From: Opitutales bacterium
GTDB lineage: Bacteria; Verrucomicrobiota; Verrucomicrobiia; Opitutales; Intestinicryptomonadaceae
NCBI GenBank assembly: GCA_015061945.1
Contig: SUVP01000003.1
Location: 124,001-188,000 of the forward strand
Length of the DNA: 64,000 nt
Direction of reading: 5' to 3'
Numbering within the stretch: position 1 is the first letter of the stretch; every line of letters starts with the position of its first letter. The notes under the pieces are model-generated. The model searched no databases and was not told where the DNA came from. It saw only the letters and a program-made list of their open reading frames with translations. Made by a program: the position numbers and the translations under genes. Below are positions 1 through 64,000 of the stretch, in pieces.

Positions 1-2650
1 TATCGGCAAAGATTTGCGATGCGTCTAATCCTTTTAGACTAAATGAAGAAGTGTCGAATTTATATGGAATATTTCTTGCAGAATCGAATGTGATTTTTGC
101 AGAGCCGTCCAATTTTGCACTCAAAACATTTCCACTAATATGTTGCAAATTAAGTTCAGTTGATGTCGACGATAGCTTTGTGCTGAAGTCTTCAAGCATT
201 GTTGAATTTTTTGAAGTCAACTTTTTTATCTGTGCTTCGAGTGCTATATTTTTGCCGATGTCCCAAAAGGCTTTTGTATCTTTTTTTGCAATGGAATCTT
301 CTTTTTGCAAAACATCGAGAGTCGGTTTTACTATGCGTTGCGATTTTCCTTTCTCACTTTTTAGCGATTCTTGGTCGATGTATGTTGGGTTGGAGAATGC
401 ACCTGCAAGTGTCATTATATCTTCGAGAACGAGCGACTTTGATGTTAATTTTAATTCTAATTTTTCTACGTTGTCAAAGTTGATTGTTGCATTTGATTCT
501 CCACGAGTAGATTTGATATCGAGATTAGCAAAGAGTGATTTTAAATCTGATTTTACTTCAGCTTTGAGCGTGTCTATAACATCGCTTGAAGTTCGAGTTA
601 GCAGTGAATTGATTGCGATATTTGCTTGTGCATTTTTGCCGTCAAACGTTGCCGATATGTCCGCACTACCACGCGAAATGTTAGAAAATTTAAGGAGTGC
701 TGGCTGATTGAAAATTTGTGGCAACGACGTAGCAATGTTTGCCTGTGCCGAAATTATCGACTTATTAACAAGGTTGTATTCTGCAGTTGCGTTGCCAGTA
801 CAGAATGAATTTGTACCAGTTCCCAAAATGATTTTTGTCAAATCAACGGATACTTTTTCTGTATTATATTGTGCCTTTGCGTTTGCCGATATTGTGAGGT
901 TTTGCACTAGATATTTTCCGTCTTTTTTATATGACATCGAATACGTCGAAGCCGATATATCGGCAGAAAAATCTTTTTGATTTTCGCTCGAGACCGAGAT
1001 GGATAGAGCAGTTTTTTCAGCATCGAGTTCAGGTACGAATGGTTTTATCAATGCGAATGGGAAAGACGGTGCGTTGATTGACAAAATTTTGTTTGATGTT
1101 GTGATGATTTTTGCGTCCGACAAATTATATGTTATGGGCGAATCGAGTGTGATATTTGTGGCGTTTTTACCGTCTTTATCGGTAATAGAAGCCTTGAGTT
1201 CTTTTACGAGAATTGAGTTGCTTGCGTACTTTAATTCTGAGTTTAAATTGATACCAAGCCCGAGCGATTCTATCGAAGAAAGCGAGTGTACACGCGATAT
1301 GATTGGGTTCAAATTGCCTTTCCCGATAAACTTAATATCGGCGATGTTTTCAGCGTAATTTATTTGCGATTCTATTGTGAGTTTACTTGTTTGCGAATCG
1401 ACCACATCTATTGAAATTTTCGCATTTGTAGCCTTGCCAACTTGTGCGTTTACATTTGTCAAAATGTTGATGTTTTTGACGAGCGGTTCGCCCGCTTTTG
1501 AGATTGTCGCATTGGTTAATGATATTGGCGAGGTCGTGAAAATCTCGAACATTTCATTTCTCTTGCGAGCCGACATTTTCGTACAAATGTTGTCGGAAGT
1601 AATTTTAAAGTCGGGTGCAAAAGCTTCTACAATTCTTGTCGGGATAGACATCGTTATTGCGAGTTCTGCGTTTTCAAGTTCTCGTGAATTGTTGGCTACA
1701 AAAGGTTTTGCTGAGATGTTTACAATAGGCGTTCCGCTTTCGGATAAGTTTGCATCGAACGATGATACTTCAATTTTCTCGCCAGTTTTTTTTGCATTTA
1801 TTTTTACATCTACTGCACATTCTCCGATTGGTTTAAGGGAAGGTGAAAGCTTTTCGAGAGCCGAAATTTTCGAGTCTCCCACAAAATTTATTGAGACATT
1901 TTGCAAGTCGATTGATGCTTTTACATCTGCGTAAAGTGCCGTTGAAAATGTCGGCAAGGCGATTGTGTTTGGCAAAAATTTTTGAACCAAATTATCGGTT
2001 GCGTCTATGCGAAGTTGTGCTGATACATTTTTATAAGAGTAGGGAAGTTCAGCCGAAAGTTGCACGACTTTCTTCTTGTCTGCTTCGAGAATTGCTTTTA
2101 TTTGAGCAGAATCTTTTTCTCCCGTTATAGACGTTTTTAGTGTCGCACCGTCAGTTGTTGCTTCAATAAATCCGCTTTCAAATTTTAAATCTTCTTTTGC
2201 CGATATTGCTTTTGCTGATATTGAGAAATCTTTGCCGTCGATAACAAAATTTGCTTTCAAATTATCGAGTTGAATTTGATATGGAAATTTAAATTCATTT
2301 TTTGTCGCAACAGATGTTTGAGTAGGTTTTTGCTCGGGTTTTTCGGCATTTGATGGTATCGCTTTTGTATCAATTTTCGCATTTTTAATTGTTAGCGATT
2401 GTACATTTATTTTTCCAGAGATTGCATCAAACAAAGAGTACGATGCTTCAATTTTATCGATATTTGCGAGCTTTGCATATTTTACACCTGTAAGTTTTGC
2501 GTTGGAAAATCCTATCGAAACTTTGTCGACAGAAAGTTCGGGAACAAGCGAATTTGCTATTTTAGTTTGCAACGATGAATTGAGAATTACAGCGATTCCA
2601 ATCGCAAATAATCCCGCTAAAATACATAGAAAAATTAGTATTTTTTTCAT
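1..2650 (-). CDS. AsmA-like giant envelope protein (3' end outside window)
   Basis: Reading the minus strand from the ATG at 2650, the frame stays open for 883 codons to the window edge, so this is the N-terminal part of a larger protein. It starts MKKILIFLCILAGLFAIGIA, a single N-terminal membrane anchor or signal segment. A long, low-complexity beta-type region follows, rich in Ser, Lys, Ala, Asp and Ile, with many short strands. This layout (anchor, then long repetitive beta periplasmic part) fits the AsmA/DUF748/TamB group of lipid-transfer and envelope-maintenance proteins. The family is inferred from architecture, with no diagnostic motif seen. The ATG lies 1 base past the stop of the Agl23-like gene, so it is the last visible gene of the lysA operon. 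Plus-strand frames here are antisense shadows. Confidence 0.72.
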   Translation of the reverse strand, partial: MKKILIFLCILAGLFAIGIAVILNSSLQTKIANSLVPELSVDKVSIGFSNAKLTGVKYAKLANIDKIEASYSLFDAISGKINVQSLTIKNAKIDTKAIPSNAEKPEQKPTQTSVATKNEFKFPYQIQLDNLKANFVIDGKDFSISAKAISAKEDLKFESGFIEATTDGATLKTSITGEKDSAQIKAILEADKKKVVQLSAELPYSYKNVSAQLRIDATDNLVQKFLPNTIALPTFSTALYADVKASIDLQNVSINFVGDSKISALEKLSPSLKPIGECAVDVKINAKKTGEKIEVSSFDANLSESGTPIVNISAKPFVANNSRELENAELAITMSIPTRIVEAFAPDFKITSDNICTKMSARKRNEMFEIFTTSPISLTNATISKAGEPLVKNINILTNVNAQVGKATNAKISIDVVDSQTSKLTIESQINYAENIADIKFIGKGNLNPIISRVHSLSSIESLGLGINLNSELKYASNSILVKELKASITDKDGKNATNITLDSPITYNLSDAKIITTSNKILSINAPSFPFALIKPFVPELDAEKTALSISVSSENQKDFSADISASTYSMSYKKDGKYLVQNLTISANAKAQYNTEKVSVDLTKIILGTGTNSFCTGNATAEYNLVNKSIISAQANIATSLPQIFNQPALLKFSNISRGSADISATFDGKNAQANIAINSLLTRTSSDVIDTLKAEVKSDLKSLFANLDIKSTRGESNATINFDNVEKLELKLTSKSLVLEDIMTLAGAFSNPTYIDQESLKSEKGKSQRIVKPTLDVLQKEDSIAKKDTKAFWDIGKNIALEAQIKKLTSKNSTMLEDFSTKLSSTSTELNLQHISGNVLSAKLDGSAKITFDSARNIPYKFDTSSFSLKGLDASQIFAD

Positions 2651-2651
2651 A

Positions 2652-4187
2652 TTAGTTTTCAGAAATTATTTTGTTCAAAATATCTTTTTTTATGAATACC
2701 GACAGCAAAAGATTTTTTCTTATGCCGTACATTTCTTCGTCGTACTTTGATTTATCGATAATTTTGCGAATAGCTTTTTCGGTGGAATAGTCGCAAACAA
2801 TTACATCAAAAATTTCCAAATTTTGTGGAATGTTATCGTTGCTCCAAAAGCCTACATTTCTATATTTACGCAAGAGAAATGGTGCTGGCCACATCGATTC
2901 TTTCGCAACAAACGCTACGGGAATATCGGTTTCGTATTGCGAATATTTTGAAGCCGAGTGAACACGTTTTATAAGGTTATCAAAGTCTCGAACAGTATGA
3001 GTATAAATGTATGGGTTGCGTGGGTCGCTATGGTATCTAAGCGATGCGTTGGAAGAAAGCTTATACTGCCAAAATGCGAGACCTGCAAGCACTACAAAGC
3101 CGACTATCTGAAGTATTATTTTTTTTGACGACATCAGCATTGCTGAACCAAAGCCTGCAACTGCACAAATAAACATCATTGGCGAAAGCAACAGCCATGG
3201 TGTTTTGTAAGTAATCATCGAAAGAATTAACACTGCAAAGAGTGCGTTTAAAAATGCGAAAATTGTGAACGTACATTTCCATGCAGATTTTTTTCGGTAG
3301 ATGATTGCGAGGGCAAATCCGAATATCGAGAGCAATACAATTGGCAGTTCGCCAAATTTTGCACCTTCGCATTTTTGCCAAAATAACAATTTAAAATAAT
3401 AGAAAAATCCGGATGCGTGTGCTTGCGATTCAGCTTTTTCAAAAAAGTGCGAGTACGATTTTATTGCATCGGCAACTCCGCCCCAATTTGAGCCAAACGA
3501 CGAGTACAATGCGACCATTGTGCATATCGCACCGAGTACAAATGCAAACGCAAGTTTAGGTGTTGCTTTCGACCATAAAATCCACTTAATATTTTCACGA
3601 AGCCGACTTTCTAACATCGCACAGACGCCAAAAGATAAGAACATTGAAGCGTATGAAATAATCGCGGTTTCTTTTGTCGATTGAGCAAGCCCAAGTAAAG
3701 TTCCAGTTGCGAGTGCAAGCCAGATATTTGGCGAACACGCAAACTGCCATGCACAGATAGCGAGTGCATAAATTAACGTAGCAAAGATTATTTCGTGTAC
3801 AAAATATCCTGAATAAATTTGTGCGATTGCCGACATAGCAAAGCACGCACACGCACCCCAGCTTGCTCCACGCCCGATATATCTTCCCGACAAGATGAGC
3901 AATGCCAGAGCAAATACTGTGACTGGTGTGAGTGCGTTTCTATAATCTTGAATTTTTATTTCAGCACTTGCTTTTTTTTGTGTTGCGTTTGCCCAGTAGT
4001 AGAGTGTTGGTCCGTGAGGTCCGTTCGGATTATATTTGTATTCTCCCGAATCGTAAAGTTGCATAGCAGTTGTAGCTTGTTCGGACTCATCTGCATGGAT
4101 TGCTCTATTTGCGATGTTTGTTTCTCGCAGTGAGAAGCCCGAAAAAAGACAGGCTAAAATTAGTGCTATGCCGAGTATGTATCTCAT
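2652..4187 (-). CDS. Agl23-like multi-pass glycosyltransferase-family membrane protein
   Basis: 511 residues with about ten hydrophobic segments. The N-terminal part carries HADESEQAT (Asp33-Glu34), then a G-E-Y-x-Y-N-P stretch and HGPTLYYWANA. This is the pattern of the flippase-associated Agl23/TIGR03663 group, relatives of PMT/ArnT-type (GT39/GT83) transferases, in which the early acidic pair after the first membrane helix serves lipid-linked sugar transfer. The substrate is unknown. The start overlaps the stop of the thioesterase gene by 4 bases and the stop is next to the ATG of the AsmA-like gene, so the four genes are probably one transcript. The link to envelope glycan assembly is inferred. 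Confidence 0.75.
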   Translation of the reverse strand: MRYILGIALILACLFSGFSLRETNIANRAIHADESEQATTAMQLYDSGEYKYNPNGPHGPTLYYWANATQKKASAEIKIQDYRNALTPVTVFALALLILSGRYIGRGASWGACACFAMSAIAQIYSGYFVHEIIFATLIYALAICAWQFACSPNIWLALATGTLLGLAQSTKETAIISYASMFLSFGVCAMLESRLRENIKWILWSKATPKLAFAFVLGAICTMVALYSSFGSNWGGVADAIKSYSHFFEKAESQAHASGFFYYFKLLFWQKCEGAKFGELPIVLLSIFGFALAIIYRKKSAWKCTFTIFAFLNALFAVLILSMITYKTPWLLLSPMMFICAVAGFGSAMLMSSKKIILQIVGFVVLAGLAFWQYKLSSNASLRYHSDPRNPYIYTHTVRDFDNLIKRVHSASKYSQYETDIPVAFVAKESMWPAPFLLRKYRNVGFWSNDNIPQNLEIFDVIVCDYSTEKAIRKIIDKSKYDEEMYGIRKNLLLSVFIKKDILNKIISEN

Positions 4188-4594
4188 TTATTTTTATCGA
4201 ATGCATCGAGCAAAACTTTGGCGACATCTCGTGGAGGTTTTACTGGCATTCCTTGTAAATTTACAAAAACGTGAATTGTGTGTCCGGTAACGAGGAGTTT
4301 CCCGTTGGCGTACATTTCGTATTCTATCTTGATTTTTACGCTTGGTCTTTCGGTTATGCGAGCAGTAATTTCGACAATATCGTCGTACTTTGCAGGGAAC
4401 TTATAGTTTAGGTGCGATTCAACAACGGGCAAGTGATAGCCGTTTTCGTTCATCGTTTTGTAGCTCAAACCAATCGAGTTTATGAGAGCTAAACGTGCAA
4501 CTTCGCACCACGGCAAATAGTTTGCGTGGTAGACAATTCCCATTGCGTCGGTTTCGGCAAAGCGTACGCGAACTTCTGTTTTTGTCTCGATCAT
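4184..4594 (-). CDS. Acyl-CoA thioesterase, YbgC/4-hydroxybenzoyl-CoA family
   Basis: 136 residues, the normal length for a single hot-dog-fold thioesterase. The motif RFAETDAMGIVYHANYLPW near the N-terminus contains the catalytic Asp16 and the G-x-V-Y-H-x-N-Y signature of the YbgC/FcbJ subfamily. Such enzymes hydrolyse short-chain or aromatic acyl-CoA, and in proteobacteria YbgC sits with Tol-Pal. Here the neighbours are lysA (4-base overlap, ATGA) and the Agl23-like gene (4-base overlap), so it is translationally coupled on both sides. Substrate not predictable from sequence. The start is fixed by the ATGA overlap with lysA. Confidence 0.85.
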   Translation of the reverse strand: MIETKTEVRVRFAETDAMGIVYHANYLPWCEVARLALINSIGLSYKTMNENGYHLPVVESHLNYKFPAKYDDIVEITARITERPSVKIKIEYEMYANGKLLVTGHTIHVFVNLQGMPVKPPRDVAKVLLDAFDKNK

Positions 4595-5844
4595 ATTTCG
4601 TTTTCTATGACTTGTTCGAGCGTTTGACGACGGCGAATTTGTTTGATTTTCCCGTTCTTTAAAATCATCACTTCGGGTGAAGCAGGGTACGAGTTATAGT
4701 TTGATGGGCTCATCGAACTGCAGTATGCACCAGCACCGCCGATTGCACAAAAGTCGCCAATCTTTGCTTCAGGAAGTTTGCGAGGTGCGAGTGCTTCGGG
4801 ATCTGACGGAGCAGGTGTGAGAATATCGCCACTTTCGCAACAATGCCCGACGATAATATATTCTTCGTTTTTCTTGCGAGGCTTTTCTGATAAAATTGAA
4901 ATCGGGTGTTGGGCTCCGTAGATTGAAGGACGGAGAATATCGGTCATACCAGAATCGAGCTTAAGGAATTTGTATCCGTCTTTGCCAGTGTCGCAAATAT
5001 CTTGGATTGTCGTCAAAAGTGTTGCACAATTTGCAAGCAAGAAAGTTCCGGGTTCGATTTCAAACTTGAGTTGACGCCCTGTTTTCTTTGCGAATTCTTT
5101 TACGAGCTTTGCGACAGGCTTGCCGATTTTCTGCAAATCGGTCGATTTCTCGCCTTCTACACGTGCAACTTTGAATCCACCGCCCATATCGAGCGTGTGT
5201 ACATCTTCAAATTGTGCCACTGTATTTAAGCTCATTTCGGCAACTTTCTGCCACACGAGTGGGTCTGAGCCAGAGCCGATATGCGTATGGATTCTCACAA
5301 TTTTGAGATTATATTTTTTTGCAATCTCTTTTATTTGTGGAATGTACTCATACCAAATACCAAAAGATGATGCTGGTCCACCGACGTTTGTGCGTTTTGT
5401 TCCGCCCGAGCCAAGCCCTGGGTTTATACGAACCCCAACATCTTTGCCTTTTGCGACCTTACCAAATTCTTCCAACTGATGCAATGAACACGCATTAAAC
5501 AAAACTCCTGCCTTAACCATTTTCTTGAGGTTTTGTGGGAGTTGTTGCGATGAAATCGATATGCGGTTTGGTTCAAAACCTGCAAGCATTGCACGTTCTA
5601 CTTCGTATCCGCTCGATGCATCGATATGCAAGCCAAGCTTGTGAAATAGTTTGAGTATTGATGCGTTTGACGATGCTTTCATTGCGTATCGAACAGTTAA
5701 TCCGAACGCATTTGGGAAAGCCAAAGCCGATTTTGCTTGTGCAATCAAAGCCGATTCATCGTAAACATAGCAAGGTGTCGAATATTTATCGGCGATTTTT
5801 TTTGCTGTCTGCCAGTTGAAAAAATTTTTCTGCTCCATCTTCAT
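4591..5844 (-). CDS. lysA: Diaminopimelate decarboxylase
   Basis: 417 residues, a fold-III PLP decarboxylase making L-lysine from meso-diaminopimelate. Visible motifs are YAMKASSN with the PLP lysine (Lys56), HTHIGSG (about 186-192), DMGGGF (219-224), EPGTFLLANC (264-273), CESGD with the catalytic Cys336, and the C-terminal GAYCSSMSPSNYNSYP. The usual EPGR motif reads EPGT here. I recall EPGT from some other bacterial lineages, so a near relative such as carboxynorspermidine decarboxylase is not fully excluded. Start Met1 and Met3 are both possible, and no clear Shine-Dalgarno precedes either. It heads a four-gene minus-strand operon. The meso-DAP dehydrogenase gene at 21715 supports the lysine role. 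Confidence 0.85.
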   Translation of the reverse strand: MKMEQKNFFNWQTAKKIADKYSTPCYVYDESALIAQAKSALAFPNAFGLTVRYAMKASSNASILKLFHKLGLHIDASSGYEVERAMLAGFEPNRISISSQQLPQNLKKMVKAGVLFNACSLHQLEEFGKVAKGKDVGVRINPGLGSGGTKRTNVGGPASSFGIWYEYIPQIKEIAKKYNLKIVRIHTHIGSGSDPLVWQKVAEMSLNTVAQFEDVHTLDMGGGFKVARVEGEKSTDLQKIGKPVAKLVKEFAKKTGRQLKFEIEPGTFLLANCATLLTTIQDICDTGKDGYKFLKLDSGMTDILRPSIYGAQHPISILSEKPRKKNEEYIIVGHCCESGDILTPAPSDPEALAPRKLPEAKIGDFCAIGGAGAYCSSMSPSNYNSYPASPEVMILKNGKIKQIRRRQTLEQVIENEI

Positions 5845-5871
5845 AATTATATAGAAGAGAAGTTTGGCAGA

Positions 5872-7554
5872 TTATTTAATTTTGTCAACCGCTTCAATCA
5901 AGGCAGATTCTGTTAAAATTGCTGGAAGGATTATCGGTTCGCCTTTTGTCGAATAGAGCAAATTCAGCGGAACGCCCGCACGCCCGAATTTTTCGAGCTC
6001 TTTAGTGATTGCATTGTTGCGAGAAGTCCAATCGCCGACGAGAATTTTTATTTTGTTTTGCTCAAAGATTTTTTTGATTTTTTCAGAATACAAAATTTGT
6101 TTGTTATATTGACAAGTTAAACACCAATTTGCAGTGAAATCGACGTATATGTTATAGCCATTTTTTCGCAACTCATCGAGTTTTGCAACGCTCCATTTAT
6201 TCTCGATATTCATCGAGTCGGACGTATTGTTTTCTTTGTTTTGCAAAATGATTATAAACGATAATACTATTGCCACAAATAGCCCAAAAATTGCCGAGTT
6301 CCTGACTTTTCGTGTCCGATGTGGCAAGGCGAATCTCCCGTAAGAAATCAGTCCGATTGCAAGTATGGTAAGCGACAAGCCAATTCCGTAAAAATTGCCT
6401 GTTTGTTTTGAATAAAGCCAGCCAAGCCAAATTGCAGTTATGAAAAGTGGGATGGATAAAATCTTTTTGAAAATATCGAGCCATTTGCCAGGGCGAGGTA
6501 GTAGTTTCGCCAAACGAGGAATTGCAGAAAGTATGATATATGGCGATGCCATTCCAAACCCGAGCGATGCAAATATTACCAAAGATTCAATCACAGAAAT
6601 TTGTGTCGATAACGCAACGCCAACGGCACTTCCCATAAATGGTGCAGTGCAAGGGCTTGCGACCAAAACAGCGAGTACCCCAGACATCGCAGACTGCACA
6701 TATTTATTTTTTGAAATAGATTCTTGCGTGTATGCAAACGTTCCACCAGCAAGGCTTGAGCCAATTTCATAAACTCCCGCAAAACTCATCGCCATCGCAA
6801 AAAATAAGAGTGCCATTGAAGCTGAAAATATCGGATTTTGTAGCTGGAAACCCCATCCGAGCGATTCACCTGTAGCCCGCAAAGCGAGTAAAATTCCAGC
6901 CAAAATTAGAAAACTTGCGATGATTCCGAGTGTGTAAAACAAGGCGTTTAAAATTATTGATTTTTTTGAATCGCCAGCATTTTTTGCAAAGGAAAGGATT
7001 TTTATCCCGATGACAGGGAATACACAAGGCATCAAATTCAAAATAATTCCGCCCAAAAATGCACCAAAAATTATTGAAAAAAATTGCAGAGTTTTAGATT
7101 GCACAGGCGTAGTAGGTACGAATTTTACGGAAAACTCGGCAGTAGCTTCTTCTGGTTGGCAAGTGTCGGAACAAGCAAGCCACGAGGCATTGATTAAAAA
7201 TTTTTCTGTCTTGGGAGAATCTATTTTGCCGGTTGGTGCGATCGTCGCAAAAATTTGTGTTTCGCCATCGTATCCGCCATATTCAATTCCCATTTGTTTG
7301 AACTTTTTTTCTTTCGCCCAGTCGATTTTTTCGAGCTTAAAGCCTTGCGGTAGTTTGAAATCGATTTTTGTAGGCGAGCCGAATTCAGTTTTTTGTCCGT
7401 AGATGTGCCAGTTTTTTGGAATCGAAAAATTTAAAACGACATCAAATGAGCCATCTTGTTTTACGTCGGTTGGGATAGCCGAAAATTTTACCTGAGCCGA
7501 GTATAGAAACGTGGAAAAAATCGACAAAAATAGAATAAAGAGCAATCTTTTCAT
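5872..7554 (-). CDS. dsbD: Thiol:disulfide interchange protein DsbD
   Basis: I start at the ATG at 7554 because it opens a clean signal peptide (MKRLLFILFLSIFSTFLYSA). The nine codons further upstream add a non-signal leader. Order of domains: periplasmic N-terminal domain with a Cys pair (ACSDTC), an eight-helix membrane domain with LMPCVFPVIG and SPCTAPFMG carrying the two transfer cysteines, then a C-terminal thioredoxin-like domain with FTANWCLTCQYN (WCxxC). All six redox cysteines of DsbD are present. It carries electrons from cytoplasmic thioredoxin to periplasmic acceptors. It is divergent from mreB and ends 27 bases before lysA. Confidence 0.93.
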   Translation of the reverse strand: MKRLLFILFLSIFSTFLYSAQVKFSAIPTDVKQDGSFDVVLNFSIPKNWHIYGQKTEFGSPTKIDFKLPQGFKLEKIDWAKEKKFKQMGIEYGGYDGETQIFATIAPTGKIDSPKTEKFLINASWLACSDTCQPEEATAEFSVKFVPTTPVQSKTLQFFSIIFGAFLGGIILNLMPCVFPVIGIKILSFAKNAGDSKKSIILNALFYTLGIIASFLILAGILLALRATGESLGWGFQLQNPIFSASMALLFFAMAMSFAGVYEIGSSLAGGTFAYTQESISKNKYVQSAMSGVLAVLVASPCTAPFMGSAVGVALSTQISVIESLVIFASLGFGMASPYIILSAIPRLAKLLPRPGKWLDIFKKILSIPLFITAIWLGWLYSKQTGNFYGIGLSLTILAIGLISYGRFALPHRTRKVRNSAIFGLFVAIVLSFIIILQNKENNTSDSMNIENKWSVAKLDELRKNGYNIYVDFTANWCLTCQYNKQILYSEKIKKIFEQNKIKILVGDWTSRNNAITKELEKFGRAGVPLNLLYSTKGEPIILPAILTESALIEAVDKIK

Positions 7555-7683
7555 AAGTATATATAAATAATATGTTGACAAGGCGGTGTAAAATTAAGAT
7601 TTTTTAAAGAAATCGGAAGTGTTTTAAAGGTTTTAAGTCTAAACCTTCATTGCGATTTTTATCAACAAAAAATAAAAAAATTT

Positions 7684-8700
7684 ATGGCAGGCATCAAAAG
7701 ATTGTTCTCAAACGATATCGGGATTGACCTCGGTACAGCAAATACACTTGTTACTCTCAGAGACGTAGGCGTTGTGATGAGTGAACCAAGCGTTGTTGCA
7801 ATCTACAATAATTCGAAGAAGGTTGTGGCAGTTGGGGAAAAAGCAAAAAAGATGCTTGGTAAAACCCCAGGTAATATCAGTGCAATTCGCCCAATGAAAC
7901 TTGGCGTTATTGCCGATTTTGAAATTACCGAAATTATGCTCCGCTATTTTATCCAAAAGGCGTCGAAGAAATTTACTATTGTTCAACCTCGTGTTGTAAT
8001 CGCAGTGCCTTCTGGTATCACAGAAGTTGAACGCCGTGCAGTTCAAGAAGCGGCAATTCACGCAGGTGCAGGTTCTGTTTGCTTGAAAGATGAACCACTT
8101 ATGGCTGCTATCGGTGTAGGTCTTCCTATCGAAGAACCAGCCCCAAGTATGATTGTTGATATTGGTGGTGGTACAACTGAAGTTGCGGTTATCTCGCTTT
8201 CAAATGTCGTTGAATCTCGCAGTTTGAGAATCGGTGGTGATGAATTTGATAATTGCATTATTCAGTATATGAAGCGTGCATACAATTTGTACATCGGTGA
8301 AAAAACAGCTGAAGAAATTAAGATAAATATCGGTTCAGCATTCCCGTTGGAAAAAGAACTTTCATGGGAAGTTAGAGGTAGAGACGCTGTTTCGGGCTTA
8401 CCTAAAACTCTATATGTGTCATCGCAAGAAATTCGAGAAGCTCTTTCTGATGCGTTCGACCAAATCACAGATGTTATCCGTGAAGTTACTGAAAAAATCT
8501 CTCCAGAACTCAGTGGTGACCTTGTAAACCGTGCGATTGTTTTGTCTGGCGGTGGTGCTCTTATCCGCAACTTGAATTTGAGAATCACAGATGTAACACA
8601 CATCCCATGCTTTGTTGCTGAAGATCCATTGTGTGCGGTTGTAAATGGCACAGGCGAAGTCTTGAAAAATTACGAGTTCTGGTCGAGAGAGAACTTGTAA
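7684..8700 (+). CDS. mreB: Rod-shape-determining actin homologue MreB
   Basis: 338 residues, full family length. Phosphate-1 loop IGIDLGTANTLV, the adenosine and phosphate-2 region VDIGGGTTEVAVISL and LSGGGALIRNL are all present, as in ATP-binding bacterial actins. MreB filaments guide elongasome cell-wall synthesis under the inner membrane. First gene of mreB-mreC-mreD-PBP2, all on one strand with short gaps, so co-transcription is very likely. A 129-bp AT-rich region between it and divergent dsbD must hold the promoter, but I could not single out one pair of boxes. Confidence 0.97.
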   Translation: MAGIKRLFSNDIGIDLGTANTLVTLRDVGVVMSEPSVVAIYNNSKKVVAVGEKAKKMLGKTPGNISAIRPMKLGVIADFEITEIMLRYFIQKASKKFTIVQPRVVIAVPSGITEVERRAVQEAAIHAGAGSVCLKDEPLMAAIGVGLPIEEPAPSMIVDIGGGTTEVAVISLSNVVESRSLRIGGDEFDNCIIQYMKRAYNLYIGEKTAEEIKINIGSAFPLEKELSWEVRGRDAVSGLPKTLYVSSQEIREALSDAFDQITDVIREVTEKISPELSGDLVNRAIVLSGGGALIRNLNLRITDVTHIPCFVAEDPLCAVVNGTGEVLKNYEFWSRENL

Positions 8701-8720
8701 TTGTAAAACAATAAGTCGGT

Positions 8721-9560
8721 ATGCAGTGGCGCAGATTGACATATATTCGCAATCTTGTGATTTTAGTTGTTGCAATTTTTGCATCACTGTTTGCTCCGTC
8801 GTTTGTTCGCAATGGAATTAAAGATTGTTTCAGAGAATTCCAAGCCCCAATAGATTCATTGTCGTCGCAATTTAACGATTTAGCGACATTTTGGGGTCTG
8901 TCTTCAAACACAAAACGAGATTTAATCGAGGCTGGTCGTGATTTAGCTCGCCTTAACGCTGGGTATCAAGGCAAAGTAATCGAAAACGAATCTCTCCGAA
9001 GTGAGCTTGGAAGACTCGAAAAGATGCTTTACTTGCCGTCGTACGATAAGTTTAAGCACGAAGTTGCACGTGTGTGCCGTCGTGATATCAACGCATGGTG
9101 GCAACATCTGACAATCCGCAAAGGTAAAATGCACGGAATCCGTAAAGGGTACGCAGTGGTTTATGCGGGCGGAGTTGTCGGACGAATTTCTGAAGTAGGC
9201 TTGTATACATCGACAGTAGAACTTGTAAGTAGCAGAAATTTTAGAATGGCAACTTGTGCAGAAGGCGACGACAGACCTTTGATTTATCAAGGAGCTGGTT
9301 CGTTATCATTGCAAACTGCACAAGGCGAGGTTTCAGACGTTCCAGCCGATATGTCGGCAAGTACTACACACCCGATAACACTTGTGACATCGTCGTTGGC
9401 AGGTACATTTCCAGATGGTATATATGTTGGCAAGATTTTATCGCTTAAGTCAGAGCCAGACGGAATTTTTAAATCGGGTTATGTAAAACTCCCGAAAGGT
9501 TTGGCGTCAATAAAAGAGGTGTCTGTACTCGTACCGATTGCAGATGCGAAAATTAGGTAG
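8721..9560 (+). CDS. mreC: Rod-shape-determining protein MreC
   Basis: 279 residues. One N-terminal membrane helix (about residues 9-28), a coiled-coil stretch (about 60-100) rich in Leu/Glu/Arg, then the beta-barrel periplasmic domain with R-D-I-N-A-W-W and G-x-R-K-G-Y-A-V-V-Y-A-G-G-V-V-G-R-I, the region most conserved in MreC. It bridges MreB, MreD and the transpeptidase in the elongasome. It lies 20 bases after mreB and 2 bases before mreD. Confidence 0.95.
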   Translation: MQWRRLTYIRNLVILVVAIFASLFAPSFVRNGIKDCFREFQAPIDSLSSQFNDLATFWGLSSNTKRDLIEAGRDLARLNAGYQGKVIENESLRSELGRLEKMLYLPSYDKFKHEVARVCRRDINAWWQHLTIRKGKMHGIRKGYAVVYAGGVVGRISEVGLYTSTVELVSSRNFRMATCAEGDDRPLIYQGAGSLSLQTAQGEVSDVPADMSASTTHPITLVTSSLAGTFPDGIYVGKILSLKSEPDGIFKSGYVKLPKGLASIKEVSVLVPIADAKIR

Positions 9561-9562
9561 AG

Positions 9563-10090
9563 ATGTTTAAGTATATCGATTTTAAACCTATATTTTTCAT
9601 CTTTGCAAATATCGTATTTGCACATATTTTGTCTGAATTAAATTCAGAAGTTGCACCATACATATACTTTGTTGTGCCAGCCTTGTTTATTGTGCCGTCG
9701 GCACTTTTGCTGAACTTTTTGCCGATGCTTTTTAGCGTGGCATTTACCGCATTTTTCTTTGAATCGTCGACGCCAGTGCGTGCAGGTTCTACTGTTGCGA
9801 TGTGGCTATTTGTCGCATATATCGTACATACAATCAGACATAGATTTATTGTGTTAGATTGGTTTTCGCTGTCGGCATTGTATATTTTGACAAACTTCGT
9901 ATTGTTGGTTTTGTATTTTATATTTTTCCCAAAACAAGCAGACTCAGTTGGAAGTTATATTGTACGCACCGCAACCGACACATTGTGTTCGTCAGCTTTG
10001 CTTATGGTTGTCGGTAAATTCTGCATAACAATTCCAATTTTACTTGCGAACTTATGCGGAATTGAATTGTCGATTAGAGAAGAAAAATAA
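9563..10090 (+). CDS. mreD: Rod-shape-determining membrane protein MreD
   Basis: 175 residues, almost entirely hydrophobic, with about five membrane helices. MreD has little sequence conservation, so the call rests on length, topology and the fixed place between mreC and the PBP2 gene. The stop overlaps the next start (TAATG), giving translational coupling to the transpeptidase. It is part of the elongation machinery in the inner membrane. I saw no catalytic motif. Confidence 0.85.
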   Translation: MFKYIDFKPIFFIFANIVFAHILSELNSEVAPYIYFVVPALFIVPSALLLNFLPMLFSVAFTAFFFESSTPVRAGSTVAMWLFVAYIVHTIRHRFIVLDWFSLSALYILTNFVLLVLYFIFFPKQADSVGSYIVRTATDTLCSSALLMVVGKFCITIPILLANLCGIELSIREEK

Positions 10091-12015
10091 TGAACGTAGA
10101 AAAAACATATTCAAAGAAGAATCCGAGAATCCCAGTGTTTGCATGGGTTTTTGCGTTCGCATTTGCATTGTTGATTCTTGCGTTGGCATATCGACAAATT
10201 TATCTTTACGATTTTTATGTAGAGAAGGGAAAACGCCAAAGTATGCGTCGAGTAATCGAGCCTGGTACCCGTGGCGATATTTACGATAGAAACGGAAAGT
10301 TGCTCGTAACAAATGAACCAATTTTTTCGGCAGTAGTATATTTTAATGACATACGCAAAGAATTTCGTGAAGAATATTTCAGATTGAAAAAGCTCGAGCT
10401 GTTGCGTCTTGCACAGATAAAATCGAAAGACCGACCAAATTATAACGAGATAACTCAAAAGGCACGTTCAAATGTCCTCAACAAATATTTACAGCAGATA
10501 AATTCAATTTTGGGAACAGAATATCAGCTGACAAACAAGGATTATAACAGGCACTTTTTGCAAAAACAACTTTTGCCATTTCCGCTTGTGAAAAATCTTA
10601 CTGCACGCGAACACGCAATTCTTGCAGAACGAATACCGGTAAACTCGCCAATCCAAATTTACACTGGAACTGCTCGATATTATCCGTATGGCGATTCAGC
10701 GTCGCACGCATTAGGTTATGTTGCAAATAATTTTGACGAAGATAATTCAAAAATACCTGGGGATGATTTGCGTACATATACAATTGTTCCAACGATAGGT
10801 AAGACGGGAATTGAAGCGGCTTTCGACGAAAAATTGTCGGGTGAAAGTGGTGTGAAAATTTGGATTGTCGACTTGGCTGGATATAAATACGAAATGGTAA
10901 GAGATATTCCACCAAGCAAGGGCGATGACGTTGTATCATCGCTGGATATCGATATTCAACAAGCAATCGAGGAATCGTTTGGGAGTCGAAAAGGAGCGTC
11001 GGTAATGCTCGATGTAAAAACGGGCGAAGTGTTGTCGCTTGTAACTCGCCCCAGCTACGACCCCAACACGCTTTCGCCATACATAACGCACAAAGTGAAT
11101 GCCGATATTATGGCACGTGACGCATGGCTGAACCGAGCAACACAAGGCTTGTATCCCCCAGGTTCTACTTTCAAAGTTATGACAGCAATGGCTGGGCTGA
11201 ATTCAGGTGCTATCGACAAAACATCAATAAAAACTTGTACAGGTGGATATCGTGTTGGGAATAGAATTTTCCCATGTCATAAACGCTCTGGACACGGTAA
11301 TCTCGATTTGGTTGGTGCACTTGCCCATAGTTGCAACGTGTTTTTTTACGAGACTGGAATCGACACAGGCATTGAGACAATCGCAAAACTCTCCGAAGAT
11401 TTTGGTATGACAAAATCATCTGGAATTGAATTGAAAGAAGATTCTTGGCGAAGAACAATTATCGCAACTCCAGAATTTAAAAAGAGACGTCGCCAATACG
11501 ACGGACCTTGGTCTAACGGCGATACGGCGAATTCATCAATAGGTCAGGGGTATATGCTTTTTACGCCTATGCAAATGGCGTGTTTTACGGCATCGTTTGC
11601 ACGCGGGGAAACTCGCACAAAAGCGTCGATTCTCCACAATCCAAAACGCAAGACAGATTCACAATATCACGGTGCTGAAAAAATCAATATCAATAAGGCA
11701 GATTATAATACAATCGTCGAGGGAATGGTGTCGGCAGTAGAGAATGGAACTGCAAAACGTGCAAGGCTTGACGGTATAAAAGTTGCGGCAAAATCGGGTA
11801 CGGCACAGGTTTCTGTAAATGGCAAAAAATTGACGCTCGCATGGATGATTGCATTTGCACCAGCCGATGCTCCTGAAGTTGCGATAAGTGTGATTGTAGA
11901 AGGCGAAGAAGCCGGAGATGTCGGTGGAGGCAGAACCGCAGGACCTATCGTGAAATCGGCATTCCAAAAATATTTTTCAGCCACAAATAGAACGGCACTC
12001 GAAGTTGAGAATTAA
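10090..12015 (+). CDS. mrdA: Penicillin-binding protein 2 (elongasome transpeptidase)
   Basis: 641 residues. N-terminal membrane helix (about 14-34), PBP dimerisation domain beginning IEPGTRGDIYDRNG, then the transpeptidase domain with all three active-site motifs: STFK (nucleophile Ser359), SCN (in AHSCNVFFY) and KSGT (in AAKSGTAQVS). It cross-links peptidoglycan during side-wall growth. The gene overlaps mreD by one base. The usual partner rodA/mrdB is not next door: the following gene is purF after 157 bases, so the SEDS glycosyltransferase must lie elsewhere. Confidence 0.95.
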   Translation: MNVEKTYSKKNPRIPVFAWVFAFAFALLILALAYRQIYLYDFYVEKGKRQSMRRVIEPGTRGDIYDRNGKLLVTNEPIFSAVVYFNDIRKEFREEYFRLKKLELLRLAQIKSKDRPNYNEITQKARSNVLNKYLQQINSILGTEYQLTNKDYNRHFLQKQLLPFPLVKNLTAREHAILAERIPVNSPIQIYTGTARYYPYGDSASHALGYVANNFDEDNSKIPGDDLRTYTIVPTIGKTGIEAAFDEKLSGESGVKIWIVDLAGYKYEMVRDIPPSKGDDVVSSLDIDIQQAIEESFGSRKGASVMLDVKTGEVLSLVTRPSYDPNTLSPYITHKVNADIMARDAWLNRATQGLYPPGSTFKVMTAMAGLNSGAIDKTSIKTCTGGYRVGNRIFPCHKRSGHGNLDLVGALAHSCNVFFYETGIDTGIETIAKLSEDFGMTKSSGIELKEDSWRRTIIATPEFKKRRRQYDGPWSNGDTANSSIGQGYMLFTPMQMACFTASFARGETRTKASILHNPKRKTDSQYHGAEKININKADYNTIVEGMVSAVENGTAKRARLDGIKVAAKSGTAQVSVNGKKLTLAWMIAFAPADAPEVAISVIVEGEEAGDVGGGRTAGPIVKSAFQKYFSATNRTALEVEN

Positions 12016-12172
12016 ATAAGATTTTTGCGTTTTTCGCCAAAACCTAAATTGAAAAAATTTCAAGCAAAATCGGATTTAAAATGTGAAAAAAATCTTTCAA
12101 AATTTTTCATATAATCTTGCAAAGCTTGTGCGAATTAAAAAAATTGTCGTCATAATTTTTTAATAAAAATAT

Positions 12173-14089
12173 ATGAGCGACCCTATAAAACACGAGTGCG
12201 GAATAGCGTTAATCAGGCTCCTCAAGCCTCTAAAGTACTATAAGGAAAAGTACGATGACTCGATATATGGCTTCCACAAGCTCTTTTTGCTTATGGAAAA
12301 ACAGCACAATAGAGGGCAAGATGGTGCTGGTATTGGTGCAGTAAAAATCGGCGTTCCGGCGGGACAAGGTTATATCTTCCGTAACAGAAACGCAAAATCG
12401 AATGGCTTGTCTGAAATCTTTACAGACCAATTTGAAGATTATGCAGATAAAGTTAAGAAAGGTATAATCCACCCAGAATTTGTAGATACAGTAAAGGCAA
12501 ACTTCGATTACGGAGCAGAATTGCTCATCGGACACCTTCGCTACGGAACAGGCGGTTCGTACTCGAAAAGCAGTTGCCATCCATTTTTTAGAAAGAGTAC
12601 TTGGCCAGCTCGCAATTTGATGCTCTTGGGAAATTTTGGAATAACTAATTCTGATGAGTTGACTAAAAAACTTGTCGAACGTGGTATTCACCCCGTAATC
12701 AACGCAAATACACCAGCAATTCTCGAAGAAATTTGCTACCACTTGGACATAGAACACGCAGAAATATATCGTGAATTACGCGACGAAGGTTATGCAGGTG
12801 GCGATATTTTGCGAATGATGAATGAGCGTTTGAACCCACTGCGAATTGTCAGCCACGCTGCAAAAAATTGGGACGGCGGATACACAATCGCCGGTGCAAT
12901 CGGCAATGGCGACGCATTTGTACTTCGTGATGCAAACGGAATCAGACCTTGTTATTACTACAAGAATGACGAACTTATCGCATTTGCGTCAGAACGTGTT
13001 CCACTTATGACAGTCTTTGAAGCCGACGCTGAAGACATCAAAGAAGTCTCGCCAGGGCATGTTTATGTAGTCAAGAGCGACGGTACATGCTACGAAGAAC
13101 CATTCCTTGAAGCAGGCGAAAAGAAATCTTGCACCTTTGAAAGACTCTATTTCTCTCGTGGAAACGACCCAGAAATTTATCGTGAAAGAAAAGCTCTCGG
13201 AGCAGCACTTTGCCCGAAGATTTATGAATCAATCGGCAAAGATTTCAAAAACGCAGTCTTCAGTTATATTCCAAATACAGCCGAAATGGCGTATTATGGA
13301 ATGATGAGTGGTTTGCGTATGATACGCCGTAACGAAGTTAAAAACGAACTTCTTGAATTGATTAAATCTGATAGACCATTGACTCCAGAAATTATCGATT
13401 CTTTGGTAATGGATAATTGGCCACGAGGCGAAAAAGTCGCACATAAAGATATTAAGTTGCGTACGTTTATTTCGAAAGAAAAGGATAGAATGCAGTTGGC
13501 GTCGCACGTTTACGATATCACATACGGAGTTGTAAAACCACAAGATACTCTCGTTTGCCTTGACGACTCTATCGTGCGTGGAACAACTCTTAAACAACAA
13601 ATTTTGCGAATCTTAAGCCGTACCAACCCGAAGAAAATTGTGATTGCATCAACTGCACCACAAGTTCGCTATCCTGACTGCTATGGTATAGATATGAGCG
13701 AAATTGGCAAATTTATCGCTTTCCAAGCGGCAATAAAGTTGTTGAAAGAAACAGGTAATGGCGACGTTATTGCAGATGTTTATCGTCTCTGTTTGGCTCA
13801 GAAAGATAAGCCGACATCAGAAATGGTAAATCACGTTGCAAAAATTTATGAACGCTTTACAGATGACCAAATAACAGCAAAAGTTGCAGAATTGGTGTAC
13901 CCGAAAAACATCGAATGGAATGGGGAAGTTGAAATAATCTTCCAAACAAATGAAGATTTGTTGAAGTCAATTCCGTCTTGTTCGGGCGACTGGTTCTTCT
14001 CGGGCAACTATCCAACGCCTGGCGGATACAAAGTTCTCAACGACGCATTTATAAATTATTACGAAAATAAAGAAGGCAGAAGCTACTAA
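12173..14089 (+). CDS. purF: Amidophosphoribosyltransferase, long Bacteroidetes-type
   Basis: 638 residues, against about 470-510 for classic PurF. It starts MSDPIKHECGIALIRLL: Cys9 would be the N-terminal nucleophile after removal of an eight-residue propeptide. The class-II glutaminase part includes QHNRGQDGAG and LIGHLRYGTGG, and the phosphoribosyltransferase loop is VCLDDSIVRGTT. The extra length lies mostly between the glutaminase domain and the PRPP loop. I recall the same long form from Bacteroidetes. It catalyses the first committed step of purine synthesis (PRPP + Gln). A 157-bp AT-rich leader separates it from the PBP2 gene, and an intrinsic terminator follows. Confidence 0.88.
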   Translation: MSDPIKHECGIALIRLLKPLKYYKEKYDDSIYGFHKLFLLMEKQHNRGQDGAGIGAVKIGVPAGQGYIFRNRNAKSNGLSEIFTDQFEDYADKVKKGIIHPEFVDTVKANFDYGAELLIGHLRYGTGGSYSKSSCHPFFRKSTWPARNLMLLGNFGITNSDELTKKLVERGIHPVINANTPAILEEICYHLDIEHAEIYRELRDEGYAGGDILRMMNERLNPLRIVSHAAKNWDGGYTIAGAIGNGDAFVLRDANGIRPCYYYKNDELIAFASERVPLMTVFEADAEDIKEVSPGHVYVVKSDGTCYEEPFLEAGEKKSCTFERLYFSRGNDPEIYRERKALGAALCPKIYESIGKDFKNAVFSYIPNTAEMAYYGMMSGLRMIRRNEVKNELLELIKSDRPLTPEIIDSLVMDNWPRGEKVAHKDIKLRTFISKEKDRMQLASHVYDITYGVVKPQDTLVCLDDSIVRGTTLKQQILRILSRTNPKKIVIASTAPQVRYPDCYGIDMSEIGKFIAFQAAIKLLKETGNGDVIADVYRLCLAQKDKPTSEMVNHVAKIYERFTDDQITAKVAELVYPKNIEWNGEVEIIFQTNEDLLKSIPSCSGDWFFSGNYPTPGGYKVLNDAFINYYENKEGRSY

Positions 14090-14103
14090 TTTAGCTTTTG
14101 TTG

Positions 14104-14150
14104 AATCGACGCAAACGAGTGTAGCAACTCAGTTGCGTCGATTTTCGTTT
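14104..14150 (+). terminator. Intrinsic terminator of purF
   Basis: Perfect 11-bp arms AATCGACGCAA (14104-14114) and TTGCGTCGATT (14133-14143), with a second inner pairing (GAGT/ACTC) and a following T-rich stretch. It lies directly after the purF stop. A TTG at 14133 in frame with malQ lies inside this hairpin, so it should not be used as the malQ start. Confidence 0.85.
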
Positions 14151-14159
14151 ATACGACAA

Positions 14160-15734
14160 ATGAAAAAAAACGATTTAAATTTTGAATGGAATGAAGGTAG
14201 AAGTGCAGGTGTTTTCTTGCACATATCGGCATTGCCGTCTGAATATGGGATTGGCAATATCGGGGAAGCGGTAATTCCATTTTTAGAATTCTTGAAAAGC
14301 TCGGGGATGTCGTGGTGGCAGATATGTCCGCTCGGACCAACTGGCTATGGCGACTCGCCATATCAATCGTTTTCATCATTTGCTGGCAACCCATATTTTA
14401 TCGACTTTGGCGAACTCGAAAAAGCTGGTTTGCTCGAAAAATCCGACCTCGCACACCTTTCTTCACTCCCAAAAAATCAGTGCGATTATGGTGCAATATA
14501 TAATTTGATTCCCGACTTATTACGCAAAGCGTCGAAAAAATGGCGTGAATCGGGAATGAAAGATGTTTTCAAAAACTTCAAATTTTCATTCAAAAATTTC
14601 TGTAAAAAAAATTCAGAATGGCTCGATACCTTCGCACTTTTTTCATCCCTAAAACGTTGCAACAACGGAAACCCTTGGTATGAATGGGAGCCATCTTTGC
14701 GAGATTTTAAGAAAGCTCCTAAAACAGATGTTGCCAAGAATTGTGAAGATGAAATATTTTATATCAAATTTTCGCAGTGGGTTTTTTATAATCAATACGA
14801 AAAATTTAAGACTCTTGCAAAAGAGTACGGTATAAAAATATTTGGCGATATTCCGATTTTTGTGGCACACGATAGTGCAGATGTATGGGCGAATCCGTCG
14901 ATATTTGAACTTAATAAGGACGGCACAGCAAAGAATGTAGCAGGAGTAGGTCCTGATTATTTTTGTGCAGAAGGTCAACTTTGGGGAAATCCATTGTACG
15001 ATTGGAAAAATAAAAAAGCCGAAGTTTACGAATTTTGGCGAAAGCGAATTTTGTCGGCGTCAAATATGTATGATGCAATACGTTTCGACCATTTCAGAGG
15101 TTTTGCTGACTATTGGTCGATTCCCGCAAAGACTAACGATGCTCGCAAAGGATCGTGGAAAATCGGTGCTGGAGCCGACTTTTTTGCATTCCTAAAAAAA
15201 CATTTTCCAAAAACTCGGTTTGTCGCCGAAGACTTAGGTTTGCTTTCAAAACGTGCTTGCGATTTACGAGATTCGCTGAAGATTCCCGCAATGGCAGTTA
15301 TGCAGTTCGCCTTTGGAGACAATGCGTCTAACCCATATTTCCCTCATAATGTAAAACGCAACTGCATTTATTACACTGGCACGCACGATAACGATACGGC
15401 AGTTGGTTGGTATAATTCTGCAGAAGAAAAAGCACGAGACCAGCTCCGTCGATATTTCCGTTCGGCTGGCGATTCTGTAAATTGGGATATGATTCATTCA
15501 GTGATGTTGAGCGTTGCAAATCTTGCGATAATCCCGATGCAAGATATTCTTGGGTTTGGTTCCGATTGCCGATTCAATACCCCTGGAAAGCCCGACGGCA
15601 ACTGGCAATGGCGTATGACATCAGAAAATTTGGCAACAGCGTTAGAACACAACGCACCTTATTTGAAGTCGCTCTCAATTTTAGGCGGACGTTATCGAGA
15701 AGTTGAGGTCAAAAAATTAGGGTTGAAAAAATAA
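14160..15734 (+). CDS. malQ: 4-alpha-glucanotransferase (amylomaltase, GH77)
   Basis: 524 residues from the ATG at 14160. The in-frame TTG 27 bases earlier falls inside the purF terminator. N-terminal RSAGVFLHISALPSEYGIG and WWQICPLGPTGYGDSPYQSFS are typical GH77 signatures. Catalytic residues lie in AIRFDHFRGFADYW (nucleophile Asp), RFVAEDLGLL (acid/base Glu) and YYTGTHDNDT. It is a cytoplasmic enzyme that disproportionates maltodextrins and takes part in glycogen or starch use. A 25-base gap to ptsI suggests one transcript malQ-ptsI-glcD. Confidence 0.95.
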   Translation: MKKNDLNFEWNEGRSAGVFLHISALPSEYGIGNIGEAVIPFLEFLKSSGMSWWQICPLGPTGYGDSPYQSFSSFAGNPYFIDFGELEKAGLLEKSDLAHLSSLPKNQCDYGAIYNLIPDLLRKASKKWRESGMKDVFKNFKFSFKNFCKKNSEWLDTFALFSSLKRCNNGNPWYEWEPSLRDFKKAPKTDVAKNCEDEIFYIKFSQWVFYNQYEKFKTLAKEYGIKIFGDIPIFVAHDSADVWANPSIFELNKDGTAKNVAGVGPDYFCAEGQLWGNPLYDWKNKKAEVYEFWRKRILSASNMYDAIRFDHFRGFADYWSIPAKTNDARKGSWKIGAGADFFAFLKKHFPKTRFVAEDLGLLSKRACDLRDSLKIPAMAVMQFAFGDNASNPYFPHNVKRNCIYYTGTHDNDTAVGWYNSAEEKARDQLRRYFRSAGDSVNWDMIHSVMLSVANLAIIPMQDILGFGSDCRFNTPGKPDGNWQWRMTSENLATALEHNAPYLKSLSILGGRYREVEVKKLGLKK

Positions 15735-15759
15735 AGTATCTCTATAGTAATAAAAAATA

Positions 15760-17523
15760 ATGGGAGAAAATCTGATAGAACGCGAATTAAAAGGCTTGGC
15801 AGTGTCCAAAGGTGTGGCACATGGCGAGGCGTTTGTTATGCTTCATCGTGAATTGGAAACACCTGTTTACGAAATAAAAGACTCCGACAAGCCAGCGGAA
15901 AAAGAACGTTTTGAAAATGCAATACTCAAAACTCGTGCCGATATTCTCCAGTTGAAAGCAGAGCTCGCCGAAAGTGTCGGCGAAACCGAAGCGGCTATTT
16001 TCGATGCACACCTTCTTGCACTCGAAGATGTCGCAATTATGCAAGAAACGCTTGCTACTTTTGAACGTGAACATTTCAATATCGAGTACTGCTACTCGAG
16101 CACGGTAAATAAATTTATCAACGCATTTGAGAAAATCGACGATGCGTTTATCCGTGAACGTATTACCGATTTTAAAGATGTATCTCGTCGTTTAATTTCA
16201 AATATGCTCGGCATCGAAACTGCAAAAATTGGTGCGTTTACCGACCCATTGATTTTAGTCAGTCGAGATTTTGCTCCGTCAGATTTCGCACTTGTAGAGA
16301 AATCGAAAATACTTGCGATTGTATCCGAGAGAGGCTCGCAAACAAGCCATACTGCGATTTTGTCGCGTTCGCTTGGAATCCCTTGTATAGTTGGGGCAGT
16401 TGGTGTTGCAGAGTCGATTCAGTCAGGCGAATTTTTGCTTGTTGACGGGTACAACGGCAACATAGTTGTAAATCCGTCAGACGACACGTTGCGTCGATAT
16501 ACCGAGATTGAATCGGAACAACGCGAAATACAAAAGTTGTTCGATACTTCGTTGCCTTATCCGTCTGTAACGCCCGACGGAATGGACTTTCAGATAAAGT
16601 TGAACATCAGTTCGGCAGAAGATATACCAGTTGGATCAATGAATTATTGCGACGGCGTGGGGCTTTTGCGTACAGAAAATTTCTTCCTCGACGCAGGCGG
16701 TTTCCCCGACGAAGAACGTCAGTTTGAAGTTTATCGAGATGTCGCAATTTCAGCGAACGGCAAGCCCGTAACAATCCGTACGCTCGACTTGGGTGGCGAT
16801 AAAAATCTCAATCTAATGAAAATGGTCAATAAGGAAGAAAATCCGTTTATGGGATACCGTGCAATCCGCTTCTGCCTTGACCACAAGGATATTTTCTCGA
16901 TTCAACTAAAAGCAATTCTTCGTGCGAGTGCATATGGCAAAATTAGAATTATGCTCCCGATGATTAACTCTATTCGAGAAGTGGAGCGTTCACGTCAGCT
17001 TATTGAACAGGCGAAAGAAGAATTGAGTTCGGCAAATATTCCGTTCGATAAAAATATCCAAATTGGTGCAATGATTGAAGTGCCCAGTGCTGCGTTAACT
17101 GCCGATATTATTTGCGATGCGTGCGATTTTATCAGTATTGGGACGAACGACCTTATTCAATATATTTTGGCTGTTGACCGTGTTAACGATATGGTCGCAC
17201 ATCTTTACGAGCCAATGCACCCAGCGGTAGTTCGTGTTCTCGATATGGTGATTTCGGCAGGGCGTAAAGCCGAAATTCCCGTCAGCGTTTGTGGTGAGCT
17301 TGCTGCCGACCCAATGTTTGCACCACTTCTGCTTGGTATGGGCGTTTCAGAATTCAGTATGAGCCCAACATCAGTCAATGAAATTAAATTTTTATTGCGA
17401 AAAACAACTTACGAAAAGGCACGCAATTTGCGAAATGAAATTTTGGCATTAAAGCGTTCACGCCATATCGTCAGTCGTTTACGCTCGTTCCATTACGAGT
17501 CAATGCAACCTTATATGAAATAA
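15760..17523 (+). CDS. ptsI: Phosphoenolpyruvate-protein phosphotransferase (PTS enzyme I)
   Basis: 587 residues. N-terminal swivelling and HPr-binding domain, then the phosphohistidine loop RGSQTSHTAILSRSLGIPCI (His197). The C-terminal PEP-binding TIM barrel shows GVGLLRTENFFL, IRTLDLGGDKNL, FMGYRAIRFCL and PVSVCGELAADP with the catalytic Cys. It takes phosphate from PEP and passes it to HPr. No ptsH or EII gene is seen in the window, so this enzyme may serve a regulatory PTS or distant transporters. The stop overlaps the glcD start by one base. Confidence 0.95.
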   Translation: MGENLIERELKGLAVSKGVAHGEAFVMLHRELETPVYEIKDSDKPAEKERFENAILKTRADILQLKAELAESVGETEAAIFDAHLLALEDVAIMQETLATFEREHFNIEYCYSSTVNKFINAFEKIDDAFIRERITDFKDVSRRLISNMLGIETAKIGAFTDPLILVSRDFAPSDFALVEKSKILAIVSERGSQTSHTAILSRSLGIPCIVGAVGVAESIQSGEFLLVDGYNGNIVVNPSDDTLRRYTEIESEQREIQKLFDTSLPYPSVTPDGMDFQIKLNISSAEDIPVGSMNYCDGVGLLRTENFFLDAGGFPDEERQFEVYRDVAISANGKPVTIRTLDLGGDKNLNLMKMVNKEENPFMGYRAIRFCLDHKDIFSIQLKAILRASAYGKIRIMLPMINSIREVERSRQLIEQAKEELSSANIPFDKNIQIGAMIEVPSAALTADIICDACDFISIGTNDLIQYILAVDRVNDMVAHLYEPMHPAVVRVLDMVISAGRKAEIPVSVCGELAADPMFAPLLLGMGVSEFSMSPTSVNEIKFLLRKTTYEKARNLRNEILALKRSRHIVSRLRSFHYESMQPYMK

Positions 17524-18947
17524 TGGAAAACTTCGATATTTCCACATTACTTGCACGTCTTGAAACTGAATCGATTGAATTTTCGGTTTCGGAAAAATCT
17601 CGGTTTGACGCATCGCTCGACCATATGCGGTACAGCTTTATGCCGTCGGTTGTCGTGTACGCAAAAAGTCAGGCAGATATTCAGAAACTCTTGAAAAATT
17701 GTAATGAGCTGAATATCCCAGTGAGTGTGCGTGGTGCTGGCACTGGTTGTGCAGGCGGTTGCGTGCCAATCTGCAACGAGATTGTTCTCGATGTCTCGGC
17801 AATTAATTTTATTGAGATTGACCCTGTCTCTCGAATTGCACATGTCGGAGCAGGTGCAATCACAGCAGATATCGACGCACAGGCGAAAAAGTTTGGGCTA
17901 TTTTATGCTCCAGACCCTTCGTCGCATAAGTTCTCATCTATTGGTGGAAATATTGCGTGCAATGCAGGCGGATTGCGTGCGTTAAAATATGGCACTACAC
18001 GAGAAAATCTTGTCGCATTGAAAGCAGTTTTGCCCAGTGGCGAAGTCATCACAGGCGGACTGCCGTTGAAAAAATATTCAGTGGGATTAAATCTTCGGGA
18101 TATTTTTGTAGGCTCAGAGGGAACGCTTGGCGTGATAAGTCAAGCGTGGTTGAAATTGCTTCCACTTCCGAAAACAAAATCGGTGTCTCTTGCATTCTTT
18201 TCGAGCGATTCAGACGCTGTTGTTGGAGTCGAAAAAATTATGCAGGCAAAACTTACGCCAGCGGTTTTTGAATTTATGGATTGCGATACAATCGCGTGCG
18301 TACGCAAACGCAATGCCGATTTGCCAATTCCAGAAGGTACTTCAGCGTTGATTGCGGAGTTCGACGGCAACGAATCTGAAACATCTGCACAAGCAAAAAA
18401 ATTCTTTGATACGCTCGATGGTTTTGCGGTAGAAATAAAAATTGCCGACGGCGAGGAAATGGAAAAATTGTGGAAAGTTCGTCGTTCAGCGTCGCAATCG
18501 ATGTACGAGCTTGGCGATAGCAAAATTAGCCAAGATATAGTTTTGCCTCATAATGCGGTCGTAGAATTTTTCGACTATTACAAAAAGTTGGGCGAAACAA
18601 TGAATCTTGCAACGCCAACGTTTGGGCATGTCGGAGACGGAAATTATCACATTCATTTTATGTACGATTCTGCCGATTCTTCTGCACGAGGTAGAGCAAG
18701 CGATGCTATGGATCTGGCGATTAAAAAAGCAGTTGAGCTTGGCGGAGCAGTGTCGGGCGAACATGGTATTGGATTCTTGAAATCGAAATATATGTCGCTT
18801 CAACATTCGCAAGTGGAACTCGATTTGATGAAGTCGTTAAAAAAAGTTTTTGACCCTAATAACATTCTCAATCGTGGGAAAGTTTTTGAATCGTACGACA
18901 CAAAAAATTTAGCACCACTAAAAAATATAAAATTGCCGTGGGATTAA
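17523..18947 (+). CDS. glcD: FAD-linked 2-hydroxyacid oxidase, GlcD-like
   Basis: 474 residues, typical of GlcD and D-lactate dehydrogenase flavoproteins. PCMH-type FAD-binding domain with SVRGAGTGCAGGCVP and PSSHKFSSIGGNIACNAGGLRALKYGTT. The C-terminal cap ends with PTFGHVGDGNYHIHF, GAVSGEHGIG and FDPNNILNRGKVF. It oxidises glycolate, D-lactate or a related acid to the 2-oxo acid. The exact substrate cannot be told, and no glcE/glcF partners are adjacent. It is translationally coupled to ptsI by a TAATG overlap and closed by a bidirectional terminator. Confidence 0.88.
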   Translation: MENFDISTLLARLETESIEFSVSEKSRFDASLDHMRYSFMPSVVVYAKSQADIQKLLKNCNELNIPVSVRGAGTGCAGGCVPICNEIVLDVSAINFIEIDPVSRIAHVGAGAITADIDAQAKKFGLFYAPDPSSHKFSSIGGNIACNAGGLRALKYGTTRENLVALKAVLPSGEVITGGLPLKKYSVGLNLRDIFVGSEGTLGVISQAWLKLLPLPKTKSVSLAFFSSDSDAVVGVEKIMQAKLTPAVFEFMDCDTIACVRKRNADLPIPEGTSALIAEFDGNESETSAQAKKFFDTLDGFAVEIKIADGEEMEKLWKVRRSASQSMYELGDSKISQDIVLPHNAVVEFFDYYKKLGETMNLATPTFGHVGDGNYHIHFMYDSADSSARGRASDAMDLAIKKAVELGGAVSGEHGIGFLKSKYMSLQHSQVELDLMKSLKKVFDPNNILNRGKVFESYDTKNLAPLKNIKLPWD

Positions 18948-18965
18948 ATTTCTAAAAAAGTATGT

Positions 18966-18999
18966 AAAAAAATACGCCGAAAAATCGGCGTATTTTTTT
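18966..18999. terminator. Bidirectional terminator between glcD and the arabinofuranosidase gene
   Basis: Inverted repeat AATACGCCGA / TCGGCGTATT around a four-base A loop, with an A-run on the left and a T-run on the right. It would end transcripts on both strands. It lies between two convergent genes. Confidence 0.92.
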
Positions 19000-19014
19000 G
19001 TCTGTGAGTTTAAA

Positions 19015-21600
19015 CTATTTTGAGAATCGCAAAATTACAAACGAGTATGGTTGGAGAGTTTCTTTGAATTTCCCTCCCAACTTTGTTTGCGATTCTGTGA
19101 TTGTAGGTTTTGTGTCGGTGTATTCTTTGCCTGTGAAAACAGTTTTCTTTACCGTTTTTTCACCATCAATTTTGCTCGATATATCTGCCGAAATTTCAAG
19201 CGGAACTGGTAGAATATTTATAAGCTTTACGATTGTATCGCCGTTTTCATCAGAAATGATGCTTGCAAATGTACGTTCTGCCATCCCGAAAATTTTTGTG
19301 TCGAGCTTTAATTTTGAATCAAAATATTTTTCACCACTATTTAACGAGAACAGTTTGTGCATATAATATTCAGTTGTTGGATATGCACCTTTGTTGTCGG
19401 CAAGAATCATATAGCTTTTAGTAAAATAATGATTCCTACAAAGCAACGGAGCATACGAGAACATTGAAACTACATCGCCATTGCGTTCGAGATTCATCAA
19501 ATAAATTGCAGATGTCAACGAGCTATACACGTTGTTTTCGGCAACATTTATCGTATCGTATCTTTTGTTGACACTATTCTTGATTTTCTTTTTCCCTCTA
19601 TATTTTGGTGCAAATTCGCCAAGGTAAACTTTTGGTCCGTTGCGATCGTGATTATCATAAAAATCTTGATTTGCGATGTACCATTCTGGCGGGCAATAGT
19701 AGTGTTCGTCGATAATCGGAGTCTTCGACTTCTTCACAATTTGATGACCTTCGTTGTAATCTTGACCTTTTGCCATAATTCCAGAACTGCCAATAATTAT
19801 TATTTCTGGATATTTCTTATTTACAGCATTTTTTATCATCAAATATCTTTTTTCGAAATCTTTTGTCATTTCATCTTCATTGCCGATTCCGAGATATTTC
19901 ATATTGAATGGAGCAGGGTGTCCGTTTTCGGCACGAATTTTTCCCCACTTTGTCGTTTTAGCATCGCCGTTTGCCCACTCGATTAAATCGAGAACTTCTT
20001 GAACGTATGTTGGCATATCTTCCATTGGTATGCACTCACCACCATGAATTTGACATGCAACGCCAGCGGGTACAATCGGAACTGGTTCTGCACCGATATC
20101 TTCGCAAAGCTCAAAGTATTCATGATAACCCAATCCAAAAGTTTGGTGATAATTCCAGATAACTTTTGTCGGTTTTCTATCTTCGAGTTTGCCGATTGTG
20201 TTTTGCCAACGATAGAAATTTGCAACCTTGTCTGCGTGAACAATGCACCCCCCTGGGAAACGTAGGAAATTTGGTTTTAGTTGTGCGAAGAGTTCAACAA
20301 TATCTTTACGAAGTCCATTTTCTCTGCCTTTGTATGTGTCTTTGGGGAAGAGTGAAATCATATCGAGGCAAACTTGTTTCCCGCCATTTACGTTGAGTTC
20401 AAACTTGGCGTTTTCTATTTCATCTGATGCAGTTAACTCGACACTATATTTTTTCCATGCATCGCCTTCAATTTTCACAGAACCAGTCAACGCAATTTTT
20501 TTATTGTTGAAAACTTTCGCAGAAATTTCTGTTGGAGTTTTCGATTTTGCAAAGAAACTGAATCTATACTTTCCGCCTTTTTTCAAATAGATACCTTCAG
20601 CCCAGCCAGTGTTGCGGATTGTCGCTGGAGTCGTCGTATCGAGCTGAATGTAGTGTGGATTATTTTTTGAAATAGGGTTATCAGTCTTAACTTGATATTT
20701 TGTATTCGGGAATTCCCACGCAGTAGTCGACGTGTATCCTTCGCGGTCTGTCGGCAAAAATTCAAAGTCGCGATTTTTGATGCATTCAGGATACAATACG
20801 CCGTCGCAAGTCATACCGACATCTTCATAGAACAAGCCAAACATTTTTGAATTTATTTTTTTCGATGTGCCAGTGAGCGAGAGTGTGGCTGACAATTTTT
20901 TAATGCCATTTAGGTGCGATTCAATATTATCGGGCTTTATTTTTTCGATAGCTCGACGGCGTTCTGCTTGCTTTTCTTTTGCGATAAAGGCATCCAAAAA
21001 TGGTTTTGGAAGTTTGGTAAATACGCCTTCAAAAGTTTTATCATTTATTTTCAAATTAGTGTATTCGTTAGCATATTGAGCTTCTGTAATTTTTTTCGGA
21101 GCTGAATATTTGATGAGATCAGGCGTTTCGATTTGATAGAAATCTTTTTCGCTTCTAAATTTTACGACGTATTTTTTACCGTCGATTTTTACGATTGGGT
21201 TTAGAAATGTAATCGAGCTTGGGAGAGTAGTATTATTCTGTTTTCGCCACGTTGTGTAATCTTCCGAGTATGAATGTCCAAATTCAGAACGACCTTTCCC
21301 AAAAGCCCAAACGCAATGCCAGTTGCCGTCGATACCTTTGAACAGATATGGAGTTGTCATTTGGCGAAGATGGCGTTTTTCACGTTGCCCAAAAAAACTA
21401 AAAAGTAAATCGATATTTGTTGTTTCCCATTTGTCGCCAACCTTATAGCCAATCTGCATCGGGGTTGCTATCCCTCTCCCGTTTGGTGGCATTTTATGGT
21501 CTTTACTTGAATATATAAAAGCTGAAACTGTTTCTTCTTGTTTGCAACTTGTTGATAGTAAAACTAAAATTCCCAAAAATATAGATATTAAGTTTTTCAT
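19015..21600 (-). CDS. Secreted lipoprotein alpha-L-arabinofuranosidase (GH51)
   Basis: I start at 21600, where MKNLISIFLGILVLLSTSCK gives a lipoprotein signal with lipobox STSC. The frame continues 98 codons further upstream, but that part overlaps the divergent ddh gene. 861 residues. Residues about 25-180 are a separate region (MTTPYLFKGIDGNWHCVWAF, SEDYTTWRKQ) like blades of a GH43-type beta-propeller. A CBM4-type beta-sandwich follows (about 270-430), then the GH51 barrel with acid/base Glu in GIGNEDEM (about 572) and nucleophile in LGEFAPKYRG (about 663). It releases arabinose from arabinan or arabinoxylan at the cell surface. The N-terminal part looks too short for a whole propeller. 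Confidence 0.88.
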   Translation of the reverse strand: MKNLISIFLGILVLLSTSCKQEETVSAFIYSSKDHKMPPNGRGIATPMQIGYKVGDKWETTNIDLLFSFFGQREKRHLRQMTTPYLFKGIDGNWHCVWAFGKGRSEFGHSYSEDYTTWRKQNNTTLPSSITFLNPIVKIDGKKYVVKFRSEKDFYQIETPDLIKYSAPKKITEAQYANEYTNLKINDKTFEGVFTKLPKPFLDAFIAKEKQAERRRAIEKIKPDNIESHLNGIKKLSATLSLTGTSKKINSKMFGLFYEDVGMTCDGVLYPECIKNRDFEFLPTDREGYTSTTAWEFPNTKYQVKTDNPISKNNPHYIQLDTTTPATIRNTGWAEGIYLKKGGKYRFSFFAKSKTPTEISAKVFNNKKIALTGSVKIEGDAWKKYSVELTASDEIENAKFELNVNGGKQVCLDMISLFPKDTYKGRENGLRKDIVELFAQLKPNFLRFPGGCIVHADKVANFYRWQNTIGKLEDRKPTKVIWNYHQTFGLGYHEYFELCEDIGAEPVPIVPAGVACQIHGGECIPMEDMPTYVQEVLDLIEWANGDAKTTKWGKIRAENGHPAPFNMKYLGIGNEDEMTKDFEKRYLMIKNAVNKKYPEIIIIGSSGIMAKGQDYNEGHQIVKKSKTPIIDEHYYCPPEWYIANQDFYDNHDRNGPKVYLGEFAPKYRGKKKIKNSVNKRYDTINVAENNVYSSLTSAIYLMNLERNGDVVSMFSYAPLLCRNHYFTKSYMILADNKGAYPTTEYYMHKLFSLNSGEKYFDSKLKLDTKIFGMAERTFASIISDENGDTIVKLINILPVPLEISADISSKIDGEKTVKKTVFTGKEYTDTKPTITESQTKLGGKFKETLQPYSFVILRFSK

Positions 21601-21714
21601 TTTGTAAAGTGTAGTAATGTTAAATTTCCTATCAACAACAAAACTTATTTTTTCAAAAAAAAGTTGCATAGTTTTCCGATAATGTTCTATAAAAAAAGTG
21701 CAAAATAAAAAACT

Positions 21715-22701
21715 ATGAGTATCAAAATTGGTATTATTGGATACGGAAATTTGGGACGCGGTGTAGAAAACGCAATTCGCCAAAATCCCGATATGGAGTT
21801 GTCCGCAGTGTTCACTCGTAGAAATCCCGAATCGTTGAAGATTTCTACTGAAACAGCAGTTGTTGCTAACATTTCTGAAATAGAGAAATGGCAAGGTAAA
21901 ATAGATGTTATGATTCTTTGTGGAGGAAGTGCAACTGACTTACCTGTGCAAACTCCAGAATATGCAAAGTATTTTAACGTTGTTGATAGCTTTGACACTC
22001 ACGCAAAAATTCCAGAACACTTTGCGAATGTCGATAAATCGGCAAAGGCATCTGGTAAGGTTGCAATCATTTCTGTCGGTTGGGATCCTGGAATGTTCTC
22101 GCTTAATCGCCTTTACGCAAACGTAATTCTTCCAGAAGGAAAAGATTACACTTTCTGGGGTAAGGGAGTCAGCCAAGGACACTCCGATGCAGTGCGTCGC
22201 ATTGCTGGTGTTAAAAATGCAAAGCAATATACAATCCCAGTGGAATCGGCTCTTGAAGCTGTGCGAAGTGGCTCAAACCCTGAATTGACAACTCGCCAAA
22301 AACATATTCGCGAGTGCTTTGTTGTTCTCGAAGATGGTGCCGACGCATCGAAAATCGAAAACGAAATTAAAACGATGCCAAATTATTTTGCCGATTACGA
22401 CACAATCGTAAACTTCATTTCTGAAGAAGAATTTGTCAGAGACCATAGTACAATCCCACACGGCGGTATGGTCATCAGAACAGGCAAGACTGGTGCAAAC
22501 AAAGAAAATCAACATTTGGTTGAATATCGCATTAAGCTCGATTCAAATCCAGAATTTACATCGAGCATACTTGTTGCGTACGCACGAGCATCGTATAAAC
22601 TCAATAATGAGGGCGTATCTGGTTGCAAGACAGTTTTCGATATTGCTCCAGCTTACTTGACTTCAAAATCGAACGAAGAAATTAGAGCGACTATGCTTTA
22701 A
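21715..22701 (+). CDS. ddh: meso-diaminopimelate D-dehydrogenase
   Basis: 328 residues. N-terminal NADP-binding fold IGIIGYGNLGRGV, then family signatures VVDSFDTHAKIPEH, ISVGWDPGMFSLNRL and WGKGVSQGHSDAVRRI, which mark Ddh rather than other Gfo/Idh-like enzymes. It makes meso-DAP from tetrahydrodipicolinate, NADPH and ammonia in one step, feeding peptidoglycan and, through lysA, lysine. Stands alone on the plus strand between two minus-strand glycosidases, with its own terminator. Confidence 0.93.
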   Translation: MSIKIGIIGYGNLGRGVENAIRQNPDMELSAVFTRRNPESLKISTETAVVANISEIEKWQGKIDVMILCGGSATDLPVQTPEYAKYFNVVDSFDTHAKIPEHFANVDKSAKASGKVAIISVGWDPGMFSLNRLYANVILPEGKDYTFWGKGVSQGHSDAVRRIAGVKNAKQYTIPVESALEAVRSGSNPELTTRQKHIRECFVVLEDGADASKIENEIKTMPNYFADYDTIVNFISEEEFVRDHSTIPHGGMVIRTGKTGANKENQHLVEYRIKLDSNPEFTSSILVAYARASYKLNNEGVSGCKTVFDIAPAYLTSKSNEEIRATML

Positions 22702-22725
22702 TTGTTGTCGGAAAAAAGTCATTAA

Positions 22726-22762
22726 AAAATCTCCAACAGAATTCTGCTGGAGATTTTTTTGT
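22726..22762. terminator. Bidirectional terminator after ddh
   Basis: AAAATCTCCA(A)CAG / CTG(C)TGGAGATTTT around AATT, flanked by an A-run and a T-run. It ends ddh on the plus strand and the convergent glycosidase on the minus strand. Confidence 0.92.
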
Positions 22763-22785
22763 AGATGTTATTTTTGTGCCTTTTT

Positions 22786-25041
22786 CTATTCTGCAACAAT
22801 CTCAAAGAAGACTGTCGGTCCGTTTTGAAGTGTGGAAGTATCAAGGTTGATTTTTACAACACCATTTTCTTTTTGAAGCTCGATTTTTTCGCGTCTTTCG
22901 CCGTTCGAGTGCAACGGATACATCACAAAGTTTTTGTCGGATGCGAGATTTGCGAGAGCATCGAGCTTGCCAACTTTCAAGCAGATTGGACCTTTCCCAG
23001 TTTTGACAAGTGTCACAAAATTCTTTTCAGGTGCAGAATACACTGTGCCAACTCTTTGTGCTTCGGTTGTATATATCAAAAGTAGACGTGAGCTTTCTGG
23101 AATATTTTTTCCGTCGAGCGACGAAAGTGCAATGCAACCATCAACACTTGTCGAGTTGATTTTCAAATTCTTTAATAGTTCACTTTTGTTTGCAGATATC
23201 GCAACGGCTTCTGTGCGTGGTGTGATAACTTTCAAAAGTTTTTCTTTTGCACGCATCGTGATTTCACCAGTATCTGTTTGGAACACGCCGTTTGCGGGAT
23301 CGCTGATGTTATCTTCAGAAATAATTTTTCGTTCTCGCAAAAGTTTTGTGAATTTTGCGATATTAAATTGTCCGTCGATAGAACGTTCCACATCTGTAAA
23401 CCAATCTTGTGCGTATATACTTGCAAAACCAGATGGAGCAAACTGAATGTCTGCCTTTTTAGGAGTCGATTTCTTCAGGGCTTGCGGACGTGTTAAGTCG
23501 GGCAATGATACTGCGAAGCCGACCATCAAACCTACCGATGCTTGATTCAAATTCATCGGGAATTTTGCAACTTTACTTTCGTCAAACCATTTTTTTGGCA
23601 TCACTAAATCGGCACGCTTTTTCGATTCCGAAACGTCGCCACGGAAGAAGAGTAAGTATGTCAAAACTTCGTTCGCACGCATAATTGGCGAACCGCCAGC
23701 ACCAAATGCATCAAGGCTCTTTGGTTCTTTTGTTACCGGATTGACGTGTACCAAAAATTGCGAGAAGCCTTGGAATGCTCCATACGCAGGCATTAGCAAT
23801 CCACCTTCGTAAACGTGAGGATTCCAGAAACAATAATTGTGTTCTGTTACGATAAGCGGACGGTCATTGATTTTTGTAGATATTGTTGTGAGAACGTACG
23901 AGCCATTTCTTGAAATCGCACTTTCTTGACCAACCGAATTCCCAACTCTTCCCCAACCACCACGAGGATGACAGTAGTAGATGTCAATCGGCACAATGTC
24001 AGACGTTGTCCCACGAGGGAGAATTTCACTCATACGACGGCTTCCGTCGCCTTCCCAAACTAAACCCTTGTATCCAGCTTTTTCAATTACACTGCGACAA
24101 AACTTATTATATTTTTCGTGCTTGTATGATATAAATCTGTACCAATCGCTTGTCGGACGACCAGCACGCTCACGATAATGTATGTTGACATCTTCAAAAC
24201 TTTTAAGCGGAGTTTTCTGTTTCCATTCTTCGTTGAGCTTTTCGATTGTACCATATTTTGCCTTGAGCCACTTTCGCCATTTTTCTTCACCCAGTGGAGC
24301 GACATCAGGAATGTTCATCATCAATCGGTCGTAGCCCGAATTCATTTCGCCAAAAAAGTTTACGCCCAACACGATTGGATCTTCAGCAAGCGTCATACCA
24401 GTGTACGGATTTTTGTGTGTGAGCAATCTCATAACCGAGTTTTCCCAGTACCCAAGCCAAACAGGATCGCACATCAGACATCGGAATTTTGGTTCGTCTC
24501 GACGTTCAAAAGAGTAGTTCGGCTGACCTATATTCCAGCTGACCAAACGCAACTGCACATAAATACCATTCTTCTTCAACTCTGCGATAAGGTAATCGAC
24601 CATATCTTGATGCTCTGGCGTTTCAGCAAAAGTGCGAGGCCAAATCATAACCGAGTTGTATCCTTGTGCGACTGTCATCGCAACCTTTTCTCGAACATTT
24701 TTGCGGGTTTTTTCAACATCGCCTTTCACAAGCAAATCACGACTAACAACACCATTGTATCCGAAAAATTTGACAGCTTTGTTCGGACGTTTCTCAAACG
24801 CAAACTTCCCTTTTTTGTTGATGATAAGCCGACCAAATTTACCAGCTGGCTTTTGCGATTCATCCACGCCAAAATATATTGCCGAACCTTTCTTTACCCA
24901 ACCATCCTTGATGTCCGCACGCTTATATTCCACCGAACTTATCGTTCGATAAGGCTTCGCATACTCGACAACCTTTTTTGCAGGTGCACAAATTGCAAAA
25001 TTAATTGCACATATTGACAATAAAATAACTAATTTTTTCAT
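22786..25041 (-). CDS. Secreted clan GH-A-like glycoside hydrolase
   Basis: 751 residues with a signal peptide (MKKLVILLSICAINFAICA). The first 110 residues are a beta-rich leader ending FFGYNGVVSRD. A TIM-barrel-like part follows: VAQGYNSVMIWPRTFAETPEHQDM, WNIGQPNY, VLGVNFFGEMNSGY (putative acid/base Glu near 230) and PLIVTEHNYCFWNP (putative nucleophile Glu near 398). These are the two usual positions for clan GH-A glycosidases such as GH5/GH42. The Asn normally before the acid/base Glu is Gly here. Substrate unknown, with beta-galactan, mannan or host glycan all possible. Its 5' region contains repeat copy A, 59 bases upstream. Confidence 0.75.
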   Translation of the reverse strand: MKKLVILLSICAINFAICAPAKKVVEYAKPYRTISSVEYKRADIKDGWVKKGSAIYFGVDESQKPAGKFGRLIINKKGKFAFEKRPNKAVKFFGYNGVVSRDLLVKGDVEKTRKNVREKVAMTVAQGYNSVMIWPRTFAETPEHQDMVDYLIAELKKNGIYVQLRLVSWNIGQPNYSFERRDEPKFRCLMCDPVWLGYWENSVMRLLTHKNPYTGMTLAEDPIVLGVNFFGEMNSGYDRLMMNIPDVAPLGEEKWRKWLKAKYGTIEKLNEEWKQKTPLKSFEDVNIHYRERAGRPTSDWYRFISYKHEKYNKFCRSVIEKAGYKGLVWEGDGSRRMSEILPRGTTSDIVPIDIYYCHPRGGWGRVGNSVGQESAISRNGSYVLTTISTKINDRPLIVTEHNYCFWNPHVYEGGLLMPAYGAFQGFSQFLVHVNPVTKEPKSLDAFGAGGSPIMRANEVLTYLLFFRGDVSESKKRADLVMPKKWFDESKVAKFPMNLNQASVGLMVGFAVSLPDLTRPQALKKSTPKKADIQFAPSGFASIYAQDWFTDVERSIDGQFNIAKFTKLLRERKIISEDNISDPANGVFQTDTGEITMRAKEKLLKVITPRTEAVAISANKSELLKNLKINSTSVDGCIALSSLDGKNIPESSRLLLIYTTEAQRVGTVYSAPEKNFVTLVKTGKGPICLKVGKLDALANLASDKNFVMYPLHSNGERREKIELQKENGVVKINLDTSTLQNGPTVFFEIVAE

Positions 25042-25100
25042 AATCTTTTCCTTACTAAAACTCTACAACAAATTTTCTCAAACTTAAAGCCTTTTTTTTT

Positions 25101-25210
25101 TATATGACGGGCACCGGCAGGCGATTGCCGTAGGCAATATCGCCTGCTGATTTTGGGTTGCCGGATTTTACAGAAAACTCTCCAAGGCGTTGGAGAGTTT
25201 TCGTTTTTAG
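25101..25210 (+). repeat. Structured repeat family, copy A (terminator-like, two hairpins)
   Basis: About 110 bp starting TATATGACGGGCACCGG, then hairpin 2 (GCAGGCGA...TCGCCTGC, 25118-25148, with loop GTA), the linker GGGTTGCCGG, and hairpin 1 (arms AAAACTCTCCAA and TTGGAGAGTTTT, 25174-25201) followed by CGTTTTTAG. Nearly the same sequence occurs inverted at 25606-25716, and a diverged copy is at 46028-46133. On the plus strand hairpin 1 plus its T-rich tail looks like an intrinsic terminator. This copy lies upstream of the minus-strand glycosidase gene, not behind a stop codon. Confidence 0.9.
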
Positions 25211-25223
25211 GAGTTAATAGATG

Positions 25224-25331
25224 TTGGGGAGGGTTGGTTGCACCCTCCCCAAACCCCACGCAAGCAGGTGAGCCACCTGCACATCGTTGAAGGGGCGTTG
25301 CCCCTTACGGAGATTGCATTCGCAATACTCC
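25224..25331. repeat. Cluster of four consecutive perfect hairpins
   Basis: Four stem-loops follow one another with only short gaps: TTGGGGAGGGT/ACCCTCCCCAA (25224-25252), GCAGGTG/CACCTGC (25264-25280), AAGGGGC/GCCCCTT (25290-25306) and GGAGATTGC/GCAATaCTCC (25309-25331). They are GC-rich in an AT-rich genome. No open frame of interest runs through them. The type of element is unknown. A structured RNA or a decayed repeat is possible. Confidence 0.8.
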
Positions 25332-25433
25332 TATCCCTGTTCGGATTTTTATTTTGTGTGTATTGCTATTTTAATGATTTAGTTTTTAGAATAATAAAGT
25401 GAGGATGAACCGGTGCTTTTATTCTACCTCTTT

Positions 25434-25508
25434 GATATTCTATTGCCGTTATTGCCAGTGTAGTATGGCAATAACTAAAAATGTTGCACATTTTTACAAT
25501 AGAATATC
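25434..25508. other. Three-way-junction fold (candidate structured RNA or DNA element)
   Basis: The outer stem GATATTCTATTG (25434-25445) pairs perfectly with CAATAGAATATC (25497-25508). Inside it are two perfect hairpins: GTTATTGCCA/TGGCAATAAC (25448-25457 with 25466-25475) and TAAAAATG/CATTTTTA (25476-25483 with 25489-25496). All 30 base pairs are Watson-Crick. The sense strand is unknown. The stretch 25509-25605 between this fold and repeat copy B shows nothing I can name. A 116-residue plus-strand frame crossing here (25399-25749) has no recognisable protein features. Confidence 0.75.
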
Positions 25509-25605
25509 GGGGGAATTGCACCTACGCTTCCAGTTGATGTTTTACGGAGCTAAATACGATGAATCGCAAGTTCCCACGCTTTTAAAAAACACACCATTTA
25601 AAAAA

Positions 25606-25716
25606 CTAAAACGAAAACTCTCCAACGCCTTGGAGAGTTTTCTGTATAATTGTGCAACCCGAAATCAGCGAGCGATATTGCCTACGGCAATCGCTCGCCG
25701 GTGCCCTTCATATAAA
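25606..25716 (-). repeat. Structured repeat family, copy B (terminator-like), behind ybaB
   Basis: Inverted relative to copy A and about 90% alike. Read on the minus strand it begins 4 bases after the ybaB stop: TATATGAAGGGCACCGG, hairpin 2 with arms GCGAGCGA/TCGCTCGC, linker, then hairpin 1 (AAAACTCTCCAA/TTGGAGAGTTTT) followed by CGTTTTAG. Compared with copy A the lower stem of hairpin 2 differs at two base pairs, both compensated. It most likely ends the hisC-to-ybaB transcript. Confidence 0.9.
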
Positions 25717-25720
25717 AAAT

Positions 25721-26023
25721 TTAGAAGGGGAGGGCGAATCCGCCGGTGATGGAGGACATTTTTTCTTCTGAAGCTTGTTTTGCTTTAGAGGATGCGTCTT
25801 GTACAGCTGCAACGATAGATGCTTCTACGCTTGCGACATCTTCTTTGAGAAATTCGGGATCGATTTTAATCGACTTGAGAGCACCTTGTCCAGTTACGAC
25901 TGCTTTGACTGCACCACCGCCTGCCGAGCCTTCGACTTGGAGCATTTCGAGTTCTGCTTGAGCGGCTTCCATTGCCTTTTGCATTTTTTGTGCTTGTTTG
26001 AGTAATTTACCTACTCCTGCCAT
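25721..26023 (-). CDS. ybaB: Nucleoid-associated protein, YbaB/EbfC family
   Basis: 100 residues. N-terminal amphipathic helix (KLLKQAQKMQKAMEAAQAEL), the conserved G-x-A-G-G-G-A-V-K-A-V-V-T-G stretch, then I-K-I-D-P-E-F-L and a C-terminal helix, the standard YbaB layout. It forms dimers that bind DNA and is usually next to dnaX/recR, which are absent here. A good Shine-Dalgarno (AAAGGA) lies 7 bases before the ATG. Last gene of the minus-strand run from hisC, directly followed by repeat copy B. Confidence 0.92.
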   Translation of the reverse strand: MAGVGKLLKQAQKMQKAMEAAQAELEMLQVEGSAGGGAVKAVVTGQGALKSIKIDPEFLKEDVASVEASIVAAVQDASSKAKQASEEKMSSITGGFALPF

Positions 26024-26058
26024 TTTATTTCCTTTGTTTTATTGTTGTATTTTTGAGA

Positions 26059-27492
26059 TTAAATTTGTTTTACGCACAGAAGAGTGAGGTCGTCTGCGTG
26101 TTTAGTTTTGTCTGAAAATGTTTCGACATCTTTAATGATAGCATCGTTCATTTCCTTTGCTGATTGTGTGCCAAATTTTGATATTGTCGATGCGAGTCGT
26201 GCAGTTGTGTATTCTTCGTCTTCTTTATTTAAGGCTTCGGTGATTCCGTCGGTGTAGAGGACGAAGACATCGCCTTTATTGAATTCAAATTCTACGTCTT
26301 CAATAGACTCGTCGAATAGTTCAGAATCGACCATACCGACTGCCATACCTGAGCCACGGATTTTTATTGCGGGCGAAGTTGGCTCGGTTGATTTGTAGAG
26401 GAGAGCGGGTTCGTGTCCGGCACGAGCGAGTGTGATTTTAGATGCGTTGGTATCGATTATCGCATAGGTCATAGTGATAAACATATCGGTACGCATAGAC
26501 TCGACAATATCGGCATTGAGTTCTTTTAAAGTTTCCGATGGCGATTTATTTTTATGTGCGAGTGCTTGTAATTTTGTTCGGCAAATTGCCATAATTAACG
26601 AAGCCGACACGCCTTTGCCCGAGACATCGCCAACTGTTATTCCTATACGATTATTTGGAAGTTTGTAGAAATCGTAAAAGTCTCCACCGATTAGTTGTTG
26701 TGGTATATATTTAACTGCAAATTGTAGTGATTGCGTGTCGGGCATTGTCGACGGTAACAAGTATTTTTGGACATCACTTGCGAGACGCAAATCGAATTCC
26801 ATTTTATTTTTTAGGATTATCGCCGAGAGTGCGTCCATATTGTGCAGTGCCATACCTGCTTGTTCGCCGAGAGAAAGTGCGAGTGAAAAATCTGTCGAAT
26901 TGAATGGTTTTTCTGAAATCGGGTTTGCTATTGCGAGAACTCCGTAAAGTTTATTTCCGAAAGCGACGGGCACAGCAATCATACTTTTAACTTGCAACGA
27001 TTCATCGCCATGTTCGATAACTCTCGAGTCTCCCATTGCATCTTTTATTATGATACCACGCATTTTTTTAGCGACCATACCGATGACAGACTCGCCGACA
27101 TTCAGAGTTTCTTGTACGATTGCTTCTTCGAGAAATTTTGCACGGAGCATATTGCCTTGCTTTGATATTCTTCGTGTTTGAGGCGGGAAGAGTCCTTCGG
27201 TTGCACGCGATACCAATTTGTTGTCGTGAGTTTTTTCGTAGAGGCAAGCAGTCATTGCACCGCAAGTGATAGCGGTTGTGCGGACAATACGTCGGTACAG
27301 CTTTGTTTTGTCGAGTTCGCCACTACTCATATCTTCGGCAGTCGTATGAAGAAAATCTATGATAATATCTTTTTCTTCTCGCATTCTGTCTATATCTTCA
27401 CGCACAGACGAGTAGTAGCGTTGCGACTTCCACATCATCAGCAGGGCGATTGTGGCGACTATGCACCAAATTGACAGAATTGTAATTGACAT
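26059..27492 (-). CDS. Membrane-anchored PP2C-type phosphatase with GAF domain (RsbU/SpoIIE family)
   Basis: 477 residues. N-terminal membrane helix (about 4-20), a short coiled coil, a GAF domain (about 60-215), then a PPM phosphatase domain with VKYIPQQLIGGDFYDFY, GITVGDVSGKGVSASLIM and FVLYTDGITEA, which carry the metal-binding Asp residues. Enzymes of this group dephosphorylate STAS-domain anti-anti-sigma factors. The next gene upstream, 5 bases away, encodes just such a STAS protein, so the two very likely form the output half of a partner-switching pathway. No RsbW-type kinase is in the window. Confidence 0.9.
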   Translation of the reverse strand: MSITILSIWCIVATIALLMMWKSQRYYSSVREDIDRMREEKDIIIDFLHTTAEDMSSGELDKTKLYRRIVRTTAITCGAMTACLYEKTHDNKLVSRATEGLFPPQTRRISKQGNMLRAKFLEEAIVQETLNVGESVIGMVAKKMRGIIIKDAMGDSRVIEHGDESLQVKSMIAVPVAFGNKLYGVLAIANPISEKPFNSTDFSLALSLGEQAGMALHNMDALSAIILKNKMEFDLRLASDVQKYLLPSTMPDTQSLQFAVKYIPQQLIGGDFYDFYKLPNNRIGITVGDVSGKGVSASLIMAICRTKLQALAHKNKSPSETLKELNADIVESMRTDMFITMTYAIIDTNASKITLARAGHEPALLYKSTEPTSPAIKIRGSGMAVGMVDSELFDESIEDVEFEFNKGDVFVLYTDGITEALNKEDEEYTTARLASTISKFGTQSAKEMNDAIIKDVETFSDKTKHADDLTLLCVKQI

Positions 27493-27497
27493 ATTTT

Positions 27498-27968
27498 TTA
27501 TTGATTTTCTTTTTTCAAGAAAGCGATAACATCTTGAAATTTTGCGAGGTTTGCAGAATCGGCTTCGATTAAACTTTCGTGAGCGGAGAGTATTTCAGCC
27601 GATTTTGCGACGTTTGATTCAAGTGTAGTTTCGTTTGTCGTAGTTGTGTCGAACGATGCTGTTTTTACCAATTTTACAAGTCCGAGATTTTCGATAAGCT
27701 CTTGATTGCGTTCTGACAAATTCAGCATAGTCAATGTTCCACCGATTTTGCGAAGTTTGAGAACTGCACTTGTAATCATTCCCAAAAATGTGCTATCCAT
27801 TCCTGTACATTGGCGACATTGTATGAGCAGATTTTTGCAACCACCGTCGATAGTTGCAGAGAAGAACTCGCCGACATTTCGGCAATTCATATATCCCGCC
27901 TTGCCGACGACCGCAAGAATTGCGGTGTCGGCATCGACGTGTACAAGATATTTTGTTTCTTCGCTCAT
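27498..27968 (-). CDS. STAS-domain anti-sigma-factor antagonist
   Basis: 156 residues. STAS core with AVVGKAGYMNCRNVGEFF and the phospho-acceptor region QCTGMDSTFLGMITSA (Ser in DST, equivalent to the DSxGL motif). A C-terminal tail of about 50 residues is Ser/Thr/Ala-rich and predicted flexible. It is expected to be switched by phosphorylation and to be dephosphorylated by the PP2C protein encoded right downstream. The Ser is where the family has it, but the following G is replaced by F. Confidence 0.85.
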   Translation of the reverse strand: MSEETKYLVHVDADTAILAVVGKAGYMNCRNVGEFFSATIDGGCKNLLIQCRQCTGMDSTFLGMITSAVLKLRKIGGTLTMLNLSERNQELIENLGLVKLVKTASFDTTTTNETTLESNVAKSAEILSAHESLIEADSANLAKFQDVIAFLKKENQ

Positions 27969-27980
27969 TTAGCGAGGGAG

Positions 27981-30623
27981 CTATTTGTTGAGAATCTTTT
28001 TGAGAACGTAAGGCAAGATACCGTCTTGCTTGTAGTATTCAACTTCAATCGGAGTATCAATACGCAAGAGAAGTTCAGCCTTCTTTTCTGTTCCGTCAGA
28101 TTTTTTGATTGTCAAAATTGCCTTTGATGCTGGAGCGAGATCGACATCAATCGAGAATGATTCTGTTCCGTTGATTCCGAGCGATTCAGCGTCGTCGCCA
28201 TTTGTGAATTCAAACGGAAGAACGCCCATACCGATGAGGTTGCTTCTGTGGATTCTTTCAAATGATTTTGCTACAACTGCACGAACGCCCAAGAGTTTTG
28301 TGCCTTTTGCAGCCCAGTCTCGTGAGCTTCCCATACCGTAGTCAACACCACCGAAGACAATCAAACCTTCGCCACGTTTGCGATATTCTTCTGACGCATC
28401 GAAGATTGCAACGTTGTCGCCAACGCCGTCGATTTTTGTGTATCCACCTTCGACTCCACCAGCCATTTTATTCTTGATGCGAACATTTGCAAATGTGCCA
28501 CGAGTCATAATGCGGTCATTGCCACGACGTGATCCGTACGAGTTGAAATCTTTTTGTTCAACGCCGTGAGAACGCAAGAATTTTCCAGCTGGACCATCGA
28601 CAAGAATTGCACCTGCAGGCGAGATGTGGTCGGTTGTGACGGAATCGCCGAGGATTGCAAGTGCGCGCATATCTTTCAATTCAGGGATAGCAGGAGCATC
28701 CATTGTGAAAGTATCGAAGAATGGTGGGTTTTGGATATATGTGCTGTTGTCGTCCCATTCATAGAGATCGCCAGTTGAGCTTTCAATTTTTTGCCAACGG
28801 TCTGGACCACTCATATCGGCGTAGCGTTTTTTGAACATTTCGCTCTTGACGTTTTCAGCGACAGTTTCGGCAACTTCTTTTGATGTCGGCCAAATGTCAG
28901 TTAAGAATACGTCTTTGCCGTCTGGAGTTTTTGCGATTGGTTCTCTATCGAAATCTATATCGACTCTGCCAGCGAGTGCAAATGCTACAACGAGTGGTGG
29001 ACTCATCAAATAATTTGCTTTTAAGAGTGCATGTACACGAGCTTCAAAATTACGGTTGCCCGAAAGAACGCTTGCACATACGAGGTCGTTCGACTTCACT
29101 GCTTCTGTAATTTCAGCATCTATCGGACCTGAATTACCGATACAAGTTGCACAGCCATAAGCAGCGAGGTTAAAGCCGATATTGTCGAGATACTTTTGCA
29201 AACCAGCCGATTCAAGATAATCGCTAACAACACGAGAGCCTGGTGCGATTGTCGTCTTTACATACGCTGGTGGCTTGATTCCAAGTTCCGATGCTTTTTT
29301 TGCGACCAAGCCTGCTGCAATCATTACAGATGGGTTTGATGTATTTGTGCAACTTGTGATTGCTGCAATCAAAACGCTTCCGTCGGTGAGATCGCCTTTT
29401 GATGTCTTTACGACTTTCTTTTCCGATTTGCTTTCGGCTACAAAATCGCCAAATGCTTTTTTCACATCAGCCAATTCAATTCTATCTTGTGGACGTTTTG
29501 GACCTGCGATAGATGGCTTTACTGTTGAAAGATCGAGTTCTACAACCTTTGTGTAATCGCATTCGCCTTTGAGCGGGATTCCAAAGATACCTTGTTCCTT
29601 GAAGTAATCACGTGCGAGAGCGATAAGTTTTTCGTCTCTGCCACTCAATTTGAGATATTCAAGAGTTGTTTCGTCGACAGGGAAGTATCCCATTGTTGCT
29701 CCGTATTCAGGAGCCATATTTGCGATTGTCGTTCTATCTGCGAGTGAAAGTTTGCGAGCACCTTCGCCAAAGAATTCAACAAATTTGCCGACGACTTTTT
29801 CTTGGCGGAGCATTTGTGTAACACGAAGTGCGAGGTCTGTTGCAGTAACGCCTTCGTTCAACTCGCCAGAAACGTGTACACCTACAACTTCTGGAACTTT
29901 GAAATATACTGGTTGACCAAGCATACCAGCTTCGGCTTCGATTCCACCAACGCCCCAACCGACAACGCCTAAGCCGTTAATCATAGTTGTGTGCGAGTCT
30001 GTACCAACAAGAGTATCTGGATAAATTATGCCGTCTTTAGATTCAAATACCAAGCGTGCCAAATACTCGAGGTTAACTTGGTGAATGATACCAGTTGATG
30101 GTGGAACAACTGAAAAAGTTTTGAATGCTTGTTGACCCCATTTGAGAAATTTGTAGCGTTCGGCATTGCGTTCAAATTCTTTTTCGAGATTTTTTTCAAA
30201 TGCGTCTTGAGTGCCAGCATAGTCCATTTGAACGGAGTGGTCCACAACCAAATCGACAGGAACGAGTGGTTCAACAACGTCAGGATTTTTACCTTGTTTT
30301 GCAGCTGCATCTCGCATTGCGGCGAGGTCAACCAAGAGTGGAACGCCAGTAAAGTCTTGCAATACAATACGTGAGACGACAAATGGAACTTCGTAGTCTC
30401 CTGGTGTAGATGCGTTCCAGCCGGCGAGTTTTTTTACGTCGGCTTCGGTAGCTCTACTTCCGTCGCAGTTGCGAAGTACACTTTCGAGTACAATCTTGAT
30501 ACTAACAGGTAGACGTGATACGTCGAAACCTGAATCTTTCAGAGCCTTGAGGCTGTAGATATAACCTTTTGCACCGCCTTCTGACGATACAAATTCTTTC
30601 AATGTATTTAAGGGATTATTCAT
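27981..30623 (-). CDS. acnA: Aconitate hydratase A
   Basis: 880 residues, full length for the AcnA/IRP1 type. 4Fe-4S ligands are visible in [13 protein letters not shown] and [13 protein letters not shown]. Other signatures are [27 protein letters not shown] and the swivel domain [30 protein letters not shown] and [12 protein letters not shown]. It interconverts citrate and isocitrate. It sits oddly between a CNNM/CorC gene and a STAS gene, 10 and 12 bases away. As an abundant Fe-S enzyme it is a natural target for iron-sparing control, though I saw no operator before it. Confidence 0.97.
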
Positions 30624-30633
30624 AAATATATCT

Positions 30634-31947
30634 TTATTCTTTAGTGTTATTGTCTTCTAAAATCACTGTGCAATCGCCGACCATTTTGTCTTCAACAGAG
30701 TCTATAATAATTCTCATATTGAGCTTTGCGATGTACAAACGTTCGCCTTTTTCGGGGAATCTGCCAAGCAAAAAAGTAATTAACCCACCGAATGTAGAAA
30801 CTTCGTCTGTTTCAAAATCTACATCGAGGAAATCTTCAACTCTTCGCAATGCGGTCATAGCACCGACTTTGTATTTGTTTTTGCCGAGTTGTTTTATTGA
30901 TTGATTTCTCTTTTCCCCGAATTCTGGGCGTATCTGCCCGACGAGTTCTCCCACAGCCGAATCGAGCGTGAGTATACCGATAACTCCGCCAAATTCATCT
31001 TCAACCAATGCCATTTGCAATTTGTATTTCAGCAGTTTCGCAAGGGCACTTTCAAGTTTATCATTCTCACGTACACGTAATGTTTCACGACAAAGTGATT
31101 TGTAGTCGAGCGATTCAATGTTGGTTTCAGACGCTTCTGTGAAAATATCTTTGATATGGATAATCCCGATGCAGTCGTCGAGGTCCTTATTACAAAGTGG
31201 GTATCTTGTGTGATGTGAACCGAGTGCGAGTTTCAAGTTTTCCGAGTTGCTTTTTTCTGTGTCGAAATAGACAATTTTTGTGCGTGGAAGCATAACATCG
31301 CTAACATCGAGTTCTTGAATTCTAAAGGCGTTTTTTACAATCTTACCAGTGTATTGCGAGATTGATTCAGTATCGTTTTCATCGGCACGGAGCATCATTT
31401 CAACATCGATATAATCGAAGCCCGACTCCAATTTCTTTAGTTTTTTAGGGAGTATACGCTTAACGATAAATCGGGCGACAATTTCAATCGGGACAAATAC
31501 GATAAACGTTATATACATAATTGTTCCCAATTTTCTGATTGTGGGCATCGGATAATTTCTGCCTATGCGTGTCGCAGGAATTTCAAAGAGTGCGTATTGA
31601 ATAAACAGCACGAGTACTGCCGAAATGAATGCGAGCAATATCTCAAAAAATGTTGTGTGAGTGATTCCAAAAAGTTCGTCAATAGTCGTGAGCGAAAAAT
31701 ACATCGACAGCGTTGCGACTGCCAAAAAGAATTTGCGTCCTAAAGATATGACCGACGCCATTCTTTCTGAATTGTAGACGCAAAACTTGCCAACACCCGA
31801 CAACGATTCTTTGTTTGAATCTTTATCTTTGAGATTTAAAAATCTGAACGATGCAATCGCAAATGACATCGCAGCGAGTGAAGCTCCTCCGACGATTGCC
31901 AAGAGCGAAAGTATCGCACAAATTATAAACTGCCAAATTGCCGACAT
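30634..31947 (-). CDS. CNNM/CorC family membrane protein with CBS pair
   Basis: 437 residues. N-terminal CNNM (DUF21) membrane domain with about three to four helices, two CBS domains (about 205-330, including [11 protein letters not shown] and [24 protein letters not shown]), and a C-terminal CorC_HlyC domain ([13 protein letters not shown]). This is the HlyC/CorC/TlyC layout of proteins linked to magnesium or cobalt efflux, often misnamed hemolysins. It lies 3 bases after hisC and 10 bases before acnA. Confidence 0.9.
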
Positions 31948-31950
31948 TTT

Positions 31951-33042
31951 TTATTTAGCAAATTTTGCTAATTCTTCGATACAACGTGCGTTGCCTTCTG
32001 GAGTGTCGATTGTGATTCTAAGCCAATCGGGCAGACCATAGCCAACGTTCGGGCGTACGATAACGCCACGCTTTTGCATTTGCACATATACATCTGGTGC
32101 ATTTTCAACCTTAACCATTACAAAGTTCGCACCGTCTGAGAAATATTCAAAACCGAGTTTTTCAAAAGCTTCTTCAAATTGTTTGCGTCCGGCATTATTC
32201 ATCTTACGGCACTTTTCGAGGAATTCAGTGTCGTCGAGTGCAGCGAGTGCTCCAATTTGTGCGAGGCTATTTACGTTGAATGGTTCTCTTGCTCGATTGA
32301 TATAGCCCGCAAGTTCTTCCGATGTGTATGCGTAGCCGATTCTCAATCCGGCAAGACCATAGATTTTCGAGAAAGTTCTCAAGCATACGACATGGCGACC
32401 TTCTGCGATAAGTGGACGCAAATCGACTTCTTCATCTTGATATTCTGCGTATGCTTCGTCATAACAGAAAACGACGTGTTCAGGGAGCGACTTCACAAAA
32501 TTGACAACTTCGTCTTGTTTCAAGACTGCACCAGTTGGATTATTTGGGTTTGTCATAAACACGACTTTTGTTTTGTCGGTAACGGCGTCTCGAAGTGCGT
32601 CGAGGTCGTACTTAAGGTTTGGCATAGGTACGCTCACGCATTTACCGCCCATAAAAATTGTCGCCAACTTATACACGATAAACGATTGTGCACCGAATAC
32701 AGTTTCGTCGCCTTCGCCAACAAAACATTGTGCTATAAATTCAAGAAGTTCATTTGAACCATTGCCAAATGCAAATTGTGCTGGTGTAAGATTCCACTTC
32801 TTTGAAAGCTTTTGGCGGAGCTCGTAGCATCCACCATCTGGGTAGCGATTCAAATCGCCAAAGCTTTTTGAGATTGCTTCGAGTGCTTTGGGCGATGCTC
32901 CCAATGGGTTTTCGTTAGACGCCATTTTCAAGATTCCGTCAGGGTCAAGACCGAACTCGCGTGCGACGTATTCGATAGGTTTGCCTGTTTCATAAACAGG
33001 TAAATTTTTTATTTGTTTCTTTACTATATTTTCAAGCTTCAT
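31951..33042 (-). CDS. hisC: Histidinol-phosphate aminotransferase
   Basis: I start at the ATG at 33042 (MKLENIVKKQIKNLPVY). An in-frame ATG seven codons earlier adds a leader not seen in the family. 363 residues, class-II PLP aminotransferase with MASNENPLGASP, FMTNPNNPTGA, CYDEAYAEY and RTFSKIYGLAGLRIGY (PLP Lys in FSK). It acts in histidine synthesis and may also serve Tyr/Phe transamination. First gene of the minus-strand run to ybaB. The only other his gene in the window is hisG at 48463. Confidence 0.92.
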   Translation of the reverse strand: MKLENIVKKQIKNLPVYETGKPIEYVAREFGLDPDGILKMASNENPLGASPKALEAISKSFGDLNRYPDGGCYELRQKLSKKWNLTPAQFAFGNGSNELLEFIAQCFVGEGDETVFGAQSFIVYKLATIFMGGKCVSVPMPNLKYDLDALRDAVTDKTKVVFMTNPNNPTGAVLKQDEVVNFVKSLPEHVVFCYDEAYAEYQDEEVDLRPLIAEGRHVVCLRTFSKIYGLAGLRIGYAYTSEELAGYINRAREPFNVNSLAQIGALAALDDTEFLEKCRKMNNAGRKQFEEAFEKLGFEYFSDGANFVMVKVENAPDVYVQMQKRGVIVRPNVGYGLPDWLRITIDTPEGNARCIEELAKFAK

Positions 33043-33126
33043 ACTATGTCTATATATAAACAAAGGCGATTATTGGAATTTATCCTATTTTTGCAAGCGT
33101 AGATAACAATTTAATGATATTTTTTT

Positions 33127-34059
33127 ATGAACATTTTTTGCACAGGTGCGACTGGTTTAGTCGGCTATAATTTCATCAAATCAGCGTCGGAAGCAGGGCA
33201 TAAGATTCTTGCTGTTTCCAACTCGCACGATTTACCCGCTATTAAAAATGTCGAACAAGTTAAGCTCGACTTAACCGATTCTTCGGCTCTTCAACGTGTA
33301 GTGCTTGATATGTTTCCGGAAATGGTTGTGAATTGTGCCGCAATTTCGAGTCCAGTAGATGTAGATGCAAATCCAGAATTAGCTGAAAAGATGAACGTTG
33401 TTTTGCCCGAGAATTTGGCACACTTGTCGCATCATGTCGGAGCAAGGTTTATTCATCTTTCAACTGATATGGTTTTCGACGGAACAGCATCACCATACAA
33501 AAATACTGATGTTCCTATGCCATGTACTCTTTACGGAACAACTAAACTTATGGCTGAAAAACGTGTCTTGAAAGTCGATGCTCCAGCGACTGTCGTATTG
33601 CGTCTCAGCCACGTTTGTGGAAATAGTCTCACCGGACGCCGTTCTCTTCACGAAAAACTTTTGCGTACTTGGGCGAGTGGACAAATTTCAGAGTTGCGTA
33701 CAAACGAAATAAAATGTCCACTTTCGGTTGAGCGTCTTGCCGATTTACTTTGCGAACTTTGCGAGCGTCCGAATGTCAGCGGTATATACCATTTTGCTGG
33801 GCTTGAAGCAGTCAGCCGATACGATATGGGCAAACGTGTCGCAGAGTTTTTCGGACTAAATCCCAACGAGTTCATTAAGCCAATTCAAGCCGAACGCAAT
33901 GTCAATTTAACTATGGATATGTCGTGCTTGGCATCGAGAGTTAAAACACGCTCTTGTATGTTTTCTGAAACTTTGGCTGAAATGAAATTGCCTTCGGATT
34001 TAGAAGAATGGGTGAAATCAAAATCGGGTAAAGTTCCTGTTAAGCGATTTAAGTTGTAA
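33127..34059 (+). CDS. RmlD-like NAD(P)-dependent sugar-nucleotide reductase
   Basis: 310 residues. Rossmann motif FCTGATGLVGYN at the start, D-L-T-D after strand 3, FIHLSTDMVFDG, and the YGTTKLMAEK active-site Tyr-x-x-x-Lys. This matches the RmlD substrate-binding family (dTDP-4-dehydrorhamnose reductase). There are no other rhamnose genes nearby, so the sugar is open. Its stop overlaps the start of the serine-hydrolase-like gene (TAATG), tying the pair together. Confidence 0.85.
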   Translation: MNIFCTGATGLVGYNFIKSASEAGHKILAVSNSHDLPAIKNVEQVKLDLTDSSALQRVVLDMFPEMVVNCAAISSPVDVDANPELAEKMNVVLPENLAHLSHHVGARFIHLSTDMVFDGTASPYKNTDVPMPCTLYGTTKLMAEKRVLKVDAPATVVLRLSHVCGNSLTGRRSLHEKLLRTWASGQISELRTNEIKCPLSVERLADLLCELCERPNVSGIYHFAGLEAVSRYDMGKRVAEFFGLNPNEFIKPIQAERNVNLTMDMSCLASRVKTRSCMFSETLAEMKLPSDLEEWVKSKSGKVPVKRFKL

Positions 34060-35066
34060 TGAAAAAACTTTTTGCAGTCGCTTTTGTTTTGCTCGCTTGT
34101 GTGAGTAGCATGTCTGCGTCCGAAAAATTGACGCAAGCACGTTTGACTTCGCTTTCAAACGACTTCCGTGCGAGCCTCGAAAAACTCGATGCTTCCAGCG
34201 GTGCAATGTGTGTTGTCGCAAATGGGAAAACTATTTTCGGTAGAGATTTTATTTTGAAAGGCGACAACAAAAAAATAAAAAAATTTCCGTTGGGGAATAC
34301 GTCGCAAGCGTTGATGTCGCTTATGCTTGTGTCGATGGAAAGCAAAGGTAAAATATCGGGCGATTGGAAGATTTCTCGATACTGCTCATACTTAAGCCAA
34401 AAATATAAAACAACTTTTTCCGACTTCCTCTCGATGCGTGGCGGAGTAGATTCTCATTACGATAGCTTATTGCCTCCCGATTCTTCGGCAATCGAAACTT
34501 TCGAGATTGTTTCGCAACTTACCCCGACTTCCCAATCGGGCGATGTTTTCTCACGTTCTCGCTTGAGTGCGACTATAGCGGGATATGCAATCGGATACAT
34601 TTTCGATAAGCGAGAAAAGAATATGAAAAAGTCGTTCGCATCGTGTTCCGAAGAATATCTTTTTAAGCCATTAGGATTTATTGAGCCACGCTTTTCATCC
34701 TTTAATTTAGCGACATTCCCAGCCACAGCATACGCACTTTGTATAGCCGATATCGCTAAATGGCTCGAATGCGAAACATCGCAAACCCCGCAATTTTCCA
34801 CGGCTTCAGCGATATCAAAAAGACGCGAACCTATGCAAGAGTCAGAAAAATTTTCGCAAGGTTGGCTACTCTCATACGAAAAAGGTATGCGATTCTTTGT
34901 ATCGGCTGATTATTGGGAAAATTGTGCGAATGTCGTAGCAGTTTTTCCGTCGGTAGATGTCGCTGTCGCATTTTTTGTTTCATCAAAAGATTCAAAAAAA
35001 TCTGCAAAACTTTGTGCCGACTCGGTGTCTAAAATTATTGAAATTTTAATGTTCTCAAAAAAATAA
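34059..35066 (+). CDS. Catalytically dead serine-hydrolase (beta-lactamase-fold) homologue
   Basis: 335 residues with a signal peptide (cleavage near Ala20). The layout follows class-C beta-lactamase/AmpH-type serine hydrolases: FPLGNTSQALMSLMLVSMESKGKISGDW matches the family's F-x-x-G-S-x-S-K...GKL segment, with later VFSRSRLSATIAGYAIG in place of YSN-x-x-Y-x-L-G. The catalytic S-x-x-K reads N80-T-S-Q83 and the YSN motif is also gone, so it should not hydrolyse or transpeptidise. It may bind peptidoglycan or a glycan instead. Coupled to the RmlD-like gene by TAATG. The next gene follows 1 base after its stop. Confidence 0.65.
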   Translation: MKKLFAVAFVLLACVSSMSASEKLTQARLTSLSNDFRASLEKLDASSGAMCVVANGKTIFGRDFILKGDNKKIKKFPLGNTSQALMSLMLVSMESKGKISGDWKISRYCSYLSQKYKTTFSDFLSMRGGVDSHYDSLLPPDSSAIETFEIVSQLTPTSQSGDVFSRSRLSATIAGYAIGYIFDKREKNMKKSFASCSEEYLFKPLGFIEPRFSSFNLATFPATAYALCIADIAKWLECETSQTPQFSTASAISKRREPMQESEKFSQGWLLSYEKGMRFFVSADYWENCANVVAVFPSVDVAVAFFVSSKDSKKSAKLCADSVSKIIEILMFSKK

Positions 35067-35067
35067 T

Positions 35068-36045
35068 ATGAAAAAAATTCTCGCTACATTTTTGATTTTA
35101 TCGACCGTCTTATCTTGCGTATTTGCGAAAGAAGTTTGCAAAATTGCGTATATCGGCAATTCAACTATGCCATCGGCAAATGTCGCAATTTACAACGGTG
35201 TACGCGATGCTCTAAACGAATTGCAATCACGATATGGAAAGAAGTTTGAGTTGGAATTTGTATCCGAATTTTCCGTCGAAAATCAAATTAAAAAAATCGG
35301 CAATGTGTATATCGACGGATATTCTGGGGCGGTCGTTTTCCCAATTTCAACAGATACAAAATTGACTTCAGCAGTGCGTGCATTGGCTGAAAAATCGTTT
35401 CCGGTTGTGCTTGTCGGCAGAGATTTAAAGGAGTCTAAAAGATTGCTTTACGTAGGCGGTGATGAAAAAAAGTTTTATGAAACGTTGTCGGAACAACTAA
35501 AAATTTTGGCAGGTAAAGATACTTTGCATTTGTATATCTACGGCAATTCAAACTCTTTCCTTGCCGATTCTACTGAACGTGCGAATGCAAAAGAAAAACT
35601 TTTTCAAGTTGCAAAAACGAATTTTAACGAGGTTCTCTTGAACACTATTTCTGATAAAAAAATTACGCTCGAGCTGATTGAACTTTACTCGCTTTTTACG
35701 ATGGCAAATAAAATATCGATTATGCGACGTGATAATTATGGAGAAATTTTTATGTCTCCAGAATTGCTCGCCGATATGACGCCTATCAACCGAGATACCG
35801 ATAGACGTTTTGCGATATGTGTCGGCGGTGCTCCGTATTTGTCAGAATATTTGCAGTCGGGGCAGTTGTCTGCTTGCGTGTATAACGACTTCTATGGATG
35901 GGGATATTTTTCGGCAAGAGCAATCGCAGAAAGAATTGTTGAATCTATCTTGCCATCTGCTGATATACGCCTAATTAAGCCACTTGTAGCGACTCCCGAA
36001 AACGCCGACTCGTTTAAATCTGATTGGAAAAAGTGGACTAAATAA
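35068..36045 (+). CDS. Periplasmic sugar-binding-protein-like protein (orphan)
   Basis: 325 residues with signal peptide MKKILATFLILSTVLSCVFA. The mature part begins KIAYIGNSTMPSANVAIYNGVRDAL, has YIDGYSGAVVFPIST and ALAEKSFPVVLVGRDL, and ends with CVYNDFYGWGYFSARAI. These are the hallmarks of the LacI/ribose-binding (Peripla_BP_4) fold. No ABC permease or ATPase gene is nearby, so it may act as a sensor ligand-binding protein or serve a transporter encoded elsewhere. Third gene of the tightly packed 33127-36045 unit. Confidence 0.78.
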   Translation: MKKILATFLILSTVLSCVFAKEVCKIAYIGNSTMPSANVAIYNGVRDALNELQSRYGKKFELEFVSEFSVENQIKKIGNVYIDGYSGAVVFPISTDTKLTSAVRALAEKSFPVVLVGRDLKESKRLLYVGGDEKKFYETLSEQLKILAGKDTLHLYIYGNSNSFLADSTERANAKEKLFQVAKTNFNEVLLNTISDKKITLELIELYSLFTMANKISIMRRDNYGEIFMSPELLADMTPINRDTDRRFAICVGGAPYLSEYLQSGQLSACVYNDFYGWGYFSARAIAERIVESILPSADIRLIKPLVATPENADSFKSDWKKWTK

Positions 36046-36081
36046 TCATAAAAAACAAATATTCAATTCATTCTTTTAAAA

Positions 36082-36097
36082 GTTAGAATAATCTAAC
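36082..36097. promoter_or_regulatory. Palindromic operator GTTAGAATAATCTAAC, shared with the feo operon
   Basis: Perfect 6-bp arms GTTAGA/TCTAAC around ATAA. Eight bases later comes TTGACA. The same arrangement (TTAGA-TAAA-TCTAAC, 8 bases, TTGACA) stands before the porin-feoAB operon at 53659-53687. TTAG-N6-CTAA resembles DtxR/IdeR/MntR-type sites, and the regulator assignment is inference. Confidence 0.7.
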
Positions 36098-36105
36098 ATT
36101 TTTTG

Positions 36106-36139
36106 TTGACAATATTTCTTTCTTTGTTTTAGCTATATT
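36106..36139 (+). promoter_or_regulatory. Promoter of the candidate small RNA
   Basis: Consensus -35 TTGACA at 36106-36111. Candidate -10 elements are TAGCTA (36130-36135, 18-base spacer) or TATATT (36134-36139, 22-base spacer). The exact -10 and start site are not certain. Confidence 0.6.
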
Positions 36140-36330
36140 CAACAAAATTAAAAATTGTTCTTTTTGATTCTTCAACTTGTTTTTTATTTTGCGAAATAGG
36201 GTAGAGGTTGCGTCCCGTTGATTTTCGCAAGACTCCTTTCGTTTGGCAAGTTGGAGATGCTAAAAAACAAAGTAATGCCATAAAACACGAGCCACTGGGG
36301 CTAATGACATCATCCCCAGTGGCTTTTTTT
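36140..36330 (+). ncRNA. Candidate metal-regulated small RNA
   Basis: This 367-bp gap has an operator, a promoter and a strong terminator on the plus strand but no credible reading frame, and the next gene (smc) is on the other strand, so this is not a leader. Structure seen: GCGAAA (36191-36196) can pair with TTTTCGC (36222-36228) around an inner GGG/CCC. CTCC (36233-36236) can pair with GGAG (36253-36256), presenting a pyrimidine-rich CTCCTTTC (36233-36240) that could bind ribosome-binding sites. It ends in the terminator at 36291-36330. The 5' end is a guess. GGGTAGAGGTTGCG recalls the start of lysine riboswitches, but the remaining conserved blocks are missing. Confidence 0.6.
36291..36330 (+). 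terminator. Strong intrinsic terminator of the candidate small RNA
   Basis: Perfect arms GCCACTGGGG (36291-36300) and CCCCAGTGGC (36314-36323), an inner ATGA/TCAT pairing in the loop, then seven T. One of the strongest terminators in the window, in a place with no upstream gene in the same transcript except through the small-RNA promoter or read-through from 36045. Confidence 0.93.
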
Positions 36331-36377
36331 AGATAAACTTACGTTTTGGTTTTGTTGCGTTAGAAAAATTTTACCCA

Positions 36378-36404
36378 CAAAAAAAGACGCCCGAAAGCGT
36401 CTTT
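36378..36404 (-). terminator. Intrinsic terminator of smc
   Basis: On the minus strand AAAGACGC/GCGTCTTT arms (36383-36390, 36397-36404) around a six-base loop, followed by a T-run (A-run on the plus strand). It lies 9 bases after the smc stop. Confidence 0.88.
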
Positions 36405-36412
36405 CATAAAAA

Positions 36413-39400
36413 TTAGTCTACAATTTTTTCGGCTTCTTTGAGCTTCATTGAAATCAAGCGTGTCACCCCTCGTTCTTGCATTGTAACGCCAAAGATTGTG
36501 TCCGCCGCCGACATCGTTCGCTTGTTGTGTGTGATAACAAGGAATTGCGAGTAGCGGATAAACTCTTTGAGCAAGTCAGTGTAGCGACCAACGTTTGCGT
36601 CGTCGAGTGGAGCGTCAAGCTCGTCAAGCACGCAGAATGGCGACGGTTTAACCATATAGATTGCAAAAAGCAACGATACTGCCGACATCGTGCGTTGACC
36701 ACCTGAGAGCAACGACAAGCTTTTAAGCACTGTTCCTGGCGGACGAGCGACAATTTCGATACCACTATCGAGTACATCTTCAGTTTCGACAAGTTTGAGG
36801 TCAGCAGTGCCACCGCCGAAGATTTTTTCAAAAGTGAATTGGAAATTCTTTCTGATTTGCTCAAAGGTGTCGGCAAAAAGCTTTTGGCTTGTTGCGTTAA
36901 TTTCGTCGATATCTGCAACGAGGGCATTTTTCGATGTCCAGAGGTCGTCAGTTTGAGCTTTGAGGAAGTCGTAGCGTTCCTTGAGTTCGGCGTATTCTTC
37001 GATTGCTGCGTGGTTAACAGCACCCATTGCGTTGATACGTTCACGCAACTCGCGTACTTCTTCATCGATTTTTCCGAAGTCGGTTTCGTCCATTTTTGCG
37101 AAATCTTCTTCGGTTGGTTCGCCACGTTCACGTTTTTGTTTTGGCGTTACTTCGCCTTCTTCGAGTTCATCGAGCTTTACACGAAGTTCAAATTCTTCGT
37201 CAGACTTCCAGAGTTCCATTTTCCAATCTACTGACGAAATTTCTGTTTCGTATTCATTGAGGATACGTTCCGAAATGTAATCTGTTTTTGCACGAAGTTT
37301 AGCGAGGCGAACATCGCAATCGTTCTTTTGTGAGTTCGCACGCATCAATGTTTCACGGTCGCCAGTTAGCGATTCTTCGTAGTCGGCTATTTTCTGTTCG
37401 CATTCACCAAGTTTTGCTCGACCTGCTTCGATTGTCTCGAGTGCTTGGCGGAGTGTTTCTGCAAGTGCGTCAGAACGTTCTTTTTCTGCGAGTGTCTCGG
37501 CGTCGAACTTTGTGATTTGGTCGGATATTGATTGCGATTCAATCGTGCGACGTTCTATCAATGAGCGTGTTTCGGCTTGTTGTTCACGGATTGTCGCCAA
37601 GCCTTTTTCCAAACTTTCCAATCTTGCACGTTTTGACGCAAGCTCGAGACGTGCTTCAGATACGACTGCATATTTTTGGTCTTTACTTTCACGAAGTTCT
37701 GCAATCTCACGTTCTTTTTGTTCTGCAATTTCTCTCGATTGTGCGATTGTTTTTTCGGCTTGTTCGAGTGCTTGCATCGCTGTATTGAGCTTATCTTGAG
37801 CTTCAAAACGTGAATTTTCCATTTCAGCGACCGATGCCGACTTTTTCTCTAAATCTGCCTTGCGTTCTGCTATTGCAGTTTCGGCTCCCGACGTTTGTGC
37901 GTTTATCGACGCAATTTCTCGCTTAATTTCAGACGCCACATTTTTGCGATTTTCAATTTCGACTTCTGCTGAATCGAGTTGTGCATTGATTTCCATCGCA
38001 TTTTCGTTGAGTGTCGTCAGGGCAGAATTATCAACTTCAATTTCTTCTTTGAGACGTTTTATTTCTGTATTGCGAAGTATGAAACTGCTTTCTGTGTCGC
38101 GTTTTTCTCCGCTTGAGGCGTAGACTATACCACGTGGGTCGAGAATACTGCCGTCTCGAGAGACTGCTGTGATAAAACGGAAACTGGGGTTGTTTGCAAC
38201 AAATGTCGCAAAACTTGCAATGTCTTCGCAGAAGAAGCAACCCGAGACCATATTTTTCACAAATGGCTTCAGATCTTCTCTGTCTGTTTTTACGATGTCA
38301 GCACCTTTGAAGATTCCGTCGGGCAGGGCGATTGCCGATTCTTCAAAATTATTTGACGATACTTGGAATGCCGCATTGCCGAGATTGCGTTCACGCAAAA
38401 GTGTGAGTGTTTGCGAAAGTTTTGATGAGTCTTCAAGTACGACAGCGTCGAGTGCAGAGCCGAGCATTGTTTCAAATGCAGAGGTCCAGCCGTCTGCAAC
38501 TTCTACATTTTGGCTGGCGATTTTCACGTTGTTTGCGTCGAAACATTCGGGCATTCGACCTTTCATAATCGACTTAACGCCTTCTGAAAATCCTTCCATT
38601 CTCGATTGGAAATCGTTGAGCAAACTTAGTCTTGCACTTTTACTTGCGAGCTGTCTGTCCATTTGCTGAATTTCCATTTGTTTATTGCGATATTGTGTAC
38701 GCAATTCTTCCGAGCGTGCTTGAGCTTCGGTAATATCGGCTTCGGCTGTCCCGAGTCTTTCGTTGGCATTTTCGAGTGCTAACTTCAATTCTGCTTCGCG
38801 ATTTTCGAGCGTAAGCAATTCTTCTTTTACTTGAAAAATTGAGTCCGACATTGCCGCATGTCGCACTTGGTACGACTTCAAGTCGACTTCAAGTGTCGTA
38901 CAATTTGCACGCAAACGTGTAACCGAACTTTCGCTCATCAAAGCTTCTTGGCGAGCTCTTGAAAGCTCGTTTTCTGATGCTCTGAGCATTTCTTCAATTT
39001 CAGCTAATTCTTGGCTATGGCGTTGGAAAACTTCGTCATCTGCCGATACCAAATTTAATTGCATTTGCTGAACTTCGATATCGCCTTGGGCTCTACCTTC
39101 GAGTGCTCCGAGTTGTTCGTTAAGAGAATTTATTTCTGTCGAAATTTGTTCGAGGCGTTCGGTGAGGTCTTTTTTACGGACGACTGCGAACTCGCTATTG
39201 CGTTCGGCTTGTTCTTTTTGAGAGCGTGTTTCAGCTGCGTTTTGACGCAAATAGTCGAGTTGCGATATGCACTGGGCTCGTTCAGCACGCATTTGTGAAA
39301 GTGTCTCTTCGGCGATAGTTAATTTTTGCGAAAGCTCGAAAATTTCTGAAGAAATTTTTTTCAACAATTCTTCATCTTCTTTTAGAAGTTTTGATTGTTC

Positions 39401-40105
39401 CGCATAATTTTTCGCATTGAGTGCGAGGTCGAGGTGTCGCAAACGGAAACTCAAACGCTTATATCGAAGTGCCTTTGATGCTTGGCGTTTTAATGACCCA
39501 ATCTGGCGACCAATTTCTTCGATTCTATCTGTCGCACGAGCAAGATTTTGTTCTACAAGTGCAAGCTTATTGAGTGCTTCGCGACGTTGCGTTTTGTACT
39601 TTGTTATACCTGCTGCTTCTTCAAAAATTGCACGACGCTCACCAGGGTTAGACGACAAAATTTGGTCGATTTGCCCTTGTACCATAAACGAGTACGACAC
39701 ACGTCCAATACCAGTATCCATAAACAGATTCTGAATATCTTTCAAGCGTGCCGATTTGCCGTTGATATAATAGTCGCTACCTTCGTCGCGTGTAACTTTA
39801 CGGCTGATTTCTACTTCGTTAAATTGTGTACCAAGTTGACCTTCGCAGTCAGAGAAAAGCAGGCTGACTTCGCAAAATTGCAAAGGTTTGCGTGTTTCTG
39901 TTCCTTGGAAGATGACATCTTGCATCTTGCCACCACGCAATGCTTTTGCACTTTGCTCACCGAGAACCCAACGGATTGCATCGACAATATTACTTTTTCC
40001 GCAACCATTAGGACCAACGATACACGTTATCCCAGGGGTAAGTGGAAGTTCCATCTTATCGGCGAAACTCTTAAATCCGTTGATTGTAACCTGCTTTAAA
40101 TACAT
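36413..40105 (-). CDS. smc: Chromosome segregation ATPase SMC
   Basis: 1230 residues. N-terminal head with Walker A GPNGCGKSNIVDAIRWVLGEQSAK, a long coiled coil (about 170-500), a hinge region (about 510-670), a second coiled coil (about 680-1000) and the C-terminal head with LSLLSGGQRTMSA (ABC signature) and CVLDELDAPLDDANV (Walker B and D-loop). It compacts and separates chromosomes with ScpAB, which are not in the window. One base after alaS, so probably leuB-alaS-smc is one transcript. Confidence 0.97.
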   Translation of the reverse strand: MYLKQVTINGFKSFADKMELPLTPGITCIVGPNGCGKSNIVDAIRWVLGEQSAKALRGGKMQDVIFQGTETRKPLQFCEVSLLFSDCEGQLGTQFNEVEISRKVTRDEGSDYYINGKSARLKDIQNLFMDTGIGRVSYSFMVQGQIDQILSSNPGERRAIFEEAAGITKYKTQRREALNKLALVEQNLARATDRIEEIGRQIGSLKRQASKALRYKRLSFRLRHLDLALNAKNYAEQSKLLKEDEELLKKISSEIFELSQKLTIAEETLSQMRAERAQCISQLDYLRQNAAETRSQKEQAERNSEFAVVRKKDLTERLEQISTEINSLNEQLGALEGRAQGDIEVQQMQLNLVSADDEVFQRHSQELAEIEEMLRASENELSRARQEALMSESSVTRLRANCTTLEVDLKSYQVRHAAMSDSIFQVKEELLTLENREAELKLALENANERLGTAEADITEAQARSEELRTQYRNKQMEIQQMDRQLASKSARLSLLNDFQSRMEGFSEGVKSIMKGRMPECFDANNVKIASQNVEVADGWTSAFETMLGSALDAVVLEDSSKLSQTLTLLRERNLGNAAFQVSSNNFEESAIALPDGIFKGADIVKTDREDLKPFVKNMVSGCFFCEDIASFATFVANNPSFRFITAVSRDGSILDPRGIVYASSGEKRDTESSFILRNTEIKRLKEEIEVDNSALTTLNENAMEINAQLDSAEVEIENRKNVASEIKREIASINAQTSGAETAIAERKADLEKKSASVAEMENSRFEAQDKLNTAMQALEQAEKTIAQSREIAEQKEREIAELRESKDQKYAVVSEARLELASKRARLESLEKGLATIREQQAETRSLIERRTIESQSISDQITKFDAETLAEKERSDALAETLRQALETIEAGRAKLGECEQKIADYEESLTGDRETLMRANSQKNDCDVRLAKLRAKTDYISERILNEYETEISSVDWKMELWKSDEEFELRVKLDELEEGEVTPKQKRERGEPTEEDFAKMDETDFGKIDEEVRELRERINAMGAVNHAAIEEYAELKERYDFLKAQTDDLWTSKNALVADIDEINATSQKLFADTFEQIRKNFQFTFEKIFGGGTADLKLVETEDVLDSGIEIVARPPGTVLKSLSLLSGGQRTMSAVSLLFAIYMVKPSPFCVLDELDAPLDDANVGRYTDLLKEFIRYSQFLVITHNKRTMSAADTIFGVTMQERGVTRLISMKLKEAEKIVD

Positions 40106-40106
40106 C

Positions 40107-42779
40107 TTATTTTATCGAGTCCTTATACTCAGAGAATACTTTTTCGATATCTTTTGACGATCCGCCACCTTGTGCAAAGTCTGGCTTTCCGCCACCTTTA
40201 CCACCGAGTTTTCCAGCAATTTCACGGACGATGTCGCCTGCTTTTATTCCAGCCGAGACAGCGTCGGCAGAGCAGAGTACGAGTACTGTCGCTTTTTCGC
40301 CAAACGATGCACCGAGAACTGCAACGCCGTCGGGACGTTCTTTTATAGCGTCAACTGCCAATTCACGCATCATTGCTGGAGAATCGATTTCAACGACTCT
40401 TACCATAAATGGAATCTTGCCGTCTTTTAAAACTGCGTCGTTTGCCAAACTCTTTGCGAGCTTACCAGCGTTCTCTTTGCGGAAACCCTTGAGTTCTTTT
40501 TCGAGCTCATTCTTTGTTGCGACAAGCTTGCGAAGTCTTGTCGGTGTCTCTTCAGTTTTGCAAGAAAGCTCACGAGATATTTCACCGAGCATAGATTGCA
40601 TTTGCTCAACCTTCTGCAAGGCGGCAACGCCGGCGACAGCTTCGATTCTTCGTGTACCAGCCGATATTGCACCTTCGCCGAGAATCTTGATGAAGCCGAT
40701 TTCACCAGTTGCCGAAACGTGTGTGCCACCGCATAGTTCTTTGCTGAAGTTGCCCATTTCGACCATACGCACTACTGCACCGTATTTTTCCGAGAACAAT
40801 GCCATACATTCTGGTGGAACTTCGTTGCGTGGGATAACTCTCCACGAGACTGGATCGTTTGCTAAAATTTTGTAGTTTGCAAGGTTTTCAATTTCCTTGA
40901 GTTGTTCTGCACTTGGGGCTTCGTAGTGAGTGAAGTCGAAACGCAATCTTTCGGCGTCGACATACGAGCCTGCTTGGCGAATATGTGTGCCGAGAACTTG
41001 TCGCATTGCCCAATGCAAAATGTGTGTCGCAGAGTGGTGGCGTTGAATCGAACGGCGACGCAATGCGTCAACCGATACCGACACTTCGCTCCCGACCATT
41101 TTCGATGCAAATGCACCCTTGCGAACTTTGTGCAAGATATGGTTTGCGTTGTCTGCTTTTGTATCAAAAACTTCGTGTGCTTCGCCAGCTATTTCGATAA
41201 AGCCAGTGTCGCCAACCTGACCACCTTTTTCAGGATAGAATGGTGTTTGTGGAAGGATTACATAGTCGGCATCATCGTCTTCGAGAATTGCACTGATTGT
41301 AGTTGTGAAGTTTGCAAGGTTTTCTTGTTTGTAGCCTGCAAATTGTGTTGCACGTTCTGCTTCTGAAAGATCTGATACGCTGATGACTTTTTTCGTCTGT
41401 GCGTCTCTTGCACGTTGACGTTGTTTTTCCATTTCACGTTCAAAACCGTCTGTATCAACAGGCATATTGCGTTCACGGGCGATAAGTTGTGTGAGGTCAA
41501 TCGGGAAGCCGAATGTATCGTACAAGATGAACGCTTGTTCTCCACTGATTTTACCGTCAGTTGTTGTGATTCTATCGAGCAATTCAAGACCTCTATCGAG
41601 TGTGCGTGCGAAGCTTGTTTCTTCGGCTTCGATTGTCTTTACAATCATCTTGCGTTGCTCCAACAATTCAGGGAAGTATGGCGACATCTTTTCGATGACA
41701 GGTTCTGTCAGACGTGTAAAGAAGCCACGTTCAAGCCCTAAACGCTTTCCGTACATAACTGCACGGCGGAGGATTCTTCGCAAAACGTAATTTCTGCCTT
41801 CGTTGCCTGGGATAATCCCATCGGCAATAGAGAAGGTCAAAGTTCTGATATGGTCGGCGAGAACACGGAACACGCAGTCGGTAAGTTCTTGGCTCGACAT
41901 CTCGCGTGGGTCGCGTGGCAATGTTCCCATATAAGTCTTGCCTGACATATGCGAGATATATTTGAAAATATCGGTGAACAAATCGCTGTTATAGTTCGAT
42001 GCAAGCTCCGAAAAATCTGTGAAATTTTTTGTAGTTGCAATGATGCCAGCAACACGTTCAAAGCCCATTCCGGTATCGATATTCTTGTTCTTGAGTGGTT
42101 CAAAATCGCCATTAGGTAGGGCGTTGAACTGCATAAACACCAAGTTCCAAATTTCAATACAAAGTGGTGAACCAGCGTTGACAAGCTCGCCCTTTGTGTC
42201 GCCTTTTGGTGTGAGGTCGATATGGATTTCTGAACATGGACCGCATGGACCTGTTTCGCCCATCATCCAAAAATTATCTTTCTTACCACACTTTTTGATG
42301 TGTACTTCAGGATCGAGACCATACTTGTTGAAAACTTCAACCCAGTAGCCGTACGCTTCGTCGTCAAACGTTGCAGGTTCGCCTTCAGCTGGTTCATAGA
42401 CTGTTGCGTAGAGGCGTTCTTTGGGGAACTTCCAGACGTCTACCAAAAGCTCCCAAGCCCACTCGATTGCTTCTTTTTTGAAGTAATCGCCAAACGACCA
42501 GTTGCCCAACATTTCAAAGAATGTGTGGTGATATGTGTCAAAGCCGACGTCTTCAAGGTCGTTATGTTTACCGCCTGCACGGATACATTTTTGTGTATCC
42601 GCCGCTCGCAGAAATGGATTTTTTTCTTCGCCCAAAAAGTATGGTACAAATTGGTTCATCCCCGCATTTGTGAACAACAAATTTGGCGAGGTCGGCATAA
42701 GCGATGCCGAAGGAACTATTGTGTGTCCCTTTGATTTAAAAAATTCCAGAAAACTTTTTCTAATTTCTGCGGAGTCCAT
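40107..42779 (-). CDS. alaS: Alanyl-tRNA synthetase
   Basis: 890 residues with the full bacterial layout. Catalytic class-II domain begins FLEFFKSKGHTIVPSASLMPTSPNLLFTNAGM. The editing domain has RHHSATHILHWAMR (HxxxH zinc site) and ELCGGTHVSATGEIG (CxxxH), and the C-terminal DHHA1 domain ends GGKGGGKPDFAQGGG. It charges tRNA-Ala and clears mischarged Ser/Gly. It lies 16 bases after leuB and 1 base before smc. Confidence 0.98.
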   Translation of the reverse strand: MDSAEIRKSFLEFFKSKGHTIVPSASLMPTSPNLLFTNAGMNQFVPYFLGEEKNPFLRAADTQKCIRAGGKHNDLEDVGFDTYHHTFFEMLGNWSFGDYFKKEAIEWAWELLVDVWKFPKERLYATVYEPAEGEPATFDDEAYGYWVEVFNKYGLDPEVHIKKCGKKDNFWMMGETGPCGPCSEIHIDLTPKGDTKGELVNAGSPLCIEIWNLVFMQFNALPNGDFEPLKNKNIDTGMGFERVAGIIATTKNFTDFSELASNYNSDLFTDIFKYISHMSGKTYMGTLPRDPREMSSQELTDCVFRVLADHIRTLTFSIADGIIPGNEGRNYVLRRILRRAVMYGKRLGLERGFFTRLTEPVIEKMSPYFPELLEQRKMIVKTIEAEETSFARTLDRGLELLDRITTTDGKISGEQAFILYDTFGFPIDLTQLIARERNMPVDTDGFEREMEKQRQRARDAQTKKVISVSDLSEAERATQFAGYKQENLANFTTTISAILEDDDADYVILPQTPFYPEKGGQVGDTGFIEIAGEAHEVFDTKADNANHILHKVRKGAFASKMVGSEVSVSVDALRRRSIQRHHSATHILHWAMRQVLGTHIRQAGSYVDAERLRFDFTHYEAPSAEQLKEIENLANYKILANDPVSWRVIPRNEVPPECMALFSEKYGAVVRMVEMGNFSKELCGGTHVSATGEIGFIKILGEGAISAGTRRIEAVAGVAALQKVEQMQSMLGEISRELSCKTEETPTRLRKLVATKNELEKELKGFRKENAGKLAKSLANDAVLKDGKIPFMVRVVEIDSPAMMRELAVDAIKERPDGVAVLGASFGEKATVLVLCSADAVSAGIKAGDIVREIAGKLGGKGGGKPDFAQGGGSSKDIEKVFSEYKDSIK

Positions 42780-42795
42780 AACTGATAATATTTTA

Positions 42796-43893
42796 TTAGA
42801 GTCTGTCGATGATTGCTTGTTTCATTTGTTCTGTTGAAACAGCGTTCATTCCGAATGCGATATCGCCTGTGCGTACGCCGTCGCACACTGCTTGGCGAAC
42901 TGCTTTTTCGATTTCCGATGCGATTGCATCTTCGCCAAATGAGTATCTCAACATCAATGCAGCTGACAAAATTTGTGCACATGGGTTTGCGATTCCCTTG
43001 CCAGCAATGTCTGGAGCTGTTCCACCTGCTGGTTCGTACAAGCCGAATTTCAAACCGAGTGAATTCTTGATGTCGCCAAGCGATGCACTGCAAAGCATTC
43101 CGAGCGAACCACAGATAACTGCCATTTCGTCAGACAAGATATCGCCGAACATATTTTCGGTAAAGAATACGTCGAATTGGTTAGGGTCGCGTGCTAATTG
43201 CATAGCAGCGTTATCGACATACATATAGGTCAATTCAACTTCAGGGAAGTTCTTTTTGAAATATTCAGTAACAGTCTTACGCCAAAGTACAGATGTTTCC
43301 AAAACATTTGCTTTGTCGATTGAGCAAATCTTTTTGCCACGAGCCATTGCTGTGTTGCCGGCAACTTCAGCGATTCTTTCGATTTCACTTACACGATACA
43401 TCATTGTGTCGCAAGCTGCGAGTTCGCCGTCTTCAGTTGTCCAAGTTTTCTTTTCGCCAAAGTAGATACCACCTGTGAGTTCACGAATGCAAACGATGTC
43501 AATACCATTTGGGATTCTTTCAGCCTTCAATGGCGATGCGTCTGTCAACTGAGGGTAGAGCAAGCCTGGGCGGATGTTTGCGAACAATTTGAAAATTTTA
43601 CGCAATGGCAAAAGTGCTGCACGTTCTGGTTGTTCTGCTGGTGGCAAGTGTTCCCACTTTGGTCCGCCGACCGAACCGAAAAGAATAGCGTCGGCATTTT
43701 GGCAAGCTTCGACTGTCGAGTCAGGGAGTGCTTTGCCGAATTCATCGATACCAGCTCCGCCAACTGCGTGTACAGTGTAGTCAAGCGTGTGTCCGTGTTT
43801 CTTACATGCGACATCGAGAACTTCGAGTGCCGCCTTCATTACTTCGGGCCCGATACCATCACCAGGCAATACTGCAAATTTAAATGTGGACAT
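42796..43893 (-). CDS. leuB: 3-isopropylmalate dehydrogenase
   Basis: 365 residues. Signatures include LPGDGIGPEVMKAALEVL, GSVGGPKWEHLPPAEQPE, RELTGGIYFGEKK, DNAAMQLARDPNQFDV and NMFGDILSDEMAVICGSLGMLCSASLG, with EPAGGTAPDIAGKGIANP at the NAD site. It carries out oxidative decarboxylation in leucine synthesis. A clear Shine-Dalgarno (AAGGAG) lies just before the ATG. It leads the leuB-alaS-smc run. No other leu gene is visible. Confidence 0.96.
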   Translation of the reverse strand: MSTFKFAVLPGDGIGPEVMKAALEVLDVACKKHGHTLDYTVHAVGGAGIDEFGKALPDSTVEACQNADAILFGSVGGPKWEHLPPAEQPERAALLPLRKIFKLFANIRPGLLYPQLTDASPLKAERIPNGIDIVCIRELTGGIYFGEKKTWTTEDGELAACDTMMYRVSEIERIAEVAGNTAMARGKKICSIDKANVLETSVLWRKTVTEYFKKNFPEVELTYMYVDNAAMQLARDPNQFDVFFTENMFGDILSDEMAVICGSLGMLCSASLGDIKNSLGLKFGLYEPAGGTAPDIAGKGIANPCAQILSAALMLRYSFGEDAIASEIEKAVRQAVCDGVRTGDIAFGMNAVSTEQMKQAIIDRL

Positions 43894-43981
43894 ATTTCTC
43901 CTTTTTAATTCAAACCTTCAATTAAATACCTATACATCTACACGCTCAAGCTTTTTTTTCTATTTTTAATATCGAATTGAG

Positions 43982-43999
43982 AGACGATAAAAATCGTCT
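43982..43999. other. Small hairpin upstream of leuB
   Basis: AGACGAT / ATCGTCT around AAAA, in the 176-bp gap between the PEP-CTERM gene and leuB. No T-run, so not a typical terminator. Could be a leader hairpin of leuB or a binding site. Confidence 0.4.
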
Positions 44000-44018
44000 A
44001 AACTACAAAATTAGATAC

Positions 44019-44052
44019 AAAAAAAATCGCCCAATTATTGAGCGATTTTTTT
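44019..44052. terminator. Terminator of the first PEP-CTERM gene
   Basis: AAAAATCGC (44022-44030) / GCGATTTTT (44042-44050) with A- and T-runs on both sides, 18 bases beyond the minus-strand stop at 44070. Confidence 0.88.
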
Positions 44053-44069
44053 GTGTGTTTTTATATTTT

Positions 44070-45665
44070 TTATTTCTTTCTGCGATAGATTGCAAAACCG
44101 AGTGCGAGGCTACCGAGAATCATCGCCCATTCAGCTGGTTCTGGAACAGCAACTGCCGACAACCAACCATTGTTGATGTACAGGTTTTGAATCTTTACTT
44201 CTTCGCCATCGATTGTTTGGTATGCGTCAAAGACGTTGTTTGGGTTTTCAATTTTGTTTGTAACAAAGATTCTATTTTCTGCAAAATCGTGAATTACAAT
44301 TTTTGAATCGTCTACCCCAAAATAAGAGGTCAAAGTAGAATCGTTAGTTGTTGAAAGATAGATATCGATATTCTTTCCGTTTGTAGAAATGCTCTTAAAA
44401 GCTTGGTTTGCTTCTATTCTGATAATCGAACCAGTTGAGCCTGATGTTCCTTTAATAGAGAGAAGTTCGCCTGTCGATGTTGTCATAGCGTTTTCTTGTT
44501 TGAGAATCAATTCTCCGCTACCCAAAACTACAGACGAGCCGAATTCTGATTGTCCATCAACATAGAATTTTGCACCTTCTTCGATTGTGATATCTGCCCA
44601 TTTTGCATCAATATCAGTTTTAGCACCACCATTAATTTGTAGATAACCGCTTGTCTTAAATGTAGCACCATTTTTGATTGTTGCTTCTCTATTGAAATAC
44701 GTTACGTTGCCAGATAATTGTGTTAAAGACGAACCATCGTTAAGGACAAATTGTGCAAGACTTGTAGCACTACCCAATTCTACTTTTCCATAGATGTCTA
44801 AATTATGTCCATTCCCATGTTTTAAGTTTTTAATGTATGTAGTTGTTTTTTCACCCAATGTTACAGCACCATTTCTGATTTCCCATGTGCCTTGAATGTT
44901 AATATTTGTTTGACCATTAAAACTTATACCACCCACCGGTGTAGCTGTCACAAGTTTTGAGCCTTCTTCAACATAAATCTGTGGGACAAGATAACTACGG
45001 TCAACGCCATCTTCTTCTAAAACTTGATCTCCAACTGTATTTATTCGTGAAGCGATTGTGAAAGTAGAATTGTTTGTAACATTCAAACGTGAAGCTTTTC
45101 CCAAATAAAAAGCATTAGCATCATTTAAAGTTGTTGTGAAATTTGTATTTGTTTGAATGTTTAATGTTGGGGTCTGTTGTGCATTTGCACCACCAGAAAG
45201 TTCAAATTTTTTTGAACCACCGTCGATGATTGCTGTTACAGCCGAGCCTTTTGAATTCTTGATTGTAAAGGACCCCATTTGCAAATTAAAATAGCTCGAA
45301 GATTCATTCTTAAATACGTTGTACGTTTTTGGGTCTTCGTCAGTCGTTGGGTTTGCTGTTGCAATATCAAAAGTATATGTACCAAGTGTATTCCACCAAG
45401 TTGGTGTAGTTGATACTGTCGAAGTTTCTGGAATTGTTACACCACCAGCTTTTAATGTAAAACTTTTTGCCGCATATAAAATGGTTAGGTTTGAAGACCC
45501 TATGCGAGCTCTTTTTTTGTCAGAAGCAGTGTAGTAAACGTTGACATCATCTTCAACATTTACAAATCCAGCAAGTGAATCTGCTGTAGAAATGACAAAA
45601 TCAGTAGCAAACAATGCTCCTGAAATTGACATAATTGCGAGGGTAAGTAGGGCTTTATTTTTCAT
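44070..45665 (-). CDS. Secreted PEP-CTERM protein, beta-solenoid type (531 aa)
   Basis: Signal peptide MKNKALLTLAIMSISGALFA, then a long Asn/Thr/Gly-rich beta-strand repeat region with phrases such as LNDGSSL and IKNGATFKTSG, like autotransporter passenger stalks. It ends with VPEPAEWAMILGSLALG followed by a short hydrophobic stretch and Arg/Lys, the PEP-CTERM sorting tail cut by exosortase. It is expected at the outer surface or in extracellular polymer. Function unknown. No exosortase gene is in the window. About 470 bp of repeats lie upstream, and 45666-45821 looks like plain AT-rich promoter DNA. Confidence 0.85.
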   Translation of the reverse strand: MKNKALLTLAIMSISGALFATDFVISTADSLAGFVNVEDDVNVYYTASDKKRARIGSSNLTILYAAKSFTLKAGGVTIPETSTVSTTPTWWNTLGTYTFDIATANPTTDEDPKTYNVFKNESSSYFNLQMGSFTIKNSKGSAVTAIIDGGSKKFELSGGANAQQTPTLNIQTNTNFTTTLNDANAFYLGKASRLNVTNNSTFTIASRINTVGDQVLEEDGVDRSYLVPQIYVEEGSKLVTATPVGGISFNGQTNINIQGTWEIRNGAVTLGEKTTTYIKNLKHGNGHNLDIYGKVELGSATSLAQFVLNDGSSLTQLSGNVTYFNREATIKNGATFKTSGYLQINGGAKTDIDAKWADITIEEGAKFYVDGQSEFGSSVVLGSGELILKQENAMTTSTGELLSIKGTSGSTGSIIRIEANQAFKSISTNGKNIDIYLSTTNDSTLTSYFGVDDSKIVIHDFAENRIFVTNKIENPNNVFDAYQTIDGEEVKIQNLYINNGWLSAVAVPEPAEWAMILGSLALGFAIYRRKK

Positions 45666-45821
45666 AAGAATGTAGTATTATTTAAAATTCAAAAGATAAA
45701 TAACTTGAATGCATAAATATTGCAAGCTTTTTTGTGAAAATTTTTTGAAAATTGAAGAATTAAAAAAACGTAAATATAAACCCAAACCCGACTTAATTTT
45801 TCCCGAAATAACAAAACCTCC

Positions 45822-46036
45822 CTAATAGCTAAAATGAGAAAAGAATAAATAATCTAACAACTAAAACGAAAAAAAAGAATAAATAATCTAACAACTAAAA
45901 CGAAAAAGAGAGTAAATAGTCTAACAACTAAAACGAAAAAAAAGAATAAATAATCTAACAACTAAAACGAAAAAAAGAGTAAATAGTCGAACAACTAAAA
46001 CGAAAAAAAGAAGAAATAATCTAACAACTAAAACGA
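45822..46036. repeat. Tandem array, 33/34-bp unit, six good copies plus one decayed
   Basis: Unit core CTAACAACTAAAACGAAA followed by an A/G/T spacer ending AATAAT. Copy starts at 45854, 45888, 45921, 45955, 45988 and 46021 give periods of 34, 33, 34, 33, 33. A degenerate copy starts at 45822. The core CTAAAACGAAA is also the outer end of the structured repeat copies, and the array runs straight into copy C. No unique spacers, so not CRISPR. Confidence 0.92.
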
Positions 46037-46133
46037 AAGACCACCAACGCCTTGGTGGTCTTTCTGTAAATTCGGCAACCCGTTTCAAAGGACGATTGGC
46101 TACGCCAATGTCCGCCGGTGCCCGTCATACAAA
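46028..46133 (-). repeat. Structured repeat family, copy C (terminator-like), behind PEP-CTERM gene
   Basis: On the minus strand it starts right after the stop of the 651-residue PEP-CTERM gene: GTATGACGGGCACCGG, hairpin 2 (GGAC..ATTGGC / GCCAAT..GTCC, loop GTA), linker GGGTTGCCG, hairpin 1 (GAAAGACCACCAA / TTGGTGGTCTTTC) and CGTTTTAG. Compared with copies A and B, hairpin 1 has four changed base pairs, all compensated. Loop bases and linkers are kept. Confidence 0.9.
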
Positions 46134-48089
46134 TTATTTGCGACGGCGATAGATTGCGAAGCCGAGAGCGAGGCTACCGAGAATCATCGCCCATTCAGCT
46201 GGTTCTGGAACAGTTGCGAAAGCGTAGTTGAGCCAGAATCCGCCTGTTGTTGATTGCCAGAAGAAGTTTTCGTCTGCAAGTTCTGTGCCATCGAGAGCTT
46301 CGCCTGAGAATGTGATATAATCGAGGTTTGATCTTGAAACTACGAAAATTTTATTGTTTTGGAAATCTTCAAATATGATGTTTACGTTTTCATTATTTTG
46401 TCCACGGATTTGACTTGCTGTGATGCCAGCATTATCATTACCCAAGGCGATAGTGATGCTTGTATCTTTTTGAATATAGAAGTCGCTAACGTTAATGTTT
46501 TTATATAGTTCAAGGCGTGGTTTGTATGTACCTTGAGGTGTTGTTATTTCAAATTTGTCTGTTCCGAGGTCGGCAGATTCTCTTACAATAAGAGTACCAT
46601 TTTTCAAAAGAACTTTTGGTGTTGTCAATGTGCCGTAAAGATCGAGCGTGCCATTTAATTCCAAGCCATAAGCGTATGTTGAAGTAGTTGTGGCAGCCAA
46701 GTTGATTTTACCATCTTTATTAACAATAGTTTTGCCAGCGTCTATTTTTAAGTAGTATGTGTTTGATGTGAACGAAGCCGAAACTTTGAGTTCGCCATCA
46801 ATGGTGATAGTATTTGCATTTGCACCGATAACACCTTGTGTATTGGTGTATTCAATCAATGCGTCTTTTGCGATATTGATATTACCGCCAAGTTGGACGG
46901 CTGTTGTGAAAGTAGATGTTCTTTGTGCGTCCCAAGTTGATGTTTTAGCAAATGTGATTGTTCCACCATTTTGGTTGATAGCACCAGTAAATTTTGAACC
47001 ATTATTGAGGACAAGAGAATGACCAGATGGTGCCATATAGTATGTTCCACCGACAGAAAGTGAGCCGTTGACAGTTGTCTTGTGGTAATTTAAGCAAGCT
47101 TCCTTGCCAGTACTTGCTTTAATATCGCCACCGACAGTCATATTACCGTCAATTTGGAATGATGAAGTTCCTGATGAATTTGTAGCAGCATCGCCCACAA
47201 ATACCAAATCTTTTGCGATAGACACATTGCCACCTGCATCAACATTCAATGAGAGTGGGTTTAACTGATTTCTCCTAAATTCAAGATTGTCGTAAACATT
47301 GAGAGTGCCATTATTTTCTACTTTAAGTATACTTCTTGTACCCATGTGGAAAGTGCCAGTGTTGACAACGCCACCATCGTTAATAACGAGTTTTGTTCTG
47401 ACGCCACCACCTTTGGTGTCGTATGGGTTTGTGCTCCAATCGAGTTCAATTTTGCCCCATTGGTCTTGGCTATCGTTGTATGCGTTAACTGTGCCTGCAA
47501 TATTTATGCCATTGCCGTAGTCATTTACAGATCCCCAAAAAGAAAGGGTAACGTACGAATTGATAGTAGAACCTTTTTCAAAATAAATACCTTTTGAAAA
47601 GCTTGAGGTTTTTGTAGACGCCATTACGATTGATGCCACCGCATTTGTGCCAGTTGCCGAACCCGACGAAATAATGTCGTAATTTCCACGAATACGCAAA
47701 CTGCCTTCGAGCGAGCCGAGCGAATATTGGATAACTGTTCTTTCTGTTGCGTCAGATGCGTTGATATCAAAAGTTGTTACGCTATCTGTTGCAGTATTGT
47801 CTATTACATAATTTGAAGTGATAGACTCATCAGTAAAGATTGCTCTGAGTGTTGGCGAACCATTTATGTCGTAATAAAGTGTTCCGTCTGATGCACCAGT
47901 GAGTTTGACATACGATGTATTTTTGAGTTCTGGTTCTTCGCCTCCCCACGCAGTTGCGTCGGTAAAGAGGGCAGGGTTTTCAGCGTCAGACGAGCCAGTG
48001 ATAGTGTCGGTAGCTGTTTTAATATATGCTGGGCTTGCGAACAATGATGTCGCCATTACCAACGGAAGATAGAATGCTATTTTTTTCAT
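46134..48089 (-). CDS. Secreted PEP-CTERM protein, beta-solenoid type (651 aa)
   Basis: Start set at 48089 (MKKIAFYLPLVMATSLFASP, signal peptide). An in-frame ATG 15 codons earlier lacks a signal. The body is a Gly/Asn/Thr-rich ladder of short strands (KLVINDGGVVNTGTFH, LKVENNGTLNVYDNL) resembling autotransporter adhesin stalks. The last residues match the other PEP-CTERM protein (VPEPAEWAMILGSLALG), so both use the same sorting machinery and perhaps arose by duplication. Role unknown, surface matrix or adhesion likely. Its stop codon is followed at once by repeat copy C. Confidence 0.85.
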   Translation of the reverse strand: MKKIAFYLPLVMATSLFASPAYIKTATDTITGSSDAENPALFTDATAWGGEEPELKNTSYVKLTGASDGTLYYDINGSPTLRAIFTDESITSNYVIDNTATDSVTTFDINASDATERTVIQYSLGSLEGSLRIRGNYDIISSGSATGTNAVASIVMASTKTSSFSKGIYFEKGSTINSYVTLSFWGSVNDYGNGINIAGTVNAYNDSQDQWGKIELDWSTNPYDTKGGGVRTKLVINDGGVVNTGTFHMGTRSILKVENNGTLNVYDNLEFRRNQLNPLSLNVDAGGNVSIAKDLVFVGDAATNSSGTSSFQIDGNMTVGGDIKASTGKEACLNYHKTTVNGSLSVGGTYYMAPSGHSLVLNNGSKFTGAINQNGGTITFAKTSTWDAQRTSTFTTAVQLGGNINIAKDALIEYTNTQGVIGANANTITIDGELKVSASFTSNTYYLKIDAGKTIVNKDGKINLAATTTSTYAYGLELNGTLDLYGTLTTPKVLLKNGTLIVRESADLGTDKFEITTPQGTYKPRLELYKNINVSDFYIQKDTSITIALGNDNAGITASQIRGQNNENVNIIFEDFQNNKIFVVSRSNLDYITFSGEALDGTELADENFFWQSTTGGFWLNYAFATVPEPAEWAMILGSLALGFAIYRRRK

Positions 48090-48311
48090 ATGTATATAAA
48101 AAGGGTTTAAATTTTGATATAAAAAGTAGAGCAAGATTCTTAAATTTCAAGTATTTTTTTTCTATTTAAGGAAAACGGTTTACATACTTATGTTTTTTGT
48201 CGGGATATAGTTGCGAATTTTTTATTTGTCGCATCGGTTTTATTATACTTTTAAAATCAAGGAGTTGATTGGGGAAATGTGTAAAATTTGAAAAAATTTT
48301 TATAAAAGTGC

Positions 48312-48342
48312 TTGACGAAATGAAAAAAATCCGAAATATAAA
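48312..48342 (+). promoter_or_regulatory. Promoter of tRNA-Gly and hisG
   Basis: TTGACG (48312-48317) and AATATA/TATAAA (48335-48342), 15-20 bases upstream of the tRNA. The stretch 48090-48311 before it is AT-rich with nothing else I can support. Confidence 0.55.
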
Positions 48343-48356
48343 TCGACTTAATTTAC

Positions 48357-48430
48357 GCGGGCATAGTTTAGTGGTAAAACCCCAGTCTTCCAAACTGGTG
48401 ATGTCGGTTCGATTCCGTCTGCCCGCACCA
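48357..48430 (+). tRNA. tRNA-Gly (anticodon UCC), CCA encoded
   Basis: Acceptor GCGGGCA pairs with TGCCCGC. D stem GTTT/AAAC, anticodon stem CCAGT/ACTGG with loop CTTCCAA (anticodon TCC, reads GGA), T loop TTCGATT. The 3' CCA is in the DNA. No terminator separates it from hisG, whose GTG start is 33 bases on. Confidence 0.97.
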
Positions 48431-48462
48431 TTTATTTTTGTTCATCTAAACAGGTAAAAAAC

Positions 48463-49341
48463 GTGAGTACACCGCTTTTAATGTTAGGTCTGCCAAAGGG
48501 TAGCCTTGAAGAATCAACAATCGCGCTTTTCAAAAAAGCAGGTTGGAAAATCACAAAGAGTTCTCGCTCTTATAAACCGTCGATTGACGACCCTGAGCTT
48601 GACGGACGTTTTGTTCGTGCTCAAGAAATCAGCCGTTATGTAGAACAAGGCTTTTTCGATTGCGGTCTTACAGGTTATGACTGGATTATCGAAAACGATA
48701 GCGATGTCGTGGAAGTTTGCGACCTTATTTATAGTAAGGCAACAGCTCTCAAGTCTCGCTGGGTTCTTTGCGTAAAAGAAGACTCGCCAGTTAAGTCGGT
48801 AAAAGACCTCGAAGGGAAACGCATTGCGACAGAGCTTGTAAACGTCACAAAGAAATATCTCGCAGAAAATGGCGTAAACGCAAATGTAGAATTTTCATGG
48901 GGAGCAACAGAAGTTAAAGTTCCAGATCTCGTAGACGCTATTGCAGATATTACAGAAACTGGCTCATCGCTTCGTGCAAATAATCTCCGTATTGTCGACA
49001 CAATGCTTTATACAAACACAAAGCTTATCGCAAATAAGTCGGCATGGGAAAACCCAGAAAAGCGTGCAAAGATTGAATCAATAGCATTGCTCTTGCAATC
49101 GGCACTCGACGCAGCTTCAAAGGTCGGTTTGAAAATGAACCTTCCAAAAGCAAACTTGGCAAATATCATTTCTGCACTCCCAGCACTTCGCAACCCAACA
49201 GTTTCGCAGTTGTCGGATCCAGCATGGGTAGCAGTTGAAACAATCGTCGAAGAAAAAACAGTTCGCGAAATTGTTCCAACACTCAAGGCAAACGGAGCAG
49301 AAGGCATTGTTGAGTATCCGCTTAACAAGGTTATCGCTTAA
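48463..49341 (+). CDS. hisG: ATP phosphoribosyltransferase, long form
   Basis: 292 residues from a GTG start ([17 protein letters not shown]). Catalytic part has [29 protein letters not shown] and [19 protein letters not shown]. The C-terminal 80 residues, ending [18 protein letters not shown], are the ACT-like regulatory domain of the long form, which is inhibited by histidine and needs no HisZ. It performs the first step of histidine synthesis. It probably shares the tRNA-Gly promoter. The rest of the his pathway, apart from hisC, is elsewhere. Confidence 0.95.
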
Positions 49342-49356
49342 GACTTGTAAAATTTT

Positions 49357-49374
49357 TGTTGCAAAGTTGCAACA
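49357..49374. promoter_or_regulatory. 18-bp perfect palindrome before the lipoprotein gene
   Basis: TGTTGCAA-AG-TTGCAACA, 22 bases before the ATG of the small lipoprotein. Could be a repressor site or a short hairpin after hisG. No T-run follows, so a terminator is unlikely. Confidence 0.5.
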
Positions 49375-49396
49375 TAATCGACAAAGTTAAATCACT

Positions 49397-49801
49397 ATGA
49401 AAAAAATATTCTCATTTGCTCTCATCGCAGTATCAGTTCTTCTTGGTGCTTGCACAACAAGCGTCGTTGTAGATTCTACTGCACACCCAATGGCTACATA
49501 CGATAACCTTTCAGGAGGTTTTGAAGCAACGCTTTCGGGTAATATCAACAACGCATTTAAAGCTACAAATATCGCTCTTGAAAGAGACCTTAAATACTTC
49601 CGTGTAGGTCAAAAAGCAAAAGATAATCAGTGGTATGTGTACGCTCGTGTTGAGCTTGATGTGTTGATTGTTGTATATCTTAAACAACTTCCAAATGACG
49701 AAGTTCAAGTTAAGATTGAATACGGCAGTGGCAACTTGATGAAGAGTCAACAAATCTTCAATGCGATTGCAAAGAATATGCGTATGTTTGAACGTCGCTA
49801 A
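49397..49801 (+). CDS. Small lipoprotein, DUF3568-like
   Basis: 134 residues. Lipoprotein signal MKKIFSFALIAVSVLLGAC with lipobox LGAC. The mature part has GGFEATLSGNINNAFKATNIALERDLKYF and a beta-rich C-terminal half. This resembles the DUF3568 family of small envelope lipoproteins of unknown function (from memory, not searched). Followed by its own intrinsic terminator. Confidence 0.75.
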   Translation: MKKIFSFALIAVSVLLGACTTSVVVDSTAHPMATYDNLSGGFEATLSGNINNAFKATNIALERDLKYFRVGQKAKDNQWYVYARVELDVLIVVYLKQLPNDEVQVKIEYGSGNLMKSQQIFNAIAKNMRMFERR

Positions 49802-49824
49802 TAGAGTGATTTAGTTTCAAAAAC

Positions 49825-49860
49825 TCGCCCATTCCGATTTTGGTTGGGCGATTTTTTTTT
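49825..49860 (+). terminator. Intrinsic terminator after the small lipoprotein gene
   Basis: TCGCCCA (49825-49831) / TGGGCGA (49845-49851), then nine T. It overlaps the upstream in-frame codons of the next reading frame, so that gene must start later, at 49870. Confidence 0.92.
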
Positions 49861-49869
49861 AAGAAATAT

Positions 49870-50238
49870 ATGTTGGAATTTTTACCATATTATAGCGAAA
49901 TAAGGCTTGGCGGACACATTGCGTGTGCGTATTTAGCGACAATCGTCGGTATTGTCGGTCTGTATGTTGGTAGGATTTTAGGGAAGTCGAAAATATCCAG
50001 TGGAGCTATTGCGTTGTTTTCGATAACGCTTTCGGGGTTGCTATGGGTGATTGCGTTTTTGGAATCAATCCAAGAGGAATGTCGAGAACCTTTTGCATTG
50101 TTCCTTTTGATTTTGTGTTTGCCGATTTTGAAAATAATATCGCTCGAAAAGTGGAAGCAAGTGTTTGTGGTTTGGTTTTGCTATGTAGCATCGCAAATTT
50201 GGTTGTATTGGGCAATTTATTACTTCTTTTTCAGTTGA
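49870..50238 (+). CDS. Small four-helix membrane protein, function unknown
   Basis: 122 residues from the ATG at 49870. Upstream in-frame codons lie in the preceding terminator. Four hydrophobic segments (about 17-36, 47-64, 75-90, 98-119), few charged residues, no motif I recognise. Lies alone between the lipoprotein gene and the peptidase gene. Only 9 bases separate the terminator from the ATG, so its promoter may overlap the terminator or lie upstream of it. The call that it is a real gene rests on length and a membrane-protein composition. Confidence 0.6.
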   Translation: MLEFLPYYSEIRLGGHIACAYLATIVGIVGLYVGRILGKSKISSGAIALFSITLSGLLWVIAFLESIQEECREPFALFLLILCLPILKIISLEKWKQVFVVWFCYVASQIWLYWAIYYFFFS

Positions 50239-50353
50239 TATTCTCGCAACTTTGTAATTGATTGAAAGGGCAAAGTTTTTTTAAGATTTTATTATTAGAG
50301 TTAGCACTTTTGTCTTTGATGATGTGTCTATTCTCGCAAGAAAAGAAAATATT

Positions 50354-51730
50354 ATGAAGTTTGAAATAGTAGATTTTATAAGCAAGTTGGTGTCGTTTAA
50401 AAGCGTATCGGCAGATTCAAATTATGCTGACGAAGTTCGCAAATGTGCCGAGTTTTTGACAGAGTCGTTGTGCGATTTTGGGTTTTCGGCAAAATTGCAT
50501 AATACAAAATTACACCCGATAATTTTTGCAGAACGCAAATGCAAAAGTGGTTCGCCAAAAATCCGTATTCTGTGCTATGGGCATTATGATGTTCAGCCAA
50601 TCGACCCAATCGAGAAGTGGAAAACTCCACCATTTGAAGCGACACTTGTCGACGGAAAATTGATGGGGCGTGGAACAGCCGATAACAAAGGTCCGTTTTC
50701 GTGTCTGTTGGGTGGATTGCTCGCATATCTCGAAAAAAATCCCGACACGCCAATAGATTTTGGGATTATGCTTGAGGGCGAAGAAGAAATAGGTAGCCCA
50801 AATATGTGCGAGTTTGTCGAGAAAAATGCAGAGCTCATCTCGAGTTATGATATGTTGTTGCTCAGCGACACATCGTCGGCAACACGCGATACGCCAATCT
50901 TGACAATCGGACTTCGAGGAACAGGCAGTTTTGACGCAGTATTTAAAGGTCCAAATACCGATATTCACTCGGGTATGTTTGGTGGAATGGTCTATAATCC
51001 GATTCAAGCGATGTTTGAAGTGTGTGCGTCGTTGCACGACGAGAACGGCTTTGTGAATATCCCAAATTTTTACGATGGGCTTGAAAAACTCGCAGATTGG
51101 GAACGTGCGGAAATCGCAAAAAATCCTTTTGGCGAAAACGACGTAATGCAGTTGTTGGGCGTTAAATCTTTGTATAAACAAAAGGGCTATTTACCGTCTG
51201 AAGCGGTGCGAGTGTTGCCGACAGTTGAAATCACGGGCGTAGGCGGAGGGTATCAAGGCGAAGGTTCAAAATCGGTGATAGCGTCTGAATGTTTTTGTAA
51301 ATTTTGTTGTCGAACAGTAGCACCACAAAAGACAAAAGATGTCATAATGGCAGTCGAAGAAGCTATCCGTGAACGTACTCCAGCAGGTGTAGAAGTGTCG
51401 TTTATAAATTACGATTCCTATGGCGACGCATACTTCTTGAACCCCGAATCTTTCGGCGATGACAGACGTGGACAAATTCTCAAGAAAGCATTTGCGTCGG
51501 TTGCAAATTCATCAAAAGAAGCGTTTGGCAACGAGCCTATTCTCTTGCGTGAGGGAGCGAGCATTCCGTTAATATCGCTGATAAAATCGCAAACAGGGTT
51601 AGACTCGCTTATGCTTGGTTTGTTCACTGCCGAAGACAATTTGCACGCTCCCAACGAAGGTTTCCCGATTGAAACAATCCAAAAAGCACAAAAATATTAC
51701 GAGCTGTTTTTTCAGAGTATTTTGAAATAG
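50354..51730 (+). CDS. M20-family metallodipeptidase
   Basis: 458 residues from the ATG at 50354. A GTG ten codons upstream is less likely. Zinc-site motifs are CYGHYDVQP, GRGTADNKGPF and MLEGEEEIGSPN, followed by the lid domain (TGSFDAVFKGPNTDIHSGMFGG), as in CNDP/PepV-like dipeptidases. It hydrolyses dipeptides or related amides in the cytoplasm. It lies 39 bases before queD, so may be co-transcribed with queDE. Confidence 0.92.
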   Translation: MKFEIVDFISKLVSFKSVSADSNYADEVRKCAEFLTESLCDFGFSAKLHNTKLHPIIFAERKCKSGSPKIRILCYGHYDVQPIDPIEKWKTPPFEATLVDGKLMGRGTADNKGPFSCLLGGLLAYLEKNPDTPIDFGIMLEGEEEIGSPNMCEFVEKNAELISSYDMLLLSDTSSATRDTPILTIGLRGTGSFDAVFKGPNTDIHSGMFGGMVYNPIQAMFEVCASLHDENGFVNIPNFYDGLEKLADWERAEIAKNPFGENDVMQLLGVKSLYKQKGYLPSEAVRVLPTVEITGVGGGYQGEGSKSVIASECFCKFCCRTVAPQKTKDVIMAVEEAIRERTPAGVEVSFINYDSYGDAYFLNPESFGDDRRGQILKKAFASVANSSKEAFGNEPILLREGASIPLISLIKSQTGLDSLMLGLFTAEDNLHAPNEGFPIETIQKAQKYYELFFQSILK

Positions 51731-51769
51731 AAACTTGCCATAGGAAATAAAGCTTAAATACTAAATAAA

Positions 51770-52213
51770 ATGTTAACTTGTAAGAAGACATATTTTGACG
51801 TTCCATTTGCTCATCGCCAACACTTGCACGATGGACATTGCTCATTTGTACACGGACATAATTGGGATATTTCAATAACTTTCGCATGCGATAAAACAGA
51901 CGAAAACGGTTTTGTTGTCGATTTCGGAAAGTTGAAATTTTTGAAAAAATGGATTGAGGAAAATCTCGATCACGCATGCGTTTTCTCGAAGTTCGACCCA
52001 CTATACGAAAAGATTGTAGCGTCTGCTCCGGAAGCGTGGAAAATTTATCTCGCCGATGAGTGTTCGTGCGAGGGCTTGGCAAAACATCTTTTTGATGTCT
52101 TTAATCCGCTTGTGTCAGAGGCGACAGCGTCGAGAGTACGTGTTGTATGCGTCGAAGTCAGCGAGGATAAAAAGAATACTGCAAAATATTTTGAGGATAT
52201 TTCGCATCTGTAA
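51770..52213 (+). CDS. queD: 6-carboxy-5,6,7,8-tetrahydropterin synthase
   Basis: 147 residues. Zinc histidines in FAHRQHLHDGHCSFVHGHNW (three His), catalytic Cys in the same stretch, and the late C-terminal VCVEVSED with the conserved Glu. It converts dihydroneopterin triphosphate into carboxytetrahydropterin for 7-deazaguanine (queuosine) synthesis. It is 2 bases before queE, which confirms the pathway. The family also contains eukaryote-type pterin synthases, but the queE partner decides the call. Confidence 0.93.
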   Translation: MLTCKKTYFDVPFAHRQHLHDGHCSFVHGHNWDISITFACDKTDENGFVVDFGKLKFLKKWIEENLDHACVFSKFDPLYEKIVASAPEAWKIYLADECSCEGLAKHLFDVFNPLVSEATASRVRVVCVEVSEDKKNTAKYFEDISHL

Positions 52214-52215
52214 AA

Positions 52216-52836
52216 ATGAAAAATTATCCGATAGCAGAAACATTTTTTTCGGTGCAAGGCGAAGGTTGCCATTGTGGTCGCAGAGCCTATTTTATAAGGC
52301 TTTTCGGATGTTCTGTGAAGTGTAAATGGTGCGATTCTAAATCAGCGTGGAATGGATCTCCAACAGAGATAAAGTCGGCTGAAGAACTCGCCGACGAAGC
52401 AAAAAAATCAGGAGCAGAATTTGTTGTGATAACAGGTGGCGAACCTTGTATGCACAACCTTTTGCCTCTTTTGGCTTGCTTGGCTGAACGTGGGATTTTG
52501 GCACATCTGGAAACATCTGGTGTATGTAAAATCGACGAAGCCGAAGGCTCAAAATTTTCGTGGGTGGCATTGAGTCCCAAACTTTTTCATAAGCCGTTAA
52601 AGGAATCGCTCGAACGTGCCGACGAATTGAAATTGATTGTTTCCGACTTGTCTGAAATGGACGAATATGCCGAGCTTGTCAAAGATGCAAGCAATGCAAA
52701 GTGGATATGGCTACACCCCGAATGGAGCAAGGCGACCGACGCAAAACTTCTCGACGGCTTGTGCGAATTTGTAAAACAAAATGGCGGAAAATATCGCATT
52801 GGTTGGCAAATGCACAAATGTTATTTTGTCCGTTAA
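52216..52836 (+). CDS. queE: 7-carboxy-7-deazaguanine synthase (radical SAM)
   Basis: 206 residues. FFSVQGEGCHCGRRAYFIRLFGCSVKCKWCD carries the SAM-cluster cysteines as CxxxCxxC. ITGGEPCMHN is the GGEP motif, and HLETSG is the substrate region. It makes CDG from carboxytetrahydropterin using a 4Fe-4S cluster and Mg. Immediately after queD. queC and folE are not in the window. Confidence 0.94.
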   Translation: MKNYPIAETFFSVQGEGCHCGRRAYFIRLFGCSVKCKWCDSKSAWNGSPTEIKSAEELADEAKKSGAEFVVITGGEPCMHNLLPLLACLAERGILAHLETSGVCKIDEAEGSKFSWVALSPKLFHKPLKESLERADELKLIVSDLSEMDEYAELVKDASNAKWIWLHPEWSKATDAKLLDGLCEFVKQNGGKYRIGWQMHKCYFVR

Positions 52837-52907
52837 CGAAAAAAATTTTGCGAGGTGAAATCATAAATCTTGCATAATTTTAACGATGTATTTTTTATAT
52901 AAACATT

Positions 52908-53594
52908 ATGAAAAAGTTAATTTTAATTTTATCTTCGTTGTTAATTGTCGCTTCGGCATATTCATTTAGCTTTAGCAATCTTGCGAAAAAAGTAGCAGAT
53001 ACGGCTTCTACAATCGCTGAAAACGATACGACAAAAGCGTTGTCGGCAAAACAAGAAAATGCTCTTGCAAAGTACAAACAAAGCAAAGAAGAATTCTTAA
53101 AAGGATTCTCGATTATTGCCGACGCATTGGGGGCTACTGACCTTAAAAAACAAGCTGACGATGCTCTCGCAAAAGTTGAAGCACAAACAGTAAAAACTCT
53201 CGACGTTGAAACGGTAACACAAGTTGCTGACGAAGTTATCGCAAAAGCAAAAGCTGATACGACTGCTTCTGATGTCGCAAAATCGGCGTCTGACGTAGTT
53301 AAAGCAAAGTATGAAGAAGCTATGAGCTATTTCAAAAAAGCTATCGAAGGCGAAGTTGAAACAGCAAAAGTTGTCGCAGATGTAGCAACACAAGCACGCG
53401 ATGCTATGAAAAATGCAGAAACTTCAGGCGAAAAAATTAAAATCGCATCGACATTAAAACCATCGATGGAACTCGCAAAAACTATCCCTGATGATATTTC
53501 AAAAAGTAAAGAAGCAGTGCTTGCAATTCTCCAAAAAATCAAGGCAAACGGGGCAACGCTATCATCTGATTTGCTCGATTCTTTGAAGAAATAA
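52908..53594 (+). CDS. Secreted alanine/lysine-rich helical protein, function unknown
   Basis: 228 residues with signal peptide MKKLILILSSLLIVASAYS. The mature part is almost wholly helical, built from A/K/E/D-rich heptad-like segments (KQADDALAKVEAQTVKTL, VADEVIAKAKADTTASD), without Cys, Trp or Pro clusters. It looks like a periplasmic or surface coiled-coil protein. No known family is recognised. It stands alone before the iron operon and is closed by a weak terminator. Confidence 0.75.
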   Translation: MKKLILILSSLLIVASAYSFSFSNLAKKVADTASTIAENDTTKALSAKQENALAKYKQSKEEFLKGFSIIADALGATDLKKQADDALAKVEAQTVKTLDVETVTQVADEVIAKAKADTTASDVAKSASDVVKAKYEEAMSYFKKAIEGEVETAKVVADVATQARDAMKNAETSGEKIKIASTLKPSMELAKTIPDDISKSKEAVLAILQKIKANGATLSSDLLDSLKK

Positions 53595-53618
53595 ATATTA
53601 CTTTTTTATTCTAAACAA

Positions 53619-53650
53619 CGCCAATTTTTTTAAGTCGGCGTATTTTTTTT
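53619..53650 (+). terminator. Weak intrinsic terminator after the helical protein gene
   Basis: ACGCC (53619-53623) / GGCGT (53638-53642) followed by an eight-T run. The stem is short but the T-run is good. Confidence 0.65.
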
Positions 53651-53657
53651 CGAAAAA

Positions 53658-53687
53658 ATTAGATAAATCTAACTTTTTTTGTTGACA
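53658..53687 (+). promoter_or_regulatory. Operator 1 and -35 box of the porin-feoAB operon
   Basis: TTAGA-TAAA-TCTAA palindrome (53659-53672), C, seven T, G, then TTGACA (53682-53687). Sequence and spacing match the small-RNA promoter at 36082-36111 almost base for base. The -10 is unclear (near CATAGG, 53708-53713). Confidence 0.75.
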
Positions 53688-53688
53688 A

Positions 53689-53704
53689 GTTAGTTTTAAC
53701 TAAC
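53689..53704. promoter_or_regulatory. Operator 2 of the porin-feoAB operon
   Basis: GTTAGT-TTTA-ACTAAC, perfect arms, placed between -35 and -10 where a bound repressor would block RNA polymerase. Same 16-bp plan as operators 1 and 3. Confidence 0.72.
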
Positions 53705-53778
53705 TTTCATAGGTTGTCAGTTTTCTATGAAAAGGGTGCGAAGCTCGGTTTCAGAGAAAAAATTTTTTTAAAGCAAAA

Positions 53779-53794
53779 GTTAGATTGAGCTAAC
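53779..53794. promoter_or_regulatory. Operator 3 of the porin-feoAB operon
   Basis: GTTAGA-TTGA-GCTAAC ends 7 bases before the porin ATG. Outer five bases of each arm (GTTAG/CTAAC) are perfect. It could add to repression or cover the ribosome-binding region. Confidence 0.65.
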
Positions 53795-53801
53795 AAAATT
53801 T

Positions 53802-55073
53802 ATGAATAAAACAAAACAGATAATTACAGCCACAATTTGTGGAATATCGTTAATTGCATCTTCAGTTTTTGCTCAAGATGCCAAATGTGCTTGCGGTGGA
53901 AAGGATGCAAATTGCCAAGATAAAACTCCTGAATGGCTCAAGCGTGATAGTCTCTTTTTGTCATCGGCAACAGAAAGCCTTACAGAAAAAACAGGTTTTG
54001 CTCCGTCGATAGTTTGGACAGGTGAAGGGTGGGCTGATGTCAGCCGTGGTTCAAATATCGAAAGTATGTTCGATTCTTTGTTTACACTTGGCTTTGAACA
54101 AGACTTGTCGGTTGCGACAAAATCGAACGGACTCGGTCGAATTGGCGTAAGTGCATTTTACTATACACAGACAAACGATGGTGCGTTGGGCGATTTAGAT
54201 TCATCGCAAGGTTGCTGGAGTAATATCGTCGCAGGCGATATGGCGAGAGTTTTTGAAATTTATTATGCAAACGATTTTGAGACAAAAATTGGTGATTTCG
54301 GGTTTAGAGTTGGTCAGCTTGCAGCCGATGAAGATTTTATGGGAATGGATTATTCCGATACATTTTTGAACTCGTCGTTTGGAGCAATTCCAAACGTTGC
54401 ACCAGCTCAACTTTTCTCGCAATATAATGTTGCAACGCTGGGTTTGGTTGTCTACTATGCGTACGAAAACTTTGATGCTACATTTGGTATTTACAATGGT
54501 AATATTGGGCAAGATATTTCGTCGAACAATGGTTTTGATTACTCGCATACTTTTGATACAATCGCAGTTTGGTATCAGTTGGGATACAACTACAAAATTG
54601 GCGAATTAGATGGTCGAGTAATGTTTGGTGGAAATTATCATAGCTCGCCAGATAAAATTAACTTTGACCAAATTGATGCAAACAGTTTTTATTCTTTTTA
54701 CTTTGGGGTACAACAGGCTCTCATAAATGATGCAGAAGGTAATGCAAAGTTTGGGGCTTTTGCTCGCATAGGTTGGGCACCTGACAGTAAATCGTCAGAC
54801 CAAAATTTTTATGCAGACTTTGGCTTCAACTGGTTTGCACCAATCCCGACGCGTACAGACGACGTTTTTGCAATCGGCGTATCGGTTGTTGAAAACGAAC
54901 GCAGTGCTCGTACGGAGTATGCACATTATGAAGGAACACTCGAAGCTACATACAGATTCCAAATTACACCAGCAATATCATTCCAACCCGATATGCAAAT
55001 ATATCTCAACCCAAATGATGATGCAAAGGGTTCGGCATACGTTGTAGGTGCGAGAGTCGAAGTGATATTTTAA
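53802..55073 (+). CDS. Outer-membrane porin, OprB-like, of the iron operon
   Basis: 423 residues with signal peptide MNKTKQIITATICGISLIASSVFA. The short mature N-terminus holds four Cys (KCACGGKDANC), then W-x-G-E-G-W-A-D-V-S-R-G and repeated amphipathic strands. The last residue is Phe in VVGARVEVIF, as in outer-membrane barrels, and the segment before it (AISFQPDMQIYLNPN) matches the end of OprB-type carbohydrate porins. It has three metal-type operators upstream and is 12 bases before feoA, so it probably admits iron or iron chelates rather than sugar. The Cys-rich N-terminus is unusual. Confidence 0.8.
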   Translation: MNKTKQIITATICGISLIASSVFAQDAKCACGGKDANCQDKTPEWLKRDSLFLSSATESLTEKTGFAPSIVWTGEGWADVSRGSNIESMFDSLFTLGFEQDLSVATKSNGLGRIGVSAFYYTQTNDGALGDLDSSQGCWSNIVAGDMARVFEIYYANDFETKIGDFGFRVGQLAADEDFMGMDYSDTFLNSSFGAIPNVAPAQLFSQYNVATLGLVVYYAYENFDATFGIYNGNIGQDISSNNGFDYSHTFDTIAVWYQLGYNYKIGELDGRVMFGGNYHSSPDKINFDQIDANSFYSFYFGVQQALINDAEGNAKFGAFARIGWAPDSKSSDQNFYADFGFNWFAPIPTRTDDVFAIGVSVVENERSARTEYAHYEGTLEATYRFQITPAISFQPDMQIYLNPNDDAKGSAYVVGARVEVIF

Positions 55074-55085
55074 TAATATTTGAAT

Positions 55086-55370
55086 ATGGCTAAAAAAACA
55101 GAAAATTCACAAAAAAGTGTTAGCTCTAACAAAGAGCTGACACTTGCCGATTTGCCTATTGGTTCGTCGGCAACAATCGTTAAGATTATTCCAAACGCAC
55201 GTGGTGGAAAAAAATTTGCTGATGTCGGGCTTGTCCCCGGTACTGAATTAGTGATGGAATCGCACGCACCATTTGGCGGATTGATTCGTGTAAAAGTTAT
55301 GGAAACAAGTATGGCTTTGCATAGCGACGATGCGAAAAATATTGTGATGAAAAAGGAATCTAAAAAATGA
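55086..55370 (+). CDS. feoA: Ferrous iron transport protein A
   Basis: 94 residues from the ATG at 55086. An upstream in-frame TTG is less likely. SH3-like small domain with LADLPIGSSATIVKI, GGKKFADVGLVPGTELVMESHAPFGGLIRVKV and a final MALHSDDAKNIVM, the FeoA pattern. A charged N-terminal extension of about 20 residues precedes it. It acts with FeoB at the inner membrane. The stop overlaps the feoB start (ATGA). Confidence 0.95.
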   Translation: MAKKTENSQKSVSSNKELTLADLPIGSSATIVKIIPNARGGKKFADVGLVPGTELVMESHAPFGGLIRVKVMETSMALHSDDAKNIVMKKESKK

Positions 55371-57523
55371 AAAAGAAATTTAAAGTCGCACTGATTGGCA
55401 ATCCAAACTGTGGTAAGACTTCAATCTTTAATATGCTCACAGGAGCACGCCAGCACGTTGGCAATTACCCTGGTGTAACTGTCGAAAGTAAGGCTGGTTC
55501 GTTTACAATCGGCGATGCAGAAATTGAACTTATCGACCTTCCTGGAGTTTACTCGTTGTCATCAAATTCTCCAGAAGAAGACGTAGCTTTTAATGAACTG
55601 ACAAAGGCTGGAATTGACCTCATCTTGAATGTTATCGATTCATCAATCGCGCGCAGAAGTTTGTATCTGACAACACAACTTGCCGAGCTTCACATCCCAA
55701 TGATGCTCGTGTTCAATATGAGCGACGACGCACAGAAAAAGGGAATAAAATTTAATATCGAAAAGCTCGAAAAATATTTTGGCTCGCCAATTGCACAAAC
55801 GGTTGGTCGCACATCAGACGGGGTAAGACCTTTGGTTGAAAAACTCACTGTTGCGCTGGAAAACTTGGAAAATCACGGTGTGCCAATGCTTTCGTACGGC
55901 AGTGATATTGACGATTCAATCGAGGCAGTTGCAAAGAAAATTGACGAATTGAAAATCGAAAGATACGCACATATTCCGTCGAGATTTTTTGCAATCAAAC
56001 TTCTCGAAAGCGATTCTTGCACGATGAAAATCCCCGAGCTGAAATCGGTAATGGGCGAAGTTGCGGAACAGATAAAACACCTTTCAGATATTCACGCAAT
56101 CGACGATACAACAACTTTTATGGCAGATTGTCGATATGCAATGCTCTCGGGTGCGTGCCGTGATGCTGTTATGATGACAGGTGAACGTCGCAGAGAAATC
56201 TCTGATAAAATCGACGCTGTTATGACAAATAAATTCTTCGGTTTGCCGATTTTCTTCTTGGCGATGTATATCACATTCTGGTTTACATTCACATGTGCAG
56301 ACCCAGTTATGGGCTGGATTGAAGAGTTTTTCGGTTGGCTCGCAGACTCAGTAAACGCAGTTTGGAGCGAAGACACAATGCCATATTTACGCTCGATGAT
56401 TACCGACGGGATTATCGCTGGTGTCGGTGGTGTTGTAGTATTCTTGCCGAATATCTTGTTTATGTTCTTTGCGATTGCGATTCTCGAAGAGAGTGGATAT
56501 ATGTCGAGAGCGGCATTTGTTATGGACGGGCTTATGCGTAAGTTCGGCTTGCAAGGTAAATCGTTTGTTCCGCTCGTGTTGGGCTTTGGTTGCACCGTTC
56601 CAGCGATTATGGCAACACGTGGTATTGAATCGGAACGAGACCGCAAGACGACAATTATGGTCCTCCCATTGATGAGTTGCGGTGCGAGATTACCAATTTA
56701 CGCACTATTGATTCCTGCATTCTTTGCTCAAAAATATCAAGCGTTGATGATGTGGATAATTTATTTAATCGGTGTAATTGTCGCACTCTTGGCGGCGAGA
56801 TTGCTGAAAAATACAATCTTTAAAGGCGACGGCGAAGTCTATCTTATGGAATTGCCTCCGTACCGTTTGCCAACATTACGTTCGCTTCTCTTGCATATGT
56901 GGGATAAAGGCAAGGTATATTTGCAAAAAGCTGGGACAATCATCTTGGCGACATCAATCATCTTGTACATCGCAAACACATATCCAGAAAAAACGGAGTT
57001 CTCAAAAGATTACGACGCTTTGACTACACAAGTTGAAAAATCAAATATCGACAAAGAAAAGAAAGAAGAAGCACTCGCTACTCTCGAGAACGAAAAAATG
57101 GCTGAATCGATGGAATATACAATATCGGGCAGTGTAGGTAAATTCCTCGAACCAGTGTTTAAGCCAATCGGTTTCGACTGGAAACTTACAACTGCAACAA
57201 TCGGTGCGTTGGCTGCAAAAGAAGTGTTCGTGTCGCAGTTGGGTATTCTTTACGCAGAGGGCGAAGCCGACGAAGAATCGGATACATTGCGTCAACGTTT
57301 GGCAAAGCATTATACGCCACTGCAAGCATTCTGTATGATGTTGTTCGCATTGTTATCCATTCCGTGTTTTGCGACACTTGCAATTATCAAACGGGAAATG
57401 AATTCTTGGAAAATGATGTTTGCCGAAGCTGGAATTTTGTTTGCGTTGGCATACATTACAACGATGCTCGTTTATCAAGTTGGAAGTTTGTTGCAAATCG
57501 GCACAAAAATAATCGGACAATAA
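55367..57523 (+). CDS. feoB: Ferrous iron transporter B
   Basis: 718 residues. N-terminal G domain with GNPNCGKTSIFNMLTG (G1), IDLPGVYSL (G3) and FNMSD (G4), a helical linker domain, then the membrane part with two gate repeats, including FVPLVLGFGCTVPAIMATRGI and MVLPLMSCGARLPIY with the conserved Cys. The C-terminal region has about ten membrane helices. It takes up Fe2+. Coupled to feoA by a 4-base overlap and followed by a small Cys-rich gene. Confidence 0.97.
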   Translation: MKKKFKVALIGNPNCGKTSIFNMLTGARQHVGNYPGVTVESKAGSFTIGDAEIELIDLPGVYSLSSNSPEEDVAFNELTKAGIDLILNVIDSSIARRSLYLTTQLAELHIPMMLVFNMSDDAQKKGIKFNIEKLEKYFGSPIAQTVGRTSDGVRPLVEKLTVALENLENHGVPMLSYGSDIDDSIEAVAKKIDELKIERYAHIPSRFFAIKLLESDSCTMKIPELKSVMGEVAEQIKHLSDIHAIDDTTTFMADCRYAMLSGACRDAVMMTGERRREISDKIDAVMTNKFFGLPIFFLAMYITFWFTFTCADPVMGWIEEFFGWLADSVNAVWSEDTMPYLRSMITDGIIAGVGGVVVFLPNILFMFFAIAILEESGYMSRAAFVMDGLMRKFGLQGKSFVPLVLGFGCTVPAIMATRGIESERDRKTTIMVLPLMSCGARLPIYALLIPAFFAQKYQALMMWIIYLIGVIVALLAARLLKNTIFKGDGEVYLMELPPYRLPTLRSLLLHMWDKGKVYLQKAGTIILATSIILYIANTYPEKTEFSKDYDALTTQVEKSNIDKEKKEEALATLENEKMAESMEYTISGSVGKFLEPVFKPIGFDWKLTTATIGALAAKEVFVSQLGILYAEGEADEESDTLRQRLAKHYTPLQAFCMMLFALLSIPCFATLAIIKREMNSWKMMFAEAGILFALAYITTMLVYQVGSLLQIGTKIIGQ

Positions 57524-57531
57524 TTTAGTAA

Positions 57532-57696
57532 ATGGAAACAGTTTTCATAGTAGTTGCAATCCTCGTGGCGATAGGTATTTTGTACTTGTCGTCGCGAGGA
57601 AAGAAAAAATCGAAACACGAGTGTTCGTGCGGAAATAGTGGCACTTGTGCGTGTAGCCGTGGCAAGTGCGACTGCGGGAAACACTGGGACGCATAA
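57532..57696 (+). CDS. FeoB-associated Cys-rich membrane peptide (54 aa)
   Basis: Short gene 8 bases after feoB. Translation METVFIVVAILVAIGILY gives one membrane helix, then Lys-rich SSRGKKKSKHE and a tail with six Cys in CSCGNSGTCACSRGKCDC, ending KHWDA. This is the layout of the FeoB-associated Cys-rich membrane proteins seen after feoB in many anaerobes, which may hand on or sense iron. It shares the operon terminator at 57722. Confidence 0.88.
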   Translation: METVFIVVAILVAIGILYLSSRGKKKSKHECSCGNSGTCACSRGKCDCGKHWDA

Positions 57697-57721
57697 ATTT
57701 TAATTCTGATATTACTGCAAT

Positions 57722-57760
57722 AAGGATGTGGATTTTTTATAGTTCATATCCTTTTTTTTA
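57722..57760 (+). terminator. Intrinsic terminator of the porin-feoAB operon
   Basis: AAGGATGTG / CATATCCTT arms (one G-T pair) around a 17-base loop, then a T-run, just after the Cys-rich gene. Confidence 0.8.
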
Positions 57761-57801
57761 AACTTGAATAAGAAAAGCGAAATGTTAAATTTTCAAACGC
57801 T

Positions 57802-58650
57802 ATGAAAAAGATTATATCGTATATGATGTTGGCAGTGCTTGCACTGTCGGTTTCGGCTTGTGATTGTGCAAAATCTTGCGATAAGCCTGCAAAAAAAGAA
57901 CGCAAAGTTGCTGTGCAAATGTGGACTACACACTTCCACCATTTTGATGACGCTATAAAGCAACTCGCAAAGCTTGGTATCAAGTATGTAGAATGTTATC
58001 CTGGTCAAAAGCTCTCGGCATCAATGCCAAAAGCAAAATTCAGTCACTATATGAGCGAAGCTGAAAAAGCATACGCAAAAAAAGTTCTCGCCGATAATGG
58101 TGTCAAGATGATTGCATACGGTTGCACAGGTGCGAAAGACGAAAAAGGTATTAGAATAATCTGCCAATTTGCAAAAGAAATGGGTGCAGATATGATTGTT
58201 ACCGAAGCAAAGGAAGACACAATTCCATTGTGGGACAAAGTTTGCGGAGAGTATGGTATGCGTATGTCGTTGCACTCGCATGAACGCCGTCCAAAACAAC
58301 CAGAGTATAAACATTACGACCCAGCGTTCTTGATGACAGTTATCAAGGATTATAAGAATGTCGGTATTTGTGCAGACAATGGTGCATGGTCACGTTCAGG
58401 TCTCGATGTTGTCGGTGGATTCAAAACTATCAAGGGTAAGCTTTTTGAAATTCACCTCAAAGACCAAAAAACTTTTAACGATTTGAAAAGCCTTTGCACT
58501 CCATACGGCGAAGGCGTACTCGATATGAAAGCAATTCTCGCTGAAATCGATAGCCAAGGTTTTGACGGTTATTTCATTATCGAAGACGGCTCGTATAAAG
58601 ATTATGTTTCGACAGTTGAAAAGAATTTGAAATATTTGCAAAACAACTAA
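57802..58650 (+). CDS. Sugar isomerase/epimerase-like TIM-barrel lipoprotein
   Basis: 282 residues. Lipoprotein signal with lipobox VSAC (Cys20) and a Cys-rich start CDCAKSC. The mature part is a xylose-isomerase-like TIM barrel: VAVQMWTTHFHHFDDAIKQLAKLGIKYVEC, ADMIVTEAKED, LHSHERRPK, GICADNGAWSRSG and LFEIHLKDQK, with His, Glu and Asp at the usual metal positions. It probably acts on a sugar or inositol derivative outside the cytoplasm. In the Bacteroidetes/Verrucomicrobia group such secreted barrels are often linked to polysaccharide use. Own promoter unknown, own terminator follows. Confidence 0.85.
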   Translation: MKKIISYMMLAVLALSVSACDCAKSCDKPAKKERKVAVQMWTTHFHHFDDAIKQLAKLGIKYVECYPGQKLSASMPKAKFSHYMSEAEKAYAKKVLADNGVKMIAYGCTGAKDEKGIRIICQFAKEMGADMIVTEAKEDTIPLWDKVCGEYGMRMSLHSHERRPKQPEYKHYDPAFLMTVIKDYKNVGICADNGAWSRSGLDVVGGFKTIKGKLFEIHLKDQKTFNDLKSLCTPYGEGVLDMKAILAEIDSQGFDGYFIIEDGSYKDYVSTVEKNLKYLQNN

Positions 58651-58670
58651 TCGAAAAAAAATTCAAAAAA

Positions 58671-58711
58671 AAGGACGGCGGAACACCAATGCGTTCCGTC
58701 GCCTTTTTTTT
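58671..58711 (+). terminator. Intrinsic terminator after the TIM-barrel lipoprotein gene
   Basis: AAGGaCGGCGGAAC / GTTCCGTCGCCTT arms with one bulge and one G-T pair, then a T-run. It lies between two convergent genes. Confidence 0.85.
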
Positions 58712-58735
58712 AGCATCTGCCAATGCAGTGCAAAA

Positions 58736-60304
58736 TTATTTCAATATGTATCCATCGGCAAGTTCGCAGAATTCTTTAATCTGATTTTCTTTCCATTGTT
58801 CATCTTTGCCGAGTTCGTTTGCAATTATCTCTGCTACAACTGGTGCAGATTCTTTCGCCGAGCGAGCGTCGAGGAACATCAAGCGGACACGTCGAGCGAG
58901 TACGTCTTCAACAGTTTGAGCAAGTTCGTTGCGAACAGCAAAAATAACCTGTGCTTTTGTGAAGTTGTATTTGGGATGGATTTTTTCGCATGCTGATTTA
59001 TCGTGAGCCGAGATTGCACTGATTTTTTCAGCGTCTGTGCCATAGACATAATTCCAATCAGAGCGATCTACATTTTCTTTGTAGCCGTGCAACTTCATAT
59101 TTGCAGTCGAGCAAGGCTTTGCTGAAATGTTCGCTTTTTTGAGTGCTTGGTTTAGGACATCTTCAGCCATAGAGCGATAAGTTGTCCACTTGCCACCCGT
59201 GATTGTAACCAATCCAGATTTTGAATGATAAATTTTGTGCGAGCGTGAAATTTCTTTTGTTTTTGTCGAACCCGATTTTGTCGGAGCAGCGAGCGGACGT
59301 AGCCCAGCAAACACGCACAAGACATCTTTGCGAGTAGGCTTTTTTGAAAGATATACACCAGCTTGTTTTAAGATAAAATCAACTTCAGATTCAAGAGCAC
59401 GAGGCTCAAGTGTTTCTTCATCAAGTGGCGTGTCCGTTGTGCCGAGGATAGTTTTGCCATGCCAGGGAACTCCGAAAAGAACACGTCCGTCGAACGTTTT
59501 TGGAATCATCAGAGCCGAGTCTCCTCCGAGGAATTGAGCATCTACAACCAAGTGTACACCTTGACTTGGGCGAACTTTCTTCGACGCTTCAGGTGCATCC
59601 ATAAGCATAATATCATCGACAAAAACACCTGTTGCATTGATTACAACTTTTGCGTTAATTTCAAAAGAGTCTTTGTCGGTAAGAACATCTCGTGCGATTA
59701 CTCCAGTGATTTTGCCGTCTTGATTTTTCACAAGGCTTTCAGCTTTGACGTAATTCAAACACGTTGCACCATTGTCGATTGCAGTGAGTGCGAGCGTGAT
59801 TGCCATTCTCGAATCGTCAAATTGTCCGTCGTGATAGACAACACCGCCACGCAAATTTTCACGTGCAAGGGCAGGTATTTCTTTGAGGACAGTTTTCTTT
59901 GAAAGTGGAAGTGAACGTCCCAACCCGAGACGTCCCGCAAGCAAATCATACATTGTCAAACCGATTGTATAAAACGCACGTTCCCACCAACGATATTGTC
60001 CGATAATAAAACGCATATCGCGTACGAGGTGCGGAGCGTTGCGTTTCATTCTTCCACGTTCGTGCAAGGCTTCACGTACGAGAGCAACATCGCCTTGTTG
60101 GAGGTATCTGACACCACCATGCACAAGTTTTGTACTTCTACTTGACGTGCCTTTTGCAAAGTCAGATTGGTCGATAAGTATAGTTTTCAAACCACGAGTT
60201 GCCGAGTCAACTGCGATGCCTAATCCCGTAGCACCACCACCGATAATCGCAACATCCCACGTTGTATCTTTTGCTTTTTTGAGAGAATCGTTTCTATTAT
60301 TCAT
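58736..60304 (-). CDS. glpD: Glycerol-3-phosphate dehydrogenase (FAD-dependent)
   Basis: 522 residues from the ATG at 60304 (MNNRNDSLKKAKDTTWDVAI). An ATG 31 codons earlier adds a non-conserved leader. FAD motif IIGGGATGLGIAVDSATRG, then SSRSTKLVHGGVRYLQQGD, PWHGKTILGTTDTPLDEE and FAGLRPLAAP, all typical of aerobic GlpD. It feeds electrons from glycerol-3-phosphate to the quinone pool. Divergent from glpK across a 98-bp gap that must hold both promoters. Confidence 0.95.
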   Translation of the reverse strand: MNNRNDSLKKAKDTTWDVAIIGGGATGLGIAVDSATRGLKTILIDQSDFAKGTSSRSTKLVHGGVRYLQQGDVALVREALHERGRMKRNAPHLVRDMRFIIGQYRWWERAFYTIGLTMYDLLAGRLGLGRSLPLSKKTVLKEIPALARENLRGGVVYHDGQFDDSRMAITLALTAIDNGATCLNYVKAESLVKNQDGKITGVIARDVLTDKDSFEINAKVVINATGVFVDDIMLMDAPEASKKVRPSQGVHLVVDAQFLGGDSALMIPKTFDGRVLFGVPWHGKTILGTTDTPLDEETLEPRALESEVDFILKQAGVYLSKKPTRKDVLCVFAGLRPLAAPTKSGSTKTKEISRSHKIYHSKSGLVTITGGKWTTYRSMAEDVLNQALKKANISAKPCSTANMKLHGYKENVDRSDWNYVYGTDAEKISAISAHDKSACEKIHPKYNFTKAQVIFAVRNELAQTVEDVLARRVRLMFLDARSAKESAPVVAEIIANELGKDEQWKENQIKEFCELADGYILK

Positions 60305-60372
60305 AAATTTGATATCGGGAAGAATATTTGAAAATAAAGTGTAAGTTTTATTTGATTTAATCCGAATAATGA

Positions 60373-61893
<1,521 letters not shown>

Positions 61894-61916
61894 TTTAAAA
61901 TAGAAGGGGAATTTAT

Positions 61917-62630
61917 ATGTTAGTTTTTCTATCTGAACTTATCGGTACTGCGATACTGATTATCTTGGGCGATGGTGTCGTGGCAAACGTGCTATTGAAT
62001 AAATCGGGAATGAAGGGCGGTGGAAGTGTCCAAATTACACTTGCGTGGGGTTTGGCAGTTCTCATTCCAGTGATAATTTTCGCAGATTCTTCAGGAGCAT
62101 TGTTTAACCCAGCACTCGCAGTTGCACTCGCTTCCGAAGGCTCGCTTGCGTGGAGTTTAGTTCCAGTGTATATCGTTGCAGAAATCATCGGTGCATTTAT
62201 CGGAGGCGTGATTGTCTATGTTTTGTTCAAGGCTCAATTCGACGCAACAGAAGATTCAGGCTTGAAACTGGGCGTGTTCGCAACACGTCCAGCAGTCCCA
62301 AATGTACCATTGAATTTCTTGAGCGAACTTGTAGGCACGTTTATTTTGATGTTTACAATTAAAGGAATCGGACATGCTGTCGGTATTTCAGGTGGAATGG
62401 ATAAAATATTTGTGTTCGCACTGATTGTGTCAATCGGTATGTCATTAGGTGGATTGACAGGCTATGCAATCAATCCGGCGCGCGACTTCGGACCACGTCT
62501 TGCACACGCACTCTTGCCGATAAAAGGCAAGGGGACATCCAACTGGGGCTACGCATGGATTCCGATTATCGCTCCAACAATCGGGGCACTTCTCGCAGTA
62601 GGATTATTCAACATCATTCCTTGGAAGTAA
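61917..62630 (+). CDS. glpF: Glycerol facilitator (MIP family)
   Basis: 237 residues with six membrane helices and two pore loops, SSGALFNPALAVALA and GYAINPARDFGPR (both NPA boxes). The Asp after the second NPA box (NPARD) marks aquaglyceroporins rather than water-only channels. It lets glycerol into the cell for GlpK to trap. A strong ribosome-binding site (AAGGGG) precedes the ATG. Last gene of the glycerol cluster. Confidence 0.96.
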   Translation: MLVFLSELIGTAILIILGDGVVANVLLNKSGMKGGGSVQITLAWGLAVLIPVIIFADSSGALFNPALAVALASEGSLAWSLVPVYIVAEIIGAFIGGVIVYVLFKAQFDATEDSGLKLGVFATRPAVPNVPLNFLSELVGTFILMFTIKGIGHAVGISGGMDKIFVFALIVSIGMSLGGLTGYAINPARDFGPRLAHALLPIKGKGTSNWGYAWIPIIAPTIGALLAVGLFNIIPWK

Positions 62631-62711
62631 TCGCATATTGCAGTGTATAAAGCTTCTCGTTCATCGTCAAAGATAGTGGGATGACTAAAGAAAGATATAA
62701 AAGCGATAGGG

Positions 62712-62740
62712 TAAAAAAATAAGAGCCTAAATAGGCTCTT
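62712..62740 (-). terminator. Intrinsic terminator of tRNA-Pro (minus strand)
   Basis: AAGAGCC / GGCTCTT arms with loop TAAATA. On the minus strand the hairpin is followed by ATTTTTTTA. It may also slow glpF read-through. Confidence 0.85.
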
Positions 62741-62766
62741 GATTAAAGTTTAAAACATCAAAATTA

Positions 62767-62840
62767 TCGGGCCACCGAGAGTCGAACTCGGGACCTCTTG
62801 CACCCCATGCAAGCGCGCTACCAGACTGCGCTATGGCCCG
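62767..62840 (-). tRNA. tRNA-Pro (anticodon GGG)
   Basis: On the minus strand the acceptor CGGGCCA pairs with TGGCCCG. D arm AGCGCAGTCTGGTAGCGC is typical of tRNA-Pro. Anticodon stem CTTGC/GCAAG with loop ATGGGGT (anticodon GGG, reads CCC). T loop TTCGACT. The CCA end is not encoded, unlike tRNA-Gly. Confidence 0.96.
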
Positions 62841-62903
62841 TTGTTTATTGAAAAAATAAAGCTACTTTCTTTTACTCTCTTTGCAAGTTTTTTTTGTACT
62901 TAT

Positions 62904-64000
62904 TTAGTACAACATTTTGTAGAATCGGGCAACTCGCTTTGTTATTGAAGTCAACGCTTGGGCTGGTGTGATTCCAAGTCTGTCGCAGTATTCTTCGATT
63001 CCTATCGAAAGCCCACCATTTTCGCCAACGATAATTGCTTCGTCGCCAACTTGGATTTCATCAAAATCGCTGACATCAATCGTCGCTTGGTCCATCGAAA
63101 CTCGACCGATGACATTCGCTTTTTTTCCACGAATTATTACACTCATTTTTTCGCTTGAATCTCGTGGAACGCCGTCGCCGTAGCCGACCGAAAGCAATGC
63201 AACTTTTGTATCTTTTTCAAGCGTGTATGTTCTGCCGTAGCCAACAGTCGCTCCCTTTGGCAAATTCTTGATTTGGCTGACCGATGTCCTGAAAGTCAAA
63301 ACGTGTTCTGGCTCAAAACCCTTTAATATCGACTTTTCCGACGGTTTCATCCCAAACAAAACAAGCCCAGCACGCAACGCACAATCAAACGGAATTTGCG
63401 AGATATCGCAGACATCGCTGTGATGCAAATAAATCTTTTTTTCTTTTGAATCTATTTTTTCTTTGGCGTGTTTTAGAAATTGTATGTCTGCATTTGCTCC
63501 TTCATTTGGGGCACCTGTACCTGTCCCTAAAAGGCACAATGCTTCGAGATTTAAATATTTTGATTCAAGCAGTGCATCGAGCATAAGTTCGGCTTCGCTC
63601 GCCGACGGAAGTGTGCAATCGGTTGTAGGTACACGCATATGAACATTTATCGATGTGTCGAGTTCTTCAGCGATTTTTTCAAAACGCTTGAGTTCTTCAA
63701 GGCTTGCCAAAACGGGCGTTAGCGAGTTTTCAAAATATGCACGCTCCTCGCCTGCTAACGATGAGGACATCACAATAACACGCCAGCCCGAACCGACCTC
63801 ACGAACTTGTACGCCTTCAGAAACATTTGTAACTGCGAATGCGTCGGCTCCGCTCAACATCAGACGCACGACCGACGCAGATACGCCATATCCGAATGCG
63901 TCGGCTGAGACCAACGCAATGTATCCACGTGTTTTAGGCATAAAAAATCTGAGCTTACCCAAGTTGCGTTCTAACGCACATAGGTCAATTCTAACAGAGC
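62904..64000 (-). CDS. Alanine-racemase-like protein lacking the PLP lysine (5' end outside window)
   Basis: The frame is open to the window edge. Beyond the first internal start it reads SVRIDLCALERNLGKLRFF, the normal beginning of Alr, so the gene starts outside. The usual V-K-A-D-A-Y-G-H-G reads LVSADAFGYG: the PLP lysine is Ser (codon at 63906-63908). Other Alr features remain: GADAFAV, LRAGLVLFG, VGYGRTYTL (Tyr base region), SVGYGDGVPR and GRVSMDQATIDV. The N-S-A-A phosphate loop reads H-S-D-V. Racemase activity is doubtful. It may be a binding or regulatory paralogue, or fused to another domain upstream (MurF-Alr fusions exist). Confidence 0.85.
   Translation of the reverse strand, partial: SVRIDLCALERNLGKLRFFMPKTRGYIALVSADAFGYGVSASVVRLMLSGADAFAVTNVSEGVQVREVGSGWRVIVMSSSLAGEERAYFENSLTPVLASLEELKRFEKIAEELDTSINVHMRVPTTDCTLPSASEAELMLDALLESKYLNLEALCLLGTGTGAPNEGANADIQFLKHAKEKIDSKEKKIYLHHSDVCDISQIPFDCALRAGLVLFGMKPSEKSILKGFEPEHVLTFRTSVSQIKNLPKGATVGYGRTYTLEKDTKVALLSVGYGDGVPRDSSEKMSVIIRGKKANVIGRVSMDQATIDVSDFDEIQVGDEAIIVGENGGLSIGIEEYCDRLGITPAQALTSITKRVARFYKMLY

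Follow-up and report, generated by a model that had tools for sequence, protein, structure and literature searches.

Results

A stand-alone unit between convergent genes

The window analyzed here, a stretch of 64,000 nucleotides from an Opitutales genome, contains a gap at 36046-36412 that houses a compact unit on the forward strand. The upstream gene has its stop codon at 36045 and belongs to a co-directional operon encoding reductase-like, serine hydrolase-like and periplasmic binding proteins; a neighbor-gene search in the named genomes found no relative of the periplasmic binding protein. On the other side lies smc (36413-40105), which converges on the unit and has its own terminator-like repeat at about 36380-36406, as read from the sequence. 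There is thus no same-strand gene downstream and the unit stands alone, in agreement with an earlier note on this DNA.

The unit opens with a DtxR-type operator, GTTAGAATAATCTAAC (36082-36097, forward strand), in which the arms GTTAGA and TCTAAC flank the bases ATAA. Read directly, this is an interrupted inverted repeat of 6-4-6 architecture rather than the perfect 16-bp palindrome described in the earlier note: the 6-bp arms are exact but the central four bases are asymmetric. The -35 element TTGACA is located where the note had placed it, eight nucleotides past the operator (36106-36111). A possible weak -10 element, TTAGCT (36129-36134), can be positioned by the 17-nt spacing of the feo and dtxR promoters of the lineage, whose own -10 elements, at this same spacing, are TTTTAT- or TTTCAT-like. 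A sigma-70 consensus scan called no forward-strand promoter at the unit. The sequence suggests an RNA start site at about 36141-36146.

The predicted non-coding RNA is about 190 nt long (36141-36330, forward strand). The earlier note had described this segment as lacking a credible reading frame over about 190 nt, as containing local pairing, and as ending in a 10-bp GC-rich terminator with seven T. The first and last of these descriptions hold, with the frameless stretch measuring about 180 nt. No forward-strand ATG frame of at least 15 amino acids is present in the unit, and the longest frames are one of 42 amino acids that starts with TTG (36208) and crosses the terminator and one of 21 amino acids that also starts with TTG. 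The intrinsic terminator (36291-36330) is composed of the arms GCCACTGGGG (36291-36300) and CCCCAGTGGC (36314-36323) followed by TTTTTTT (36324-36330), with a folding energy of -24 kcal/mol and a z-score of -6.24. The claim of local pairing stands in part: a long imperfect hairpin is predicted at 36155-36270, but the body with the terminator excluded (36141-36286) folds only marginally better than shuffled sequences (z -1.55, 15/200), and most of the whole-RNA score (z -3.85) is due to the terminator. Within the body, a loop, CUCCUUUCGUUU (36233-36244), is predicted to be single-stranded with a mean unpaired probability of 0.77. The earlier note had raised the question of a known riboswitch or housekeeping RNA, and Rfam gave no such match: at the gathering score the window yielded two tRNAs only, and at E values up to 10 only chance matches. 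Altogether, the anatomy of the unit, an operator, a TTGACA element and a terminator between convergent genes, is confirmed; at the sequence level the features of an independent transcript are the terminator and the -35 element, together with a poor -10.

The operator is shared with ferrous-iron uptake

As the earlier note had observed, the operator and TTGACA block recurs in the window before a porin-feoA-feoB operon. The copy (53658-53687, forward strand) has one operator mismatch, and 31 of the 35 bases at 53654-53688 are identical to the block of the unit. Two further operators, both exact matches to GTTAGN6CTAAC, lie between the -35 and -10 elements (53689-53704) and immediately before the porin start codon (53779-53794). 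The genes that follow on the same strand encode an OprB-family porin (53802-55073; Pfam PF04966, E 2e-32), FeoA (55080-55370; Pfam PF04023, E 8.1e-15) and FeoB (55367-57523; NCBIfam TIGR00437, above cut-off).

Exact GTTAGN6CTAAC sites number three in the window, compared with 0.0 expected per 64 kb under an order-1 Markov model, and these three are the only ones in the genome, all of them in the unit and feo intergenic regions. A reversed control pattern occurs five times genome-wide, so the ten fixed bases of the operator carry no significance on their own. The larger block, consisting of the operator, eight bases and TTGACA, is found with up to three mismatches at two places in the 2.5 Mb genome, the unit and feo; the control pattern for the block is found at none.

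In a search of 19 family genomes, copies of the block with 0-1 mismatch were assessed by what follows them, and each stands before dtxR, OprB-porin/feoAB genes, an imelysin gene or a stand-alone unit that lacks a long gene. Those in G006, G007, G008, G012:C89, G016 and G003:C7 precede dtxR or porin-feo, and the copy at G001:C1:1308980 precedes an imelysin gene. In congeners and family members the motif lies either before a second feoB or before a run of genes that starts with a DtxR-family member and continues with the OprB porin and feoAB, with DtxR identity established by Pfam PF01325/PF02742 for one representative (L097) and recognized from translations for the others. In one species the genes behind the operator encode an imelysin and a di-haem oxidoreductase, both of which are types common in iron regulons. 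The promoters have a recurrent layout of operator, eight T-rich bases, TTGACA and 17 bases, often followed by TTTNNT and sometimes with a second operator within the 17-base spacer. The 8-nt distance from operator to TTGACA is present in 11 of 12 tabulated promoters of the lineage, a proportion that partly reflects selection, since an 8-nt pattern was used to find most of them; it is 7 nt in G004 and G009. A pattern scan of named genomes, run with a 7-base spacing, also returned the Opitutales record L178 and a feo operator in another record, L182. In L182, GTTAGN6CTAAC flanks the promoter on both sides before feoA-feoB-like genes (2920-2948, minus strand), which indicates that this operator class is wider than the family.

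A single gene in the unit's own genome, G000:C9:15148, exceeds the Pfam cut-offs for the DtxR family (PF01325, 61.5 bits; PF02742, 61.2 bits). Its best PDB matches are the diphtheria toxin repressor, and it has the C-x-x-E-H metal motif of DtxR along with an aspartate at the position of DtxR Met10, as in MntR. The NCBIfam equivalog cut-offs for MntR and DtxR are not reached by this protein. With metal-site residues that are a mixture of DtxR and MntR, Fe(II) is suggested as the ligand by the feo target. Its own promoter carries a degenerate operator. Because the motif tracks dtxR and feo genes across the family and the only DtxR-family gene above the cut-offs has this degenerate site of its own, we consider the operator most likely to be that of a DtxR-family metalloregulator under its own control, and not of Fur. 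The comparative data thereby lend support to the earlier proposal that the unit and iron uptake have in common the operator of a metal-sensing repressor, and place an apparent iron-regulator operator at the unit's promoter. The genome's one FUR-family gene lies on another contig, close to a ferritin gene. A Fur box at the unit promoter was considered and rejected, as the GTTAGN6CTAAC repeat appears to follow dtxR and feo genes.

No homologue of the RNA body in the relatives searched

Stand-alone units lie behind the same block in two congeners. The unit at G003:C1:234628 (L130, L075) spans about 150-200 nt, ends in GC-rich terminator-like repeats and is followed by recN, of which it could alternatively be a leader; positions 1685-1815 of L075 fold with a z-score of -6.0, terminator included. 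The unit at G012:C178:10323 (L134) has a strong terminator and sits between a divergent glycosyltransferase-like and a convergent phoU-like gene, as judged from their translations; it contains a possible 32-amino-acid ATG frame, MGTMTCSTHAIVHKKLKGMGGAKVCQGIKFVS, that ends well ahead of the terminator. Local alignment revealed no similarity beyond shuffled sequences among the bodies of these two units and that of the window.

BLASTN searches of 36 genomes recovered only the window itself, as did a covariance model built on this one RNA and run on 19 family genomes. No such unit is present beside smc in the 15 relatives compared for synteny. One of the genomes searched, G010, gave no candidates in any search; the stretch there reads as N and is probably masked. 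Without a homologue, neither covariation in the body nor selection on it can be demonstrated, and it is on this point that any functional claim is weakest.

In the feo leaders of L137 (G014), L149 (G012) and L102 (G016), the stretch between the feo operators resembles a decayed dtxR gene, and intact dtxR copies are present elsewhere. The gene seems to have been relocated and to have decayed repeatedly. Local alignments of the RNA body to the feo leaders scored no higher than shuffles, and those to dtxR DNA of its own and related genomes revealed no similarity (z between -1.2 and 0.2).

Candidate targets

The earlier note had proposed that a free CTCCTTTC pairs with ribosome-binding sites and that aconitase and QueE are natural targets. 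The loop is indeed predicted to be unpaired, but the leaders of window genes pair with an anti-Shine-Dalgarno octamer no better than shuffled leaders do (mean -0.71 versus -0.67 kcal/mol, 29 genes), and no Shine-Dalgarno-type site precedes acnA, queE or the ferritin gene. These results do not favor masking of ribosome sites in the manner of FsrA and IsrR as a general mechanism, nor do they favor a general role for the CUCCUUUC loop in pairing to ribosome-binding sites in this genome; specific pairing of the RNA with a few mRNAs is possible. A search of the unit's own assembly for a 16S 3' tail to compare with CTCCTTTC found no such site. The two proposed targets fared poorly in a target scan limited to the window (up to 49 ORFs), in which acnA ranked 26th and queE 45th and the top targets included no iron gene.

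Discussion

Our findings lead us to propose, at a probability of about one half, that 36082-36330 is a DtxR-controlled unit specifying a non-coding RNA of about 190 nt that is iron-repressed along with porin-feoAB and lowers mRNA expression by pairing. We envision a scenario in which the regulator, in the presence of ferrous iron, would bind GTTAGAN4TCTAAC beside the -35 element and keep both the RNA and the porin-feoAB operon silent. Iron shortage would allow the two to be made, and the RNA would base-pair with mRNAs and reduce their expression, much as the IdeR-controlled MrsI does in mycobacteria. We read it as a lineage-specific small RNA, with transcription, repression by iron, action in trans and an iron-saving role as inferred properties.

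The sign of regulation is suggested by similar dtxR and porin promoters, since the operator lies upstream of the -35 element, a position from which a DtxR-family protein could also activate. IdeR activates some genes from upstream sites, and the window's feo promoter has a second operator, overlapping its core, that is missing from the unit. This raises the possibility that the regulator turns the RNA on in plentiful iron from its single operator. However, an operator between -35 and -10 is also missing from two dtxR promoters (G003 and G006) and from the porin promoter of G008; all three carry only the upstream site, at the same spacing, and are expected to be iron-repressed, and we therefore regard activation as very unlikely. 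It is also distinctly improbable that the upstream operon extends to 36291-36330 as its own terminator, which would make the RNA the 3' end of that operon and any small RNA a 3'-UTR product. The genes are co-directional, and a terminator scan called no intrinsic terminator from the stop codon at 36045 up to the operator, but the scan was insensitive enough to miss the long-loop terminator at 36291 as well, and a full operator and TTGACA block in the layout of the feo promoter intervenes. We give least credence to the idea that the unit encodes a small iron-regulated peptide, instead of or alongside a regulatory RNA: the ATG frame in the G012 unit is consistent with it, but the frames in the window are very short or start with TTG, the longest of them crosses the terminator, and no peptide is common to the three units.

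A more serious alternative, although one that we consider unlikely, is that duplication and decay of the dtxR/feo promoter left the block behind as a stray copy. The DNA behind it would then be chance sequence or a remnant, and a transcript, if made, would have no function. The presence of the block at several loci per genome, the decayed appearance of dtxR in some feo leaders, and an RNA body unique to its own genome in which covariation cannot be demonstrated are all in keeping with such an origin. Yet the body does not resemble dtxR DNA, a strong and clean terminator has been retained, and the operator and -35 element are intact, all of which speaks against it. A further hypothesis, speculative and rather unlikely, is that in this Opitutales genus the DtxR/feo promoter block has repeatedly been copied before unrelated non-coding stretches and that different species have evolved iron-responsive small RNAs independently, with no common RNA ancestry.

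To our knowledge, DtxR-controlled small RNAs are rare, with MrsI the sole example. The mycobacterial IdeR-MrsI pair is the closest system in logic to the RNA proposed here. MrsI has a site for IdeR, a DtxR-family regulator, near its start and is induced by iron limitation (PMC11188477, PMC9410917). Like MrsI, the RNA proposed here would be a stand-alone structured RNA with an intrinsic terminator, a DtxR-family site near the start and an iron-starvation logic, and it is in logic that the two are likened. MrsI differs in being about 100 nt long, and its transcript, its response to iron and its targets (bfrA, fprA) have been demonstrated. IsrR of Staphylococcus and FsrA of Bacillus are Fur-controlled and carry C-rich motifs (PMC9410917). 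They resemble the predicted RNA in length (IsrR is 174 nt), in an iron-repressor operator and in C-rich single-stranded stretches, of which there is one here, the free CUCCUUUC loop. Their C-rich motifs act at Shine-Dalgarno sites under Fur control, in contrast to the DtxR-type operator and lack of a Shine-Dalgarno signal found here, and IsrR is conserved throughout its genus, unlike this RNA.

The earlier note had read the unit as a possible RyhB-like iron regulator. RyhB and PrrF are Fur-controlled, Hfq-dependent and covered by Rfam models. The likeness to them lies in co-regulation with iron uptake and in an iron-sparing logic, but the RNA of the window has neither an Rfam match nor a Fur-type operator. 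Membership in the RyhB/PrrF/FsrA sequence families was therefore rejected, there being no match to any Rfam covariance model. What survives of the RyhB-like reading is a predicted stand-alone unit with an operator common to ferrous-iron uptake; Shine-Dalgarno pairing, the aconitase and QueE targets and the family membership are not supported. By analogy, the RNA probably works like known iron-saving RNAs.

We found no iron-responsive small RNA from Verrucomicrobiota or Opitutales in the searchable papers. The data presented here point to a clear DtxR-type regulon in uncultured Opitutales, comprising dtxR, an OprB porin, feoAB, a second feoB and imelysin. If expressed, the RNA would offer a way to study the de novo origin of regulatory RNAs through the capture of a regulated promoter, as well as small-RNA action where Shine-Dalgarno sites are scarce.

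Other features of the window

The window also contains two adjacent genes (44070-45665 and 46134-48134) for secreted repetitive proteins with near-identical C-terminal anchors, VPEPAEWAMILGSLALGFAIYRRK, that resemble a PEP-CTERM sorting signal. Between them, at 45839-46038, lies a tandem array of six units of 33-34 bp each, with the consensus AAAAGAATAAATAATCTAACAACTAAAACGAAA; most units contain AATAATCTAAC, which exactly matches the right-hand part of the operator at 36082.
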